Assembly (NCBI RefSeq): GCF_008124615.1
Contig: NZ_VNIB01000005.1
Location: forward strand, 124,001-188,000
DNA length: 64,000 bases
Direction of reading: 5' to 3'
Origin: Geothermobacter ehrlichii
GTDB lineage: Bacteria > Desulfobacterota > Desulfuromonadia > Desulfuromonadales > Geothermobacteraceae
Shown here: positions 1 through 64,000 of the stretch, piece after piece
Numbering within the stretch: the first letter of the stretch is position 1
How the letters are laid out: the number at the start of each line of letters is the position of its first letter
Notes under the pieces: model-generated
The model's input: only the letters and a program-made list of their open reading frames with translations
The model's database searches: none
Told to the model about the DNA's origin: nothing
Translations under genes and position numbers: made by a program

Positions 1-1
1 G

Positions 2-157
2 CCGCTGGAAGAGTCGTTGCGCTGTTTCGAGGAAGGCATCGCCCGGGCCGCCGCCTGCCAGAAGCGGCTGCAGCAGGCCGAGGCGCGGATCGAGCAGCTG
101 TTGCACGACGACGAGGGGAACCTGCGCATCGAACCCTTCGCCGACGGGGAGGACTGA
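2..157 (+). CDS. xseB: Exodeoxyribonuclease VII small subunit, C-terminal part (cut by window start)
   Basis: This open frame enters from the left edge and ends in TGA just before ispA. The visible 51 residues start PLEESLRCFEEG and continue through an Arg/Gln/Glu-rich helix ending in EQLL, which matches the second helix of the XseB family; the acidic tail follows. XseB pairs with XseA to degrade single-stranded DNA. Placement directly upstream of ispA and dxs is the usual xseB-ispA-dxs order of many proteobacteria, which supports the call. The N-terminal half lies outside the window. Confidence 0.72.
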   Translation, partial: PLEESLRCFEEGIARAAACQKRLQQAEARIEQLLHDDEGNLRIEPFADGED

Positions 158-159
158 AG

Positions 160-1050
160 ATGGAGCTGAAGGCCTACTTGAAGGAGTGCGTCGCCCTGGT
201 CGACGCCGCTCTCGACCACTACCTCCCCCATGAGGAGATGCTGCCGTCCAGCCTGCATCGGGCCATGCGCTACTCGGTTTTCGCCGGGGGCAAGCGAATC
301 CGGCCAGTCCTGATGATGGCCGCCTGCCAGGCCGTCGGCGGCGAGCGCGAGGCGGTGCTGCCGGCCGCCTGCGCCATGGAGATGATCCACACCTATTCGC
401 TGATTCACGACGATTTGCCGGCCATGGACGACGACGACTTCCGCCGCGGCCGGCCGACCAACCACAAGGTCTTTGGAGAGGCGCACGCCATTCTGGCCGG
501 CGACGCCCTGCTGACCGAGGCCTTCGACCTGCTCTCCCGTCCGGATGTCCTGACCGGGCTGACTGCCGATGCCCGGCTGCGCCTGATCCATCTTCTGGCT
601 CGCGGCGCCGGTTCGCGCGGCATGGTGGCGGGGCAGGTGGTCGACATGGAATCGGAAGGGAAGAAGATCGATTTTCCTACCCTCGAGTTCATTCATACCC
701 GCAAGACCGGCGCCCTGATCCTGGCCGCCATCCAGGCCGGCGCCCTGATCGGCTCCGCCGATGACGGAGCGTTCGACCGCCTGGCCCGCTATGGCCGGGC
801 CGCCGGCCTGGCATTCCAGATCGCCGACGACATTCTCGACATCGTCGGCGATCAGGAGGTGCTGGGCAAGGATGTCGGCAGCGACCAGGAGAGGGGGAAG
901 GCGACCTACCCGGCGTTGTTCGGCCTGGACGAGGCCCGCCAGCGCGCCCGGGAGATGCGGGATGTCGCGCTAGAGGCGCTGGCGGCTTTCGGAGAGGAGG
1001 CCGAGCCGTTGCGCCTGATTGCCCATTACATTGTCGATCGCAGTTTCTAG
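160..1050 (+). CDS. ispA: Farnesyl/geranyl diphosphate synthase (short-chain polyprenyl synthetase)
   Basis: A 296-residue trans-prenyltransferase that condenses isopentenyl diphosphate with allylic diphosphates in the cytoplasm. The first Asp-rich motif ([10 protein letters not shown], residues 84-93) and the second (DDILD, 223-227) bind Mg-diphosphate, and GGKRIRP near residue 43 binds isopentenyl diphosphate. Length fits IspA. The ATG lies 2 nt after the xseB stop and dxs starts 10 nt after this gene ends, so the three are one operon supplying quinone and undecaprenyl precursors. The exact chain length cannot be read from sequence alone; the paralogue at 31.8 kb is of the long-chain type. 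Confidence 0.93.
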
Positions 1051-1060
1051 GGGAGAGAAG

Positions 1061-2953
1061 ATGAGTGTTCTCGATCGCATCGGCTCGCCGGCCGACCTGA
1101 AGGAGCTGGACCGCAGCGAACTCAAACAACTGGCGGAGGAGTTGCGCCGGGAGATCGTCCAGACCGTCTCCCGGACCGGCGGCCACCTGGCCAGCTCCCT
1201 CGGCGTGGTGGAGCTGACCATCGCCCTGCACCGGGTGCTGGACAGCCCACGCGACAAGATCGTCTGGGACGTCGGTCACCAGGCCTACGCCCACAAGCTG
1301 CTGACCGGCCGGCGGGACCGTTTTCCCACCCTGCGGCAGCTGGACGGCCTGAGCGGCTTTCCGAAGCGTTCCGAAAGTCCGCACGACTGTTTCGATGTCG
1401 GCCATTCCAGCACCTCCATCTCGGCGGCTCTCGGCATGGCGGCGGCCCGCGACCGGCGCGGCGGAGACGAGAAGATCGTCGCCGTGATCGGCGACGGCTC
1501 GATGACCGCCGGACTGGCCTACGAAGGACTCAACCAGGCCGGGCACTTGAAGAAGAATCTGGTGGTGGTGCTCAACGACAACGAGATGTCGATCTCGCCC
1601 AACGTCGGCGCCCTTTCGTCCTTTCTCAGCCGCAAGATGACCTCCGATTTCTTCATCCGCATGAAGAAGGAGGCCAAGCATCTGATCGGCGCCATGCCGG
1701 GCATCGGCAAGGAGCTGCTGCAGCTGACCAGCCGGGCCGAGCATTCGCTGAAGGGGTTCTTCACGCCGGGAATGTTGTTCGAGGCTTTCGGCTTCGACTA
1801 CTTCGGTCCCATCAACGGTCACAATCTCGACGAGCTGCTCGAGACGATGCAGAACGTGGTTCGGCTGGACGGTCCGGTGCTGGTGCATGTGGTCACCCGC
1901 AAGGGACAGGGGTTCAGGCCGGCCGAGGACGAGCCCTCGCGCTACCACGGGGTCGGTCCCTTCGACCCCGAAACCGGCGAGGTGGTCGGAGGCAAGGGCG
2001 GGGCGGAGACCTACACCGGCGTCTTCGGCCGCACCCTGGTGCAGATGGCGGAGAAGGACGAGCGGCTGGTGGCCATCACCGCCGCCATGTCGGAAGGGAC
2101 CGGGCTGAAATCCTTCGCCCAGCGCTTTCCCGACCGTTTCTACGATGTCGGGATCGCCGAGCAGCATGCAGTGACCTTTGCCGCCGGCCTGGCCTGTTTC
2201 GGCCTGAAGCCGGTGGTGGCCATCTACTCGACCTTTCTGCAGCGCGCCTACGACCAGGTGCTGCACGACGTCTGCCTGCAGAACCTGCCGGTCATCTTCG
2301 CCATGGACCGTGGCGGACTGGTCGGCGCCGACGGCCCGACCCACCATGGCACCTTTGATCTCTCCTTTCTGCGCTGCATCCCCAACCTGATCTTCATGGT
2401 GCCGCGCGACGAGGTCGAGTTGCGGCGGGCCATGGAAACGGCCCGCCGGCATGAGGGGCCCTTCGCCTTTCGCTATCCCCGGGGCAAGGCCCGGGGACTG
2501 GCGGTGGACGGCGATCCGGAACCGGTCGAGATCGGGCGCGGGGAGGTGCTGCGTCGAGGTGACGATGTCAGCATCGTCGCCATCGGATCTACGGTCGCCG
2601 ACGCTCTGCTGGCGGCGGAGATGCTCGAGAAGGAAGGGATTTCGGCCGGCGTGGTCGACCCGCGGTTCATCAAGCCCCTCGACGAGAAGCTGCTTCTGGC
2701 CGCGGCCGAAAGCGGCCTGGTGGTCACCGTCGAAGAGAACGTGCTGCAGGGCGGTTTCGGCAGCGCCCTGTGCGAGTTCTACGCCGATGCCGCGGTGAGC
2801 GTGCCGGTCATCCGGCTCGGCCTTCCCGACCGCTTTGTTGAACAGGGAGAGCAGGCCGAGCTTCGGGCCCGCTATGGCATCGACGCCGCCGGCATCGCCG
2901 AACGAATCCGCCGCGCCTTCGCCGCCGGTCGTGCCCGCTCCGCCGGCAGCTGA
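1061..2953 (+). CDS. dxs: 1-deoxy-D-xylulose-5-phosphate synthase
   Basis: First enzyme of the methylerythritol phosphate pathway: thiamine-dependent condensation of pyruvate and glyceraldehyde 3-phosphate. The 630-residue protein has the thiamine diphosphate motif GDGSMTAG (residues 144-151) and NDNEMSI (172-178), then the central pyrimidine-binding domain with [14 protein letters not shown] and the C-terminal transketolase domain. I chose ATG 1061, preceded by GGGAGAG, over an in-frame start 42 nt upstream that would overlap ispA. Neighbour ispA uses the downstream products, so the operon makes isoprenoid precursors. Confidence 0.97.
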
Positions 2954-2984
2954 TCCTGCATCGCCGGCGACAAAAGGGGGGGAG

Positions 2985-3359
2985 TCATTCCTGCGGCGGC
3001 AGGACGCTGCGGATGGCGGTTTCCAGATTCTTCTCGCTGAAGGGTTTGGTCAGGTAGACCAGGCCGCCGGTGGCGAACCCCTCGATCATGTCCTGCGGTT
3101 CGTCCTTGGCGGTGACGAAGACGATGGGGATCTTGCGGGTCTGCTCCTCCTGCCGCAGCTGGCGGGCGAGGTCGAAGCCGCTGGCGCCTTCCAGCATGAC
3201 ATCGAGCAGAATCAGGTCGAGCTGCCCCTTGCGGGCCACCTCGAGGCCGAGTTCGGCACTTGACGCGGCCAGTACCCGGCATCCCATCCTTTCCAGAATC
3301 CGCTTTTCGAGTTGCAGAACGGCCGGTTCGTCTTCGATGATCAGAACGGTCGCGCTCAT
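2985..3359 (-). CDS. Single-domain response regulator (receiver only)
   Basis: A 124-residue CheY-like receiver with no output domain. Acidic pocket E9-D10, phospho-acceptor D53 (LLDVM), T83 (FVTAK) and K105 (LTKPF) are all present, so it should be phosphorylated by a histidine kinase. A good ribosome site (GGGAGG) precedes the ATG. It converges on dxs with about 30 bp between the stops. It is not next to a kinase, so its partner is unknown. Receiver-only proteins usually act in phosphorelays or by protein-protein contact. Confidence 0.9.
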   Translation of the reverse strand: MSATVLIIEDEPAVLQLEKRILERMGCRVLAASSAELGLEVARKGQLDLILLDVMLEGASGFDLARQLRQEEQTRKIPIVFVTAKDEPQDMIEGFATGGLVYLTKPFSEKNLETAIRSVLPPQE

Positions 3360-3509
3360 GATCCGCCTCCCTGTCCGGCAGCCGCCGGTTCGGTCCTTTC
3401 TACTTTTCGTCAGAAACGCCCTTTTCCTTTAGCCGGAGTACCGATCGGTCTTTTTTCTTCCGTCGGTCACCGCTGATGCCGTTTCGCGCCGGCATCCGTT
3501 CAGGACGGT

Positions 3510-5519
3510 TCAGGCGCTGGCCGTTTGCCGGTCACGTTCCGCGACCCGGCGCAGGATGTTGGCCTTGACCATCAGGTAGAGGAAGCGGTAGAGCTCGTAG
3601 TCGAGCATTGTGGCCGCGACGCAGATGTCGCGGATACATCTCTTGCCGTCGATCAATGACAGAACGAATTTCTGGTGCACGGTCAGCCGGCCACTGTTGA
3701 CCTTGTCCTGCCCGCCGGGCGTGAATTCGAGCACCGTGTCCAGGGAGGGCAGCATCTCCCGGATGTTCTGCCACTCGTTTTCGTTGGCGGCAGCCTCTGC
3801 CAGAAAATCACCGATGTCCAGCCGCAGGTTGTTTTTCGGGTCGACCTGCGGATCGCCGGGGATGAAGGTAAATTCCCCTTCGGGAAAGACGATGAGGGAA
3901 TGCAGGATCATCTTGGCCTGATCCTGCAGGGAACTGAGCAGTTCACTCCGCTTCAGGGCGCCCATTTCCACCAGTGCCTCGCCCAGCCGCAGGTTCGGAT
4001 TGCCTTCGCACAGTACCAGCGCCCGGTCGCGCTGCTCCTCGGTGATCTTCCCCTGGCGGACGAGCAGGTAGCCGAGCTTGTTCATCAAAAAGCCGGTCTG
4101 GGCGTGGTTGGTGATGTTCTGCGAGGTGGCCGACGTCAGTTGGCCGCGGCTGAAGGTCAGTACCTTTTCGTTGTGTGGCGCCGTGACCTTCAGTGTGCCT
4201 GTCAGACGTTCCTTGTCGATACGGCTGAGCAGAGCCGGTACTCTGACCGGGGGGCGGAGCAGGCTGCGCAGGCGTTCGTCCGGCGTTGTTTCGAGTGCCG
4301 GGTATCCGGCCGCATCCCTGTCCGGCGCGATCGAGTCAGATGCCGCCTTGCCGGCTTCACCGGATCGACGGGCTGCTTCCGCCGATGGCTGGTCAGGCAC
4401 TGGAGCGGCCGTTTCGGTTGCCGGATGCAACTGGGTCCAGTCGTGCTGGATCAGCATCTGCGGCGCCGGCATGGCCGGCCGCTTTCGCGGGCGTCGCTGG
4501 TAGATGAGCAGAAACTTGATCAGGCCGCCGCTGCCGAGAACCAGGAGAATGAGCCACAGGTAGGTTCTGTTCGTTGCTGGCGTCTGCCCGGCGGCAGCTG
4601 TTTGCGGTGGCGCCTGCCCGGCGGCAGCTGTTTGCGGTGGCGCCTGCCGGGTGTCTTCACTGCGATCGCCGGCGGTTCGGTTGTCGATCGGTTCGGTTCG
4701 CGGTGACCGGGGTTTTGGGCCGGCCAGACCGTTGGCCGTCGCCCGGGCAGGGTGGGCAGCGACTTTGCTGTTGGTGTCGGTGGTCGTCTGTGGCGAGGTG
4801 GTTTCGTCTGCTGTCCCGGTGGAGGCGGCCGGTTGTCGTCGTGTTTTTTTCCCGGATTCAGTCTGAGCGGCCGTTTTGTCGGAGATCGGCGATTTGTCGA
4901 CGACCTTCCGGCTGGTCACCGCTGGCTTGTCCGGCATCTGTACCCGGGCGAAGCGGTTTTCGTTTTTGGCCGGCCGGCGGGAAGCTGACGCGGCGGTCCT
5001 GGCCGGTGCCGGGCGGGGGGGCGTCAGCGTCACCCGCACGCCGGGGGCGGAATAGTCGCCGACGCCCATGGCGGCCAGCAGGCGTGCGCCTTCCGGGTCG
5101 GTGTCCATCACCAGCAGCAGGTCGCGCAGCTGCTGCAGCAGCTGTGGTTTCAGTCCCCGGCGGCCGACCAGCACGGCGCCCTGCCTTTTCGAGGAAGGGG
5201 CGGGTTCGTAAGTGACCAGGCGGCTGAATTCGACCGGACTCTGCCTGTCGACGTAATCGCGCGGCAGCAGGGCCAGGTCGACCTCACGGTAGCGGTTCAT
5301 CCACTTGTGGAGCAGGGTCTCGCTGCTGAAGATGCGCAACTGCACCTGCTGGCCGAGCTGCCGCTGCAGCCATCCGGCCAGCTGTTTGGCCTGGGACCGG
5401 GTCTGAATCAGGCCGGCGGCGTCGGGCACGGCGCCGAAGGTGAGTTCGGCCCGGGCGGGTGGGGTGGGAAAGAGCAGGATGACAACGATGGCAACGATGC
5501 CGCCGAAAATTCTGCTCAT
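3510..5519 (-). CDS. PhnD-like extracytoplasmic domain fused through a transmembrane helix to DUF4388
   Basis: About 669 residues. I chose the ATG at 5519 because GAGGG lies 9 nt upstream and a signal peptide (MSRIFGGIVAIVVILLF...ARA) follows; an in-frame start 54 nt upstream lacks this. The N-terminal ~170 residues resemble PhnD-type periplasmic binding proteins (residues AVPDAAG, VDLALLPRDYV, TDPEGARLLAAM). A long Pro/Ala/Thr-rich linker then holds a 10-residue repeat (QAPPQTAAAG), followed by one membrane helix (TYLWLILLVLGSGGLIKFLL) and a cytoplasmic DUF4388/PATAN region (LSRIDKERLTGTLKV, LGEALVEMGALKRSEL). DUF4388 is common in deltaproteobacterial signalling proteins. The architecture suggests a ligand sensor that passes a signal inward; ligand and partners are unknown. 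Confidence 0.75.
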   Translation of the reverse strand: MSRIFGGIVAIVVILLFPTPPARAELTFGAVPDAAGLIQTRSQAKQLAGWLQRQLGQQVQLRIFSSETLLHKWMNRYREVDLALLPRDYVDRQSPVEFSRLVTYEPAPSSKRQGAVLVGRRGLKPQLLQQLRDLLLVMDTDPEGARLLAAMGVGDYSAPGVRVTLTPPRPAPARTAASASRRPAKNENRFARVQMPDKPAVTSRKVVDKSPISDKTAAQTESGKKTRRQPAASTGTADETTSPQTTTDTNSKVAAHPARATANGLAGPKPRSPRTEPIDNRTAGDRSEDTRQAPPQTAAAGQAPPQTAAAGQTPATNRTYLWLILLVLGSGGLIKFLLIYQRRPRKRPAMPAPQMLIQHDWTQLHPATETAAPVPDQPSAEAARRSGEAGKAASDSIAPDRDAAGYPALETTPDERLRSLLRPPVRVPALLSRIDKERLTGTLKVTAPHNEKVLTFSRGQLTSATSQNITNHAQTGFLMNKLGYLLVRQGKITEEQRDRALVLCEGNPNLRLGEALVEMGALKRSELLSSLQDQAKMILHSLIVFPEGEFTFIPGDPQVDPKNNLRLDIGDFLAEAAANENEWQNIREMLPSLDTVLEFTPGGQDKVNSGRLTVHQKFVLSLIDGKRCIRDICVAATMLDYELYRFLYLMVKANILRRVAERDRQTASA
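4581..4650. repeat. Tandem 30-bp repeat inside the linker of the DUF4388 protein
   Basis: Two full units plus a partial third, beginning at 4581, 4611 and 4641. The first two differ by one base (T versus C at unit position 3). The repeat is in frame and encodes a Gln-Ala-Pro-Pro-Gln-Thr-Ala3-Gly unit, so it lengthens the disordered linker rather than marking a mobile element. Confidence 0.9.
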
Positions 5520-5719
5520 TCGATGATCCCTCGTGCACCAGGGGTTCAAGGTCCAGTCCCTCCTCTGCTTCATACATTGTATCGGCAGGGTGAAGTTCTG
5601 CCCTTCACGGGACCGGCTGACATGAAGCTACGTGATGGCGGCCGGTCACAAACGTGAAAAATCATACCAGAAAAAGCGGGAAGGTGCCTAGATGTGTTGG
5701 GAAGAAAGGCGGAGCGGTT

Positions 5720-6448
5720 TCAGCCGAAACCGCCGGGGCGTGATTCGGCGGTCGACGGCCTGGCCGACCAGAGCTCGCAGATAGCTTCCCGCGCCAGGCG
5801 CAACAGCTGGTTCTTTTCATTGCGTGCCAGCCAGATCAGGCTCAGGGGCAGGCGCAACCAGCCCTTGCTCCAGATGCTGACGGTGCCGTCATCCGCCAGC
5901 GGCAGCGCTTCGTCCTCGCGCATCACCGCCACCCCCTGGCCTTCGATCACCAGTTGCCGGACGATGAATTCGTCGACGGCCCTGACCGCCCGGTTCGGCT
6001 TCAGGCGGCGGCGCGTGAATTCGTGCAGCACGGCGGTGTAGGGCAGGGAACTGTGCTCCGCCCAGATCCAGGGCAGGCTGGCGACTTCTTCCCAGTCCGG
6101 CTCCTGTCGGGTCTGCAGCAGTGGCGGCGGAATGACGATGCAGAAATGAACCTCGGCCAGCGGCTCGCAGCAGAGGTCGGGATCGGATGGTCGCCCATAG
6201 ACGAAGGCGAGATCGAGCTGCCCCTGGCGCAGCAGTCGGGGCGCGTGGCTTGTTTCGCTGCTGATGAAGATAACGTTGAACTCGGCGTTGAGGTGGCGCA
6301 GCCGTCGGTTGATGGCACCGACCTGCAGAAAACCGGGATCGGTGTTGAGGCCGATATGCAGCGGTTCGCCGCTGCCCCGGCGCAGGCCGGCAGCCTTGCG
6401 CTGCAGCCTTTCGGCCTGTTCGAGCAGCTCCTCGATGGCGGGCAGGCC
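5720..6448 (-). pseudogene. LysR-family regulator, 5' truncated (effector domain only)
   Basis: The reading frame encodes the end of a LysR linker helix (LPAIEELLEQAERLQRKAAGLR) and a full substrate-binding domain (GEPLHIGLNTDPGFL, GQLDLAFVYG, VIEGQGVAVMREDEA). The N-terminal winged helix of about 60 residues is absent. LysR similarity stops near 6448, and the next bases on the opposite strand are a different gene remnant (see 6449-6735). No convincing start codon or ribosome site precedes the domain. I infer a nonfunctional remnant, though a truncated effector-only protein cannot be excluded. Confidence 0.6.
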
Positions 6449-6735
6449 TCGGCCGGCGGCTCGACCATCATTGCCCGCATTGTTTTCAGCCGCAGCCCCT
6501 TTCGCGCCGGCGAGGTGATCTTCGCCATCGACCTGGGCATCATCCTGGCGACGGCCCTGGTCTTTCACCGCGTCGAACCGGCACTCTGGAGTTTGGTCAG
6601 TCTATGTGACCTCGCGCTGCATCGATGCTGTTCACGGTGGCGTGCCGCGGGAGAGGGCGGTTTCCGACGAGCCGCCGGGGGCTGGCGATGCGCGTCCCTG
6701 CAGGCACGCGGTGGCCGGCGGCGAAGGCCACTGAG
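6449..6735 (+). pseudogene. YitT-family membrane protein remnant (5' truncated, frameshifted)
   Basis: Plus-strand translation from 6449 gives SAGGSTIIARIVFSRSPF and then an Ile/Leu-rich helix ending VEPALWSLVS, which resembles the YitT/DUF161 membrane family (typical SGGTDIIA...IDL...ALYGLL). After about 6603 the match continues in another frame (YVTSRCIDAVHGGVPRERAV), consistent with one lost base, and it decays further on. The N-terminal helices are missing. The remnant abuts the truncated lysR with no gap, so one deletion across a divergent lysR-yitT promoter region explains both. Confidence 0.55.
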
Positions 6736-6767
6736 GCCTGCTTTCCTTCTTCGGCGTGCAGCGGCCG

Positions 6768-7826
6768 TCAGTCGAGAAGCGGATGGTCGCCGATGCGGCG
6801 CTTGCGGTAGTAGGAGACGAGGGTCAGGGCCGTTCCGGCCAGCAGCAGCACGGCGCCGGTCAGGGCGAGATTGATGCCGGGGTCGTAATTGATGGTCAGC
6901 AGGCTGTAGCTGGCGAAGATCGGCTCCACCGGCCAGAAGCGGATGCCGGCGCTGACCAGCGGGTAGGGCAGGGGGGAGCGCAGCCAGTACCAGCCGCGCC
7001 AGATTTCACCGTCCGGCCGCTCGAGTCGCAGCAGCATGGCCGGGTCCTCCAGTCGCCCGCTTCGTTGCCGGACGCGGCCGTCGGCTCCCTTGACGGCGTC
7101 GGGCAGAAAGGCCTCCACGTGCAGCACCGCCCCGGTCCCGGTTTCGAGACGTGATCCCCTTCTGAGCAGCAGATTCCCCTTGCCTGGCTGGAAGACCCTG
7201 AAGCCTTGCGCCTGACGGCCGAAGGAGAGGGGGACGACCACCAGCCCCGCGTATTGCAGCGGATGGTTGATGCGCGCCACCTGCCGGACCAGCCGTTCCT
7301 CTCCGCGCAGCAGACTGAGATCGTTGTACATGTCGAGCGGCTGTCCCTGCTCGCCGAAGCGCGGTTCGAAGCGTTCCAGCCGCAGATAGTGGCCGGGCCA
7401 GGGGGAGATGGGAAAAAGCTCCCCCTCGAAAACCTGCGCCCGGTCGATGCGGAAGCCGTAGAGATGGCCGACGAGGAAGCCGAGGCTGACCAGGACGAAG
7501 CCGGCATGGATCAGGTATTCCCCCAGCTTTCGCCAGCGATGACGGAGGTGGCGCAGCCATTCGAGCAGGCAGCAGAAAGTGTTCACCGCCAGCAGCAGAG
7601 CGAGCAGTCCGAGCAACGGCATCCACCAGGTCTGCTCCAGCTGCCGGCTGCCGGTCTGCCGCCACCAGGTCGCCAGGGTGTGCTGGTCGAGATCGCCGAA
7701 GACGGTGGGATGGGCGTAGATGACCAGCGAACCGAAGATGGCCAGCAGGGTGGCCAGGCTGGCCAGCACGATGGCCAGCTTCAGCGAACAGCAGAGGTTC
7801 CAGAGTCTTTGTCCAGCCGTCTGCAT
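6768..7826 (-). CDS. resB: Cytochrome c biogenesis protein ResB (System II)
   Basis: A 352-residue membrane protein of the ResB/Ccs1 family, partner of CcsA in heme delivery to apocytochromes c outside the membrane. Membrane segments are visible near residues 15-36 (LKLAIVLASLATLLAIFGSLV), 67-85 and 104-122, with a last one near 320-345 (LALTGAVLLLAGTALTLV). A large extracytoplasmic region between them holds GQPLDMYNDLSLL and the NHPLQYAG motif typical of ResB. Its start lies 3 nt after the ccsA stop, so ccsA-resB form one operon. The many c-type cytochromes in this region fit. Confidence 0.9.
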   Translation of the reverse strand: MQTAGQRLWNLCCSLKLAIVLASLATLLAIFGSLVIYAHPTVFGDLDQHTLATWWRQTGSRQLEQTWWMPLLGLLALLLAVNTFCCLLEWLRHLRHRWRKLGEYLIHAGFVLVSLGFLVGHLYGFRIDRAQVFEGELFPISPWPGHYLRLERFEPRFGEQGQPLDMYNDLSLLRGEERLVRQVARINHPLQYAGLVVVPLSFGRQAQGFRVFQPGKGNLLLRRGSRLETGTGAVLHVEAFLPDAVKGADGRVRQRSGRLEDPAMLLRLERPDGEIWRGWYWLRSPLPYPLVSAGIRFWPVEPIFASYSLLTINYDPGINLALTGAVLLLAGTALTLVSYYRKRRIGDHPLLD

Positions 7827-7829
7827 GGG

Positions 7830-8630
7830 CTACTCCAGGGGATGGTTGCTTTCCAGCAGCAGGCCGATGCCGAGGTAGGTGAAGAGAACCACGCCGAAGC
7901 CGGCGATGGAGAGCAGCGCGTAGCCGGTCCCCTGCCAGCGGCGGACGAACTTGGCGTGGCACATGCCGGCGTAGAAGAGCCAGACGATGAACGACCAGAG
8001 GCTCTTGATGTTCCACGAAAACCAGGTTCCCCAGGCGATCCAGGCCCAGATGCCGCCGAAGACCATGCAGACGGTGAAACAGAGAAAGCCGATGAGGATG
8101 GCCTCCTCGTTGAGTTTGCGCAGGTCGGTGAGCGAGGGAAGCCGGGCGCTGTCGGCGCGGCGCTGCCAGAGATAGAGGGCGCCGAGGGAGAAGGCCATGG
8201 CAAACATGGCGTATCCCGTGAAGGAGAAGATGATGTGCAGGGTGAACAGCGGCGTGTCGAGGCTGGGAATGAGCACCGGCAGCTTCGGGTCGCGCGGCAG
8301 AATGCTGAAAATCAGCAGCAGATTGACAAACATGACGAACAGGCCGGCGGCGCCGATGCGGTAACGCAGGTCGAAGTAGATGTAGGTGGAGACCAGCGCC
8401 CAGCTGAAGAAGAACTGGGTCGAAAAGAGGTTGGTCACCGGCAGAAAACCCGCCGCCTGCCAGCGCAGCCCCAGACAGAGGGTCTGGGACAGCCAGCCGG
8501 TGACGACCAGGATTCTCGCCCCGAACGCCAGCTTGCGCCGCCGGCCGAAGAAGGCCGCCAGATAGCCGGCGCCGGCCAGAAGATAGCAGGCCAGGGCCAG
8601 GTAGAGCAGGGGGATCTGATAGCTGATCAT
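7830..8630 (-). CDS. ccsA: Cytochrome c biogenesis protein CcsA/ResC (System II heme channel)
   Basis: About 266 residues with eight predicted membrane helices. The heme-handling tryptophan-rich segment WAWIAWGTWFSWNIKSLWSF is near the C-terminal third, with conserved His residues nearby (LHIIFSFTGY and GMCHAKF). I place the start at ATG 8630 (GAGGAAA 8 nt upstream) rather than a longer frame that runs into the BirA operator. Together with ResB it exports heme and attaches it to CxxCH motifs. Confidence 0.93.
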   Translation of the reverse strand: MISYQIPLLYLALACYLLAGAGYLAAFFGRRRKLAFGARILVVTGWLSQTLCLGLRWQAAGFLPVTNLFSTQFFFSWALVSTYIYFDLRYRIGAAGLFVMFVNLLLIFSILPRDPKLPVLIPSLDTPLFTLHIIFSFTGYAMFAMAFSLGALYLWQRRADSARLPSLTDLRKLNEEAILIGFLCFTVCMVFGGIWAWIAWGTWFSWNIKSLWSFIVWLFYAGMCHAKFVRRWQGTGYALLSIAGFGVVLFTYLGIGLLLESNHPLE

Positions 8631-8703
8631 GACGGAGTTTTCCTCATGGCCTTGCCGGGTTCTGCGGAATGTAGCACATTGCCGGCAGAAGGTGAAGTCG
8701 GGC

Positions 8704-8735
8704 TTGTCAACCATAATATTTGCGTTGGTTGACAA
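8704..8735 (+). promoter_or_regulatory. BirA-type operator of the biotin operon
   Basis: Perfect inverted repeat: TTGTCAACC at 8704-8712, 14 nt, GGTTGACAA at 8727-8735 (the arms extend one more base on each side). The half sites and 14-nt spacer match the known BirA operator pattern TTGTnAACC-N14/16-GGTTnACAA. It lies directly upstream of bioW, and its right arm covers the -35 element, so biotinoyl-AMP-loaded BirA should block transcription when biotin is plentiful. The birA gene itself is not in the window. Confidence 0.78.
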
Positions 8736-8757
8736 GTGGTGTGGCCGGTGCTAATTT
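8729..8757 (+). promoter_or_regulatory. Sigma-70 promoter of the bio operon
   Basis: -35 TTGACA (8729-8734), 17-bp spacer, -10 TAATTT (8752-8757). The predicted start of transcription (about 8764) is only 1-2 nt before the bioW ATG at 8766, and no Shine-Dalgarno sequence precedes that ATG, which suggests a leaderless message. Confidence 0.6.
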
Positions 8758-8765
8758 GCCCGGTC

Positions 8766-9566
8766 ATGGCACCTCTTTACAGTGTCCGCATGCGGGCCAG
8801 TCGGCGGGGCGAGCACATGTCCGGCGCCGAACGCCTGGTGCGGCAGGAAGATGTCGAGACGGTCTGTCTCGAGCTGCTGCGGCGGGGACGCCGTCACAGC
8901 CGGGGGACGGCCGATGCCCTGCGCCTGGCCGTCGACCTGGTCGAAGAGGCGGAGATCGTGACCACGGCCCTGCCCGACCTGCTCACCTGGCAGGTGGCGG
9001 ACGTTGCCGCCGGCCGCCGCGCTGCCCTGTGCAGGCTGGTCGCCGCCGGCGTTCCCGAGGCGGTTGCCGGTGCGGCGATGGCGGCTCTGGCCAAGGGGGC
9101 TGCCCCCGGCGGCGGCGTCATGCGCGGCGCCATGCTGGTCGATGTGCACAGCGGCGAGAGGCTGGAGGCGGACCAGGCGCGCGGGGTTCGCGTCAGCCGC
9201 ATGGATCTGCTGCCGGAGCTGGAGGCGGAGCTGCAGCAACAGTTGGCCGCCTGCGGGCTGAACAACCGGCATGTCAGAGAGGCGCTGGTGCTGGCGGCCA
9301 AGGTGCTCTCGGCTCCGGGGCTGGTTGCCGAGCTCTGCTGGTCGGACGACCCCGACTACACCGCCGGCTATGTCGCCGCCCCCGGTTTCGGCTACCAGCG
9401 CTTTCCCCGGCTCAAGCCGGCAGGGGACCGTCGCGGGGGGAGGGCCTTTTTCGTCGACGGACGACGGACGGATGTCGAAGCGCTGATCCGCTATCTTGAA
9501 CGGACACCGGTGCTGGTGACCCGGCCGGGCCGGGTGTTGCCGGCGCGGCCCTGGCAGGAGGGATGA
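8766..9566 (+). CDS. bioW: 6-carboxyhexanoate-CoA ligase (pimeloyl-CoA synthetase)
   Basis: A 266-residue protein beginning MAPLYSVRMRASRRGEHMSG, the hallmark N-terminus of BioW, with HMSGAERL close behind and GYVAAPGFGYQRFP near the C-terminus. BioW activates free pimelate with ATP and CoA. I chose ATG 8766 because family members begin a few residues before YSVRMRAS. It is first in the bioW-bioF-bioH-bioC operon; bioF overlaps its stop. Presence together with bioC/bioH, which make pimeloyl-ACP by a different route, is unusual. Confidence 0.86.
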   Translation: MAPLYSVRMRASRRGEHMSGAERLVRQEDVETVCLELLRRGRRHSRGTADALRLAVDLVEEAEIVTTALPDLLTWQVADVAAGRRAALCRLVAAGVPEAVAGAAMAALAKGAAPGGGVMRGAMLVDVHSGERLEADQARGVRVSRMDLLPELEAELQQQLAACGLNNRHVREALVLAAKVLSAPGLVAELCWSDDPDYTAGYVAAPGFGYQRFPRLKPAGDRRGGRAFFVDGRRTDVEALIRYLERTPVLVTRPGRVLPARPWQEG

Positions 9567-10744
9567 TGGAAGACTGGCAAAAGGAACTCGACCGGCTGTC
9601 TGAGACCGGCATGCGGCGTTTTCTGCGGGTCATCGACGGCGCCCAGGGACCGCAGGTGGAGCTCGACGGTCGTCGGGTGTTGCTCCTCTGTTCCAATAAC
9701 TATCTCGGTCTGGCCGGTCACCCGGCGCTGATCGAGGCGATGGTCCGGGCGACGCGCGATTTCGGTGCCGGTTCCGGCGCCTCGCGCCTGGTGTCGGGGA
9801 CCATGCGCGCCCATGTCGAGCTCGAGGAGCGCCTGGCGGCCTTCAAGGGAACCGAGGCGGCGCTGCTGTTCAACAGCGGTTTCGCTGCCAATACCGGCAT
9901 CCTGCAGGCGCTTTTTGGTCCGGACGACCTGATCTTTTCCGACGAACTCAACCACGCCTCGATCATCGACGGCTGCCGGCTGTCCACCGCCCGGGTGCGG
10001 GTCTATCCGCACGCCGACGTGCAGGCCCTCGAGGCGATCATGCGCCAGGAGGCGCCGAAGCGCCGGGGACGCTGGCTGATCGTCACCGACGGGGTGTTCA
10101 GCATGGACGGCGACCTCGCTCCCCTGCGTGAACTGGCGGCGCTGAAGCGTCGTTTTGATGCCCTGCTGATGGTCGACGATGCCCACGGCACCGGCGTGCT
10201 CGGCGCCACGGGACGGGGGACGGCCGAAGAGCTCGGTTGCCTGCAGGAGGTCGACCTGCACATGGGAACCCTCGGCAAGGCGCTCGGCGTCTGCGGCGCC
10301 TATCTGGCCGCGTCGCGGACGGTGATCGACCTGCTGGTGAACCGCTGCCGTCCCTTCATCTATTCCACCAGCCTGCCGCCGGGTGCGGCGGCCGCGGCAC
10401 AGGCGGCGCTCGCCATCGTCGAAGGCGATGAGGGGCGGCGGTTGCGGCGGGATCTGCAACGCAAGACCGCCCTGTTCACCGCCATCCTGCGGGCGGCCGG
10501 CTGCGATCTTCTGGCGAGCAGCACCCAGATCGTGCCGGTGATCACCCGCCAGCCGGATGCGACCATGCGGGCCAGCCGGCGGCTGCTGGAAGAGGGCTAT
10601 TTCGTGCAGGGGATCCGGCCGCCGACGGTGCCCGAGGGGCTTTGCCGGTTGCGGGCCACCCTGATGGCCAGCCACGCCGACGCCGACGTCGAAAACGCCG
10701 CCCGGGCCATTGTCCGGGTTGTCGGGGACGGCGACGATGGCTGA
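9563..10744 (+). CDS. bioF: 8-amino-7-oxononanoate synthase
   Basis: PLP enzyme that condenses pimeloyl-CoA or pimeloyl-ACP with L-alanine to give KAPA. The 393-residue protein has SNNYLGL (44-50), GSGASRLVSG (70-79), DDAHGTG (205-211) and the Schiff-base lysine K239 in GTLGKALG. The start overlaps the bioW stop and GGAGG lies upstream. BioF is the point where the BioW and BioC/BioH routes would meet, so its acyl-donor preference decides which route matters. Confidence 0.95.
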   Translation: MMEDWQKELDRLSETGMRRFLRVIDGAQGPQVELDGRRVLLLCSNNYLGLAGHPALIEAMVRATRDFGAGSGASRLVSGTMRAHVELEERLAAFKGTEAALLFNSGFAANTGILQALFGPDDLIFSDELNHASIIDGCRLSTARVRVYPHADVQALEAIMRQEAPKRRGRWLIVTDGVFSMDGDLAPLRELAALKRRFDALLMVDDAHGTGVLGATGRGTAEELGCLQEVDLHMGTLGKALGVCGAYLAASRTVIDLLVNRCRPFIYSTSLPPGAAAAAQAALAIVEGDEGRRLRRDLQRKTALFTAILRAAGCDLLASSTQIVPVITRQPDATMRASRRLLEEGYFVQGIRPPTVPEGLCRLRATLMASHADADVENAARAIVRVVGDGDDG

Positions 10745-11555
10745 GATTCTGCTGCCGGACGGTCGCCGACTGGCCTACAGCCGCAGCGGCGCCGGGCGCC
10801 CCCTGGTGCTGCTGCACGGCTGGTGCATGTCGCGCGCCGTCTTCCGTGAATTTCTCGAGCGGCCGCCGGCCGGCTGCCAGGTCGTGGCCTTCGACCTGCC
10901 GGGCCATGGCGCAAGCGATCCCGCCGCGGGAGCGTCGCTGGCCGACTGGGTGCGGGATCTGGCGGCGGCCATCGAGCTTCTTCGCCTGCAGCGGCCGGTT
11001 CTCTGCGGTTGGTCGCTGGGCGGCATGCTTTGTCTGCAGCTGGCAGTACAGGCGGGGTGTTCGGCTGCGGCGCTCGTGCTGATCGGTACCACGCCCCGGT
11101 TCGTCAACGGTGACGGCTGGCAGGTCGGGGTACCGCCGGCCCGGCTCGCCGCCATGCGGCGGGATGTCCGGCGCAGCTATCGCCCGGCCATGGAGCGTTT
11201 CTACCGGATGATGTTCGCCGAAAACGAGCTTGCACCGGCCGAATACCGGCGCATCGCCCGCTTCGCCGCCGGCCCGGGCAGCCTGCCGCCGCAGCCGGTG
11301 GCCGAGGCCGGGTTGCGGATTCTGGCGCAGGACGATCTGCGCTCCCTGCTGCCGGAGGTGCGGATGCCGGTTCTGGTGCTGCATGGCCGGCAGGACGCCG
11401 TCATCCCCTTTGCCTCGGGAGAGGAGCTGGCCGCGGCGCTGCCGCAGGCCCGGCTGGTCGCCTTCGACGAAACCGGCCATGCCCCTTTCCTGTCCCGGCC
11501 TGAACAGGTTCGGCAGGAACTGGAAGGATTTCTGGCATGTCTTCCCCCGTCCTGA
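10737..11555 (+). CDS. bioH: Pimeloyl-ACP methyl ester carboxylesterase
   Basis: An alpha/beta hydrolase of 272 residues from ATG 10737, which overlaps the bioF stop. Catalytic triad: S93 in GWSLGG (91-96), D220 in GRQDAVIP, H248 in TGHAPF; the oxyanion region is LLHGWC (25-30). BioH hydrolyses the methyl ester of pimeloyl-ACP to end acyl elongation. Many hydrolases share these motifs; the position between bioF and bioC decides the call. Confidence 0.87.
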   Translation: MAEILLPDGRRLAYSRSGAGRPLVLLHGWCMSRAVFREFLERPPAGCQVVAFDLPGHGASDPAAGASLADWVRDLAAAIELLRLQRPVLCGWSLGGMLCLQLAVQAGCSAAALVLIGTTPRFVNGDGWQVGVPPARLAAMRRDVRRSYRPAMERFYRMMFAENELAPAEYRRIARFAAGPGSLPPQPVAEAGLRILAQDDLRSLLPEVRMPVLVLHGRQDAVIPFASGEELAAALPQARLVAFDETGHAPFLSRPEQVRQELEGFLACLPPS

Positions 11556-12346
11556 ACCGGCAGCTGGTTCGCCGGCATTTCAGCAGCCACGCCGCCGACT
11601 ACGACCGCTACGCCAGGGTGCAGAAGCGGGTGGTGGCCCGGCTTGGCGAACTGTTCGCCTGGCCGGCGACCTGCGGCCGGCCGGTGCTCGACGTCGGCAC
11701 CGGCACCGGCTATCTGGCCCGGCGGATTCTCGAGCGCCGGCCGGAAACGCCGCTCGTCCTCTCCGACCTCGCCCACGGCATGACCTGTTGCGCCCGGCAT
11801 AACCTGGGCGGCCTTTCCGCCGTCGACGCCGACGCGGTGGCGCTTCCCTTTGCCGATGCCGTGTTCGCCGGCGTCGTCTCGAGTTCGGTCTACCAGTGGG
11901 TCGTCCCCCTGGAGGCGGCCTTCGCCGAGGTGGAGCGGGTGCTGGAGGTGAACGGCTGGTTCGTCTTCGCCCTGTTCGGCGAAGGGTCGCTGTGCGAGCT
12001 GCGGCAGGCGCACGAGCAGGCGTCCCGCGCCTGCGGCCGTCACCGCTCGCATTTTCAGACCTTCCCCTCCGCCGGCCGGGTTGAGCAGGCCCTTGCGCGG
12101 GCGGGGCTGCGGCTCGAGCAGCTGCAGTCGGAACGGGAGGTCGAGTATCATCCTGACGTCCCCTCCCTGCTGCGCAGCCTCAAGCGCATCGGCGCCGGCA
12201 ACGCTTCGGCCAGCCGACCGCCGGGGCTGGCCTCGCGCCGGGTGATGTCCGCCATGATCGCTCTTTACGAACGCCGCTGGCGGTGTGAGAAGGGGATTCC
12301 GGCGTCCTACGAGGTGATCTACGGCATCGCACGCAAGCAGGGCTGA
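11537..12346 (+). CDS. bioC: Malonyl-ACP O-methyltransferase
   Basis: A 269-residue SAM-dependent methyltransferase. Motif I is VLDVGTGTGYLA (about residues 50-61), and the BioC-like N-terminus reads LVRRHFSSHAADYDRYARVQ; SSSVYQWV resembles the family's SNLALQW segment. It methylates malonyl-ACP so that it can be elongated by fatty acid synthase to pimeloyl-ACP methyl ester. It overlaps bioH by 19 nt, so the two are probably translationally coupled. bioA, bioD and bioB are not in the window. Confidence 0.88.
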   Translation: MSSPVLNRQLVRRHFSSHAADYDRYARVQKRVVARLGELFAWPATCGRPVLDVGTGTGYLARRILERRPETPLVLSDLAHGMTCCARHNLGGLSAVDADAVALPFADAVFAGVVSSSVYQWVVPLEAAFAEVERVLEVNGWFVFALFGEGSLCELRQAHEQASRACGRHRSHFQTFPSAGRVEQALARAGLRLEQLQSEREVEYHPDVPSLLRSLKRIGAGNASASRPPGLASRRVMSAMIALYERRWRCEKGIPASYEVIYGIARKQG

Positions 12347-12362
12347 GTCGGGCAGGGGAAGA

Positions 12363-13538
12363 TTACAGCACCTGCAGCACGGCGCACTTGAGATATTCGG
12401 TCTCGGGGCAGGAGAGCAGGACCGGATGGTCGTAGGCCTGACCGCGCATTTCGAGCAGGCGGACAGTGCGCCCGGCCTGCACCGCCGCCTTGCGCAGGGT
12501 GTCGAGAAAGACGTCGCGCTTGATGTGGTAGGAGCAGCTGCAGGTGAAGAGGTAGCCGCCCGGCTCGACCAGCCGCATGGCGCGGCGGTTAATGGTCAGA
12601 TAGCCGCGGACCGCTTCCGGCAGCTTCTTCTTGCTCTTGACAAACGCCGGCGGGTCGAGGATGACGGTGCCGAAGCGCTGTTTCGACTGGCCGAGCTGAC
12701 GCAGCAGCTCGAAGACGTCGGCGCGCTCGAAGTGGCAGATGTTGTCCTTGTAGTTGAGCCGGGCGTTCTCCTGTGACAGTTCGATCGCCTTTTGCGAGAT
12801 GTCGATGCCGAGAACGCTGCGGGCTCCGAAGCGGGCGGCGTGGACCGCCCAGCCGCCGGAGTAGCAGAACAGGTCGAGCACGTCGCGCCCCTCCACCCGG
12901 CCACGCAGGGCCTGGTGGTTTTCCTTCTGGTCGAAGAAGTGGCCCGTTTTCTGGCCTTCCATCAGGTCGATGCGAAAGCGCAGGCCATGCTCGCGAATGA
13001 CCAGGTCGGCCGGCAACTCGCCGTGCAGCAGTTCGATCTTGCGCTCCAGCCCCTCCAGCTCGCGCACCGCCACGTCGTTGCGGGCGATGATGGCGGCGGG
13101 CTCCAGCAGCTCCTGCAGCGCCTGCAGAATGATCTGGCGACGGCACTCGGTACCGAGAGTGAGAAACTGGACGGCGAGCACGTCCCCGTAGCGGTCGACT
13201 ACCAGCCCCGGCAGGTTGTCCCCTTCGCCGTGCACCAGCCGCAGGGAGGGCATCTCCCCGTAGATGGTTTCCCGGTAGTCGAGAGCGGCCTGCAGCCGCC
13301 GCCGGTAGAAGTCGACCTCGTCGATCGATTCCTGCTGGTGAGTGAGGATGCGGGCGGTGATCAGGGGGCGGGGGTTGTAGTAGGCGACGCCGAGGAACTC
13401 GCCGCGGGGAGCCAGCACTTCGACGGCATCGCCCGGTTGCGGGGAACCCTCGAGGTGCGAAACCTCGTTGCTGAAGATCCACGGATGACCGCTACGGGCG
13501 CGTCGATCGTGCCCTGGTTTCAGAATCAGCTGTTTCAT
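12363..13538 (-). CDS. Class I rRNA large-subunit methyltransferase (RlmI-like)
   Basis: A 391-residue SAM methyltransferase of the RlmI/YccW family (23S rRNA m5C). It has an N-terminal PUA domain (LKPGHDRRARSGHPWIFSNE), the central VLDLFCYSGGWAVHAA SAM-binding motif, and the catalytic LDPPAFVKSKKKL segment followed by the C-terminal CSCSYHIK. I chose ATG 13538, which overlaps the ArsR stop (ATGA), over in-frame starts inside arsR. It converges on bioC with 16 bp between stops. Confidence 0.85.
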   Translation of the reverse strand: MKQLILKPGHDRRARSGHPWIFSNEVSHLEGSPQPGDAVEVLAPRGEFLGVAYYNPRPLITARILTHQQESIDEVDFYRRRLQAALDYRETIYGEMPSLRLVHGEGDNLPGLVVDRYGDVLAVQFLTLGTECRRQIILQALQELLEPAAIIARNDVAVRELEGLERKIELLHGELPADLVIREHGLRFRIDLMEGQKTGHFFDQKENHQALRGRVEGRDVLDLFCYSGGWAVHAARFGARSVLGIDISQKAIELSQENARLNYKDNICHFERADVFELLRQLGQSKQRFGTVILDPPAFVKSKKKLPEAVRGYLTINRRAMRLVEPGGYLFTCSCSYHIKRDVFLDTLRKAAVQAGRTVRLLEMRGQAYDHPVLLSCPETEYLKCAVLQVL

Positions 13539-13837
13539 GCGCATACGGAATGATCGAACAGCGCGTCGACAATCTGTCTGGCTTCTTCGGAAACGACCCG
13601 GTAGAAAACCTCGACCCCTTCGCGGCGGCCTTCGATGATCCCCTTGTTCTTCAGTAGCGCCAGGTGCTGGGAGACGGTCGCCTGCGGCAGGCCGAGACAT
13701 TCCCAGATCTTCTTGACATTGCAGGTTTCGGTCGTCAGGCCGGCGACGATCTTCAGGCGTACCGGGTGACCGAGAACCTTGAGGATTTCCGCCTCTCTGT
13801 CGTAGCTCAGTTCCTTGTCGAAGGGCATTTTGTCCAT
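13535..13837 (-). CDS. ArsR-family transcriptional regulator
   Basis: About 100 residues with the winged helix-turn-helix of ArsR/SmtB proteins: EILKVLGHPVRLKIVAGL, then a recognition helix LGLPQATVSQHLALLKNKGI and a wing EGRREGVEVFYRV. Cys residues (TETCNVKKIWECLG) could bind metal or sense redox, but the classical ELCVCDL motif is absent. I chose ATG 13837 (AGGTGGG just upstream) over a GTG 9 nt earlier. It is co-transcribed with the RlmI-like gene, an odd pairing for which no regulatory logic is evident. Confidence 0.86.
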   Translation of the reverse strand: MDKMPFDKELSYDREAEILKVLGHPVRLKIVAGLTTETCNVKKIWECLGLPQATVSQHLALLKNKGIIEGRREGVEVFYRVVSEEARQIVDALFDHSVCA

Positions 13838-14026
13838 GGGACCCACCTGTGGAATCGGACGAAAAAAAACGTCCAGAAAAAATGGTATATATGAATTTTA
13901 ATCGTCCGCCGGTTTCAGGTCAAGCACGAAGGGTGGCGAATACGCCGCTTTTGAGACTCGACAGGCCTGCCGGCCATGAATTAGACTTGCCCGGTCGTCC
14001 AGACGTGTACTCGTGGAGATTGGTTG

Positions 14027-14965
14027 ATGCTGATTCCCATTGTGGTGTTTGTCGCCGGTCTGCTGCTGCTTTTTTTCGGGGCCGAATCCCTTGTTTCCGG
14101 CAGTTCGAGGCTGGCCCTGAGTTTCGGCGTCAGGCCCCTGGTCATCGGCATGACCGTGGTCGCCTTCGCCACCAGCATGCCGGAGATGATCGTTTCGCTG
14201 GTCGCCGCCTTCCGCGGCTCGGCCGACCTTGCCGCCGGCAATATCGTCGGTTCCAACATTGCCAACATCGGCCTGATTCTCGGCTGTGCCGCCCTGCTCA
14301 GCCCGCTGGCGGTCGGCCGGGGAACCCTGCGTCGCGAGCTGCCGTTTCTGCTGGGCGTTTCGCTGCTTTTCGTCCTGCTCTGCTTCGACGGGGAACTCGG
14401 GTTTTTCGACGGCCTGGTTCAGCTGGTGCTGCTGCTGCTCTTTCTGGGCTACTGTCTGCGCGATACCCGCCGGCAGTGGCGTCTCGACGAGGAGACGCAA
14501 CAGCGGCGGGAGCTGCGCGCACGGCGCGGTCGGGACCTGCTGCTGGTGCTGCTCGGCATCGGCGGGCTGGCCGTCGGCGCCGAAATGATGGTCAGGTCGG
14601 CGGTGACCATGGCCCGGCAGTTCGGGATTTCCGAACTGGTTATCGGCGCCAGCGTGGTGGCTGTCGGCACCAGCCTGCCCGAGCTGGCGGCGTCGGTGGT
14701 TAGCGCCTGGAAGGGGGAGATGGACATCTCCATCGGCAATGTCATCGGCAGCAACATCTTCAACCTGCTCTTCGTGCTCGGTATCTGCCCCATGCTCGCT
14801 CCCCTGGCCATCGATCCCTCGCTGCTCAGGGTGCAGGTCCCGGTCATGCTCGTCTTCACCGTCGGTCTCTGGGGTCTCTCCCTGGGCGGTCGCATCGGCC
14901 GGCGCAAGGGTGTGCTGCTTTTGATCTGTTATGCTCTGTTCATAACCCATCTCTTTCGGAGCTGA
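14027..14965 (+). CDS. Calcium/sodium antiporter of the CaCA superfamily (YrbG-like)
   Basis: About 312 residues, ten predicted membrane helices, and two alpha repeats that mark CaCA exchangers: FATSMPEMIVSLVAA with GNIVGSNIANIGLIL in the first half and VGTSLPELAASVVSA with GNVIGSNIFNLLFVLG in the second. The paired acidic residues bind the exchanged cation. I chose ATG 14027 (GGAG 8 nt upstream) over an in-frame TTG one codon earlier. A DUF3108 protein starts 2 nt after the stop, so they share a transcript. Confidence 0.9.
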   Translation: MLIPIVVFVAGLLLLFFGAESLVSGSSRLALSFGVRPLVIGMTVVAFATSMPEMIVSLVAAFRGSADLAAGNIVGSNIANIGLILGCAALLSPLAVGRGTLRRELPFLLGVSLLFVLLCFDGELGFFDGLVQLVLLLLFLGYCLRDTRRQWRLDEETQQRRELRARRGRDLLLVLLGIGGLAVGAEMMVRSAVTMARQFGISELVIGASVVAVGTSLPELAASVVSAWKGEMDISIGNVIGSNIFNLLFVLGICPMLAPLAIDPSLLRVQVPVMLVFTVGLWGLSLGGRIGRRKGVLLLICYALFITHLFRS

Positions 14966-14967
14966 GT

Positions 14968-15807
14968 ATGCGCCGTCTGTTGCCGTTGCTGCTTCTGCTG
15001 CTACTGTCGTCTCCGGTCGCTGCCGCCGGTGATCCCGCGGCCGGCAACCCCGTCGCCGGTACGGCGGAGCTGCCCCCCTCCATCGCCGGGCTGCCGGGCC
15101 GCACCTATCACTACGACATTGCCTTTCTCTGGTTTCGCCGGCTGGCCAGGGGAGAGTTCTACCTCGCCCCGGGCGACACTCCGGGCATCTGGCGCGCCGT
15201 GCTCGACGCCCGGACTCTGGGCATCGCCGCCTGGCTTACCCGGGACCGGGAGCAGAAGTACGAGTCGCTCATGCGGCTCGACGGGCAGGGACGGCTGCAC
15301 ACCATCTGGCACTCATCGACCATCTACAAGGGCAAGGGTGAGAAGCGTCGCGGCCGTACCAAGGTCTATCACTACGATCACGAGGCGAGGCAGGTCCGGG
15401 TCACCGTCGAACGGAACGGTATGGTGACCGAAGGCGATCCCATGCCAATGCCGGACGGGAAGGAACCGGTCGACGTGCTGACCGCCTTTTTCAACTTCCG
15501 GGCCGGTGTCTACGGCCCGCTGGAGGTTGGACGACGGGTGGTGGTGCCGACTTTCAGTCGCAAGGGGCCGTCCGATATCGTCATCGACATCCTGCCGCGC
15601 AGTGACTGGCCTTCAGGCTACCGTCCCGAGGGAGATGTTCTGTTCTGCCGGGTGACGCTCGACCAGGAGGTCTTCAATACCGGCGGCGGCCATGTCTACG
15701 TCTGGCTCGACCGGCGCGGCATGCCGCTTGGCGGTGTGGTGGAGAATGTTCTGGGCATGGGAGACGTGCGCGGCACGAAAGTGAGGGAGGTTGTGAATGG
15801 AGAATGA
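14968..15807 (+). CDS. DUF3108 domain periplasmic protein
   Basis: A 279-residue secreted protein with a Leu-rich signal peptide (MRRLLPLLLLLLLSS, cleavage near AAAG). The mature part resembles DUF3108: YHYDIAFLWFRRLARGEFYL early, then KYESLMRLD and VDVLTAFFNFRAGVYGPL. DUF3108 proteins are thought to be periplasmic or envelope proteins of unknown role. It sits between the antiporter and the pyrophosphatase, with which it overlaps by 11 nt. Confidence 0.76.
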   Translation: MRRLLPLLLLLLLSSPVAAAGDPAAGNPVAGTAELPPSIAGLPGRTYHYDIAFLWFRRLARGEFYLAPGDTPGIWRAVLDARTLGIAAWLTRDREQKYESLMRLDGQGRLHTIWHSSTIYKGKGEKRRGRTKVYHYDHEARQVRVTVERNGMVTEGDPMPMPDGKEPVDVLTAFFNFRAGVYGPLEVGRRVVVPTFSRKGPSDIVIDILPRSDWPSGYRPEGDVLFCRVTLDQEVFNTGGGHVYVWLDRRGMPLGGVVENVLGMGDVRGTKVREVVNGE

Positions 15808-17446
15808 GCGGGTCTTTGTCATCGGACACCGCAATCCGGACACCGATTCGGTCTGCAGCGCCATGGCCTACGCCAGGCTGCTGCAACGCCAGGGCAGGGA
15901 GAACGTGCAGGCGGCCCGGGCCGGGCACCTGAACAGGCAGACCGAGTTCGTGCTGGAGGAGCTGTCGCTGCCGCTGCCGCTCCTGCTCGGCGATGTCTAC
16001 CCGCGGGTCGGCGATGTGATCGGGACGCATGTCATCACCATCGATCGCGACGAGCCCCTGTCGCGGGCGATGGAGCTGTTCCATCTGCACAGCATCCGCC
16101 AGCTGCCGGTGGTCGATGGCGCGCGAAGGCCGTTGGGGCTGCTGGTGCTCAAGCGGATTACCGAGCGTTTTCTGGTGCCGCGACGCGAGGCCGAGATCCG
16201 GCGGGTCCGCACCTCGCCGGACACCCTGGCGAGCTGCCTGCGGGCGCGCAAGGTCTGCTGCTTCGAGAGCGGCAGCATCGAGGAGCTCGATCTCTATGTC
16301 GGGGCCATGTCGGCGCGGACTTTTGCCGACAAGATGCAGTGTCAGGACCCGCGGCGGATGATCCTGGTCACCGGCGATCGCCCCGACATTCAGCGGCAGG
16401 CGGTCGAGGCCGGCGTTCGGGTGCTGGTCATCACCGGCGACCTGCCGGTTGACGAGGCCATTCTGGCGATGGCGCGCGAGCGGCAGGTGAGCGTCCTTTC
16501 GACCTCTTTCGATACCGCCACCAGCGCCTGGCTGACGCGGCTGGCGACGCCGGTGGGAGAGCTGGTGGGCGAGGAATGTCTGCTGGTCGGCCGGGACGAG
16601 CGGGTCGACGAGGCACGGCTGAAACTGATGCACGGCCGGGATCCGGGGGCGGTGGTGGTCGATGTCGATGGCCTGGTCTGCGGCATTCTCACCAAGAGCA
16701 ACCTGCTGCAGCCGTCGCCGCTGAAACTGATCCTCGTCGATCACAACGAACTCGCCCAGGCGGTTCCGGGTGCGGACAGGGTCGAGATTCTCGAGGTCAT
16801 CGATCATCACCGGCTGGGCAATTTTCACACCGATCAGCCGATCCGTTTCGTCAATCAGCCTCTGGGCAGCACCTGCACCGTGGTGGCGACCCTCTACCGC
16901 CAGGCCGGCATCGACCCGGAACCGGTCTACGCCGCACTCATGCTGGCCGGTCTGATGTCCGACACGGTGATGCTCAAGTCGCCCACGACCACGCCGACCG
17001 ACCGGGAGTATGCCGAGTGGCTGAGCGCCCTGAGCGGTTACGACTGGAACGATTTCGGCCGTCGCATGTTCCAGGCGGGCAGTTCGCTGGCCGGATTCGC
17101 CAGTTGCGAGGAACTCGTGCTCTCCGACTTCAAGGAATTCGCCGCCGGCGAGCAGCGCTTCGGCATCGGCCAGGTGGAAGTGGTCAGCTTTCAGGAATTT
17201 TACGACCTGAAGCAGGAGATCGAAGAGGCCCTGGCGCGGCTGCGGGGTGAAAAGGGGCTGGAGATGATCGGACTGCTGGTGACCGATATCGTCAACGGCA
17301 CCAGTCTGCTGCTCGCTCTCGGCAGCCGGGAGCTGCCCTACATCATCGGTTATCCCCACCTCGGCGACAACCTCTACGAGCTGAAGAACGTCCTTTCCCG
17401 CAAGAAGCAGCTGGTCCCCCACCTGCTGAAGGTGCTGCAGGGCTGA
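15797..17446 (+). CDS. Family II manganese-dependent inorganic pyrophosphatase with CBS/DRTGG insert
   Basis: A 549-residue DHH enzyme. N-terminal GHRNPDTDS (10-18) and the DHH motif (D336-H337-H338) bind the Mn centre that hydrolyses pyrophosphate; the C-terminal DHHA2 region follows. Between the DHH parts sits a regulatory insert: one CBS motif (MELFHLHSIRQLPVVDG), a DRTGG-like stretch (near residues 180-245) and a second CBS motif (DPGAVVVDVDGLVCGIL). Such inserts bind adenine nucleotides and tune activity in family members. Its stop is 4 bp from the convergent DUF255 gene. Confidence 0.88.
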   Translation: MENERVFVIGHRNPDTDSVCSAMAYARLLQRQGRENVQAARAGHLNRQTEFVLEELSLPLPLLLGDVYPRVGDVIGTHVITIDRDEPLSRAMELFHLHSIRQLPVVDGARRPLGLLVLKRITERFLVPRREAEIRRVRTSPDTLASCLRARKVCCFESGSIEELDLYVGAMSARTFADKMQCQDPRRMILVTGDRPDIQRQAVEAGVRVLVITGDLPVDEAILAMARERQVSVLSTSFDTATSAWLTRLATPVGELVGEECLLVGRDERVDEARLKLMHGRDPGAVVVDVDGLVCGILTKSNLLQPSPLKLILVDHNELAQAVPGADRVEILEVIDHHRLGNFHTDQPIRFVNQPLGSTCTVVATLYRQAGIDPEPVYAALMLAGLMSDTVMLKSPTTTPTDREYAEWLSALSGYDWNDFGRRMFQAGSSLAGFASCEELVLSDFKEFAAGEQRFGIGQVEVVSFQEFYDLKQEIEEALARLRGEKGLEMIGLLVTDIVNGTSLLLALGSRELPYIIGYPHLGDNLYELKNVLSRKKQLVPHLLKVLQG

Positions 17447-17450
17447 GCCG

Positions 17451-19577
<2,127 letters not shown>

Positions 19578-19583
19578 GCCGTC

Positions 19584-19589
19584 ATTATA
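19584..19589 (-). promoter_or_regulatory. -10 element of the DUF255 gene, candidate leaderless start
   Basis: TATAAT on the minus strand ends 6 nt before the ATG at 19577, so the predicted transcription start coincides with the start codon. No good -35 hexamer is seen at 16-18 bp. Confidence 0.4.
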
Positions 19590-19772
19590 ACCTGAATCAA
19601 CAAGTTCATGCCGGATGGAGAGCGCTAGGTGCTTGCCTGAAAGCGTTTTTCAGAAATCGCAAGGCGCACTCACAGGTTTGCCGGTGATTTTTGGGAAGCG
19701 CAGGCAGGTCAATTGAGGTGTGTTATCCGCTGCTGATGAGCTCACTGATCCAAGTGTAACAGATCGGCGGGC

Positions 19773-19843
19773 AAAAAAGGGCCCCGTGAAGGAGAGGGAT
19801 CACGGGGCCAATGCTCTTCAGCGCAGGGCTGAAGATCCGATTG
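19773..19843 (-). ncRNA. Candidate small RNA A (about 71 nt) of a tandem pair
   Basis: The minus strand shows a weak promoter (-35 TTGCGC 19873-19878, 17 bp, -10 TAAGGT 19850-19855) giving a start near 19843. The transcript would fold a first hairpin (8-bp arms 19815-19822 and 19828-19835) and a strong intrinsic terminator (10-bp arms 19780-19789 and 19800-19809, then six U from 19778 to 19773). The terminator loop reads UCCCUCUCCU. No open reading frame with a ribosome site lies inside. A dyad (CGAAAAGC/GCTTTTCG, 19857-19864 and 19881-19888) spans the promoter and could be an operator. Promoter and start are inference; the terminator is directly visible. Confidence 0.4.
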
Positions 19844-19896
19844 CGTGTAACCTTAGCGAAAAGCCGTCGCAGGCGCAACAGCTTTTCGGGGTGTCT

Positions 19897-19963
19897 AAAA
19901 AAGACCCCGTGCACGGAGGGGGGGTGTACACGGGGTCAGCCCGAGCTCCAGGAGCTCAAGGCG
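19897..19963 (-). ncRNA. Candidate small RNA B (about 67 nt) of a tandem pair
   Basis: The minus strand has a good promoter (-35 TTGAAA 19993-19998, 17 bp, -10 TAGTAT 19970-19975), start near 19963. The transcript would carry a short GAGCUCC/GGAGCUC hairpin (19943-19957) and an intrinsic terminator (arms 19903-19911 and 19929-19937, six U at 19897-19902). The loop contains ACCCCCCCUCC. The terminator stem differs from that of RNA A by a compensated pair (A-U for G-C), so the two look like paralogues that keep structure. A 10-bp dyad (19962-19971/19981-19990) covers the -10 and spacer and may bind a repressor. Confidence 0.45.
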
Positions 19964-19969
19964 ACTCGA

Positions 19970-19998
19970 ATACTAGAGGGATTCGAGTCGGTTTTCAA
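19970..19998 (-). promoter_or_regulatory. Promoter of candidate small RNA B with overlapping dyad
   Basis: TTGAAA, 17-bp spacer, TAGTAT on the minus strand. The palindrome CGACTCGAAT-N9-ATTCGAGTCG covers the -10 and most of the spacer, the usual place for a repressor site. Confidence 0.5.
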
Positions 19999-20091
19999 GA
20001 AAAAAATGGAAAAAAACGATTCATGAAAAAGGTCGAGGTCTTGTTCGTTCGGTGAGCATGTGTGGGGGGAAACGGCTACGGCAGGAAAAAA

Positions 20092-20120
20092 GAAGGCCCG
20101 GGCGATGCACCCGGGCCTTC
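20092..20120 (-). terminator. Intrinsic terminator of the cytochrome gene (bidirectional)
   Basis: An 11-bp perfect stem (GAAGGCCCGGG at 20092-20102, complement 20110-20120) with loop CGAUGCA and a U-rich tail on the minus strand (A-tract 20085-20091). It starts 29 nt after the cytochrome stop. This separates the cytochrome transcript from the candidate sRNAs further left. Confidence 0.85.
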
Positions 20121-20148
20121 TTTGCTTGTGCGTGCTTGCGAAACCTGC

Positions 20149-20469
20149 TTACTTCTTGTGGCAGGTCTTGCAGGAAGTGCTCACGCCTTCCTTTTTGTGG
20201 CAGCCCTTGCACGTCTTGTGGGCGGCGTTCTTGAACTTGGGAGCCTTGCTGCCGTCGTGGCAGGAGCGGCAGGAGCCGGCTTCGACACCGTTGTGGTGGC
20301 AGGTCTTGCAGTCAGCGATGCGATCCTGGTGAGCCTTGTGGGGGAAGGTCACGGTGCCCATCTTGGCCGGAAGCTCGATGACTTCGGGGCCGTTGTTGGC
20401 GGACACGACGACGGCGGAGCCGAGAGCGATGAAGCTGACGGCAACCAGAACAGCGATGAAACGTTTCAT
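20149..20469 (-). CDS. Small tetraheme cytochrome c3-like protein
   Basis: A 106-residue secreted cytochrome: signal peptide MKRFIAVLVAVSFIALGSA, then a mature part of roughly 82 residues with four CxxCH motifs (54-58, 67-71, 87-91, 100-104). H44 and H47 (FPHKAH), H59 (CHH) and H84 (AAH) supply four distal ligands in the class III cytochrome c3 pattern. The related PpcA cytochromes of Geobacter have only three hemes. It probably shuttles electrons in the periplasm. ATG 20469 has GGAG 8-9 nt upstream. A possible -10 (GCTATACC, 20533-20540) lies on the minus strand. The 265 bp to the divergent XRE gene hold no other gene I can see. Confidence 0.93.
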   Translation of the reverse strand: MKRFIAVLVAVSFIALGSAVVVSANNGPEVIELPAKMGTVTFPHKAHQDRIADCKTCHHNGVEAGSCRSCHDGSKAPKFKNAAHKTCKGCHKKEGVSTSCKTCHKK

Positions 20470-20734
20470 ACCCATTCTCCTCTCATGCAATAATTTTGTT
20501 TCGGACGCTATTGTCCGTTGATTCGGCAACAAGGTATAGCAAAGTCTGAGACGACTCTCATCAGACATCGGGCCCAATGTCGATCGATGTCGATATGTAA
20601 TTACGTGATTTCAGTATGTTGCGACGTGTCATGTCGGGTCGGGCATGGGCTTGATTCGGGGCGACATTTGCCCTTTTCTTCTTGGGAGTGCTCTGCTAGA
20701 CTGTCGGCCATTGCGTTTGGGGGAGAGGTTTTTC

Positions 20735-21664
20735 ATGGCAATGCAGCTGCCGCCGACGGTATCGATTGACGGCCGGACCATCAGGCGGGTCAGGGAGGAG
20801 AAGAGGCTGACCCAGCTCTATGTGGCCAAGGTGGTCGGCGTGACGACCGATACCATCAGTCGCTGGGAAAACAACCGCTATCCGAACATCAAGAGGGACA
20901 ACGCGCTGGCGCTGGCCGAAGCCCTGGAGGTTCCGGTCGAGATGCTGCTGCGCAGGGATGAGGGAGATGACACTGAAGCCGGCGCTACCGGCGATGTTCG
21001 CCGCAGACGGATTGCCCTGACCGTTTTTCTGCTGGCGAGTCTGCTGTCGGCGGTCGGCCTCTTCTTTCTGATGGGCCGCCAGCCGGACAGGGTACGCATC
21101 CTGGCTTTCCGGTTGTTGCCCCGCTATGCGGCGCCGGGCAGTGTCATCCCGGTGCGGGTGGCCATCGACCGCAAGCTCGACGGGCGCGGTTACATCCTGC
21201 GCGAGCACTTTCCCCGGGGCTGGAAACTGATCGAGGCCAATCCGCCGGCTTCCAGTCTCGACAACATCAACGGCACGGCGCGCTGGATCGTCAAGCCGGG
21301 AGAGAAGAGGGAGCGCATCGTCTACCTGTTGCGGGTCGTGGCCGATTCTGCTGTCAATTCCACAGTGAAGTTTGGCGGCGAAGTGGTCATCAAGGGCGAA
21401 GCGGGCGAGGGCGAGGCCAGGGTCGGCGGCAAGGAAAAGGTCGAGGTCGCCCCCTTCCTCTGGCCCGACCAGGACGGCAACCTGGTCATCGACGATGCCG
21501 AAATTCTCGCAGCTTCGGATGTCTTCGACGAGATGAAAGGCGTTCATCTCGACTGGAATTTTCTCGAATCGGTCTGGGATGCCGGCAGCTACAGATGGCT
21601 GTCGAAAAAGAAGGTTTTCAGGCCGGTCAAGCGGGCCGAGACCTACCATCAGCATCCGGAGTGA
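20735..21664 (+). CDS. Membrane-anchored XRE-family protein with EF-hand/dockerin-like C-terminus
   Basis: About 310 residues from ATG 20735 (GGGAGAGG 7 nt upstream). Residues 1-70 are a Cro/C1 helix-turn-helix (IRRVREEKRLTQLYVAKVVGV, TTDTISRWENNRYP). A membrane helix follows near residue 95 (IALTVFLLASLLSAVGLFFL), then an extracytoplasmic beta-type domain with PGSVIPVRVAIDRKL and GEKRERIVYLLRVV. It ends with a Ca-binding-loop-like DQDGNLVIDDAEI segment. The topology suggests a one-component transmembrane regulator. The divergent cytochrome gene is a plausible target, by position only. Confidence 0.8.
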   Translation: MAMQLPPTVSIDGRTIRRVREEKRLTQLYVAKVVGVTTDTISRWENNRYPNIKRDNALALAEALEVPVEMLLRRDEGDDTEAGATGDVRRRRIALTVFLLASLLSAVGLFFLMGRQPDRVRILAFRLLPRYAAPGSVIPVRVAIDRKLDGRGYILREHFPRGWKLIEANPPASSLDNINGTARWIVKPGEKRERIVYLLRVVADSAVNSTVKFGGEVVIKGEAGEGEARVGGKEKVEVAPFLWPDQDGNLVIDDAEILAASDVFDEMKGVHLDWNFLESVWDAGSYRWLSKKKVFRPVKRAETYHQHPE

Positions 21665-21714
21665 GCCGCGTAGGCGGTTCGTTTGGCATTCTCAACCCGA
21701 AGTTTGCAACGCAA

Positions 21715-21757
21715 AGCTCCGGCGACAGGGCATTCGCCCTTTCGCCGGAGCTTTTTT
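21715..21757 (+). terminator. Intrinsic terminator after the XRE gene
   Basis: An 11-bp stem (21715-21725 with 21742-21752) with an inner AGGGC/GCCCT pairing, followed by six T. It ends the XRE transcript and may also serve the convergent SafE/TauE-like gene. Confidence 0.85.
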
Positions 21758-21766
21758 GTCGCCGGA

Positions 21767-22438
21767 TCAATGCGGCATGCGCAGGTGTTTCAGCAGGTGC
21801 ATGACGCCGATGCCGGCGACGGCCAGTCCGGCGCCGCGCACCATCCAGCTGCGGGCTCTGGCGGTGAGCCAGCCGGCGGCGCTGCCGAAGATCAGCAGTG
21901 CCGGGGTGGTGCCGATGCCAAAGGCGAGCATGATGCCGGCGCCGGCAATGCCGGTGCCGCTCTGCCCGGCGGTGATCAGCATGGCGTAGACGAAGCCGCA
22001 GGGCAGCCATCCCATGAGCAGGCCGAGGGGCAGGGCGGAGAAGGCTGGCGGCCAGCGGCGCAGGCCGTTCAGGGCCCGGGCCATGGCCGCCGTCGGTCCG
22101 GGAAAGTCGAGCCGGTTGAGGTTGAGCCTGGCAAAGGCTCCCGCCGTCCCCAGCCCCAGAACGATGACCAGCAGATCCGAGCCGATGAGCAGGGCCCGGG
22201 TCAGTTGTCCCAGGGAATCTTTCAGCGGCAGAAGCGAGCCGAGCCATCCGACCAGCCCCCCGATCAGCATGTAGGTCAGCACCCGGCCGGCATGGTAGAG
22301 GATGTGGAAGGCGAGGCCACCCCTTTGTCCCTGTTCGGTCATCGTCAGGGCGGCGACCAGGCCGCCGCACATGCCGATGCAGTGTCCGGAACCGAGCAGG
22401 CCGGTGAGGAAGGCCATCGAAAGGACCGGTTCATTCAC
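21767..22438 (-). CDS. SafE/TauE-UreH-like membrane protein of the cbb3 cluster
   Basis: A 223-residue protein with six or more membrane helices and the signature GLLGSGHCIGMCGG near residue 13-26, then LPLGLLMGWLPCGFVYAML. The paired Cys motifs (HCIGMCG and PCG) mark the UreH-like branch found at the end of ccoGHIS clusters, where a role in copper handling or oxidase assembly is suspected but not proven. Its start overlaps the ccoS stop by 8 nt, making it the last gene of the cco operon. Confidence 0.82.
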   Translation of the reverse strand: MNEPVLSMAFLTGLLGSGHCIGMCGGLVAALTMTEQGQRGGLAFHILYHAGRVLTYMLIGGLVGWLGSLLPLKDSLGQLTRALLIGSDLLVIVLGLGTAGAFARLNLNRLDFPGPTAAMARALNGLRRWPPAFSALPLGLLMGWLPCGFVYAMLITAGQSGTGIAGAGIMLAFGIGTTPALLIFGSAAGWLTARARSWMVRGAGLAVAGIGVMHLLKHLRMPH

Positions 22439-22622
22439 CCGTCGTGTCCTCCTTTCTGTCGTCGTGGTGACCGGGGAGATCGTCCCCGTCGTCGAGCATG
22501 CGGTACTTGGGTCCTTCGGTATCGTCGAATTCTCCCTTGCGCACCGCCCAGAGGAAGACCAGCCAGACTCCGGTGCCGAGAAAGAGGGAGAGGATGATGA
22601 GAACGACGATCGAGTCAGGCAT
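22431..22622 (-). CDS. ccoS: cbb3 oxidase maturation protein CcoS
   Basis: A 63-residue membrane protein: one helix (MPDSIVVLIILSLFLGTGVW) followed by FLWAVRKGEFDDTEGPKYRM, the usual CcoS form with the aspartate-rich tail. CcoS is needed for cofactor insertion into CcoN. ATG 22622 overlaps the ccoI stop. The tail PKYRMLDD is shared with the small CcoQ-like protein at 27.5 kb. Confidence 0.88.
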   Translation of the reverse strand: MPDSIVVLIILSLFLGTGVWLVFLWAVRKGEFDDTEGPKYRMLDDGDDLPGHHDDRKEDTTGE

Positions 22623-25062
22623 GGCTTCCCTCCGGCTTTGTGGCGGTTGATTCGTCCTTCCCTTCGCGCAGCAGGCGCAGCGAGTTGCCGATGACGCTGA
22701 CCGAGCTGAAGGCCATGGCGGCGGCGGCAAAGATGGGCAGCAGCCGGCCGCTGGCCGCCAGCGGCAGGGCCAGCAGGTTGTAGCAGAAGGCCCAGGCCAG
22801 GTTCTGCCGGATGATTTTCAGGCTGTCACGGCCGTAGCGGAGGGCCAGCAGCAGGCGTCGCAGGTCGGGACGTGTCAGCACCAGGTCGGAATTTTCCAGC
22901 GCGATGTCGGTCCCGCCGGACATGGCGCAGCCGACGTCGGCGGTGGCCAGGGCGACGGCATCGTTGATGCCGTCGCCGACCATCATCACCCGCCGGCCCT
23001 TCTGTTTCTGCCGGTCCAGCCATTCGGCCTTCTGTGCCGGGGTCATCCCGGCCGCGACGCTGTCGATGCCGAGGGCCGCGGCGACATGGTGCGCCGTCTG
23101 TTCGCGGTCTCCAGTCAGTATGGCAGTGCGGATGCCCGCCCTGCGCAGGCCGGCGATGACGTCGGCGGCTTCCGGGCGGATGTCGTCTGCCAGGGTGATG
23201 GCCCCGAGGCAGCGGCCGTTGCGGCTGACAAAGACGACCGTTTCGCCGGCATCGGGGGACAGACCGGGAATGACGGTGTCCGGCGCCGCCAGTTCAGCCT
23301 TTCCGACCCGGATTTCGTCCCTGTCGCCCGTCAGGACCACGCCCAACCCCGGCAGGGTTTCCGCTCCCGCCTCCAGGGGCGGGTGAATGCCCCGACGGTT
23401 CGCTTCCGCGACGATCGCCCGGGCCAGCGGGTGGCCGGATCCCGACTCGCAGCGGGCGGCGGCCTCCAGCAGTTCGGTTTCGTCGCCACCGAGTGGGTAG
23501 AGGCCGGTGACGGCCGGCCGGCCGTGTGTCAGGGTGCCGGTCTTGTCGAAGGCGACCAGGTCGATCCGTCCCGTTTGTTCGAGGATGTCGCCGCCGCGAA
23601 AGAGAATTCCCCTGGCCGCCGCCTGGCCGCATGCGACCAGGATGGCCGTCGGTGTGGCCAGGCCGAGGGCGCAGGGGCAGGCGACGACCAGCACGGAGAC
23701 CGCGTTGAGCAGGCCCGCCCGGTTGTCGCCGGCGATGAGGGCCCAGTAGCCGAAGGTGGTCGCGGCGACGAGAACGACCAGCGGCACGAACACGGCCGCC
23801 ACCCTGTCCGCCATGGCCTGGATGGGCGCCCTCCGGCTCTGGGCGTCTTCGACCAGCGCCGCCACCCGGGCGATGAAGGATTCGCCGCTGGCGGCCGTGA
23901 CCCGGACTTTCAGGGTATGGGTCAGGTTCATGGTGCCGGCGTCGATTCGGTCGCCCGGCCGTTTCGGAACCGGTTGCGATTCGCCGCTGACGGCCGAGGC
24001 ATCGATCTCGCTTTCGCCCTCGGTGACCGCGCCGTCGGTCGGGAAGCGTTCGCCGGCGGCGACCAGGACCAGGTCGCCCGGCCGCAGGCTGTCGCTTGCC
24101 ACCTCCCGGAAGCCGTTTTCGGTGATCAGCATCGCCCGTTCCGGGGCCAGGGAAAGCAGACGGTCGATGCCGGCGGCCGCCCGCTGCCGGGCGGATGTTT
24201 CGAGCAGCCGCCCGAGCAGGATCAGGGTGACGATCATGGCGGCGGTGTCGAAGTAGACTTCGCGCCCGGCCAGCATGGCGAACAGGCTGTAGCCGTAGGC
24301 GGCCAGCACGCCGAGGGCGATGAGCAGGTCCATGCCGGCCTGCCGGTTGCGCAGGCTGCGCCAGGCTCCGGCCAGAAACGGCCAGCCGCAGTAGAAGACG
24401 ACGGGGGTGGTCACCGCGGCGGCGAGTCCCTGCATCAGCCGGCGGGCGGTCGGGTCCATCCCCTGGAAGTAGCCGGCGTAGAGTGCCAGCGAGTAGCCCA
24501 TCAGCTGCATGGAGAGGAAGACGGCGGTGCCGAAGCGGTAGAGGGTGCGCCGCCGCTCCCTTGCGGCGCCCTGCCGCCGGGCGTCGCTGGTGTGGGGGCG
24601 GGGCAGGTAGCCGAGGCGGGCGATGGTGCGGCACAGGTCCGTCACCTCGCATTGTCGCGGATCGAAGACAATCCGCAGCCGGTGGGTGCCGTAGTTGACC
24701 CTGGCCTGGATCACACCGGGAGTTCGTTCCAGTACCTTTTCCACCAGCCAGCAGCAGCTGGCGCAGCGGATGCCGTCGAGCAGCAGGTGGATGCTTGCCC
24801 GATCCGGTCCGGCGGGATGGACGTGGGACGCCAGCTCCTCGCTGTCGAACCGGCGCTGGAAGACATCGCGATCGACGCCGGGCTGTCGCCAGTCGCGCCG
24901 GCGGTAGAAGCTGTCGAGGCCCGACTCCCGGATCAGGGTCCAGGCGCCGAGGCAGCCGTGGCAGCAGAAGCGGTGTTCGATCTCGTCCTGCCGGTGGACG
25001 ACGAGATCGCCCGGCGCGATCGGCAGGCCGCAATGTTCGCAGATGAGTTCGGCCTCTACCAT
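22615..25062 (-). CDS. ccoI: Copper-exporting P1B ATPase for oxidase assembly
   Basis: An 815-residue P-type ATPase. The N-terminus has a Cys-rich element (C8, C11, C33, C34, C37) typical of CcoI/FixI, then a heavy-metal-associated domain with GIRCASC (97-103). Core motifs: TGES-like SGES (359-362), the ion-path CPCALG (462-467), phosphorylation site DKTGT (506-510), HP locus SGHPLA, and GDGIND. CcoI moves Cu across the membrane for the CcoN binuclear centre. It is coupled with ccoH (start touching the ccoH stop) and ccoS. Confidence 0.93.
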   Translation of the reverse strand: MVEAELICEHCGLPIAPGDLVVHRQDEIEHRFCCHGCLGAWTLIRESGLDSFYRRRDWRQPGVDRDVFQRRFDSEELASHVHPAGPDRASIHLLLDGIRCASCCWLVEKVLERTPGVIQARVNYGTHRLRIVFDPRQCEVTDLCRTIARLGYLPRPHTSDARRQGAARERRRTLYRFGTAVFLSMQLMGYSLALYAGYFQGMDPTARRLMQGLAAAVTTPVVFYCGWPFLAGAWRSLRNRQAGMDLLIALGVLAAYGYSLFAMLAGREVYFDTAAMIVTLILLGRLLETSARQRAAAGIDRLLSLAPERAMLITENGFREVASDSLRPGDLVLVAAGERFPTDGAVTEGESEIDASAVSGESQPVPKRPGDRIDAGTMNLTHTLKVRVTAASGESFIARVAALVEDAQSRRAPIQAMADRVAAVFVPLVVLVAATTFGYWALIAGDNRAGLLNAVSVLVVACPCALGLATPTAILVACGQAAARGILFRGGDILEQTGRIDLVAFDKTGTLTHGRPAVTGLYPLGGDETELLEAAARCESGSGHPLARAIVAEANRRGIHPPLEAGAETLPGLGVVLTGDRDEIRVGKAELAAPDTVIPGLSPDAGETVVFVSRNGRCLGAITLADDIRPEAADVIAGLRRAGIRTAILTGDREQTAHHVAAALGIDSVAAGMTPAQKAEWLDRQKQKGRRVMMVGDGINDAVALATADVGCAMSGGTDIALENSDLVLTRPDLRRLLLALRYGRDSLKIIRQNLAWAFCYNLLALPLAASGRLLPIFAAAAMAFSSVSVIGNSLRLLREGKDESTATKPEGSHA

Positions 25063-25514
25063 CAGATGTTCAGCAGCAGATCCCGCATCAGCCGGACGCC
25101 CTGGCGATCGAATTCGATCCGGGCGCGCAACTCGCCGGCAAGACCCGCCGGAAGGCGGACGCTGTAGATGCCTGGTCCGGATTCGCGCAGCGGCAGCTGT
25201 TGCGTCCTGGAGCGGGCGGAGAAGAGGGTGATTTCACCCGTGGCGTCCGGGACCGGTCGTCCCTGCCGGTCGCGGAGTTCGATCCGCAATTGTCCCCGTT
25301 CGAGGGACGTTGTCAGGTTCCAGCCGAGGCTGGCCGCGGCCCGCTTCTCGATCAGGGTCCGGTTGTATTTCAGGCCCTTGCTGTAGTAGTCGGGGTCGGT
25401 GACGGCGGGGTCGGCCTTGACCGCCATCCAGACCGACCAGCCGGTGAAGAAGAGAAAGACCAGGATGACGGCCGCCAGCAGGGGCGGGAAGCTGTTCCTT
25501 TTCGGTTCGTTCAT
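25062..25514 (-). CDS. ccoH: cbb3 oxidase assembly protein CcoH/FixH
   Basis: A 150-residue protein with one N-terminal membrane helix (FPPLLAAVILVFLFFTGWSVWM) and the FixH segment DPDYYSKGLKYNRTL. The periplasmic part is beta-rich and ends in RLMRDLLLNI. It supports assembly and stability of the cbb3 oxidase. It lies between ccoG and ccoI in the conserved ccoGHIS order. Confidence 0.9.
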   Translation of the reverse strand: MNEPKRNSFPPLLAAVILVFLFFTGWSVWMAVKADPAVTDPDYYSKGLKYNRTLIEKRAAASLGWNLTTSLERGQLRIELRDRQGRPVPDATGEITLFSARSRTQQLPLRESGPGIYSVRLPAGLAGELRARIEFDRQGVRLMRDLLLNI

Positions 25515-25540
25515 GGCGCTGCCTGCCTCTTGGTTTCCGT

Positions 25541-26788
25541 TCAGCGGTCGGACGGTGGACGAAGGTCGAGCCGCTGGCGGGCGAGAACGGTGCCCTGTCC
25601 GTCTTTGAGAAGAAATTCAATCGTCTGTCTTTTCGCCGGCGAGGTCAACAGCACAAAACCGACCGGACGGTTTTCTCCCGGTTGCAGGCGGATGTTTCGC
25701 GTCTGTCCCCGCAATTCCGGTGATGTGACGGCCGCTGCGTCGCGCGCCTCGATGTTCAGGCTGTGTTCGCGGTCGTCCCGGTTGTGCAGCCAGCCTTCGA
25801 AAAAGATGGCTGTGCGGCCGTCTGCGAGCTGCCGGCTGGCGGCGGTGTGGCTCGGCACGAGCTTGAGGGTCGCCAGGGGGCGGTTGTGAATGGAAACGGC
25901 CAGCACGACGGCCAGGCCGAGCGTGGCCGCGACCAGGAGCAGGGTCCGGGGATTGAGCAGGGCCCGGGCTCCGAGGTTTTCGCTGCCGAAGGAATAGACC
26001 ATCAGCCCCGGTTGCCGGCGGCGGGCCATCACCTGCCGGCAGGCGTCGAGGCAGCGGCCGCAGTTGATGCATTCGATCTGGTAGCCGTTCCGGATGTCGA
26101 TTCCCATGGGGCAGGCCCGGACGCAGGCGCCGCAGTCGATGCAGCGTTTCGCCTCGCTCGCCGGCCGGTGAAGGACCAGGGTGGCGCGGTCGGCGAGCAC
26201 GGTCTGAAACCGGCCATAGGGGCAGAATTCGCGGCAGACCAGCCGGCGCACGAAGCCGAGATCGACATAGACCAGTCCGGCGATGGCCAGCATGCCGCCC
26301 CAGGCCCCCGGATGCAGGGTGCCGTCGGCCAGCTGGCGAAAGAAACGTTCCGGTTCGACGAAATACCAGACCAGGTTGGCGCCAACAAGCAGCGACAGCA
26401 GCAGGAAACCGGCATGGGCGACGGCCTTTCTGGCCGGCGGACCCTGCAGGCGATTGTGCTCGATTTTCAGGCCGATCTTCCGCGCCCACCATTCCGCCAG
26501 GTCGGTCAGGGTGGTCTGCGGGCAGGCCCAGCCGCACCAGACCCGGCCGAAAACCAGGGTGGCCAGCAGAAAGAGGAGCAGAAAGAGCAGGCAGACGAAG
26601 AGAAAGAGATGCAGATCCTCGAGACGGAGAATCTGTCCGAAAAAGCAGAGCGAGAAGCTGTCGAGATCGAGACGCAGCAGGCTGCGTCCGTGCCAGCGCC
26701 CGAAGGGAATCAGCAGAACCAGCAGGCTGCAGAACCACTGGAAACTTCGGCGCCAGGGCGCCAGCAGGCGGGGGCGGTCAGTTTTCAT
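25541..26788 (-). CDS. ccoG: Cu(II) reductase / ferredoxin-like protein CcoG
   Basis: A 415-residue membrane-bound iron-sulfur protein (FixG family). Four to five helices lie in the first 180 residues, with WCGWACPQ (84-91) between two of them. Two [4Fe-4S] sites follow: C216, C219, C222, C226 and C240, C243, C246, C250 (the last site reads CxxCxxxC without the Pro). A C-terminal immunoglobulin-like domain (from about 290) is periplasmic. CcoG is known to reduce Cu(II) for oxidase maturation. Confidence 0.93.
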   Translation of the reverse strand: MKTDRPRLLAPWRRSFQWFCSLLVLLIPFGRWHGRSLLRLDLDSFSLCFFGQILRLEDLHLFLFVCLLFLLLFLLATLVFGRVWCGWACPQTTLTDLAEWWARKIGLKIEHNRLQGPPARKAVAHAGFLLLSLLVGANLVWYFVEPERFFRQLADGTLHPGAWGGMLAIAGLVYVDLGFVRRLVCREFCPYGRFQTVLADRATLVLHRPASEAKRCIDCGACVRACPMGIDIRNGYQIECINCGRCLDACRQVMARRRQPGLMVYSFGSENLGARALLNPRTLLLVAATLGLAVVLAVSIHNRPLATLKLVPSHTAASRQLADGRTAIFFEGWLHNRDDREHSLNIEARDAAAVTSPELRGQTRNIRLQPGENRPVGFVLLTSPAKRQTIEFLLKDGQGTVLARQRLDLRPPSDR

Positions 26789-26882
26789 CGGTTGGGTACG
26801 GCTGGAGGTTCATGGACTGTCAGGCCGGCCTTTTCCGCGGTTCGGGGGAGGGAGAGACCATCTCCCTCCCCCTCTGTCGACA

Positions 26883-27398
26883 TCAATGCTGCAGTGAGAG
26901 GACGAAGGCGGTCAGGTCGGCAATCTTCTCCGGCGAGAGCTGGTTGCCGAAGGCGGGCATTCCCTTGGGGCGCCCGTTGGTGATCGACTGCCCGATGCTG
27001 GCTTCGTCGTTGCCGTAGCGGTAGGTCTTGCCGGTCAGGTCGGGGCCGATTCCGCCTTTGCCCTCCTGACCGTGGCACATGGCGCAGCGGGCGGCGAACA
27101 GCTTCTCCCCTTTTTCGGCATCGCCGGAGCGATCAGCCGATTCATCCTTCACGCCGGGGGCGGCGGCCGTCATTGGCGCCGGAGCCGGCGCCTGTTGGCC
27201 GGCCGTCTGCCGGTGCTGCTGCATCGCCTGCCGGAACTCCTCTTCACTGCTCCAGCCACTGAAGAGATAGTAGGCCATGAAGATGACGGCCCAGATGATC
27301 AGGCCGAAAAAGAGAATGTTGAAGTAGGCCGGCGGCCTGCGTTCGCGATTCTCGACAATTCCGTCGGCGTCGTGATGGTTGTTTCGTTCAGCAGTCAT
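26883..27398 (-). CDS. ccoP: cbb3 oxidase subunit III, short monoheme form
   Basis: A 171-residue protein: a membrane anchor (YFNILFFGLIIWAVIFMAYYLF, about 25-46), a Gln/Ala/Pro-rich linker, and a single cytochrome c domain with CAMCH (105-109) and a Met ligand in GMPAFG. Standard CcoP carries two c-type hemes; here one is missing, while CcoO carries an additional heme domain. ATG 27398 is preceded by GGGGGA. It is transcribed after ccoQ. Confidence 0.88.
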   Translation of the reverse strand: MTAERNNHHDADGIVENRERRPPAYFNILFFGLIIWAVIFMAYYLFSGWSSEEEFRQAMQQHRQTAGQQAPAPAPMTAAAPGVKDESADRSGDAEKGEKLFAARCAMCHGQEGKGGIGPDLTGKTYRYGNDEASIGQSITNGRPKGMPAFGNQLSPEKIADLTAFVLSLQH

Positions 27399-27435
27399 GA
27401 TTTCAGTCCCCCGCAATCAGAAGGTTCGTCTCGAT

Positions 27436-27576
27436 TCAGTCATCGTCCAGCATCCGGTATTTCGGTGCTTCTCCCCGCTGCCGGCGTTTGCGGCTGTAGG
27501 TTCTCGCCACGATCGCCGCAAAGACGACGAACAGGGTGAAGGTGGTCCCCAGATAGAGGATCGAGGCCCAGCCCAT
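27436..27576 (-). CDS. ccoQ: CcoQ-like small membrane subunit
   Basis: A 46-residue protein between ccoO and ccoP. It has one membrane helix (ASILYLGTTFTLFVVFAAIV), a basic stretch (RTYSRKRRQRG), and the tail APKYRMLDDD. Size, position and topology fit CcoQ/FixQ, which stabilises the core complex. The tail matches that of CcoS. The start lies 5 nt from the ccoO stop. Confidence 0.75.
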   Translation of the reverse strand: MGWASILYLGTTFTLFVVFAAIVARTYSRKRRQRGEAPKYRMLDDD

Positions 27577-27580
27577 GGCT

Positions 27581-28441
27581 TCAGTCTTCCTCTTTCAGGT
27601 AGTTGACCAGCTGCCAGGTCTTTTCGCTGCCGAGCTTCGAGAAGGCGGGCATGCCGCCGTCGGGAATGCCGTTGTACAGAATCCGGAACAGCTCGGCATC
27701 GTCCAGGTCGCCCAGTCCGCTCAGCTCGGGGCCGATGTCCCCCTCGCGTTCCTTGCCGTGACAGGCGGCGCAGTGTTTCTCGTAGAGCTCCTCTCCGGCT
27801 TCGACGGCGGTGCGGTTTCCGGCAAAGGGATTCTTCAGCTCGCCGACGATTTCGCTGCCGGCGGCCTCGCGCCATGGGATGCCGGTGCCCAGTTTCTGCA
27901 GGTAGGCGACGATGGCGTCCATTTCGGTCTTGCCGGACAGTGCCGCGATCTGCTCTTCGGTATAGGGAAAGCCGAGTACCTCCATCTTGCGGCGGGTCAG
28001 CTCGGGATCGACCCGTTCCCGGTCGAGAAAGGCGTAGGCCGGCATGTTGGTCTGCGGCACCATCGATTTCGGATCGCGCATGTGCTTGTAGTGCCATGCG
28101 TCGGGGTACTTGCCGCCGATCCGCGCCAGATCGGGGCCCATGCGGCGTGACCCCCAGAGATGCGGACGGTCGTAGACAAATTCGCCCGACTTTGAATAGT
28201 CGCCGTAGCGCAGCACCTCCGCCACCAGCGGCCGTACCGTCTGCGAATGGCAGTTGTTGCAGCCTTCACGGATATAGACGTCCCGGCCGGCCAGCTCCAG
28301 CGGCGTGTAGGGGGTGACGCTGGCGATCCGGTCGGCCTTGGTGTTGACCCAGGCGAAGGGAAGCACCATGGTGATGATGGTTCCGACCAGGATGGTGACC
28401 GTGGCCAGTACGAGCAGCAGAACAGGTTTCTTTTCCCACAT
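27581..28441 (-). CDS. ccoO: cbb3 oxidase subunit II fused to a second cytochrome c domain
   Basis: A 286-residue protein from ATG 28441 (GGAGG 9-10 nt upstream). The first 190 residues are CcoO: a membrane helix (LLLVLATVTILVGTIITMVL), heme site CNNCH (61-65), and the HLWGSRRMGPDLARIGGKYP region. A C-terminal extension from about 200 adds another cytochrome c domain with CAACH (224-228) and Met ligand in GGMPAF. So the complex keeps three c hemes, but one has moved from CcoP to CcoO. Confidence 0.9.
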   Translation of the reverse strand: MWEKKPVLLLVLATVTILVGTIITMVLPFAWVNTKADRIASVTPYTPLELAGRDVYIREGCNNCHSQTVRPLVAEVLRYGDYSKSGEFVYDRPHLWGSRRMGPDLARIGGKYPDAWHYKHMRDPKSMVPQTNMPAYAFLDRERVDPELTRRKMEVLGFPYTEEQIAALSGKTEMDAIVAYLQKLGTGIPWREAAGSEIVGELKNPFAGNRTAVEAGEELYEKHCAACHGKEREGDIGPELSGLGDLDDAELFRILYNGIPDGGMPAFSKLGSEKTWQLVNYLKEED

Positions 28442-28458
28442 GAAAGTCACCCTCCTTC

Positions 28459-29865
28459 TCAGTTGGTCTGCAGGGCCGGATTGTCGACCGGCTCACCCTT
28501 TCGGGCGGTCATGTAGAGGTTGTAGAAGAAGACCAGTACCCCGGCCAGGTAGATGACGCCGCAGAAGGCGCGTACCCAGTAGTAGGGATACATCTCGACC
28601 AGGGTTTCGATGAAGGTATAGGTGAGGCTGCCGTCCGGATTCATGGCGTGCCACATCCCGGCCTGTTGCACTCCGGCGATCCACATGCTTACCGAGTAGC
28701 CGAGCTGGCCGACGAGAACCAGCCAGAAATGGAGGTTGGCCAGGCCTATGCTGTAGACCTTGCGCCCGAACATGTAGGGTGTCAGGTAGTAGATGGCGGC
28801 GAACAGGACCAGCGACACCCAGCCCATGGTCCCCATGTGCACGTGGCCGGGCACCCAGTCGGTGTAATGGATGAAGGCTGAAAAAGACCTGATCGACTGC
28901 AGTGGCCCCTGCAGGGTCTGCAGGCCGTAGAAGGTAATGCCCAGGATCAGGAACTTGACCAGGTAATTCTGTTTCATCTGGTGCCATTCGCCCTGCATCG
29001 ACAGATAGCCGTTGAAGACGCTGCCCCAGGACGGCGCGATCAGCATTACCGAGAAGGCCATGGCCAGGGTCTGCACCCAGTCGGGAACCGGAGTCCAGAG
29101 CAGGTGGTGGGCGCCGGTCCACAGGTACATGAAGATCAGGCTCCAGAAGGCGATGATCGACATGCGGTGGCTGTAGATGGGGACGCCGGTCGATTTGGGC
29201 AGGAAATAGTAGAAGATCGCCAGGGGAGGCGTCGTCAGGACCATGGCGACGGCGTTGTGGCCGAACCACCACTGGACGTTGGCGTCGTTGGTGCCGGCGT
29301 AGGCCGAATAGGACTTGAAGAGGGAAACCGGCACCTCCGCCCCGTTGACCAGGTAGAGAACGGCGACGCCGACAATCGTCGCCAGGATATACCAGAGGGA
29401 AATGTACATCTGTTCTTCGCGTCGCTTGACGATGGTCATGATGATGTTGACGGCGAAGATGACCCAGAGGATGACGACCATGATGTCGAGAGGCCATTCC
29501 AGCTCGTGATATTCCTTCGAGGTGTTGTAGCCGAGCAGCAGGGTCACGGCTGCCGCGATGATGGTGGCGTTGAAGAACCACAGCTGGAAACGTGCCAGCT
29601 TCGGACTCCACAACGGGGTTTTGCACAGGCGCTGAACGATGAAGTAGAAAAGGGCGAAGAAGCTGCCGATGCCCCAGCCGAAGATGCCGGCGTTGGTGTG
29701 CAGGGGGCGCAGGCGGCCATAGGTCAGAAAGGGGGGCAGGTTCAGTGCCGGATCACAGAGCTGAAAGGCGATCAGGACGCCGACCAGCACGGTGACCAGC
29801 CCCCAGACCATGCTCCAGACGACGAAGCTGCGCACGATTCCGTAATCGTAGGCCGGTTTTTCCAT
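28459..29865 (-). CDS. ccoN: cbb3-type cytochrome c oxidase subunit I
   Basis: A 468-residue, twelve-helix heme-copper oxidase core. Heme and Cu_B ligands are seen as LHTNAGIFGWG (low-spin heme His), WWFGHNAVA (Cu_B His with the cbb3-type Tyr further on), GAHHLLWTP (His pair) and WVPGHVHMGTMG (heme His pair). It reduces oxygen with high affinity and pumps protons, which fits microaerobic respiration or oxygen defence in an otherwise anaerobic lineage. It is the first gene of the operon; GGGAGG precedes the ATG. Confidence 0.96.
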   Translation of the reverse strand: MEKPAYDYGIVRSFVVWSMVWGLVTVLVGVLIAFQLCDPALNLPPFLTYGRLRPLHTNAGIFGWGIGSFFALFYFIVQRLCKTPLWSPKLARFQLWFFNATIIAAAVTLLLGYNTSKEYHELEWPLDIMVVILWVIFAVNIIMTIVKRREEQMYISLWYILATIVGVAVLYLVNGAEVPVSLFKSYSAYAGTNDANVQWWFGHNAVAMVLTTPPLAIFYYFLPKSTGVPIYSHRMSIIAFWSLIFMYLWTGAHHLLWTPVPDWVQTLAMAFSVMLIAPSWGSVFNGYLSMQGEWHQMKQNYLVKFLILGITFYGLQTLQGPLQSIRSFSAFIHYTDWVPGHVHMGTMGWVSLVLFAAIYYLTPYMFGRKVYSIGLANLHFWLVLVGQLGYSVSMWIAGVQQAGMWHAMNPDGSLTYTFIETLVEMYPYYWVRAFCGVIYLAGVLVFFYNLYMTARKGEPVDNPALQTN

Positions 29866-29963
29866 GGTTCCTCCCGTGACTAGGTGGTGAAGGTAACGTA
29901 GTGAAGTTTAAGGGGAAAGATGGGTTAGTCAAGCGACCCTAATTTATAACCAAAACGGTCATT

Positions 29964-29992
29964 AATATAGAGGGCTCCTGCCAGGTTGTCAA
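29964..29992 (-). promoter_or_regulatory. Sigma-70 promoter of the cco operon
   Basis: Minus strand: -35 TTGACA (29987-29992), 17-bp spacer, -10 TATATT (29964-29969). Transcription would begin near 29957 and leave a leader of about 90 nt before ccoN. I find no convincing FNR box (TTGAT-N4-ATCAA) overlapping it. Confidence 0.65.
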
Positions 29993-30207
29993 TACCCGAT
30001 ATTACACCCGAATCCACTACCCCCCCTTTCGCGATTCGGCTGCCGTGACAGGCCCATCTGCTGCGTTGCTGGCGACGCTTCGGTGTTTGATGTGGCTCGT
30101 GCCACCCCTGCACTCGAACCGGCCGTTTAGACCCGTTTCGACATCCTTGTCCGAAAAACAGTGGTTGATTTGGGTGGCACCCCGTGCCGGGAGGGCAGAG
30201 GGGGCGC
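29993..30207. other. Gene-free region between divergent cco and kinase promoters, with inverted repeats
   Basis: No open frame with a ribosome site is seen. It contains CCGAATC/GATTCGG arms (30008-30014, 30033-30039) around a C-rich 18-nt loop, and a perfect 9-bp pair GTGCCACCC/GGGTGGCAC (30099-30107, 30172-30180) enclosing a smaller hairpin (TTTCGACA...TGTCCGAAA). It could be a structured RNA or regulator-binding DNA; I cannot decide. Confidence 0.3.
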
Positions 30208-30236
30208 TTGACAGTTCTTCCGGGCAATCCTATGCT
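30208..30236 (+). promoter_or_regulatory. Sigma-70 promoter of the sensor kinase gene
   Basis: -35 TTGACA (30208-30213), 17-bp spacer, -10 TATGCT (30231-30236). The predicted start near 30243 is only a few nt before the kinase start codon (GTG 30245 or ATG 30251), a second possible leaderless case. Confidence 0.62.
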
Positions 30237-30250
30237 CACCCGGGGTGCGG

Positions 30251-31786
30251 ATGAAGCTGACCATCGGGCGAAAACTTTTTCTCTATACCAGTTCCATCCT
30301 CGTGGTGGTGCTGCTCGCCGCCTTTGTGGTGCTCGAGCGCAACCAGTCGCGGCAGTGGGAGCGTTCGCTCATCGACCGCAGCCGTTCCTTTGCCCGTTTC
30401 GCCACCCCGGAAGTGATGAAGCGCATCCGCGGCCGCTTTTCGGATGGCGCGTCGGCGGACAGCCGGGTGCGCCAGTTTCTCTCCTTCAACCCCGACCTGG
30501 TGCAGATTGCCTTCTACAGTTCCGGCGGACGGCTCCTCTATCGTTCCGGCCCGCTGAACGGCCATGACCGCGTGGCGTTGCCGGACGCTGTGCTCGACAT
30601 CGCCGCCTTGCCGCAACTGGCCGGCGACGACATTCTGGTTCGCAAGCGGCCCCTGGCTGGCGGCGGCCATCTGCTCGACCTTGTCGTTCCGGTCACCGGT
30701 CCGACCGGTTCGCGCATTCTCTATGCCCGTTACCTGGTCAGTTTCGACCGGGTGGACGAGCGCATCCGCGAGATCCGCATCCGATTCGCCCTCATCGCCC
30801 TGGTTGCGTTGACCGTTTCCCTGCTGCTGGCCGGCATTGTCGCCCGCCGTTTCACCCGCCCGCTGAAGGAGCTGACAGAGGGTGTGTGCGCGATCGGCGA
30901 GGGGAAGCTGAAAACCCAGATTCCGATGGAGCGGCAGGACGAGATCGGCGAGCTGGCCAAGGCCTTCAACGAAATGGCCGCCAGTCTCGACGCCAGCAAC
31001 GAGGCCCTGACCGAGAGCAACCGCCGGCTGCGGCAGGCCAACGAGGAGCTGCAGCGGATGCAGGAGCAGCTGGTGCGCTCGGAGCGGCTGGCGGCCATCG
31101 GCCAGCTCGCCGCCGGCGTCTCACACGAAATCGACAACCCGGTCGGCATCATTCTCGGTTACGCCGAGCTGCTGCTCGAGGATCTCGAGGAGGGCGACAG
31201 CCGGCGCGAGGACGTGCTGGCCATCATCGAGGAGTGCCGTCGCTGCCGGCGGATCACCGGCAGCCTGCTCGGGCTTGCCCGCTCGGTGCCGCAGGAAGTG
31301 GTCGCCGTCGACATGGTGCGCCTGGTCGACGATGTGTTCGACAGCCTGCGGCCGCAGAAGCTTTTCCGCCAGATCGAACTGCGCCTGTGCGCTGAAGGTG
31401 ACCGTCACTTCGTCCAGGGGGACGCCGACCGCCTCCGGCAGGTGCTGGTCAATCTCATGCTCAACGCCGCGCAGGCGATGGAGGGCGCAGGAACGATCCG
31501 GATCGACATCAGGCGCGCCGGCGACACGCTCGAGATTCTGGTCGCCGACACCGGCCCGGGCATCCCCGACGAGCAGAGGGAGCAGGTGTTTCAGCCCTTC
31601 TTTTCCACCAAGAGCCGGGAGGAGGGGACCGGCCTCGGCCTGTCCCTCTGTCGCAAGCTGGTCGAGGATCACGGTGGCCGGCTCGACCTGGTTTCATCCG
31701 CTGCCGGTGCCTGTTTCCGCATCTGCCTGCCCGTTGCCGGCGGGGAAAAAAGCTTTGACAAGCCGACAGGCGATTCTTTACCATAG
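30251..31786 (+). CDS. Membrane sensor histidine kinase (HAMP, HisKA, HATPase)
   Basis: About 511 residues. A first membrane helix (LFLYTSSILVVVLLAAFVVL), a periplasmic sensor of about 130 residues, a second helix near 178-200, and a HAMP domain (RRFTRPLKELTEGV). A coiled coil leads to the H-box GVSHEIDNPVGIILGYAELL, then N-box NLMLNAAQAM and G-boxes DTGPGIP and GTGLGLSLC. No receiver is fused and no response regulator is adjacent. The start could also be GTG 30245. It is divergent from ccoN, so control of the oxidase is possible but unproven. ispB follows. Confidence 0.9.
   Translation: MKLTIGRKLFLYTSSILVVVLLAAFVVLERNQSRQWERSLIDRSRSFARFATPEVMKRIRGRFSDGASADSRVRQFLSFNPDLVQIAFYSSGGRLLYRSGPLNGHDRVALPDAVLDIAALPQLAGDDILVRKRPLAGGGHLLDLVVPVTGPTGSRILYARYLVSFDRVDERIREIRIRFALIALVALTVSLLLAGIVARRFTRPLKELTEGVCAIGEGKLKTQIPMERQDEIGELAKAFNEMAASLDASNEALTESNRRLRQANEELQRMQEQLVRSERLAAIGQLAAGVSHEIDNPVGIILGYAELLLEDLEEGDSRREDVLAIIEECRRCRRITGSLLGLARSVPQEVVAVDMVRLVDDVFDSLRPQKLFRQIELRLCAEGDRHFVQGDADRLRQVLVNLMLNAAQAMEGAGTIRIDIRRAGDTLEILVADTGPGIPDEQREQVFQPFFSTKSREEGTGLGLSLCRKLVEDHGGRLDLVSSAAGACFRICLPVAGGEKSFDKPTGDSLP
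31755..31784 (+). promoter_or_regulatory. Internal promoter ahead of ispB
   Basis: -35 TTGACA (31755-31760), 18-bp spacer, -10 TACCAT (31779-31784), lying in the last codons of the kinase gene. It gives a leader of about 22 nt for ispB. Confidence 0.5.
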
Positions 31787-31812
31787 GGCAACTTTTCCAC
31801 CGGTGGATTTTG

Positions 31813-32781
31813 ATGCAGAAGGTATTGGAATTACTGAAAAACGATCTTGCGGCGGTCGAAAACCAGTTCCGCGAGGATCTGGCCTCGGACGTGGTTCTCA
31901 TCCGCAAGGTCGGGGAGTACGTTCTCGGCAGCGGCGGCAAGAGGGTGCGGCCGATGCTGCTGCTGCTTTCGGCCCGGCTGGCCGGCTACCAGGGGGAGAA
32001 GCACATCGGACTGGCCAGCGTGGTCGAATTCATCCACACCGCCACCCTGCTGCACGACGATGTGGTCGACGGCGCCTCCCTGCGGCGCGGCAACGCCTCG
32101 GCCAATTCCGTCTGGGGCAACGAGGCGTCGGTGCTGGTCGGCGATTTCCTTTTCGCCAAGTCCTTTTCGATCATGGTGCGCGACGGCAACCTGGCCATCC
32201 TCAAGGTGCTTTCCGACGCCACCACCATGATGGCCGAGGGCGAGGTGCAGCAGCTGATTTCGACCTGCGACCTCGATCTCGACGAAGAGCAGTACATCAG
32301 CGTGGTCCGCAACAAGACGGCGGTGCTGATGGCCGCTGCCTGCCAGTGCGGCGCCATCCTTGCCGGAATCGACTCCGACAGGGAGCTCGCCCTGCGCGAG
32401 GTCGGCATGGAACTGGGAATCGCCTTCCAGTTCATGGACGACGCCCTCGACTATGTCGCCGACCAGAAGGAGTTCGGCAAGCGGCGCGGACAGGATCTCG
32501 CCGAAGGAAAGATGACCCTGCCGCTGATTCACGCCCTGCGGCAGGCCACCGCCGAAGAGCGGTTGCGCGTCGAGCAGATCGTCGAACTCGACGAACTCGA
32601 CGATGCCCACATCGACGAGGTGGTGGCCCTCATCGATCGTTACGACGGCATCGGCTACACCCGCCGGCGGGCCGCCGAGCTGGTCGCCTCGGCCAAGCGC
32701 CGGCTCGAGATTTTTCCGCCCTCGCGCGAGCGCGAGGCGCTGTGCATCCTGGCCGACTATGTGGTCGGCCGCACGATGTGA
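31813..32781 (+). CDS. ispB: Long-chain polyprenyl diphosphate synthase (octaprenyl type)
   Basis: A 322-residue trans-prenyltransferase supplying the quinone side chain. First Asp-rich motif LLHDDVVDGASLRRG, second motif FQFMDDALDYVAD, and GSGGKRVRP near the N-terminus. The spacing within the first motif (DDVVD, only two residues between the Asp pairs) marks long-chain enzymes and separates it from ispA at 0.2 kb. I chose ATG 31813 over the TTG one codon upstream. A strong terminator follows. Confidence 0.9.
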   Translation: MQKVLELLKNDLAAVENQFREDLASDVVLIRKVGEYVLGSGGKRVRPMLLLLSARLAGYQGEKHIGLASVVEFIHTATLLHDDVVDGASLRRGNASANSVWGNEASVLVGDFLFAKSFSIMVRDGNLAILKVLSDATTMMAEGEVQQLISTCDLDLDEEQYISVVRNKTAVLMAAACQCGAILAGIDSDRELALREVGMELGIAFQFMDDALDYVADQKEFGKRRGQDLAEGKMTLPLIHALRQATAEERLRVEQIVELDELDDAHIDEVVALIDRYDGIGYTRRRAAELVASAKRRLEIFPPSREREALCILADYVVGRTM

Positions 32782-32810
32782 GCAGGCGTCATCGAATGTT
32801 CCGCAAAAAA

Positions 32811-32839
32811 GCCCGATCCGGTACCGGATCGGGCTTTTT
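32811..32839 (+). terminator. Intrinsic terminator after ispB
   Basis: A 10-bp perfect stem (GCCCGATCCG at 32811-32820, complement 32825-32834) with a GTAC loop, then five T; the A-tract upstream makes it usable from both sides. Confidence 0.88.
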
Positions 32840-32897
32840 GGGTCCTGTCATGCTTTTATGAAGCAAAACCCGCCTGTTGTCGCCCGCGGCTTTTCGC

Positions 32898-32903
32898 TAT
32901 AAT
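32898..32903 (+). promoter_or_regulatory. -10 element of the NtrB-like kinase, candidate leaderless start
   Basis: TATAAT ends 8 nt before ATG 32912 and the interval (CCTTTTCC) has no Shine-Dalgarno sequence. A weak -35 (CTGTTG) lies 18 bp upstream. Confidence 0.42.
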
Positions 32904-32911
32904 CCTTTTCC

Positions 32912-35410
32912 ATGTTTCGTCTCACCCTGCATCGCAAGGTTCTGTTCGCCTTCTGGGCCCTGTCGCTGGTTCCGCTGGTCATTCTTGCTCTCAATTCCAG
33001 CCACAGCCTGCGGCTGGTCGAGCAACTGCTGCTCGAGGGAGCGACACGGGCGCTCAACGAGCAGGCGGCCGAAGCCCTCGAGGTGCGGGCTGAGCTGGTC
33101 GCCCGCGAGGTGTCCGACTTTCTCCGTTCGGCGGAAGAAGACCTGCGCGCCTTGAGCCTGCTGCCGCCCGATCCCGCCATGTACAGGGATTTTGCCCGCA
33201 GCCACAAGCGGCAGATCTGGTACCGGCGGCTCGATGTCGATCCGCCGCGCGACGTGCTCGAGGACATTCCGCTCTACAGCGAAATCGCCTTCATCGGACC
33301 GGACGGCCGGGAGCGCATCCGCGTTGTCGACGGCGAGTTGTCGACGCGGCTGAGGGACGTGTCGCGGCCGGAGAACACCACCTACAGGAGCGAAACCTAC
33401 TTTCTGCGGGCCCGGGAGCTGCCCGCCGGAAAGATCTATGTCTCCCACGTCACCGGCTGGCACATCAACCGGGAAGAACAGCTCGCCGGTGCCGATTCGC
33501 CGGAGAAGGCCGTCGGCGGCCGGCAGTACCGGGGCGTCGTCCGCTACGCCGCACCGCTGCGGCGGCCGGATGGCAGCCTGCGGGGGGTGATCGTGCTCAG
33601 CCTCGATCACCGCCACCTGATGGAGTTCACCCAGCACGTCACTCCGACTCGCGAACGCTACGTGGTCTATCCCTCCTACAGGAGCGGCAATTACGCCTTC
33701 ATGTTCGATGACGAAGGCTGGATCATCACCCACCCCAAGCAGTGGGACATCCGCGGCCTCGACCGGCAGGGAAGGCTGGTGCCGCCCTACACCGAGAAGA
33801 CCTCGCCGGAGCTGGTGGAGAAGGGGGTGATCCCCTTCAACCTCTTTTACGCTGCCTTCGTCCACAAGAACTACCCGGTGGCCGCCCGCGAGGTTCTGGC
33901 CGGCCGCTCCGGCGTGGTCGACGTAACCAATGTCGGCGGTTCGCAGAAGATCATGGCCTACGCCCCCATCTTCTACGACGGCGGCGACTATGCCGAAAAG
34001 GGTATTTTCGGTGGCATCACCATCGGTGCCGAGGTCAAGAACTTTCACCGTCCGGCCCTCGAGGCGTCGCAGCTGATCCGGCGGCAGTTCCGTTCTTTCA
34101 TGACCCAGAGCTGGTTCCTCATCACCCTGACCGGCCTGGCGGTCTTCGTCGCCGCCTACCAGCTGTCGCGGGGGATAGCCCTGCCGCTGCAGGAGCTGAT
34201 CCGGGGGACGCGGGAGATGGCGCGGGGCAACCTGTCGACCAGCATCAACGTGACCTCGGACGATGAGATCGGCCAGCTGACCCGCTCCTTCAACACCATG
34301 GCCGCCGAGCTGCGCCTGCGCCGGGAACGGCTGCTGAAGACCCTCGAGGATCTGCGTCGCTCGCGCAAGGAGATCCTGCGCGAGCGCAACTTCAAGGAGA
34401 CGGTGTTCGAGAATATCGAAACCGGCATCCTGACTCTCACGCCCGAAGGGATGGTCTCCTCGATCAACGGCCCGGCCCAGCGGATTCTTGGCCTTTCCGC
34501 CCGGCCGCAGCCGGTGCCATGGAGCGATCTGCTGCACAACTGGCCGGAGCTGGAGAGCGTGCTAGAGCGGGGGCTGAAAAAGGATCCGGTCGAACGCTGG
34601 AGCGAGTATGTCACCATCGAGCGCGATGGCGAAGTGCTAACCTTCCGTCTGGCCCTGCTGCCGCTCGGCCATCACCGGCACTCGGGGCATATCCTGACCA
34701 TCGAGGATCTGACCGAGCGGGTGCAGATGCGGCAGCGCATGGAGCGCATGGAGCGGCTGGCCTCCCTCGGCCGCCTGTCTGCTGGAATCGCCCATGAGGT
34801 ACGCAATCCCCTGACCGGCATCAGCCTGCTGCTCGACGAGCTGCACGACCGGCTGCTGGGGCAGGAAGGGGACCAGCAGCTGATCCGCCGGGCCCTGCAG
34901 GAGATCGAGCGGCTGGAGAACCTGGTCGGCGAACTGCTCAACTTCTCTTCCGTGCACCAGAGCGAAATGATGGCGGGGGATGTCGGCAAGGTGGTCGAGG
35001 ACCTGCTCTTTCTGCTCAAGAAGCAGTTCGAAAAGCAGAATATCGCCCTTCGTTTCGATCGCGAACAGAGTCTGCCACCGGTGGCTTTCGATACCAACAA
35101 GCTGAAGCAGGCCCTGCTCAATCTGCTGACCAACGCCATGGATTCGATGCCCGACGGGGGAGAGCTGGCGGTGGCGGCCGCCGTCTGCGACGGAGGTGTG
35201 CTGATCACCATCCGCGATGCGGGCGAGGGGATGACCGCCGAGCAGATGCGGCTGATATTCGAGCCCTTCTACACCAGCAAGAGTGGCGGCACCGGGCTGG
35301 GACTGGCCATCACCCACAACATCATTTCCGAGCACGGCGGGCGGATCGACGTACAGAGCCGCCCCGGGCAGGGGAGTCTGTTCAGCGTCTGGCTGCCGGC
35401 AGCTGGCTGA
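32912..35410 (+). CDS. NtrB-like sensor kinase with dCache, HAMP and PAS domains
   Basis: An 832-residue membrane kinase. Helix 1 ([18 protein letters not shown]), a large extracytoplasmic sensor of about 350 residues with double-Cache features ([43 protein letters not shown]), helix 2 ([19 protein letters not shown]), HAMP, a PAS domain ([20 protein letters not shown]), H-box [17 protein letters not shown] (His near 628), N-box [10 protein letters not shown] and G-box [12 protein letters not shown]. The NtrC-type regulator gene starts 145 nt later, so the two form a two-component system sensing an external small molecule, likely an organic acid or amino acid (inference from Cache type). Confidence 0.92.
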
Positions 35411-35555
35411 CTTTGGCCACTCCGGGTTGGTTTTTGCAGTATTTTCTGTTGAGCAGTGGCGAAAAACCACCGCTTTTCTGTTGCCAGTCGCCGCGGCTTC
35501 TTTTAGACTGGGTCGTATACGCTGTGCCGGCGCGCATATACCCGAGGTGAGAAGC

Positions 35556-36938
35556 ATGGAAAAGATACTGATAGTCGACGACGAGGCCTTCATTCGCGAA
35601 AATCTCGAACGGATTCTCGCCGAGGACGGCTATCGCACCTTTTCCGTCGACAACGGCGACGAGGCGATCGGCATGGTCGCCGAAGAAGAGATCGACCTGG
35701 TGCTGCTCGATCTCAACCTCGGCAACCGGTCGGGACTCGACGTGCTGCGGGAGCTGAAGGAGATCGACCCGCAGCTGCTGGTCATCATCATCACCGGTTA
35801 CGGCACGGTCGAAAGCGCCGTCGAAGCGCTCAAGCTCGGCGCCTACGACTACATCAAGAAGCCGTTCAAGGCCGACGCCATTCACCTGATCGTCCGCCTG
35901 GCCCTGGAGACCCAGAACCTTCGCCGCGAGGTCCGGCAGCTGAAACGGGGCAGCGAGCGCGGCACCCTCGGCACCGACATGGTTGGTTCCAGCCCGCAGC
36001 TCGAGCAGATCTACCGCCAGGTGCGCGAGGTGGCCAAGCACGAGACGGCAACTGTGCTGATCACCGGCGAAAGCGGCGTCGGCAAGGAGCTGGTCGCCCG
36101 CGCCATCCACAACCTGTCACCGCGCGCAGGCAGGCCCTTCATCGAGATCAACTGCGGTTCACTTCCGTTCAACCTGCTCGAAACCGAGCTGTTCGGTCAC
36201 GAGCGGGGAGCCTTCACCGACGCCAAGACGCGCAAGATCGGCCTGTTTGAGGAGGCCAACGGCGGCACTATCTTTCTCGACGAGGTCGGGGAGATGGACA
36301 TGAACCTGCAGGTCAAGCTGCTGCGCGTGCTCGAGGACCGTCGCATCCGCCGGCTCGGCGGCACCCGCAACATCGACATCGACGTCAGGGTGGTCGCCGC
36401 CACCAACCGCGACCTGAAAGAGGCGATCGAGAGCCGGGAGTTTCGCGAGGATCTTTTCTACCGGCTCAATGTCTTTCCCATCCACATTCCGCCCTTGCGC
36501 GAGCGCCGGGAGGACATTCCGCCGCTGCTTGACCATTTCATCGCTCTTTACGCCCGCGCCTTCAACAAGAAGATTCGCGGCGTCTCCCGCGAGGCGCTCG
36601 ATCTGCTCATGCGCTATCACTGGCCCGGCAACGTGCGCGAGCTGAAGAACGTCGTCGAGCGCATCTGCATCATGCACAATGTCGAGACCATCCGGCCCGA
36701 GCACCTGCCAGGCGAGATCTGGGGAGAATCGCCCCGCAGCGAATCGCCCTTCAGGTTCGAGATCCCGCCGGAAGGGATTGCCCTGGAGGAAATGCTGGCG
36801 CAGATCGAAAAGGAGCTGATCGAAAAGGCGATCGGCATTACCGGCGGCAACGTGGCCAAGACCGCCCGGCTGCTCAACATTCCGCGCGGCACCCTGCGCT
36901 ACAAACTGGAAAAGTACGGTTTCCGGCAGGAAGAGTAG
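35556..36938 (+). CDS. NtrC-family sigma-54-dependent response regulator
   Basis: A 460-residue regulator. Receiver with D9, phospho-site D52 (LLDLN), T80 and K102 (KKPF); AAA+ domain with Walker A GESGVGKE (171-178), the sigma-54 contact loop GAFTDA (218-223), and a Fis-type helix-turn-helix ending [23 protein letters not shown] 35556 has GAGGTGAGA upstream; a longer in-frame start would run into the kinase gene. It activates sigma-54 promoters, and one lies 153 bp after its stop. It carries its own terminator. Confidence 0.95.
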
Positions 36939-36985
36939 GGGGAGGGTTTCGGCAGACCGCCGGTAGTGGCGGATGACAGGGAGCG

Positions 36986-37011
36986 GGCGGCCGAAATCGG
37001 CCGCCTTTTTT
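36986..37011 (+). terminator. Intrinsic terminator of the NtrC-type gene
   Basis: GGCGGCCGA (36986-36994) pairs with TCGGCCGCC (36997-37005), followed by six T. It closes the ntrBC-like transcript, so the second plus-strand terminator at 37159 must belong to another RNA. Confidence 0.85.
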
Positions 37012-37090
37012 GATGGCCGATGAATTTAATTATATTTAAATATATGTCAAACAAGTGTAGTAAAGTATAAAAATACAGTTATAGACGGTT

Positions 37091-37104
37091 GGTATCGACC
37101 TTGC
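37091..37104 (+). promoter_or_regulatory. Sigma-54 promoter (-24/-12)
   Basis: TTGG ending at 37092 and TTGC ending at 37104, with exactly 10 nt between GG and GC, in the context TTGGTATCGACCTTGCT. This matches the consensus YTGGCACGrNNNTTGCW at the invariant positions. Upstream, 37013-37085 is markedly AT-rich with a 14-bp palindrome (37031-37044), which could be the bending or enhancer region. Predicted start is 37116. Confidence 0.62.
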
Positions 37105-37115
37105 TCTTTGACAAC

Positions 37116-37197
37116 GATCGTTGACGGACCCTGATCTTCTCCCCGTGGGGTCTTTATCTCCCCGAACGCATCCTCCTCCGCGTTCGGGGATTTTTTT
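37116..37197 (+). ncRNA. Candidate sigma-54-dependent small RNA downstream of the NtrC-type gene
   Basis: The predicted transcript is about 82 nt, from the sigma-54 start to the T-run of an intrinsic terminator. A 5' hairpin (GACCC 37127-37131 with GGGTC 37148-37152) exposes a UCUUCUCCCC loop; the terminator stem (37159-37168/37181-37190) exposes CAUCCUCCUCCG. Both loops are C-rich and could pair with GGAGG ribosome sites. No start codon with a ribosome site and open frame of useful length is present. Position after a sigma-54 activator gene recalls CrcZ after cbrB in Pseudomonas. Confidence 0.5.
37159..37197 (+). terminator. Intrinsic terminator of the candidate sRNA
   Basis: A 10-bp perfect stem TCCCCGAACG/CGTTCGGGGA, loop CATCCTCCTCCG, then seven T. 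Only the plus-strand reading has a T-run; the minus strand continues GATAAAGAC, so it is not the hypF terminator. Confidence 0.88.
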
Positions 37198-37263
37198 GTT
37201 GGCAGGAAGGAAAGAGAGGGGAATCGAGAGCCGCGAATCGAGTATCGAGGTTCGAGCTTCGCT

Positions 37264-39543
37264 TCACGCCCCCGCTTCTTCGTATCGCGCCCCCGCCACC
37301 ACCGCCTGGCCGAGGGCGAGGCCGCCGTCGTTGGGTGGCACCAGGGAATGCCGCAGCACCTCGAAGGATTCGGCCTGCAGCCATGAGGAGATGGTCTCGG
37401 TGAGAAACCGGTTCTGAAAGACGCCGCCGGAAAGGACCACGACGTTCAGACCTTCTCTGGTCCGCAACTCCCGGCAGACCGCAACGACGATCCGGGCCAG
37501 GCTCAGATGGAACCGGCAGGCGATGCGTCCGGCATCGACGCCGGCCAGAACGTCGTCGACCAGATCGCGGATCAGCGGGGCCGTCTCGATGATCAGCGTT
37601 CCGTTCTGTTCCGCCAGATCCCAACCGTAGAGCCTGTCCGTTTTCGGCCCCGAGATGGCCATCTCCAGCCCGAGCGCTGCCTGGCCTTCGTAACTGACCT
37701 CTTCCCGTAACCCGGCCAGGGCGGCGACGGCGTCGAACAGCCGGCCGCAACTCGAGGTCAGGGGGGCGTTGAGCCCCTTGGCCATCATTTGCCGCAGCAG
37801 CCTGATATCGTCCTCGGAGCGTCTTTCGACCAGCGGCAGCCGGGGCCAGTCGTCGCCGTAGGCGTGCTGCAGGTAGCTGGCCGCCATGCGCCAGGGCTCA
37901 CGGGTGGCGGCGTCGCCGCCGGGCATGGGTACGGACCGCAGATGGCCGGCGCGCCGGAAGGACGCCAGGTCGCCGACCAGGAATTCACCGCCCCAGATGG
38001 TGCCGTCTTCTCCCAGGCCAATGCCGTCGAAGATGACGCCGATGGCCGGTCCCGGGTGGCCATGTTCCGCCAGGCAGCTGGCCAGGTGGGCATGGTGGTG
38101 CTGGACCGCCAGCTTCGGCAGCTCGGCGAACTCCTCGGCGAAACGGGTCGACAGGTAGTCGGGATGCAGGTCGTGGGCGACCAGGCGCGGCTGCACCTCG
38201 AGAACCCGCTCGAGATGACGGCGGATTTCATCCAGCGAGTCCAGCACCCCGGCGTTTTTCAGATCGCCGATGTGCTGGCTCAGATAGGCCCGGTCGTCCC
38301 GCGTCAGGCAGAGGGTGTTCTTCAGCTCGGCGCCGACCGCCAGCACCGGCGTCTGGGGTCTGGGCAGCAGGATGCCGCGCGGCACGTAGCCTCGTGCCCG
38401 ACGGATGAGCAGCGCCTGTCCGGCCATGACCCGGGCGATGGAGTCGTCGGCCCGCACGTGGATGCGCCGGTTGTGCGTCAGCCAGGCGTCCGCCACTCCC
38501 CGCAATCGCTCTGCGGCCTCGTCGTCGCGGTAGAGGATCGGTTCGTCGCTGAAATTGGCGCTGGTCATCACCAGGGCGTCGAAGGATTCCAGCAACAGAT
38601 GGTGCAGTGGCGTATAGGGGAGCATGACCCCGAAATAACGGTTGTCCGGTGCCACCAGTGGCGACAGGGAATGCCCCGGTCGCTGCCGCAGCAGGACGAT
38701 GGGGTGCTCCGGGCCGGTCAGCAGGCGCTCCTCAATGGCGTCGAAGCGGGCGAAGCGTCGGACCCGTTCCAGGTCGAAGGCCATCAGGGCGAAGGGTTTT
38801 TCGTCCCGGGCCTTGCGTCGGCGCAGCTTGGCCACCGCCGCGTCGTTGGTAGCGTCGACCGCCAGATGATAGCCACCGAGTCCCTTGATGGCGACAACGG
38901 CGCCCTGGCTGAGCAGGCGGACGGCTTCCTTCAGCGGGTCGCCGGCGATATCCAGCCTGTCGGCGTCGGTCAGGCGCAGTTGCGGACCACAGTCGGGGCA
39001 GGCGTTGGGCTGGGCGTGAAACCGGCGCGATCCCGGGTTTTCGTATTCGGCCCGACAGGCGTCGCACATGGGAAAATCGGCCATGGTGGTTTTCGGCCGG
39101 TCGTAGGGGATGCCCTCGATGATGGTGTAGCGCGGTCCGCAGTTGGTGCAGTTGATGAAGGGATAGCGGTAACGCCGGTCGGCCGGGTCGAAGAGTTCGC
39201 GCAGGCAATCGTCGCAGACATGGGTATCGGGGGCGATTTGCGCCCGCGCGTCTGCGCCATGTACCGACTGGCGGATTTCGAATCCGGATCCCCCGGCGGC
39301 CGGCTGTTCGCGTGTTTGCAGGGAGGTGATGACGGCCAGGGGAGGATGCTCCGTTTGCAGGGCCTGGACAAAGGCGTCGACGGCCGCGGCATCGCCTTCG
39401 ACCTCGATCTTCACCCCCCGGGCGTCGTTCAGCACCCAGCCGGAGAGGCGATGTTTCTGCGCCAGCTGGTAAACAAAGGGGCGAAAGCCCACTCCCTGGA
39501 CGATGCCCTCGATTTCGATGCTTCTGCGAATGTGACAGGCCAT
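37264..39543 (-). CDS. hypF: Carbamoyltransferase HypF ([NiFe]-hydrogenase maturation)
   Basis: A 759-residue enzyme that makes the cyanide ligands of the NiFe site from carbamoyl phosphate. Order: acylphosphatase domain (EGIVQGVGFRPFVYQLA, 1-90), two zinc fingers (CDDC/CTNC, CDAC/CPDC, about 110-190), YrdC-like domain (GLGGYHLAVDA), and Kae1-like domain (VQHHHAHLASCLAEHG, LSGGVFQNRFL). I chose ATG 39543, since the HypF N-terminus begins shortly after. No other hyp or hydrogenase gene is in the window. The 273 bp between it and pfkA hold nothing I can assign. Confidence 0.95.
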   Translation of the reverse strand: MACHIRRSIEIEGIVQGVGFRPFVYQLAQKHRLSGWVLNDARGVKIEVEGDAAAVDAFVQALQTEHPPLAVITSLQTREQPAAGGSGFEIRQSVHGADARAQIAPDTHVCDDCLRELFDPADRRYRYPFINCTNCGPRYTIIEGIPYDRPKTTMADFPMCDACRAEYENPGSRRFHAQPNACPDCGPQLRLTDADRLDIAGDPLKEAVRLLSQGAVVAIKGLGGYHLAVDATNDAAVAKLRRRKARDEKPFALMAFDLERVRRFARFDAIEERLLTGPEHPIVLLRQRPGHSLSPLVAPDNRYFGVMLPYTPLHHLLLESFDALVMTSANFSDEPILYRDDEAAERLRGVADAWLTHNRRIHVRADDSIARVMAGQALLIRRARGYVPRGILLPRPQTPVLAVGAELKNTLCLTRDDRAYLSQHIGDLKNAGVLDSLDEIRRHLERVLEVQPRLVAHDLHPDYLSTRFAEEFAELPKLAVQHHHAHLASCLAEHGHPGPAIGVIFDGIGLGEDGTIWGGEFLVGDLASFRRAGHLRSVPMPGGDAATREPWRMAASYLQHAYGDDWPRLPLVERRSEDDIRLLRQMMAKGLNAPLTSSCGRLFDAVAALAGLREEVSYEGQAALGLEMAISGPKTDRLYGWDLAEQNGTLIIETAPLIRDLVDDVLAGVDAGRIACRFHLSLARIVVAVCRELRTREGLNVVVLSGGVFQNRFLTETISSWLQAESFEVLRHSLVPPNDGGLALGQAVVAGARYEEAGA

Positions 39544-39816
39544 GAACGTGACGTACTTTCTTTCGTGGGTGGCGTGGATGGTTCGGGCTGACAGGGAGCT
39601 AATTAACATGCCCGGACGGGCGACGACAAGGGGCAACGGGAACAGGCATCAACGGTCCGTTTTGCCATTGTCCCGTTCGCGGCTACTGAAGGCGGATGCT
39701 CGGGGACGATAAACTGCGCCCCTGCAAAGTCGATTGTTTGAAACAGCCGCATGGGCGTGATACATCGCATCCGTGGAGGTATCGCTTCGGCTGTGGCAAA
39801 GGGGGGAGAACAATTC

Positions 39817-40776
39817 CTAGGTCAGCTTGTCAGCCAGCTGCACCATCATGCGGTCGATGGGCCGGATGCCGCTGGCCAGCACCAGGTCGAGCTCGGTCAG
39901 CACCATGGCGCCGGACGAGAGCCCGACCATCTTGCCCGACTCTCCCGCCAGCAGGGCTTCGACGGCGGCGGTGCCGAAGCGGGCCGCCAGCAGCCGGTCG
40001 AAGGCGGAAGGCGAGCCACCCCGCTGGTAATGGCCGAGTACCATCACCCGGGTTTCGAAACCGATGCGGTCCTTGATGCGGGCGGCGATCTCCTGGGCGC
40101 TGCCGGCGCCCTCGGCCACCATGATGATCGAGTTGAACCGTCCCTCCTGGTAGCGGCGGCGCAGGCTGGCGCAGATGGCCTCGAGATCGAAAGGGGTTTC
40201 CGGAATGATGGCGTGTTCGGCGCCGGAGGCGACTGTCGCCGCCAGGGTGAGATAGCCGCTGTTGCGCCCCATGCATTCGACGACGAAGGCGCGGTCGTGG
40301 CTCGAGGCGGTGTCCTTCAGGCAGTCGACGGCGTAGATGATGTTGTTCAGGGCGGTGTCGACGCCGAGGGACATTTCGGTATGGGAAATGTCGTTGTCGA
40401 TGGAGGCCGGGATTCCGATGACCCTGACGCCCCGGTTGGCCAGGGCCCTGGCGCCGCGCAGCGAGCCGTCGCCGCCGATGACCACCAGTCCCTCGACGCC
40501 CAGGCCCTTCAGGGTGTCGGCGGCAATCGCCTGTCCCGCCTCTTCGAGCATTTCCCGGCAGCGGGCGCTCTGCAGAAAGGTGCCGCCGCGCTGCAGCACG
40601 TTGCTGACCGAGCGGTTCTGCATGATTTCGTAATGCCGGTCGATCAGCCCGCGGTAGCCCTTCTGGAACCCGACCACTTCCACGCCGGTGTTCATCGCGG
40701 TGCGGACCACGGCCCGGATGGTGGCGTTCATTCCGGAGCAGTCTCCGCCACTGGTCAACACGCCGATACGTTTCAT
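39817..40776 (-). CDS. pfkA: 6-phosphofructokinase
   Basis: A 319-residue glycolytic enzyme phosphorylating fructose 6-phosphate. Motifs: SGGDCSGMNATIRA (N-terminal phosphate loop), GGDGSLRGA (the Gly after GGD fits ATP rather than pyrophosphate use), IPASIDNDI with the catalytic Asp, and MGRNSGYL. The usual PGTIDND reads PASIDND and the next Gly-Thr is SHT, a modest divergence. ATG 40776 has AGGAGG upstream. Confidence 0.92.
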   Translation of the reverse strand: MKRIGVLTSGGDCSGMNATIRAVVRTAMNTGVEVVGFQKGYRGLIDRHYEIMQNRSVSNVLQRGGTFLQSARCREMLEEAGQAIAADTLKGLGVEGLVVIGGDGSLRGARALANRGVRVIGIPASIDNDISHTEMSLGVDTALNNIIYAVDCLKDTASSHDRAFVVECMGRNSGYLTLAATVASGAEHAIIPETPFDLEAICASLRRRYQEGRFNSIIMVAEGAGSAQEIAARIKDRIGFETRVMVLGHYQRGGSPSAFDRLLAARFGTAAVEALLAGESGKMVGLSSGAMVLTELDLVLASGIRPIDRMMVQLADKLT

Positions 40777-40818
40777 CGCAGCATCCTCCTTGCACATGGA
40801 CGGAACAGTGATTATCGA

Positions 40819-40847
40819 TAGTTAACCACAGGGACGGAACATGTCAA
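40819..40847 (-). promoter_or_regulatory. Promoter of pfkA with direct-repeat element
   Basis: Minus strand: -35 TTGACA (40842-40847), 17-bp spacer, -10 TAACTA (40819-40824). The 10-mer TGTTCCGTCC occurs directly after the -35 (40832-40841) and again in the leader (40798-40807), a 34-bp spaced direct repeat that may bind a regulator. Confidence 0.55.
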
Positions 40848-40945
40848 AACGGTGCCCCGGTCCGGGCTGGCCGGAGCAGGGCGGTTGGTCTATACTGGAT
40901 CGGCTGGCAGTCACCACTTTTTTTCTTTGCCGGAGGATGAATCCA

Positions 40946-42439
40946 ATGAGACGGGGAATGTTTGCGCGGCTGGCCGCCGTTTTTTTTGTTCTTCTCTTTG
41001 CCGCCGCCGGCCGGGCGGCCAGCCTGGAAGAGCGGGTGCAGGAGCACCGGTTCGCCAACGGGCTGCGACTGCTGGTGGTCGAGCGCCACACGAGTCCCAC
41101 CTTCGCCGCCTATCTTTCCATCGGCGTCGGCGCCGTTGACGAGGACAGCCGCACCCGTGGCGTGGCGCATCTGCTGGAGCACATGCTGTTCAAGGGGACG
41201 AAGACCCTGGGGACCACCGACTACGTCCGGGAAAAACCGCTGCTCGACCGGATCGCCCGGGTCGGTGAGCGGATCGACCGGCTGAAAAATGATCCGCAGG
41301 CCGATCCGGCAGAACTTGCGCGGTTGCGCGAGAAACTGCGCCGGCTGCAGCAGGAACATCGCCAATACGTGGTCAAGGACGAGTTTTCCCGCATCTACGC
41401 CGAGAACGGCGGCACCGGTTACAATGCCTTCACCAGCAAGGACCAGACCACCTACACTGTTTCCCTGCCGGCCAACAAGCTCGAACTCTGGGCGCTGGTC
41501 GAATCGGACCGGATGAAGAACCCGGTGCTGCGCGAATTCTATACCGAGCGGGAGGTGATCAAGGAAGAGCGCCGCCGTTCCTACGACAGTCGGCCGGGCG
41601 GCCTGCTGTACGAGACGCTGCTGGCCAACGCCTTTACCGTCCATCCCTACCGGGAGCCGATCATCGGCTGGCCGTCCGACATCGACAACCTGACCCTGCA
41701 CGAGACGGAGAACTTCCTGCACCGCTACTACGCGCCGGTCAACACGGTGATCGCCCTGGTCGGCGACGTCGATTTCGAGCGGGCGGTGGAGATTGTCGGC
41801 CGCTATTTCGGCGATATCCAGCCGGGAACGCCGGTGCCGCCGGTGGTGGCGGTCGAACCGGAGCAGCGCGGCGAAAAACGCATCGAGGTGCGGTTCGACG
41901 CCGAACCGCGGCTGGCCATTGCCTTTCACAAGCCGACCCTGCCGCAGCGGGACGACTACGTTTTCGATCTCATCGAGCAGATCCTCAGCGACGGCCGGGT
42001 TTCCCGGCTCTACCGCAGCGTGGTCGAACGGCAGCAGCTGGCGGCGAGCGTCTCGGCCTATTCGGCTCCCGGAGCGCGCTATCCGAACCTGTTCGTCATC
42101 AGCGCCGTGCCGCGCCATCCGCATACCGCCCGGGAGGTGGAGAAGGCCATCTATGCCGAGCTCGAACGGCTGGCCCGCGAGCCGGTCGGCGAAAAGGAGC
42201 TGACCCGCGCCTTGAACCGCCTGCGGACCGACCATCTGCGCGGCATGCAATCGAACGCCGGTCTGGCCCGGTCGCTGGCCTACTACCAGATCGTCGCCGG
42301 CGACTGGCGCTATCTGGCCCGTTACGACGAGGTGGTTTCGACCATCACCGCCGAGGAGATTCAGCAGGTTGCGCGCAAGTGGTTCAGGCCCGAAAACCGA
42401 ACCGTGGTCATTCTGCGCCGGGAGGGTGAAGGATCATGA
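40946..42439 (+). CDS. M16 family zinc metallopeptidase (catalytic partner), secreted
   Basis: A 497-residue pitrilysin-type protease. ATG 40946 is 9 nt after GGAGG, and a signal peptide follows (RLAAVFFVLLFAAAGRAA). The inverted zinc motif HLLEHMLF is present near residue 75, with the distal Glu supplied downstream in EREVIKEERRR. Between them is an inserted charged coiled-coil segment of about 55 residues (RLKNDPQADPAELARLREKL). The second M16 gene starts before its stop (ATGA overlap), so the pair should form a heterodimer in the periplasm. Confidence 0.9.
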   Translation: MRRGMFARLAAVFFVLLFAAAGRAASLEERVQEHRFANGLRLLVVERHTSPTFAAYLSIGVGAVDEDSRTRGVAHLLEHMLFKGTKTLGTTDYVREKPLLDRIARVGERIDRLKNDPQADPAELARLREKLRRLQQEHRQYVVKDEFSRIYAENGGTGYNAFTSKDQTTYTVSLPANKLELWALVESDRMKNPVLREFYTEREVIKEERRRSYDSRPGGLLYETLLANAFTVHPYREPIIGWPSDIDNLTLHETENFLHRYYAPVNTVIALVGDVDFERAVEIVGRYFGDIQPGTPVPPVVAVEPEQRGEKRIEVRFDAEPRLAIAFHKPTLPQRDDYVFDLIEQILSDGRVSRLYRSVVERQQLAASVSAYSAPGARYPNLFVISAVPRHPHTAREVEKAIYAELERLAREPVGEKELTRALNRLRTDHLRGMQSNAGLARSLAYYQIVAGDWRYLARYDEVVSTITAEEIQQVARKWFRPENRTVVILRREGEGS

Positions 42440-43848
42440 TCCGACTGTTTTCTGCCGTTCTTTCCGTTCTGCTCCTGGCTGGGTGCCAGCTGCCGGCAGA
42501 CAGGCCCCTGCGGCCGGAGCAGCTTTCCTTTGTCCCGCTGAAGTTCGAGCCGCCCGCCATCGAGCGGATCGAGCTACCCAACGGCATTCGCCTCTACCTG
42601 AAGGAGGACCACGAGCTGCCGCTGGTACGGGTGACGGCGATGCTCGGTGCCGGCTCCCTGCGGGTGCCGGAAGGAAAGGAAGGGCTGGCGGCCCTGCATG
42701 CCGGCCTGCTGCGCAGTGGCGGCGCCGGCGACCTGGAACCCGCCGCCTTCGACGAGAGGCTGGCCCTGCGCGCCATCGACCTGGAGGCGTCGGCGGACAG
42801 CTACACCCTGAGCATCGGCCTGTCGGCGCGCAGCGACGATCTGCAGATCGGGCTGGCGGCCCTGCGCGACATGCTGTTGCGGCCGCGTTTCGACGGCCGG
42901 AGGCTGGAGCTGCTGCGCCGGCAGACCATCGAGGGGATTCGCCGCCGCAACGACGAACCCTCGTCGGTGGCCCGCCGCGCTCTCTGGCGGAATCTCTATC
43001 CCGGCCATCCTCTCGGGCGTGAGGCGACGGTGGCCTCCGTCGCCGCCATCGGCCGCGAGGACATCGTCCGTTTTCACCGGCGTTTTGTCGCTCCGAACAA
43101 CCTGTGGCTCGCAGTCAGCGGCGACTTCGACCGCCGGCAGCTGCTGGCCCGGCTCACTGAGCTGTTCGGCGGCTGGAATTCGCCGCGTATCGAGCTGCCG
43201 CCGGTGCCACCGCTGGCGGCGAGCGGCCGGCCCGCCCTTTGGGTGGCCGACAAGAAAATCCCCCAGACGACCATCCTTTTCGGCGAGATCGGCCTGAGCA
43301 AGGACAACCCGGATGTCTATGCCGTGCGGGTGATGAATTTCATCCTCGGCGGCGGCGGTTTCAACAGCCGGCTGATGCGCGAGGTGAGGTCGAATCGGGG
43401 GCTGGCCTATTCGGTCTATTCCTATTACCAGATAGGCCGCCTGTTGCCGGGGCCCTTCATTGCCGGCTGCGAGACCAAGACCGAGTCGACCGGCGAGGTC
43501 GTGCGCCTGATGCGCCGGCTGATGCGGCAGATGCGCGACGAGCCGGTCAGCCAAGAGGAGCTGCGGCTGGCCAAGGAGAGCCTGATCAACTCCTTCGTCT
43601 TCGCCTTCGAGGATCTGCACGATATCGTCACCCGGCAGATGCGGCTCGATTTCTATGGCTATCCGACCGATTACCTGCCCCGCTACCGTGAGCGGCTGGC
43701 CGCCGTCACCGTCGAGGACGTGCAGCGGGTCGCCCGGCGCTACCTGCATCCCGACCGCCAGCTGCTGGTTCTGGTCGGCGACAAGGAGGCGTTCGCGGGC
43801 GACCTGGCCGGGCTCGGGCTGCCGGTCCGCGAGGTGGATACCGACTGA
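42436..43848 (+). CDS. M16 family protein lacking the zinc motif, lipoprotein
   Basis: A 470-residue M16 homologue with a lipobox (LLLAGC, Cys near residue 17), so probably membrane anchored. At the place of HxxEH it reads LHAGLLRSG, so zinc binding and catalysis are lost. The C-terminal M16 half is typical (GGGGFNSRLMREVRSNRGLAYSV, the substrate-binding R/Y motif). Such inactive partners of M16B pairs hold substrate. It is translated together with the active partner. Confidence 0.9.
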   Translation: MIRLFSAVLSVLLLAGCQLPADRPLRPEQLSFVPLKFEPPAIERIELPNGIRLYLKEDHELPLVRVTAMLGAGSLRVPEGKEGLAALHAGLLRSGGAGDLEPAAFDERLALRAIDLEASADSYTLSIGLSARSDDLQIGLAALRDMLLRPRFDGRRLELLRRQTIEGIRRRNDEPSSVARRALWRNLYPGHPLGREATVASVAAIGREDIVRFHRRFVAPNNLWLAVSGDFDRRQLLARLTELFGGWNSPRIELPPVPPLAASGRPALWVADKKIPQTTILFGEIGLSKDNPDVYAVRVMNFILGGGGFNSRLMREVRSNRGLAYSVYSYYQIGRLLPGPFIAGCETKTESTGEVVRLMRRLMRQMRDEPVSQEELRLAKESLINSFVFAFEDLHDIVTRQMRLDFYGYPTDYLPRYRERLAAVTVEDVQRVARRYLHPDRQLLVLVGDKEAFAGDLAGLGLPVREVDTD

Positions 43849-43932
43849 GCTTGTTTAGGCGGCCAGACATGATTCAATAGGGATGAACGGGGCAGGAGCG
43901 TATCGCGCCGGCCGGCTTGACGGGAGGGAGGC

Positions 43933-45246
43933 ATGTTTCAGTGGGTGAGGGACTTCTTTCTGCGGGAGATCTGGCGGATCGATCCGGAAGGGCTCAATCC
44001 GGGCCAGCGGTTTCTGCTGCGCCTCGGCCAGGTCGCGTCCCGCACGGTCAGGGATTTCGTCGCCGACCGCTGCCTGCTGCGCGCCTCGGCCCTGACCTAC
44101 GCCAGTATGCTCTCTTTCGTTCCGCTGCTGGCCCTGATGTTCGCCGTCCTCAAGGGGCTTGGCGTGCAGAACCGGCTCGAGCCGCTGCTGCTCGAACATA
44201 TCGCCGTCGGCTCCGAAGAGATCGTCTCCCGCATCGTCCAGTACATCAACAACACCAACGTCGGACGATTGGGCACCTTTGGCCTGGTCTTTCTGGTGAT
44301 GACGGTGCTGACCCTGCTCTCCAACATCGAGGACAGCTTCAACGCCATCTGGTACGTGCGCGAAACCCGCTCCCTGATGCGCCGGTTCGCCGACTACTTT
44401 TCGGTGGTCATTCTCGGTCCCATCTTCCTGGTGCTGGCGGTGACCATGACCGCCTCGCTCGAATCGCAGGAATTCATCCTGCAACTCAAAAGCACGGTCT
44501 ACGTCGGCCCGCTGGTCATCTTTCTGTTCAACGTTCTGCCCTACATCGCCATGTGGGCGGCCTTCGCCTTTCTCTACATCTTCATGCCCAACATCAGGGT
44601 GCGGCTGCAGGCGGCGCTGATCGGCGGCATCGTCGGTGGCACCCTCTGGCAGCTCACCCAGTGGGGCTACGTCAACTTCCAGGTCGGGGTTGCCCGCTAC
44701 AACGCCATCTACGGCACCATGGCGGCGCTGCCCATTTTCATGATCTGGCTCTACATCTCCTGGGTCATCGTGCTGCTGGGGGTGGAGGTGACCTATGCCT
44801 GGCAGAATCTCGGCAGCCTGCGCCAGGACGAACTGGGCGGAGAGACCAGCGCCGCCGACCGCGAGCGGGTGGCTCTCGGCATCATGCTCTATCTCGGTGG
44901 CCGTTTTCGCAAGGGGGAGACGCCGGGGCGCGCGCACCAGATTGCCCGCGATCTCGGGCTGCCCTCGCGGCTGGTGCGCAACATTATCGGGCAGCTGGTG
45001 CAGCTGAGGCTGCTGGTCGAGGTCAATGACGGCGACCTTGATGAGGCGGGTTACCAGCCGGCGCGAGCCCTGGACGGGCTGCGCATCGTCGATTTTCTGC
45101 GTCAGATCAGGGGGGAGATGAGGTTGCAGCCGGCCGGGGAGCTGCCGGAAGAGCTCTGTCAGGCCGAACGGGTCGAGGAGATGTTGGACCAGGCAGCCGA
45201 GCAGGCTCTTGGCGGCAGGACGCTGGCCGATCTTATCCGGACGTGA
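43933..45246 (+). CDS. YihY/BrkB-family membrane protein with C-terminal winged-helix-like domain
   Basis: A 437-residue protein. The first 290 residues hold six helices with the YihY signatures RASALTYASMLSFVPLLALMF and YNAIYGTMAALPIFMIWLYISW. This family was once called ribonuclease BN, which is now considered wrong; the function is unclear. The C-terminal 150 residues are cytoplasmic and resemble a winged helix (RAHQIARDLGLPSRLVRNIIGQL). GGGAGGGAGG precedes the ATG. Its stop overlaps the 3' end of the convergent lpxH. Confidence 0.88.
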   Translation: MFQWVRDFFLREIWRIDPEGLNPGQRFLLRLGQVASRTVRDFVADRCLLRASALTYASMLSFVPLLALMFAVLKGLGVQNRLEPLLLEHIAVGSEEIVSRIVQYINNTNVGRLGTFGLVFLVMTVLTLLSNIEDSFNAIWYVRETRSLMRRFADYFSVVILGPIFLVLAVTMTASLESQEFILQLKSTVYVGPLVIFLFNVLPYIAMWAAFAFLYIFMPNIRVRLQAALIGGIVGGTLWQLTQWGYVNFQVGVARYNAIYGTMAALPIFMIWLYISWVIVLLGVEVTYAWQNLGSLRQDELGGETSAADRERVALGIMLYLGGRFRKGETPGRAHQIARDLGLPSRLVRNIIGQLVQLRLLVEVNDGDLDEAGYQPARALDGLRIVDFLRQIRGEMRLQPAGELPEELCQAERVEEMLDQAAEQALGGRTLADLIRT

Positions 45247-45973
45247 CGGAGGCCGGGCTTTCGTCCGCCGCCGAGTGAAGACTCAGGGCACCGTTGTCGT
45301 GGACGGCGTAGGAAAAATCGGTGATCCAGTCGCCCAGGGCGACCAGCTTGCCCTTGCCGATGCTCAGCTCCATGGGGCGGTGGAAGTGCCCGGTCAGAAC
45401 GAAATCTGCCCCTTCGGCGATTTTTTTCTCGGCGTAGGTGACGAGCAGCGGCGTCGGGTCGAAGGCGGGGCGCTCTTTTTTCCGGCCGGCGCTTCGCCGG
45501 GCCATGGCGCGGGAGATACGCCAGGTCAGGTCCGGCGGAACGGCGGCGATCAGGCCGCGCAGCAGCCTGCTGCGCAATATCCACCGCAGGCGCAGATAGG
45601 CGGTGTCCGCGGGGTTGAGCAGGTCGCCGTGCGCCAGGTGAAAACGGCGGCCGTCGATCTCGATGTCGCCGCCGTCCGGCAGAATGCGGCAGCCAAGTTT
45701 TTGCGCGAACCATGGACCGAGGTGAAAGTCGTGGTTCCCTTCGACGTAGGTGATGCGGGCGCCTTCGCGGTGCAGGCGGTGCAGCAGTTCGAGCAGCGGC
45801 AGGTAGCGGCTGAAGACCACTTCCCGGTAGCCGACCCAGAATTCGAACAGGTCCCCCAGAATGACCAGGTTGCGGATTCTTCCCCGCCGGCTCTCCAGAA
45901 AGGCAAGCAGCCTCTGGTAATTGGTGTCTTCCGGATCGAGCAGGTGGGCGTCGGCGATGAAGAGGTCTTTCAT
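45233..45973 (-). CDS. lpxH: UDP-2,3-diacylglucosamine diphosphatase (LpxH-like)
   Basis: A 246-residue calcineurin-like phosphoesterase of lipid A synthesis. Metal ligands: IADAHLLD, VILGDLFEFWVG, GNHDFHLG, LAHGDLLNPAD and TGHFHRP. The usual DxH at the start is DAH. I chose ATG 45973; the in-frame upstream stretch shows no ribosome site. It shows that the organism makes lipopolysaccharide. Other proteins of this fold exist, but the GDLFEFW and HGD motifs favour LpxH. Confidence 0.87.
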   Translation of the reverse strand: MKDLFIADAHLLDPEDTNYQRLLAFLESRRGRIRNLVILGDLFEFWVGYREVVFSRYLPLLELLHRLHREGARITYVEGNHDFHLGPWFAQKLGCRILPDGGDIEIDGRRFHLAHGDLLNPADTAYLRLRWILRSRLLRGLIAAVPPDLTWRISRAMARRSAGRKKERPAFDPTPLLVTYAEKKIAEGADFVLTGHFHRPMELSIGKGKLVALGDWITDFSYAVHDNGALSLHSAADESPASVTSG

Positions 45974-46022
45974 GTCGGCGACTATAGAAACAGCGCCCGG
46001 TGAAGTCAAGCGACAGCAGGTG

Positions 46023-46111
46023 AGGTTGCTGAAAAAGGGCCGTCTTCCGCATTGTTGTTCATCTTCCCTCGAGATTTAGGCTACCTTGCATCCGAACTTT
46101 TTGAGCAACCT
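46023..46111. repeat. MITE-like inverted-repeat element
   Basis: Arms AGGTTGCTGAAAAAG (46023-46037) and CTTTTTGAGCAACCT (46097-46111) match at 14 of 15 positions around a 59-bp centre with no open frame. It looks like a remnant of an IS end or a small non-autonomous element. The gene-free stretch 45974-46326 holds this element and, to its right, an unassigned region just upstream of the SseB-like gene. Confidence 0.45.
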
Positions 46112-46326
46112 GGCTAGTCAACGTCCAATTTCATACGGCATTTCCTGTATCGGCGGTGGCTTTTCGCCGGGGTGGGTGGTATATTGTTCAGATACAATTT
46201 GCGGATTCCTCCACGCAGCTTCGGTGGAAGGTCCGGCCATGGTCAGTCGCCGTTTGCCCTGCGGCGGTCTTGTCTTGGCGCGACAGGTTGTAGCAGACAA
46301 CCCTGGGCAAAGAGGACAATGCGAAC

Positions 46327-46758
46327 ATGACCGAACTCGACAAGGCGCTGGAGACTTTCCACCAGGACATGATGAACCCGGAGAACCAGTCCCTGTTCTA
46401 CGACCTGTTTCTCAACTCGGCCATCTTCATCCCGGTGCACCCCGATGAAGGAACCGAACCGGGTCGCGACCGCAGCGGCGAGGAAGGGACCGTCCCCATG
46501 GTGCTGGAAGCCGAAGGGGACGACTATCTGATGCTGTTCGACAGCATCGAAAAAATGACCACTTGGGCCGAACAGGATGTCGACTACATCGTCCTGCCGG
46601 GACACGTCATCGCCGAGTATTCGTCGCCCGGCCTTTTCTGGGCCCTGAATGTTGGTTCCGAGCACCAGAAGCAGTTCGTTCCCGAGGAAATCGACTGGCT
46701 CAAGGATATCATCAAGGCCTTCAACGCCGAAAACGCCGGCCAGCCGGTTGCCGAGTGA
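46327..46758 (+). CDS. SseB-like domain protein
   Basis: A 143-residue cytoplasmic acidic protein resembling the SseB N-terminal domain: LFLNSAIFIPVHPD near residue 27, FDSIEKMTTWAEQ near 71, and the C-terminal EEIDWLKDIIKAFN. GAGG lies upstream of the ATG. The molecular role of this domain is not established; in enterobacteria it occurs in enhanced serine-sensitivity proteins. It stands alone between lpxH and a small Cys-rich gene. Confidence 0.72.
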   Translation: MTELDKALETFHQDMMNPENQSLFYDLFLNSAIFIPVHPDEGTEPGRDRSGEEGTVPMVLEAEGDDYLMLFDSIEKMTTWAEQDVDYIVLPGHVIAEYSSPGLFWALNVGSEHQKQFVPEEIDWLKDIIKAFNAENAGQPVAE

Positions 46759-46856
46759 GCGGTCGTTTTCGCAGTTTCTGATTCTGGCATGTCCCTTGCT
46801 CGTTCATGACGGGCAGAATGGCGTTTCTGCCGTTTTGCGGGGAAGGGAGGTGCAAG

Positions 46857-47015
46857 GTGGATATCGCTGCATTCGACATCAGTCGCTGTCGGCGGCCGGA
46901 AAAGAAGGAGTGCGAGGGGCTCTGCCTCTCCTACGACATGCTGCGCGGGCTCTGCATGGAGACATCGGGCCCCTGTGAAGCCCTCGCCGATGAAGAAGAG
47001 CGGGAAGATTCCTGA
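46857..47015 (+). CDS. Small Cys-rich hypothetical protein
   Basis: A 52-residue frame from GTG 46857, preceded by GGAAGGGAGG at 6 nt. Five Cys residues occur (SRCRRPEKKECEGLCLSYDM, LCMETSGPC), followed by an acidic tail (EALADEEEREDS). No family recognised. The even Cys spacing could bind metal. The upstream ATG 46806 has no ribosome site. It may be co-transcribed with the SseB-like gene 98 nt upstream. Confidence 0.45.
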   Translation: MDIAAFDISRCRRPEKKECEGLCLSYDMLRGLCMETSGPCEALADEEEREDS

Positions 47016-47087
47016 CCTCGCTCCCCCCTGCCATCCGCTCGTCTGGGGCAAATTTCGGCAGCGGATGTGAAATTTTTGCACGAACAA

Positions 47088-47113
47088 CCCGGCTCCGTCT
47101 CTCCGGAGCCGGG
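47088..47113 (+). terminator. Hairpin, possible terminator after the Cys-rich gene
   Basis: A perfect 9-bp stem (CCCGGCTCC with GGAGCCGGG) and loop GTCTCTCC. There is no clear T-run on the plus strand (GCCCTTCC) and only TTGTT on the minus strand, so termination is uncertain. Confidence 0.4.
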
Positions 47114-47124
47114 CCCTTCCATGG

Positions 47125-47250
47125 TCAGTTCAGGGGCTCGAGCAGTTCCCCGGTCTCGTCCTCGACCTGCGCGATCACATCGCGCAGGTAATTTCTGTCC
47201 AGATTCAGATTGTGTCGCGGCGAAAACCGGCGCGAACCCGCGTGTTCAGC
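47125..47250 (-). other. Possible gene fragment in a gene-free stretch
   Basis: Between 47016 and 47403 no complete gene is seen. On the minus strand a stop-to-stop frame of 41 codons has protein-like composition at its end (NYLRDVIAQVEDETGELLEP, then LN and stop) and is followed by the hairpin at 47088-47113. It has no start codon. It may be the C-terminus of a decayed gene; I do not recognise it. Confidence 0.2.
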
Positions 47251-47403
47251 TCACAGCCAGACTTGTCGGCCGGCCGGATTCCCTTACCCTCGGGTGGCGA
47301 TCCTGCCGGAACGACCGCCGGCGAAACAGGTGCGCCGCGGCGCGTTTTCTGCTACAGTGTCAGGGCGTTTCATGCTGGAAATCCTGTCGGTTAGGCGTTT
47401 TCG

Positions 47404-48657
47404 ATGAGTGAGCACTTCGACGATTTCGACGATCTGTCCGAGCTGGACGACGACCAGCTCGAGCATGTACAGGCCGCCCTGGAAAGGGGCGAAAACCAGA
47501 TCGCGCTTGATCTGGCCGAGGTCTACCTTGAGGAGCATCCGCTCGATGTCGAGGCCCTGAACTACTGCGCCGTCGCCGCGTCGAACCTCGGTGACCAGGT
47601 CAAGGCGATGGCCCTGTACCGCAAGGCGCTCAGGTTCGATCCGGGCAACGGTGCTCTGCACCACAATTTCGGTGTGCTGCTGGAGCGGCTGGGGCGTTAC
47701 GACGAGGCCTACCATCATTTCTGGCGTTCGCTGGAACTGCAGCCCGATTTTCCGGAAGCCTACGTCAACCTGGGCAACGTGCTCGATGAGATGGGGCGGA
47801 CGAGCGAAGCGCTGCAGATGTACCAACGGGCGCTGCGGCGGATGCCCAATTCGGCCGACATCTACTACAACATCGGTTACGCCCTGAACCGGATCGGCCA
47901 CCATGGCGAGGCCCTCGGCTTTTTCGACCGGGCCCTGCAGCTCAAACCGGACGATGCGGCTTCGCTCAACGGCCGGGGCTATGCCCTGGCCGGACTGCAG
48001 CGCGACGAGGAGGCGCTGGTCTGGTACGAACGGGCCATCGCCGCCATGGAGATGCCGAACTACCATTACAACCGGGGGCTGAGCCTGCAGCGGCTGGAGC
48101 GGTCGGACGATGCTCTGGCCGCCTTTGACAGGGCGCTGGAGCTGGCTCCCGACTTTTTCGAGGCTTTGATCGAACGGGCGCTTCTGCATATTGAGCGGGG
48201 CGACTATCCGGTGGCGCAGCAGGATCTCGACCGTGCCGAAGACCTCGACCCCGGCCGGACCGAGCCACTTTTTTATCGCTCCATGCTGCTGGAACGGCAG
48301 GGGAGACTGGAGGAGGCGTTGCAGGAAATCGAGCGCTGCCTGCAGATCGATCCCGCTTTCGGCATGGCGCGCAACAACCGGGGCAACCTGCTGCTGAAAC
48401 TGGGACGGCTGGACGAGGCGCTCGCCTGCTTCGACGCCCTGCTGGCCGAATCGGCACAACTTGCCGTGGTCCACTACAACCGGGCCTGCGTCATGGCCCG
48501 CAAGCGGAAGGTGCGCGAGGCGGTGCGTTCTCTGGCCCGGGCCATCGAACAGGATCCCGTCTTTCTGCGCGAGGCGCACAGCGACCCGGATTTTGACGCC
48601 ATCCGGAAGCGGCCCTCTTTCAGAGCCCTGCTGGAGCGATACGAACAAGCAACATGA
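47404..48657 (+). CDS. TPR repeat protein
   Basis: A 417-residue protein of about ten tetratricopeptide repeats (for example AEVYLEEHPLDVEALNYCAV, AYVNLGNVLDEMGRTSEALQ, DIYYNIGYALNRIGHHGEAL) with an acidic N-terminus (HFDDFDDLSELDDDQLE). No signal peptide, so a cytoplasmic scaffold is likely. Its last codons overlap the copper ATPase start (ATGA), so the two are translated together; whether it serves copper handling is unknown. Confidence 0.9.
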   Translation: MSEHFDDFDDLSELDDDQLEHVQAALERGENQIALDLAEVYLEEHPLDVEALNYCAVAASNLGDQVKAMALYRKALRFDPGNGALHHNFGVLLERLGRYDEAYHHFWRSLELQPDFPEAYVNLGNVLDEMGRTSEALQMYQRALRRMPNSADIYYNIGYALNRIGHHGEALGFFDRALQLKPDDAASLNGRGYALAGLQRDEEALVWYERAIAAMEMPNYHYNRGLSLQRLERSDDALAAFDRALELAPDFFEALIERALLHIERGDYPVAQQDLDRAEDLDPGRTEPLFYRSMLLERQGRLEEALQEIERCLQIDPAFGMARNNRGNLLLKLGRLDEALACFDALLAESAQLAVVHYNRACVMARKRKVREAVRSLARAIEQDPVFLREAHSDPDFDAIRKRPSFRALLERYEQAT

Positions 48658-51287
48658 AACAGCGACTGACGTTGCCCGTTCAGGGCATGAAATGCGGCAA
48701 ATGCGTCGCCAAGCTGGAGGCTGCCCTCTCCGCGCTTGCCGGTGTGGAGGAGGTGAAAGTCGATCTCGACGCCGCGGCGGCGACCCTGGTGATAGACGAC
48801 GCCCGGATCGACCGCGAAGCGATCCGGCAGGCCATCGTTCAGGCCGGATTCGTTGTCGCTGACGACAAGGGCAAAACGGACGGGCGTGAGCGCCTGGAGC
48901 GGGCCGAGCTGAAGCTCTACGGCATGAGCTGCACCAACTGCGCCCGCACGGTCGAGAAGGGATTGTCGCAGCTGCCGGGCGTGCGCGAGGCGCAGGTCAA
49001 TTTTGCCCTGCAGAGCCTGCAGCTGGCCTGGGACCCGCAGCGGACTGACCTCGAAGGTATCCGTGATCGCATCCGCGCTCTCGGTTTCCGGGCCAGTGCG
49101 GGTGAGGCCGCCGAAACCCCGGGCGAGATGCGGATCGCCGTCGGCGGCATGAGCTGCAGCAACTGCGCCCGGAGTATCGAAAAACGGCTGTTGGCCGTCG
49201 ACGGCGTGCACCGGGCGGTGGTCAGCCTGGCCGACGAATGCGTCAGCGTGCATTTCGACCCGGAAAAGGTCGGCAGGCGCGAGCTGTTCGACGCCATCGT
49301 CGACGCCGGCTACCGGCCGCTGACGGCGGAGCGGGCGGATGACGACGAAGCGGCGCGCCAGGCCCGCTGGCTGGTCTTCGCGGCGCTTCTCTCCCTGCCC
49401 ATCATGCCGCTGATGTGGTTTGTCCCCTTCGGCGACGGCACCCTGCCGCTGGTGGCGCTGCTCTCCACTGTTGTCCAGTTCAGTGCCGGATTGACCTTCT
49501 ATCGGGGCGCCTGGCATGCCTTGCGCAACCGATCCGGCAACATGGACCTTCTGGTCGCTCTCGGCATCAGCGCCGCCTGGAGCTATTCGTGCCTTTCCTT
49601 CCTCGGTCTTCTCGGCGCGGGCAGCCCGGTTTTCTTTGAAACCAGCGCCCTGCTGATCACCTTCATCCGTTTCGGCAAGTGGCTCGAATCGCGGGCAAGG
49701 GGCCGGGCCAGCCGGGCCCTGCGTGAACTGCTCGACCTGCGGCCGCAAAAGGCGCGGTTGCTGGTCGGGGGGCGGGAAAAGGAGATTCCGGCCGACCTGG
49801 TCGAGGTCGGCGACCGGCTGTTGGTGCGCCCCGGGGAGAAAATTCCCGTCGACGGCATCGTCATCGAGGGGGAGGCCGCCGTCGACGAATCGCTTTTGAC
49901 CGGCGAATCGGTGCCGGTGACGCGCCGGCCGGGTGACGCTGTCACCGGCGGCACCATCGATCGCGACGGCCGGCTTGTTATCGAGGCCCGGCGGGTCGGT
50001 CAGGATACGGCCCTGTCCCAGATCGCCGCCCTGGTCGCCGCCGCCCAGGCCGACAAGGCTCCCATCCAGCGCCTGGCCGACCGGGTGTCCAACATCTTCG
50101 TGCCGGCGGTGGTGAGTCTGTCTCTTCTGACCTTCGTCGGCTGGTATCTGACCGGCGCCGGTTTCCTCTTCGCCTTCCAGACGGCGGTGGCGGTGATGGT
50201 CATCGCCTGCCCCTGCGCCCTGGGCCTGGCGACGCCGACCGCCATCATGGTCGGCAGCACCATAGGCCTGAAGGCCGGCATCCTGTTCAAGAAAGCTTCG
50301 GTGTTGGAGAATGTCGCCCGGCTGCAGGTGCTGCTGCTCGACAAGACCGGAACCCTGACCAGCGGCCTGTTCCGGGTGACCGACATCCGACCGGCGCCGG
50401 GCGTTGGCGAAGCCGAACTGCTCGCGCTGGCCGGCCCCCTGGCGGCGGTCAGCAATCACCCTCTGTCCAGGGCGGTGGCGTCCAGGGCGGCCGGAGCGGG
50501 GGAGGCGGCGGTGAGCGATGTCGTTGAACAGGGAGGTGGTGGCGTCAGCGGCCGGGTGGCCGGGCGGCCGGTTCTGCTCGGCAGCGAGGAGTTTCTGACC
50601 GGCCGGGGCGTCGAGACCGGCGCCTTGCGCGATGTCGCGCAGGAAATGGTCGCCGCCGGCAAGTCGCTGGTCTGGGTCGCCCGCGAGGGGAAACTGGCCG
50701 GATTCCTCGCCCTGCAGGACAGTCTGAAGCCGGATGCCGCCGAGGCGGTCGCCGCTTTGCGCCGGCTCGGGCTGCGCACCGTGCTGCTGACCGGCGACCG
50801 GAATGTGGTGGCTAGAGCGGTGGCGGCTGAGGTCGGTACCGATGATGTCGAGGCCGAGGTGCGCCCCGAACAGAAACTGGACGTGGTCCGCCGCTACCAG
50901 GAGCAGGGCTTTCGGGTCGGCATGGTCGGCGACGGCATCAACGACGCGCCGGCGCTGGCGGCTGCCGATGTCGGTATCGCCATCGGCAGCGGCACCGATG
51001 TCGCCCGCGAGACCGGCGATCTGGTGCTGGTTCATGATTCGGTGATGGATGTGGCGCGGGCGATCCGGCTGGGGTGGCTGACCCTGCTGAAAATCCGGCA
51101 GAACCTCTTCTGGGCCTTCGTCTACAATCTGGTCGGCATTCCGCTGGCGGCGGGGCTCTTCTACCCCTGGTTCGGCTGGCTGCTCAGGCCCGAGTTCGCC
51201 GGACTGGCCATGGCCATGTCGAGCGTTTCGGTGGTGAGCAACAGCCTGCTGCTCAACCGGCATGCTGCCGCCATCCGGGGGAACTGA
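48654..51287 (+). CDS. copA: Copper-translocating P1B ATPase with three heavy-metal domains
   Basis: An 877-residue Cu(I) exporter. Three N-terminal metal domains carry CGKC (14-17), CTNC (93-96) and CSNC (168-171); then eight helices, TGES, the metal path CPCALG (about 519-524), DKTGT (about 563-567), NHPLS in the HP position and GDGINDAPA. It differs from CcoI at 22.6 kb in having three HMA domains and lacking the Cys-rich CcoI N-terminus, and it is more likely for detoxification. The YN and MSS motifs in the last helices support Cu(I). Confidence 0.93.
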   Translation: MKQRLTLPVQGMKCGKCVAKLEAALSALAGVEEVKVDLDAAAATLVIDDARIDREAIRQAIVQAGFVVADDKGKTDGRERLERAELKLYGMSCTNCARTVEKGLSQLPGVREAQVNFALQSLQLAWDPQRTDLEGIRDRIRALGFRASAGEAAETPGEMRIAVGGMSCSNCARSIEKRLLAVDGVHRAVVSLADECVSVHFDPEKVGRRELFDAIVDAGYRPLTAERADDDEAARQARWLVFAALLSLPIMPLMWFVPFGDGTLPLVALLSTVVQFSAGLTFYRGAWHALRNRSGNMDLLVALGISAAWSYSCLSFLGLLGAGSPVFFETSALLITFIRFGKWLESRARGRASRALRELLDLRPQKARLLVGGREKEIPADLVEVGDRLLVRPGEKIPVDGIVIEGEAAVDESLLTGESVPVTRRPGDAVTGGTIDRDGRLVIEARRVGQDTALSQIAALVAAAQADKAPIQRLADRVSNIFVPAVVSLSLLTFVGWYLTGAGFLFAFQTAVAVMVIACPCALGLATPTAIMVGSTIGLKAGILFKKASVLENVARLQVLLLDKTGTLTSGLFRVTDIRPAPGVGEAELLALAGPLAAVSNHPLSRAVASRAAGAGEAAVSDVVEQGGGGVSGRVAGRPVLLGSEEFLTGRGVETGALRDVAQEMVAAGKSLVWVAREGKLAGFLALQDSLKPDAAEAVAALRRLGLRTVLLTGDRNVVARAVAAEVGTDDVEAEVRPEQKLDVVRRYQEQGFRVGMVGDGINDAPALAAADVGIAIGSGTDVARETGDLVLVHDSVMDVARAIRLGWLTLLKIRQNLFWAFVYNLVGIPLAAGLFYPWFGWLLRPEFAGLAMAMSSVSVVSNSLLLNRHAAAIRGN

Positions 51288-51290
51288 CGC

Positions 51291-51758
51291 ATGGCGCGGC
51301 GTCTGCTCATCGGGGTTGTCGGTGCCGGCCAGGCGAGTGAAAAGGGCGCACGACTGGCCGAAAAGGTCGGCCGTCGGCTGGCCGAGGCTGGTGCCGTTCT
51401 GGTCTGCGGCGGGCTCGGCGGCGTGATGGAAGCGGCCTGCCGGGGAGCGGTTCGCGCCGGCGGTGAGACTATCGGCCTGTTGCCGGGGCCGGACCCGGCG
51501 GCCGCCAATGACCATGTGACCCTGGCCTTGCCGACCGGATTGGGACATGCGCGCAACGTGCTGATCGCCCAGGTGTCCGCGGCCCTGATCGCCGTCGATG
51601 GCGAATATGGTACCCTGTCGGAGATCGCCATCGGCCTGAAGCTCGGCCGGCCGGTCGTCGCCATCGGCAGCAGGTGGCAGGTACCGGGGATCCGGCCGGT
51701 CGAGACCGCGGAGGAAGCGGTCGAACTTGCACTGCGTCTGGCCGAAAAGCGGCCCTGA
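51291..51758 (+). CDS. LOG-like / TIGR00725 family protein
   Basis: A 155-residue Rossmann-fold protein resembling the lysine-decarboxylase-like (LOG) superfamily: IGVVGAGQASEKGARLAEKV, VCGGLGGVMEAACRGA, IGLLPGPDP, and GTLSEIAIGLKLGRPVVAIG. The canonical PGGxGTxxE motif of cytokinin-activating LOG enzymes is replaced by DGEYGTLSE. It starts 3 nt after copA. Function unknown; a nucleotide-sugar binding role is only suggested by fold. Confidence 0.78.
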   Translation: MARRLLIGVVGAGQASEKGARLAEKVGRRLAEAGAVLVCGGLGGVMEAACRGAVRAGGETIGLLPGPDPAAANDHVTLALPTGLGHARNVLIAQVSAALIAVDGEYGTLSEIAIGLKLGRPVVAIGSRWQVPGIRPVETAEEAVELALRLAEKRP

Positions 51759-51775
51759 ACCAGGAGGAGCGTGCT

Positions 51776-52813
51776 GTGCAGCTGGAACGATCCCGCGAGT
51801 TTTCCCTGCAATTTCTCGACTGGGTGCGCGGCAAAGGCCGGGTTCTGATCGTCGCCCACGACAATCCCGACCCCGATTCTCTGGCGGCGGCGGCGGCGCT
51901 CAAGCATCTGTTGCTCAAGACCACCGGCCAGGAAGCGACCATCGCCTACGGCGGCATGATCGGTCGGGGCGAAAACCGCGCCATGGCCCAGGAGCTGGAG
52001 ATCGACGCCGTCCATTTTTCCGGCATCGATCCCGGGCAGTTTCAGGTGGTCTGCATGGTCGACACCCAGCCGGGAACCGGCAACAACAGCTTTCCCGACA
52101 ACCTGCCGGTGCACCTGGTCATCGACCATCATCCCCTGCGCGACGCCTGCCAGACCTGCCGCTGGGTCGACGTGCGCGAGGACTACGGCGCTTCGGCCAC
52201 CATTCTGCTCGAGTACCTGCTGGCCCACGACGTCAGTTTCGGCACCCGCCTGGCGACCATCCTTTTCTACGCCATCAAGTCGGAGACCCAGGATCTCGGC
52301 CGGGACTGGGTTCGGGCCGACCGTGAGGCCTATCTCTACCTGCTGCCGCTGGCCAACAACCGCATCCTCTACCGGGTGACCCACCCCAAGGTTCCCCGCG
52401 ACTATTTCTTTTCCTACAGCCGGGCCATAGAAAATTCACGCATCTACGGCGATGTGCTGGCATTCAACCTCTACCGGGTCGACAATCCGGACATCGTTGC
52501 CGAAATGGCCGATTTCCTGTTGCGGATGGAGGGTGTGTCGCTGGTGCTCGGCATGGGGCATGACGGTGAGGATGTCTACCTTTCGCTGCGCACAGGCCAG
52601 CCCGACATCAACGCCGGCGAGCTGATCCGCACCGTCATGGCCGATCTCGGCACCGCTGGCGGCCACCACAACACTGCCGGGGGACAGATCCGGTCCCACT
52701 CCGCGTCCCAGACCACCCTGCGCCGGCTCGAACGGCGCCTGACCCGGCGGCTGCTCGACGCCCTTGAGCGCAAGCCGGTCAGGGGGAGGCGGCTGCTCCC
52801 CCAGGACGACTGA
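51776..52813 (+). CDS. DHH-family phosphoesterase (NrnA-like oligoribonuclease/PAP phosphatase)
   Basis: A 345-residue protein from GTG 51776 (AGGAGG 8 nt upstream). DHH domain: VAHDNPDPDSLAAAAAL, MVDTQPG, VIDHHPL; DHHA1 domain: GGHHNTAGGQI near residue 300. This order fits NrnA-like enzymes that degrade nanoRNA, pAp or linear dinucleotides. The last ~40 residues are basic (RRLERRLTRRLLDALERKP). Other DHH functions cannot be excluded. Confidence 0.85.
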   Translation: MQLERSREFSLQFLDWVRGKGRVLIVAHDNPDPDSLAAAAALKHLLLKTTGQEATIAYGGMIGRGENRAMAQELEIDAVHFSGIDPGQFQVVCMVDTQPGTGNNSFPDNLPVHLVIDHHPLRDACQTCRWVDVREDYGASATILLEYLLAHDVSFGTRLATILFYAIKSETQDLGRDWVRADREAYLYLLPLANNRILYRVTHPKVPRDYFFSYSRAIENSRIYGDVLAFNLYRVDNPDIVAEMADFLLRMEGVSLVLGMGHDGEDVYLSLRTGQPDINAGELIRTVMADLGTAGGHHNTAGGQIRSHSASQTTLRRLERRLTRRLLDALERKPVRGRRLLPQDD

Positions 52814-52820
52814 GGGCGCG

Positions 52821-52850
52821 TTGACAGGTTCGCCGGCAAAAGGGTATATA
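52821..52850 (+). promoter_or_regulatory. Sigma-70 promoter of the amidase-rph-rdgB operon
   Basis: -35 TTGACA (52821-52826), 18-bp spacer, -10 TATATA (52845-52850). The leader before ATG 52949 would be about 90 nt. Confidence 0.65.
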
Positions 52851-52948
52851 AGGCAACTGGTTTCGTAGCCTGTCGACGCCGGACGATCTGTCGCGGTGAC
52901 GCGTGTTACGGATTCGAGGTTGACGATTCCGCTTCCGACGGGAGTTTC

Positions 52949-54031
52949 ATGTCTCGCCTGTCCTTCATTTTGCCGGTGCTGCTGGCATGTCTCGTTTCCG
53001 CCGACGTCGCGCAGGCGGCGGTGGAGCTGGCCTGGAGCGGCAGCCGGCCGCACCGGATCGAGGAGGTCTACAACCGCGACGGCGTTCCCTATCTCGCCGT
53101 CGAGGATGTTTTGTCCGCCCTGAGGCTGCGCGGCCGCTGGCATTCGGTCGAACACCGGTTCCGCTTTCGCACCCCGTCCGGCGTGGCGTCGATCTTTCCC
53201 GGCGGCAACTACCTCGAGATCGACGGCCGCTTCATTCCTCTCGATCATCCGCCGCTTTTTATCGACGGCCGGCTCAGGGTTGCCGAAGACTTCGTCATCG
53301 GCCAGTTGCCGGGCCTGGTCGGGCGGTCGGTCTACTACCGCAATCTCGACCCTCCGGAACAGCTGGTCGTCGAGAGCGACAATCCCATCGACCAGCTGTT
53401 CGCCCTGCTGTTGCGCAAGAAACAGTCGAAATCCGGGCCGAGGCTGCGGGCGGTGGCGATCGATGTCGGGCACGGCGGCGAAGATCCCGGCACCATCGGC
53501 CTGCATGGGACCAAGGAGAAGGACGTGGCGCTGGCTTTCGCCCGCCAGCTGGAAAAGCTGCTGAAGATGCGGCTCGGCGTCGACGTCTACCTCAGCCGGG
53601 ACGGCGATTACAGTCTTGATGGTCAGCAGCGGCTCAGAACCGTGCTCGACCGGGACGTCGATCTGTTCATCCTTCTGCACGCCCAGGGGCATTTTGCTTC
53701 CGGGCCGCACGGCGTCGAGCTCTACATCCGGCCGCAGGAGGAATTTTCGGCGCGTGATCTCAGGCAGGAACGACGCGGCGGCAGCCGTCGTCTCGCCGCC
53801 GAGGTGCGGCAGTCGCTGCTCGATGAAGGCTTTGCCGTCTCGGAGGTGCGGCAGGCCGGTCTGCTGCCCCTCGGTCGGGGCGATCTGCCGACCGTGATGC
53901 TCGAACTCGGCTATCTGACCAATCCCGATGACCTTGCCCTGCTGACCGACCCGGAGGCCCGGCAGATGTTGGCCGAGGCGGTGGTCGAGGGAGTGGAGCG
54001 CTTCGGTCGCGACCAGAGGAGTGTGAAGTGA
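52949..54031 (+). CDS. N-acetylmuramoyl-L-alanine amidase (Amidase_3)
   Basis: A 360-residue secreted peptidoglycan hydrolase. Signal peptide [18 protein letters not shown]; an N-terminal domain with copper-amine-oxidase-like or AMIN-like character ([20 protein letters not shown]); catalytic domain from about residue 165. Zinc ligands are His in [10 protein letters not shown], Glu in TKEKDVAL and His in LLHAQGHF; the catalytic Glu is in [12 protein letters not shown]. The usual SIHANA reads LLHAQG. It overlaps rph by 4 nt. Confidence 0.88.
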
Positions 54032-54765
54032 CTGAGATTTTTCAACGGCCTGACGGCCGGGCCGCCGACCAGCTGCGCCCGGTCCGCTTCGAACGCAACT
54101 ACACCCGTTACGCCGAAGGTTCGGTGCTTGTCACTTTCGGTGAAACCAGGGTGCTCTGCAACGCCAGTGTCGAGGAGAAGGTGCCGCCTTTCATGAAGGG
54201 CGAAGGTCGCGGCTGGGTGACCGCGGAATACGCCATGCTGCCGCGGGCGACCCACACCCGCAGCCCCCGCGAGGCGGCCAGGGGGCGGCTCGGCGGCCGC
54301 ACCATGGAAATCCAGCGGCTGATTGGCCGTTCCCTGCGGGCGGTGATGGATCTCGAGCGGCTCGGCGAGCGGACGATCCAGATCGACTGCGACGTCATCC
54401 AGGCCGACGGCGGTACCCGCACCGCTTCCATCACCGGCGCCTATGTAGCGCTGGTTGACGCCCTGCGCAAGCTGCAGCGGGAGGGGCTGTTGCTCGACGA
54501 TCCGCTGCGCGACAGTGTTTCGGCGGTCAGTGTCGGGATCGTCGAGGGGACGCCCCTGCTCGATCTCTGTTACGACGAGGACTTTCGTGCCGAGGTCGAC
54601 ATGAATTTCGTCATCACCGGTTCCGGCCGTTTTGTCGAGGTGCAGGGAACGGCGGAATCCGAGCCGTTTACGACCGAGCAGCTGGCCCGGCTGCAGCGGC
54701 TGGCCCTTGCGGGATGCGCCCGGCTCGATCTGGCGCAGAAGGAAGCACTGGGAGATCTGCTGTGA
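54028..54765 (+). CDS. rph: Ribonuclease PH
   Basis: A 245-residue phosphorolytic 3'-exoribonuclease trimming tRNA ends. Motifs: [19 protein letters not shown] at the start, [35 protein letters not shown] (phosphate-binding Arg), and [17 protein letters not shown]. The start codon is GTG overlapping the amidase stop (GTGA). rdgB follows with the same kind of overlap, the common rph-rdgB pair. Confidence 0.96.
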
Positions 54766-55370
54766 AGCTGGTCATCGCCACAAAAAACCGCGGCAAGCTG
54801 GAGGAGATCGGAAAGATCCTGGCCGACTGGCCGTTCGAGATCGTCTCCCTGGCCGAGTTCACCGACCTGCCGGAGGTCGTCGAAGACGGTGCCACTTTTG
54901 CCGACAACGCCGAAAAGAAGGCTGCGACCATCGCCCGGGCGACCGGCCATCTGACCCTGGCCGACGATTCCGGACTTGTGGTCGAGGCTCTGGGCGGCGC
55001 CCCCGGCGTGCATTCGGCCCGGTACGCCGGACCAGAGGCCAGCGATGCCGACAACAACCGCAAGCTGCTCACCGCGTTGGCGGAGGTTCCCGAGCCGCGG
55101 AGGGCCGCCTTCGTCTGCGACATCGCCCTGTGCACTCCGGCCGGCGACTGCTGGCATTTCACCGGCCGCCTCGAAGGAGAGATTCTGCAAACTGCCCGGG
55201 GAAGTGGCGGATTCGGCTACGATCCTCTATTCTATATGGAGGACCACGGTTGCACCCTGGCGGAAATGCCCCTCGAACGGAAGAACGCCATCAGCCATCG
55301 GGGGCAGGCCCTGCGCGTGATGCTGCAGGCGCTGCCGGACATTCTTTCGCAGCTGCAGCCGGTTTCCTGA
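54762..55370 (+). CDS. rdgB: XTP/dITP pyrophosphatase (RdgB/HAM1)
   Basis: A 202-residue house-cleaning nucleotidase that hydrolyses non-canonical purine triphosphates. Motifs: [13 protein letters not shown] at the start, [22 protein letters not shown], and [19 protein letters not shown] binds the base. GTG start overlaps the rph stop. A coiled-coil lipoprotein gene follows 14 nt later. Confidence 0.94.
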
Positions 55371-55384
55371 AGAAAGGACCCTCC

Positions 55385-55813
55385 ATGGCCCGGTCGCTGC
55401 CGCTTCGGTTTTTGACGCTTCTGTTCCTGCCCCTTTTTCTCGCCGGCTGCGAGGCCTATCTTCCCGCCACCAGCAAGCAGATGCAGGATGCCGTCAAGGC
55501 GGGCCGGCAGGCGGTGAAATCGGAAGAAAAGGCCTGGGCGCTGGTGTTGCGCATGGAAGAACTGGCCAGTCGCATGGAAGAAAGCGCGGCGCGCGTCGAG
55601 GCGGCGGCGAAGAGGGCAGAAGAGGCGGCGGAGAGAGCCGAGGCCGCGGCCGTCGAGACGGCCGGGTTGCGGCAAAAGGCGGCCGATGCCGCCAGTAAGG
55701 CCTTTCTCGACGCCGAACGCGCCGCCCAGGAGGCCAGGCGCATCGAACAGCAGGAAGGGCAGTCACTGCAGCAGGTTCTCGAGTTTCTGCGTGAGCTCGG
55801 CTACAAGCCCTAG
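55385..55813 (+). CDS. Coiled-coil lipoprotein
   Basis: A 142-residue protein with a lipoprotein signal (LTLLFLPLFLAGCEAYLP, Cys near 22) and a long Ala/Glu/Arg heptad coiled coil (SRMEESAARVEAAAKRAEEA). It resembles small envelope lipoproteins of the Lpp/alanine-zipper kind, but no family is assigned. It is followed by a terminator and is last in the amidase operon. Confidence 0.75.
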   Translation: MARSLPLRFLTLLFLPLFLAGCEAYLPATSKQMQDAVKAGRQAVKSEEKAWALVLRMEELASRMEESAARVEAAAKRAEEAAERAEAAAVETAGLRQKAADAASKAFLDAERAAQEARRIEQQEGQSLQQVLEFLRELGYKP

Positions 55814-55819
55814 CGGCCG

Positions 55820-55852
55820 AAAACGGGTTCAGGCCGCATTCAGCCCGTTTTT
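55820..55852 (+). terminator. Terminator between the lipoprotein and tonB genes
   Basis: AAAACGGG (55820-55827) pairs with CCCGTTTT (55844-55851), ending in T. The arms make it usable by both convergent genes. GCGGCC/GGCCGC offers an alternative pairing. Confidence 0.7.
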
Positions 55853-55864
55853 CAATTCTCCCGG

Positions 55865-56710
55865 CTATCCCTGATGCAATTCAAACCTGATCGGCAGGAT
55901 TACCTCGCCCGCTACCGGTTTGCCATCCTTCATGGCCGGCCGGAACCGCCAGCCCCGGACCTGTTTCAGGGCTGAACGGTCGAGAATCCGGTGGCCCGAT
56001 GAGTGCACCAGGCTCGCTTCGCCGACCCTGCCCGAGGTTTCGACCCGGATTCTGACCAGCACCGTGCCTTCCCATCCCCGCCGCCTGGCCAGCGAGGGAT
56101 AGACCGGTCGTGGATTGGCCAGCAGCGCCGGTTGGGCGTCCGTTTGCAATCCGGTGCGACCGCCGGCGTCCCCGGCTGCCGCCACGGTCTTTTCCCCTTC
56201 AGTTTTCACCGCCTTGCCAGAGGTTTGAACGGTTTCATTGGTGCTGTCGGTGCCCATGGCTGGAGGTGGCGTTGCAGCGGTTTTCTTTCTGGTCGGCTTT
56301 GCGACTTTCTCTTCTGGTGCTGGTTGCGGTGCCGGGGCGGGTGCCGCCTTGACGTTTGCTGGCGCCGATTTCGGCGGTTGTGGTGGTGGGACCGTTTTTT
56401 TCCTGACCGGTGTTGTTGCCTGCCCAGGGGAGGGATGCCGAGGGGACGAGTGTCGGTTTGGAGTGGCCTGCGGCGGTTTCGCCGGCTGTTTTGCCGTAGG
56501 TTTTTCGCTTGATTTTCGGGGGGTGCCAGTGCTGCCGACAGCCGGGAGCGGATAGAAGCCGACCCGGATCGGTTCGCTGTTTCGCGATGGGCTCGAATGG
56601 GGGAGGTCGGGCAGGAGCAGGAAAATCAGACCGTGGGTCAGGGTGGCCAGCAGCAGAGCCAGCGGCAGCCAGCGGTCCTGTTGTCTGTCGGCCTGATTCC
56701 GTTTCGGCAT
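55865..56710 (-). CDS. TonB family energy transducer
   Basis: A 281-residue protein. One N-terminal helix (WLPLALLLATLTHGLIFLLL), a long Pro/Ala/Lys-rich periplasmic span (for example PQPPKSAPANVKAAPAPAPQ), and the TonB C-terminal fold (NPRPVYPSLARRRGWEGTVLVRI through GWRFRPAMKDGKPVAGEV). It carries proton-motive energy to outer-membrane receptors. No exbB/exbD are beside it. The receptor encoded at 60.3 kb, across a divergent promoter region, is its likely client. Confidence 0.92.
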   Translation of the reverse strand: MPKRNQADRQQDRWLPLALLLATLTHGLIFLLLPDLPHSSPSRNSEPIRVGFYPLPAVGSTGTPRKSSEKPTAKQPAKPPQATPNRHSSPRHPSPGQATTPVRKKTVPPPQPPKSAPANVKAAPAPAPQPAPEEKVAKPTRKKTAATPPPAMGTDSTNETVQTSGKAVKTEGEKTVAAAGDAGGRTGLQTDAQPALLANPRPVYPSLARRRGWEGTVLVRIRVETSGRVGEASLVHSSGHRILDRSALKQVRGWRFRPAMKDGKPVAGEVILPIRFELHQG

Positions 56711-56771
56711 TCTTTGCTCCGACTGTTGCCCGGAACGTGCCGGGGAACCGGGGATTCAGCGTTTTCCATAA

Positions 56772-56795
56772 TGACCGACCGAAGCGTGTCGGTCA
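56772..56795. promoter_or_regulatory. Palindrome upstream of tonB
   Basis: TGACCGAC (56772-56779) and GTCGGTCA (56788-56795) form a perfect 8-bp inverted repeat with an 8-nt spacer, 62-85 bp upstream of the tonB start. It may be a repressor site; no family is assigned. Confidence 0.4.
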
Positions 56796-56888
56796 ATCCG
56801 TCGATTGCGTTGTCAATTGTTTTCTGGGATTGAACTCCATGGAATAATTCAACTATTTTCAACACGACGATTATGGGAGGAATTTTAT

Positions 56889-56918
56889 TTGCTTTGTAAA
56901 AGATTGTTTTGCTAAAAT
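56889..56918 (+). promoter_or_regulatory. Candidate promoter of the lipoprotein-receptor operon
   Basis: -35-like TTGCTT (56889-56894), 18-bp spacer, -10 TAAAAT (56913-56918) inside an AT-rich stretch unlike the surrounding sequence. Confidence 0.45.
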
Positions 56919-56998
56919 TTTTGCCCATATTTCAGTGAGTTAGTCAATTCATTGATTGTTGTTCCGTTGTCGGTCCGGAGGGGATGGTCTGGAGTGTC

Positions 56999-59900
56999 AT
57001 GCGGTTGCGATACGGGTCTGACATCCTGCTCCTGTTTTTTTTCTGCAGTCTGCTGGCTGCCTGCGGTGGTGGCGGCGGTGCGGATTCCTCCTTCGGTTCG
57101 CCATCGGCCGATACCCTGACGGTCGCCGGTTATGTCGAGGACGGCGCCGTCAGTGGTGCCCGGGTTAGCCTGATCGACCCGGCCAGCGGTGAAGTCGTGC
57201 GCCGGTGTTGGGCGAGCGGCCAGGGACGATGTGAAGCGATCACCGACGATTTGGGGCATTTCAGGATCGATCTGGCGCAAGATGCCGATCCCTCGTCCTG
57301 GATCCTGGTGGCCGCCGGCGGCCGGGATAGTGACACAGGCATCAGTTTCACGGAAGTCTCCCTCGATCTATCCGCCCCTGCCGGGGCCTATTCTTCCCTT
57401 TCGCATGTCGTCATTTCCCCGCTGACCACCTTGCTGGCCAGGCGCGTCAGCAGCGGTCAGCCGCTCGACCGGGCCCTGTCCGCCGTTGCCGCCTGGGCGG
57501 GGCTGGCCGAGGTGAACGATCTTCTCGTCAGGCCGACGGACGTTCCAGGGATTCTGCAGCGCAACCTGGTGCTGATGGCCGCGGCCATGCATCTTTACTG
57601 GCGGGGAGAAACGGCGCCCTGGGATACTCTGGCGGCGAACGTCGGTTCAGCCCCGTCGCTGTTCGACAGCAGCGGACGGGTGAATGCCGGGGAGCTGACC
57701 GCCGGACTCGGCTTTTCGGCCGATGAAGCGCTTGCCCTGGCGGGTCTGGCCGGTGATCTGGCAGCGGCCGCCGGAAGCGATCAGGCCTTCGGCCTCTTCA
57801 ACCGCTACCTGCTGGGGCGTATGCTCGGACGGGAGCTGGACGATCTTGTGCAGACGGTCGATCCCGCCTTCGATATCGCGGATGCCCGTTACCTGGCCAA
57901 CAGGGAAGCGCTGTTCGATCAGCTGGTGCTGCAGGGCGGCCGCGTTCCTCTGTGGGACCTGATTCCCCAGCGCCTGCTGCAGCATGTTCTGTACGGGTAC
58001 GGGCTGAACGATCCCGGTGCGTTTCTGCAGGCCGATCCCGCCCAGTTTGTCGCCGGCCTGGTCCGCGCCGACGCAGGTGGCGCCTACACTCCGGCCGATG
58101 ATCCGCGCATCGGAGCCATTCTGACCGGCCAGCCGCGTTTCGCCGTTCGTCTGCCCCTGTCTGCCGACCGGATGTTGCCGGCCGGTGACAACATGGCCCG
58201 GGTCGCCTATTACTACAATTCGGACCTGTCGCATCTCTACCGGGCCGATGCCCTGGCGCAGGCGGTCCTCGACGATCAGCTCAACGATGAACTGATGATC
58301 GAACTGATCAGGGGGGTCGCCCGCAGCGGTCTGGTGCGCGGCTGGGTTGCCGACTCTTTGCTTCCCTACGATCCCTGGCGGATGATCGACAGCCGGATCT
58401 TCAATCCGGTCAATCGTGCCCTGGCCCGCATCGAACTGGCCGAAGGAGCGGCCCGCTGGGGATTCTCCGCCGACGCTCTCGATGCCCTGGCGCAGGCGGA
58501 GCAGGAGTTGCGCGGTGTGCTGGCGGCCAAGGGAACGGCTTTTTTCAATGCCGATGATGCCGCCAATTTCCGGCTGCTGGCGCAGGGTTACCTGCGTGCC
58601 GGGGACTTTGCCTCGGCGCTGGCGGTGTTGCGGTATCTGCATCTGGACATCGCCGTGCCCGTCGGCACCTATCTAGCCTACGCCAACGCTTTTTCCGCCG
58701 GCATGGGTATCGCCGACGAGCTGCTGGCCGCAGGCGATTCGGTCGGAGCCCTGACGGTGATCGACGAGCTGCGGCAGATAGCGGTCGACACGCCGACGGA
58801 AACCATCGCCGGCAGCGAAAGCTACAAGAACCGGGTTTTTCACATGGTGGAGGCGGCGCGCCGCTACGCCCTGGCCGGCAGCGGTCAGGACGCTCTCGAT
58901 CTCTATTACGGCGCCGGCATGATCGCCGATCTGCGCAGCAACGACGGTCTGCCCGCCAACAGAACCGGTTCGCGAACCAGAATCTATATGGATGACATGG
59001 CGGTAGCGCTCTATCTGGCGGGCGACAAGGCGGGGGCGCTGGCGCTGCTCGACACCCTGAGCGGGCTGTCGCGCTCCTGGGGCTACAAGCAGCTGGCGGC
59101 TGAAGTGGCGGTGGCCGAGTCGGTCACCGGCGGGCTGCTGCCGGCCCACGACACGGAACCGCCGCCAACCGGGATGACGGCTCTTGATCTGGTCTTCTAC
59201 CGGGTACCGACCGATCTTTTCAACCCGACGCCGCTCGAAACCCAGGTCGAGGCCCTGACCTATTACGTCGCCAACAGGCAGAAGCCCTATCTCGGCCTGC
59301 GCCTGATCGAGGAGTCGCTCGATGCCGACGCCGTGACCGCCCTGCAGCTGGCCACCGATCTGGTCCGGCAGATCGACGTCAACCTGGCCAAGAAGGTTGG
59401 CACCAAGACGCTCGGATCGGCCAAGATCGATTTCGGTCTGGCCAAGATCGCCGATCTCTATGTCGATCTCGGCATGAATACCGAGGCGAGGCAGCTGCTG
59501 GTCGAGGCGGAGCAGGCGCTGTCTGCCATGACCGACCCGACCCTGGTCGCCATGTCACTGGCCAGCCTCGGTGACGTCTACCTGCGTCTGGGAGACGCGG
59601 TGGCCGCCCGCGACCTGCTGGCCCGGGCCGGTCAGGGACTCTCCCTCGATGCCTACGATACCCTGATCGACGCCATGCTGCGTGCCGGCGCTGCCGGCAT
59701 CGACCAGCAACTCGACGCCTACTGGCAGCTGGCCTGGGATCTCTACCCGTCGGCCGCTGCCGACAGCGATCTTTTTTCCATCGCCAGACATCTGTTGCAG
59801 GGGGCACGCTATGCCCGTGCCACGGGCCGGCAGGCCCTGGCACTCGACCTTCTTGACCGGACCCTCCAGGTTGTTCAGAGTGTCAGCGACCCGCGGGACC

Positions 59901-60241
59901 GTCTGGACAAGCTGATCGACTGGGCCGCCGCACATGCCGAAATCGATACCTATGACGGTGCCCTCGACGCGGTGCGCCGGGTGGAAGAAGAAGGATTCCG
60001 GGTCGGTCGCAACAGGGCGCTGCTGGCGATTGGCAGGGTCTATGCCGGACGCAGTGACCTGGACCGGCCCGATCTGGCGGTGTCGGACATGGATGCCGAC
60101 GGAGCGCCCGATTTCTTTCATCCCCTGATGTCGCCGGGTGAAATCGACGCTTCCGGCCTGACGCTCGATGACGACATGGACGGTGACGGTCTGTCCGATG
60201 ACCAGGACCCCAGACCGATGTTCTTCGATTCCGGTTTCTGA
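56999..60241 (+). CDS. Large lipoprotein with alpha-helical repeats and C-terminal Ca-binding Asp motifs
   Basis: About 1080 residues. Lipobox near the start (FFFCSLLAACGGGGG, Cys about residue 22). Residues 40-140 form a beta-type domain (VAGYVEDGAVSGARVSL, TDDLGHFRID) like carboxypeptidase-regulatory folds. A long all-helical region follows with TPR-like units (FASALAVLRYLHLDIA, EARQLLVEAEQALSAM). The end holds DMDADGAPDFFHP and DDDMDGDGLSDDQDP, thrombospondin type-3-like Ca sites. I chose ATG 56999 (GGAG nearby), but ATG 56984 is possible. The receptor gene follows in the same frame after 33 nt. I infer a surface or periplasmic partner of the receptor. Confidence 0.75.
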   Translation: MRLRYGSDILLLFFFCSLLAACGGGGGADSSFGSPSADTLTVAGYVEDGAVSGARVSLIDPASGEVVRRCWASGQGRCEAITDDLGHFRIDLAQDADPSSWILVAAGGRDSDTGISFTEVSLDLSAPAGAYSSLSHVVISPLTTLLARRVSSGQPLDRALSAVAAWAGLAEVNDLLVRPTDVPGILQRNLVLMAAAMHLYWRGETAPWDTLAANVGSAPSLFDSSGRVNAGELTAGLGFSADEALALAGLAGDLAAAAGSDQAFGLFNRYLLGRMLGRELDDLVQTVDPAFDIADARYLANREALFDQLVLQGGRVPLWDLIPQRLLQHVLYGYGLNDPGAFLQADPAQFVAGLVRADAGGAYTPADDPRIGAILTGQPRFAVRLPLSADRMLPAGDNMARVAYYYNSDLSHLYRADALAQAVLDDQLNDELMIELIRGVARSGLVRGWVADSLLPYDPWRMIDSRIFNPVNRALARIELAEGAARWGFSADALDALAQAEQELRGVLAAKGTAFFNADDAANFRLLAQGYLRAGDFASALAVLRYLHLDIAVPVGTYLAYANAFSAGMGIADELLAAGDSVGALTVIDELRQIAVDTPTETIAGSESYKNRVFHMVEAARRYALAGSGQDALDLYYGAGMIADLRSNDGLPANRTGSRTRIYMDDMAVALYLAGDKAGALALLDTLSGLSRSWGYKQLAAEVAVAESVTGGLLPAHDTEPPPTGMTALDLVFYRVPTDLFNPTPLETQVEALTYYVANRQKPYLGLRLIEESLDADAVTALQLATDLVRQIDVNLAKKVGTKTLGSAKIDFGLAKIADLYVDLGMNTEARQLLVEAEQALSAMTDPTLVAMSLASLGDVYLRLGDAVAARDLLARAGQGLSLDAYDTLIDAMLRAGAAGIDQQLDAYWQLAWDLYPSAAADSDLFSIARHLLQGARYARATGRQALALDLLDRTLQVVQSVSDPRDRLDKLIDWAAAHAEIDTYDGALDAVRRVEEEGFRVGRNRALLAIGRVYAGRSDLDRPDLAVSDMDADGAPDFFHPLMSPGEIDASGLTLDDDMDGDGLSDDQDPRPMFFDSGF

Positions 60242-60274
60242 ACAGGAGGGCGGATTCTTTCCGCAAGAGATCTT

Positions 60275-62785
60275 TTGTCCCACAGCAACCTGCTGCGCAT
60301 CCTTTCAGCTTTTTTCGGACTGCTGGCAATTTGCCTGCCTTCGGCCGCGGTCGCCGCAGATCGGGAAGAAACGGTTCTGCCGCCGGTAACCATCGTCGAT
60401 CGTCTCGACATTTCGGCGGGGGGCGTTTCCCTGTTGCGGCGCCCAGTGCTCGACCGGCTGCCTGCCGGCAACGGGACCCTGACCGAGATGCTGGACGTTC
60501 TGCCGGATGTCCAGTTCAGCGAATCCTTTCGCAGCGGCAGGACCGGGGGAGAGATTCTGCCGCCTGACATCTCCATTTCCGGCGGCAAGGTCTTTCAGAA
60601 CGCCTTTACCCTCGACGGCATCGACAATGCCGGCATTCTCGATCCCATGGCACGCAACCCCAACAGTCTGACCGACGTGCCGGGACACCCGCAACAGCTC
60701 TTTGTCGACGCCGCCCTGGTCGACGAGATCGCCGTCTACGACAGCAACATCCCGGCCCGCTTCGGCGGCTTTACCGGCGGCGTGGTCGACGCCCGTTTGA
60801 GAATGCCGGGGCAAACGCCTTCGGCCCGGCTCTCCTGGCGCCATACCCGCGACGACTGGGCCCGCTTTCACCTGGCCGGCGAGGAGCATTTCGATTTCTT
60901 CCATTCCAGCAGTGCCTCCAGACAGCCACGTTTTCGCAAGGATTTTTTCGGTGCCGGGTTCGATCTTCCGGTTGGGGCCAAGACGGGACTTCTGTTCGAG
61001 GCCCGCGTCGCCCGTTCCGAGATTCCGCTGTTCCATCTCGACCGGCAGGAGATTCAGCGGCGCAGCAGCGTCAATTTTCTGGCTCGCGTCACCCGGGAAT
61101 CCGGGACCGACGATCTTTATGACATCAGTCTGCTCTATGCCCCCTACCGGGCGAGCCATTTTCTGACCGATGTCGAAAACAGCGCATTTTCCGTCAGCCG
61201 GGGCGGTTTCCGCCTCGCCGGCGGTTATCATCATTTTCGTGACGACGGTGAAAGCCATCTGCAGCTCTTTTTTCGCGGCAGCGAAAACCAGCGCTCCGCC
61301 CCGGCGCATTTCCGCAACTGGCTGGCCAGCGCCAGCAAGCCCTGGGGAAGTGTCGTCGAGTCCGATTACAGCCGGGAAGGTGGATTCGGGGACGTCGAAC
61401 AGGGGCAGCAGAGTATCGGCCTGAACTGGGATGTCACCTACGAGCCGCCGTCACGCGGCCGCCTGGTACAGGAGTTCGGTGCCGGTCTGCAGTGGCAGGT
61501 CCACCGGGGAACCTACGACCGGTCCGAGACCAGTTTCATCTTCAAGGATGCCGTTCTGGCCCCGGATGTCATCTGCACCGACGATCTGCTCGGCTGTATC
61601 GAGGAAGAGCAGTATTTCTCGCGGCGTGACATCCTGCGGGCCAATTCGGAAGCCGTGCATATGCAGGAGCTGGCCTTCTATGTCGACGACAGTCTGACCC
61701 TGGACCGGTTGCAGGTGCGTCCCGGCCTGCGGCTGTCCTGGAACAGCTATCTGCAGAACCTGGATCTGGCGCCCCGACTGGCTGCCAGCTGGGATCTGAG
61801 AGGAGACCGGACGACGATGCTGACCCTGGGGGTCAATCGCTATTACGGCAGGAGTTTTCTTGCCTTCAAGCTGCGAGAGGCCCGGTTGCCGGTCATCAGC
61901 CAGTACCGGCCCAAGCGCAACAGCGCCGTCGGTTCCGGCAGCGTCGATCCCGGCGCCGTCGTCGATCCGGCCGATCCGGGGCTGTGGGAACTCTACCCGG
62001 CGGGGCTGCAGAGTGTGGCGCGTTTTTCCGATCTGGATACGCCCTACAGCGACGAGATCGTTTTCGGTCTGGATCAGGAACTGTACGGCGGCCGACTGAG
62101 CATGAAGCTGGTGCAGCGCCAGGGCCGGGACGAGTTCGCCCGCCAGTTCGGACCGGTACTGGACGATGGCCTGCGTTACTACACCATGAACAACCGGGGC
62201 CGCAGCCGTCACCGCAGCCTTCGCCTGAGCTGGGAACGGTCCTGGCGGAAACAGTACCTGATGCTGAGCTGGGTCTGGCAGGAGAACCTGACCAGCAACG
62301 AGACCTACGACGTTCTGCTCGATGACGAGGAGATCGAACCCCGCGTATGGTACCGGGGACGGATCGTCTATCGCAGCGAGCTTCCCCGCACCGATTACAG
62401 CCGGCCGCATGTCGTCCGGCTGCTGCACATGATGGCCCTGCCCGGGGGAATGCACCTGACAACGCGTGCCCAGTACCTGGCGGCCTATCGCAGTCTGGAG
62501 AACACCTATCGGGAGGTGCCGGTTCCGGGCAGCCTGCAGCGGTTCGACGCCATCAAGGGAGAATTTGTCCAGGAGTCCCTTTTCGTTTATGATGAGGTGC
62601 GGCACGAACAGGCCGTGCAGGTCGATCTGAGACTCGCCTGGAATGGACGGTTGGCCGGCTTGCCCGCAGTCGATTGCCATCTCGACATTCTCAACCTGTT
62701 TGACAGCACTATCGAATCGGGGACGACGCCCGGAGACTATCGGCTGGGGCGGCAGTTCTGGGTCGGGTTCGATCTGCGCTTCTGA
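60275..62785 (+). CDS. TonB-dependent outer-membrane receptor
   Basis: About 836 residues. The start is probably TTG 60275, because the frame upstream is closed by the lipoprotein stop and offers no better codon; a signal peptide follows (LLRILSAFFGLLAICLPSAAVA). A TonB-box-like ETVLPPVTIVDR comes next, then a plug domain (NAFTLDGIDNAGILDP, VYDSNIPARFGGFTGGVVDA) and a beta barrel ending with aromatic F (QFWVGFDLRF). Substrate unknown. Adjacent to a TPR lipoprotein and near tonB, this is a plausible uptake unit. Confidence 0.88.
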   Translation: MSHSNLLRILSAFFGLLAICLPSAAVAADREETVLPPVTIVDRLDISAGGVSLLRRPVLDRLPAGNGTLTEMLDVLPDVQFSESFRSGRTGGEILPPDISISGGKVFQNAFTLDGIDNAGILDPMARNPNSLTDVPGHPQQLFVDAALVDEIAVYDSNIPARFGGFTGGVVDARLRMPGQTPSARLSWRHTRDDWARFHLAGEEHFDFFHSSSASRQPRFRKDFFGAGFDLPVGAKTGLLFEARVARSEIPLFHLDRQEIQRRSSVNFLARVTRESGTDDLYDISLLYAPYRASHFLTDVENSAFSVSRGGFRLAGGYHHFRDDGESHLQLFFRGSENQRSAPAHFRNWLASASKPWGSVVESDYSREGGFGDVEQGQQSIGLNWDVTYEPPSRGRLVQEFGAGLQWQVHRGTYDRSETSFIFKDAVLAPDVICTDDLLGCIEEEQYFSRRDILRANSEAVHMQELAFYVDDSLTLDRLQVRPGLRLSWNSYLQNLDLAPRLAASWDLRGDRTTMLTLGVNRYYGRSFLAFKLREARLPVISQYRPKRNSAVGSGSVDPGAVVDPADPGLWELYPAGLQSVARFSDLDTPYSDEIVFGLDQELYGGRLSMKLVQRQGRDEFARQFGPVLDDGLRYYTMNNRGRSRHRSLRLSWERSWRKQYLMLSWVWQENLTSNETYDVLLDDEEIEPRVWYRGRIVYRSELPRTDYSRPHVVRLLHMMALPGGMHLTTRAQYLAAYRSLENTYREVPVPGSLQRFDAIKGEFVQESLFVYDEVRHEQAVQVDLRLAWNGRLAGLPAVDCHLDILNLFDSTIESGTTPGDYRLGRQFWVGFDLRF

Positions 62786-62809
62786 CCGTTTTCCGGAGGG
62801 GGGGACCCG

Positions 62810-64000
<1,191 letters not shown>

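Follow-up and report, generated by a model that had tools for sequence, protein, structure and literature searches.

A candidate sigma-54-dependent small RNA beside an NtrC-family regulator gene in Geothermobacter ehrlichii, homologous to a transporter 3'UTR element of its relatives

The two-component locus and its predicted RNA

The analyzed window, a 64,000-nucleotide stretch of the Geothermobacter ehrlichii genome (contig NZ_VNIB01000005.1, positions 124,001 to 188,000), encodes a two-component pair on its plus strand. The sensor histidine kinase (32912..35410, from its ORF and Pfam) combines a periplasmic dCache-like region with HAMP, PAS, HisKA and HATPase domains; HATPase_c, HAMP and HisKA score above the Pfam cut-off, and dCache_1 (42.4 bits, cut-off 45) and PAS_8 (20.1, cut-off 21.8) fall just under it. 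The NtrC-family response regulator (35556..36938) contains a receiver, a sigma-54 activation domain and HTH_8, all three above cut-off. Its ORF is listed from 35283, and homology places the start at ATG 35556. As the preliminary description of this DNA had claimed, the regulator gene has its own plus-strand terminator (36985..37011), formed by a hairpin at 36985-37006 and a T run. A GGCCnAAAnnGGCC-like palindrome in this terminator is kept at the same place across several genera and could double as a binding site. Downstream, a convergent gene ending at 37264 resembles hypF, as named by eye.

A sigma-54 (-24/-12) promoter element, TGGTATCGACCTTGCT, is read directly at 37090-37105 on the plus strand and is also found after the gene in orthologous loci. 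Its GG (37091-37092) and GC (37103-37104) are spaced by 10 nt, in agreement with the pattern TGG-N8/9-TTGC[AT], and the coordinates and spacing first given for it are exact to the base. The stricter pattern TGGYAYN5TTGCW matches twice in the window (0.11 expected from shuffles) and 28 times genome-wide, against 10 matches for the reversed control pattern, indicating that about two thirds of such sites exceed chance. As an internal check on the pattern, sigma-54 sites also lie about 110-150 nt past the match to three other NtrC-type regulator genes of the same genome: C1:120660-122018 (site at C1:122168), C2:141232-142578 (C2:142690) and C11:84349-85701 (C11:84212). The C1 site precedes a pilin-like ORF; a sigma-54 site between PilR and pilA is a known arrangement.

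Judged by the distance from the -12 element and by the terminator end, transcription is predicted to start near 37116 and to stop at the T run at 37197, yielding a plus-strand RNA of about 82 nt (37116..37197). The segment 37116-37198 folds at -30.2 kcal/mol (z = -2.86), and a covariance model that includes the window's own row scores the RNA at 55.3 bits. The fold consists of hairpin 1 (37126..37153, plus strand, loop GAUCUUCUCCCCGU) and a terminator hairpin with a T7 tail (37159..37197, plus strand), the latter also identified by a terminator search and by compensatory changes. The terminator is as strong as originally described, with a stem at 37159-37169/37180-37190 and seven T residues at 37191-37197. 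Its 10-nt loop, AUCCUCCUCC (37170..37179, plus strand), is anti-Shine-Dalgarno-like. No gene lies on the ~82-nt RNA, in keeping with the earlier reading; an overlapping plus-strand ORF with a TTG start (37121-37417) runs through the terminator. Elsewhere in the window, on the minus strand, 19773-19836 and 19897-19967 form a tandem of RNA-like stretches, each with two hairpins and a C-rich loop in its terminator (UCCCUCUCCU and ACCCCCCCUCC). They follow what appears by eye to be a small multihaem-cytochrome-like gene, and similar stretches occur in some relatives, for example L293-L296 and L304.

Comparison with the nearest relative (G001) shows that 5 of the 11 terminator pairs are changed on both sides (C-G to U-A, A-U to G-C twice, C-G to G-C and U-A to G-C), yet the loop AUCCUCCUCC is identical. 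Across 30 element rows, namely 33 elements minus the three near-identical rows L117, L119 and L120, terminator pairs 2-6 are each changed on both sides in 4-11 rows, with the register anchored at the loop and row L140 out of register. The alifold structure, computed on 20 of the 33 rows, has two-sided changes in 9 of 12 pairs. Because a terminator stem must pair anyway, its covariation alone is no proof of an sRNA. The motif CCUCCUCC occurs exactly in 27 of the 33 elements, a count that is biased because a looser C-rich pattern beside a T run had served to collect them. A motif-free search offers a fairer test: in all nine loci in which the promoter precedes the RNA directly (listed below), the strong terminator nearest downstream of the promoter carries a C-rich loop of UCCUCC or CCUCCU type. 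Among 62 strong terminators in 822 kb (the window plus 80 named loci), the loop contains CCTCC in 16, of which 11 are this element by position, and GGAGG in none. The loop of hairpin 1 is of the UUCUCCCC or UUCCCC type in several relatives, and others have a different hairpin 1. Predicted RNA length in the nine loci ranges from 81 to 115 nt, with seven at 81-90 nt.

Orthologous loci and spread of the RNA

Orthologs of the regulator (68-89% identity, at least 658 bits, full-length) were identified in 58 relatives, giving 59 of the 98 genomes searched with the window's own; the next full-length group below them reaches at most about 52% identity. A probable ortholog fragment, G047:C53 (83% over residues 140-393), was left out. 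The DNA after the regulator gene was inspected in all 59 genomes, and three at a contig end were left unclassed (n = 56). The sigma-54 pattern is present on the sense strand in 30 of these 56 regions, 43-594 nt after the gene within the up to 700 nt searched, a count that includes the probably spurious L098 (at 594) and misses G011, whose promoter lies further out. As controls over the same regions, the other strand yields a single match and the reversed pattern yields 0 and 1. Conservation of the promoter and of the stem pairing in relatives, which the preliminary description had proposed to check, is thus borne out, and its central claim of a separate, terminated sigma-54-type short RNA of about 82 nt is supported by comparison, the RNA being conserved beside the orthologous regulator gene.

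The 56 regions fall into several classes. The promoter is followed by the RNA without a transporter in nine: the window, G001, G002, G008, G034, G045, G075, G083 and G095. In 13 others (G003, G011, G013, G014, G016, G017, G022, G023, G033, G036, G041, G056 and G064) it precedes a transporter gene, and a similar two-hairpin RNA lies past the stop codon; G023 has two such promoter-transporter-RNA units in a row, and in G064 the transporter 3' end and the RNA are on a second contig. Promoter and transporter occur without the RNA element in five (G010, G032, G050, G072 and G079), and in three (G031, G051 and G081) the transporter 3' end is beyond the available sequence. Seven regions (G043, G052, G059, G065, G069, G073 and G089) contain the RNA with a promoter that appears sigma-70-like by eye. 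The remaining 19 have neither promoter or RNA nor transporter after the ortholog. Overall, the RNA is present in 29 of 53 decidable orthologous loci, including those of Desulfuromonas sp. BM304 and MAG J078; in Geothermobacter hydrogeniphilus, of the same family as G. ehrlichii, neither RNA nor transporter follows the ortholog. The 80 named loci include two further stand-alone forms, L180 and L188, and three Deferribacterota-type records (L231, L234 and L239) with a sigma-54 site and then a transporter. The ortholog of L238 (Deferribacteraceae) is followed by a sigma-54 site and a different terminated stretch that lacks the C-rich loop, with no transporter match. One family (L114, L115, L117-L121, L262, L273, L275 and L363) has a longer form of the RNA, which includes an additional hairpin (GTTGCTAAGCCATGACAG..CTGTCAGCAAC or close to it) and is preceded by a sigma-70-like promoter; some genomes of this family have no regulator ortholog.

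The transporter, a DASS-type protein, is about 581 residues long. With its first 180 residues, PF00939 scores above the cut-off and TIGR00785 (dass) far under it (39.4 of 198.6 bits). Searching with these residues at E<=1e-15 detects a match in 48 of the 98 genomes and none in eight of the nine stand-alone RNA genomes, the window's included; the ninth, G095, has one elsewhere in the genome. By the same threshold, six of the seven sigma-70-type genomes have the transporter elsewhere and G089 has none. The 120 nt upstream of these six copies contain a sigma-54 site in four cases, and the 3' RNA element follows none of them. In L122 (G003), an in-frame stop interrupts the transporter at residue 356, with the promoter and the 3' RNA element still in place; this may represent the beginning of the transporter loss seen elsewhere. 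In the 13 transporter-type loci, the element begins right after the stop codon and ends at the terminator, as expected of a 3'UTR. Because the mRNA part is absent in the window, its RNA is a homolog of this 3'UTR element and not itself a 3'UTR. The short RNA had been recognized from the outset; that a sigma-54-type transporter mRNA carries a homologous 3'UTR was missing from the first account.

Two covariance models were used to follow the family further. R1 describes the terminator helix only, with 32 of the 33 elements; R3 was built from the 20 of 33 rows whose hairpin 1 could be aligned by eye and was run with stricter Infernal filters. At E<=1e-5, R3 places the RNA in 40 of the 277 genomes of the class, so that the covariance search suggested earlier does return homologs. 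Nineteen of the 40 genomes supplied R3 rows, and matches of either model at its training loci are expected by construction. Twelve supplied rows to neither model: G012, G024, G035, G042, G047, G058, G073, G077, G081, G085, G093 and G097. Among the new matches inspected, the RNA follows a transporter gene in G012 and G047 and is of the sigma-70-like stand-alone type in G035, G077, G093 and G097, with no sigma-54 site within 330 nt. A hypF-like gene is near the RNA in G058 and G042 according to tblastn, together with the transporter's end in G058. At this threshold R3 omits G003 and G056, whose elements were read by eye; both hairpins of G003 fold as expected. No member of the regulator ortholog group was found in the RNA-bearing genomes G035, G058, G077, G085, G093 and G097, which indicates that the link between RNA and regulator is not strict and that the two can part.

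In the window, none of the Rfam families attains its gathering score. Sub-threshold matches are confined to nine loci and include other sRNAs with C-rich loops. The best score for ar14 (RF02344, gathering score 58.8) is 35.8 bits in L064, with none for the window locus L001 at E<=5; anti-hemB (RF02837, gathering score 49.5) scores 21.7 bits in L001 and at best 28.6 in L080. A literature search, which left most subscription journals outside its reach, found no title naming this RNA. The term 'small RNA' is absent from the available text of a study on the G. sulfurreducens RpoN regulon (PMC2725144), and both 'sRNA' and 'small RNA' are absent from the corresponding portions of PMC4641369 and PMC12316311.

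Control, origin and proposed function

The two-component pair looks like a carboxylate sensor system of the DctB/DctD type, given that many of its orthologs adjoin sigma-54 transporter genes and that the distant ortholog L251 has a sigma-54 site ahead of a gene identified by eye as DctP-like. No carboxylate transporter lies beside the pair in the window. Control of the RNA by this neighboring pair is likely: 30 of 56 regions have the promoter behind the orthologous gene, and hardly any variation is seen by eye in the regulator's DNA-binding helix. The preliminary description had drawn the same conclusion for the pair at 32.9-36.9 kb; these two observations speak for it, and the RNA in genomes in which no regulator ortholog was found and the missing upstream motif described below speak against it.

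That motif, TTTATAACGATATTTTAAA, was seen by eye and scored on 39 upstream regions with a matrix trained on 10 sites. Of 26 transporter-type regions, 14 (Deferribacterota-type ones included) have it between -102 and -108 relative to the sigma-54 element, in one case on the other strand. It is absent at that place from all 11 stand-alone regions (the nine plus L180 and L188), the window among them, as well as from 12 other transporter-type regions, L238 and L251. The 12 eye-picked sites all score at least 18.6 bits, among them L076 and L086, which are outside the training set; L077 scores 16.5 at -105 and L181 14.8 at -107 on the other strand. The window's best match, at -23, attains 11.6 bits, compared with 18.6-27.3 for the training sites (p 0.005, uncorrected, from simple shuffles that preserve single-base content only), and p values here mean little because the motif sites were chosen by eye. 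Exact-dyad and EM searches mostly returned the palindrome of the regulator-gene terminator; the first upstream search excluded four loci for being spurious or too short (L078, L094, L098 and L114) and promoters less than 60 nt after the gene (L116). The absence of TTTATAACGATATTTTAAA at this position from the stand-alone forms speaks against the window simply sharing the control of the transporter-type loci, or else for a site that has diverged.

A tree of the 59 regulators was built by a fast method; of its 56 inner branches, 19 are starred and 19 open. In this tree, stand-alone RNAs appear at six places: the window with G001, G002, G034, G008, G045, and a single clade of G075, G083 and G095. 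Since G008 and G045 hang from an open fork, the count of separate origins may differ from six. Within the window's clade, G002 and the window with G001 are stand-alone, G003 has transporter and RNA (it was set as undecided in the tree, its 3' element having been read later) and G004 has neither. The sister of this clade, G023, has transporter and RNA; the forks here are at 86-92, unstarred. The simplest reading is that the coding part was lost and the promoter and RNA were kept; the opposite direction, with a transporter inserted between promoter and RNA, is also conceivable. On balance, we regard it as an even bet that this is a Desulfuromonadales sRNA family moving among three forms, namely a sigma-54 transporter 3'UTR, a stand-alone sigma-54 sRNA after coding loss on several branches, and a sigma-70-like stand-alone gene.

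Our preferred interpretation, to which we assign a probability of roughly 65%, is that the window encodes an sRNA with anti-Shine-Dalgarno loops that acts in trans, is probably bound by Hfq and is produced once the DctB/DctD-like pair is activated, and that a 3'UTR element has here been freed as a stand-alone gene. The pair (32912-36938) would activate sigma-54 RNA polymerase at 37090-37105, and the resulting RNA would expose a C-rich loop in each hairpin, UUCUCCCC in the first and AUCCUCCUCC in the terminator, and finish with seven U. This U tail most likely binds Hfq. Two sequence features of an Hfq-dependent sRNA are present: Hfq itself, detected in 56 of 58 genomes including the window's own (E 1.0e-22 in G000), and the terminal U tract. 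The loops probably pair with the Shine-Dalgarno regions of mRNAs and so lower their translation while the signal of the pair is present. In many relatives, the corresponding promoter drives a DASS-type transporter mRNA that carries the same element as its 3'UTR, from which the RNA is presumably freed by processing. Comparison shows that the window lineage and several others have no transporter gene there and keep promoter and 3'UTR RNA as a stand-alone sRNA gene, presumably after loss of the coding part.

Two specific targets were considered and rejected. Loop-restricted duplexes with transporter start regions barely exceed controls (-9.61 kcal/mol for own start regions, -8.94 for those of other genomes and -9.14 for regulator start regions; 12 start regions, that of L131 misplaced by some codons), so self-regulation of the transporter by its own 3'UTR does not rise above background. 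The same holds for feedback on the regulator mRNA, as loop pairing with the regulator's own start region is weaker than with those of other genomes (-8.2 versus -9.56).

The lack of a specific target in the pairing scores would suit an RNA that sequesters a protein or the ribosome, through CrcZ-like titration or as an anti-Shine-Dalgarno decoy, and does not pair with particular mRNAs. Sponge RNAs from NtrC-type regulators exist, CrcZ being an example, and the terminator loop AUCCUCCUCC resembles the anti-Shine-Dalgarno sequence of 16S rRNA. Inspection by eye reveals no repeated protein-binding motif within the 82 nt, and the anti-Shine-Dalgarno-loop sRNA NfeR1 pairs with mRNAs according to the available text of PMC10746234; on this evidence, sequestration appears unlikely. 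We consider it somewhat more doubtful still that the RNA is a functionless relic, produced by a promoter and terminator left over after deletion of the transporter. Homology to the transporter 3'UTR and the absence of a transporter match from eight of nine stand-alone genomes are what such a deletion would leave behind, but the stand-alone form recurs at six places in the tree (several forks unresolved) with promoter and C-rich terminator kept in nine of nine, and the window and its nearest relative preserve the loop and change the stem with compensation. Moreover, seven loci of another family have the RNA as a gene of its own under a sigma-70-like promoter, with the transporter elsewhere in six and not found in one, which indicates that the RNA outlives its mRNA context.

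Very improbable, finally, is that the hairpins merely provide a second terminator for the regulator or the convergent gene behind a chance promoter-like element. A terminator is indeed present there, and about one third of genomic sigma-54 matches are expected by chance. Against this, the regulator gene has a terminator of its own, and only on the plus strand is the hairpin followed by a T run, so it is not the terminator of the convergent gene ending at 37264. Promoter matches in 30 of 56 orthologous regions versus 0-1 in controls are not readily ascribed to chance, and termination needs neither hairpin 1 nor a C-rich loop.

Related systems and implications

In Pseudomonas, the CbrB-CrcZ system places a sigma-54-dependent sRNA gene after an NtrC-family regulator gene, and the pair controls carbon use. 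CrcZ is several hundred nucleotides long and contains CA-rich, AANAANAA-type sites that bind and titrate Crc/Hfq. The window likewise has a sigma-54-type sRNA gene, as read from sequence, directly after an NtrC-type regulator gene. In contrast to CrcZ, its RNA is about 82 nt long, has two hairpins with C-rich anti-Shine-Dalgarno loops and is homologous to a transporter 3'UTR. No AANAANAA-type site is visible by eye in 37116-37197, and homology to CrcZ was rejected on length and motifs. The parallel with CrcZ proposed in the preliminary description therefore extends to the circuit and not to the RNA itself.

The loops are more reminiscent of ar14/NfeR1 of rhizobia (RF02344), an anti-Shine-Dalgarno sRNA that is linked to an NtrBC-type pair and whose C-rich loops, which carry CCUCCUCC(C) motifs on differing stems, pair with translation start regions of mRNAs. 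As far as the available text of PMC10746234 describes it, NfeR1 has three hairpins and a sigma-70-type promoter repressed by NtrC, and it silences ntrBC. The window RNA, in contrast, has two hairpins and a sigma-54 promoter that is presumably activated, and the sub-threshold ar14 score was obtained for one relative only. The glnA gene is under RpoN/NtrC control. In the transporter-type relatives, the element is situated at the 3' end of an RpoN-dependent mRNA, as are FlmE/CJnc230 of Campylobacter, which is processed from its mRNA (available text of PMC11187230), and GlnZ of enterobacteria, which originates from the glnA 3'UTR (PMC9731577, also available in part). Unlike FlmE and GlnZ, the present element also exists as a stand-alone sigma-54 gene without a coding part and as a sigma-70-like gene in another family. 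Transporter mRNA 3' ends also give rise to NarS, MalH and OppZ; a review (PMC9438474) lists these sRNAs as cut from the mRNA by RNase E, and the portion of it available mentions no sigma-54 or freed forms.

A second case is found on contig 7 of the same genome (G000:C7:22989-23110; L328 and L369). A sigma-54 promoter (22989-23004) and a terminated short RNA with the C/U-rich loop GCUCUCUCUCCCCC lie directly after another sigma-54 activator gene and before a ptsP-like gene, both genes named by eye. BLASTN (E<=1e-3) recovers this RNA in 36 of 58 genomes, its own included. Eight loci were read for the promoter (own included): TTGC is kept in six, and ATGC stands in its position in two. All of six aligned rows share the core CTCTCTCCCCCG without change. 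Rfam at E<=1 gives no match to the RNA in five loci, the one listed match, L374, lying elsewhere. This second RNA supports the idea of an activator-adjacent sigma-54 sRNA beyond one locus.

To our knowledge, few sigma-54-dependent sRNAs have been described, and how 3'UTR sRNAs arise and become independent genes is still an open question. In the present case, a single element can be traced as an mRNA tail, a sigma-54 gene and a sigma-70-type gene, mostly beside the same regulator, making the direction of change and the kept function testable. If the proposed reading is correct, the birth of an sRNA gene through loss of the coding part of an mRNA has been caught repeatedly, and the RNA, rather than the transporter, is the kept output of the two-component pair. 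Taken with the RNA on contig 7, activator-adjacent sigma-54 sRNAs with C-rich terminator loops would then be a regular regulatory device of the order. Such a device would give the Desulfuromonadales, metal reducers included, an sRNA circuit tied to carbon uptake.
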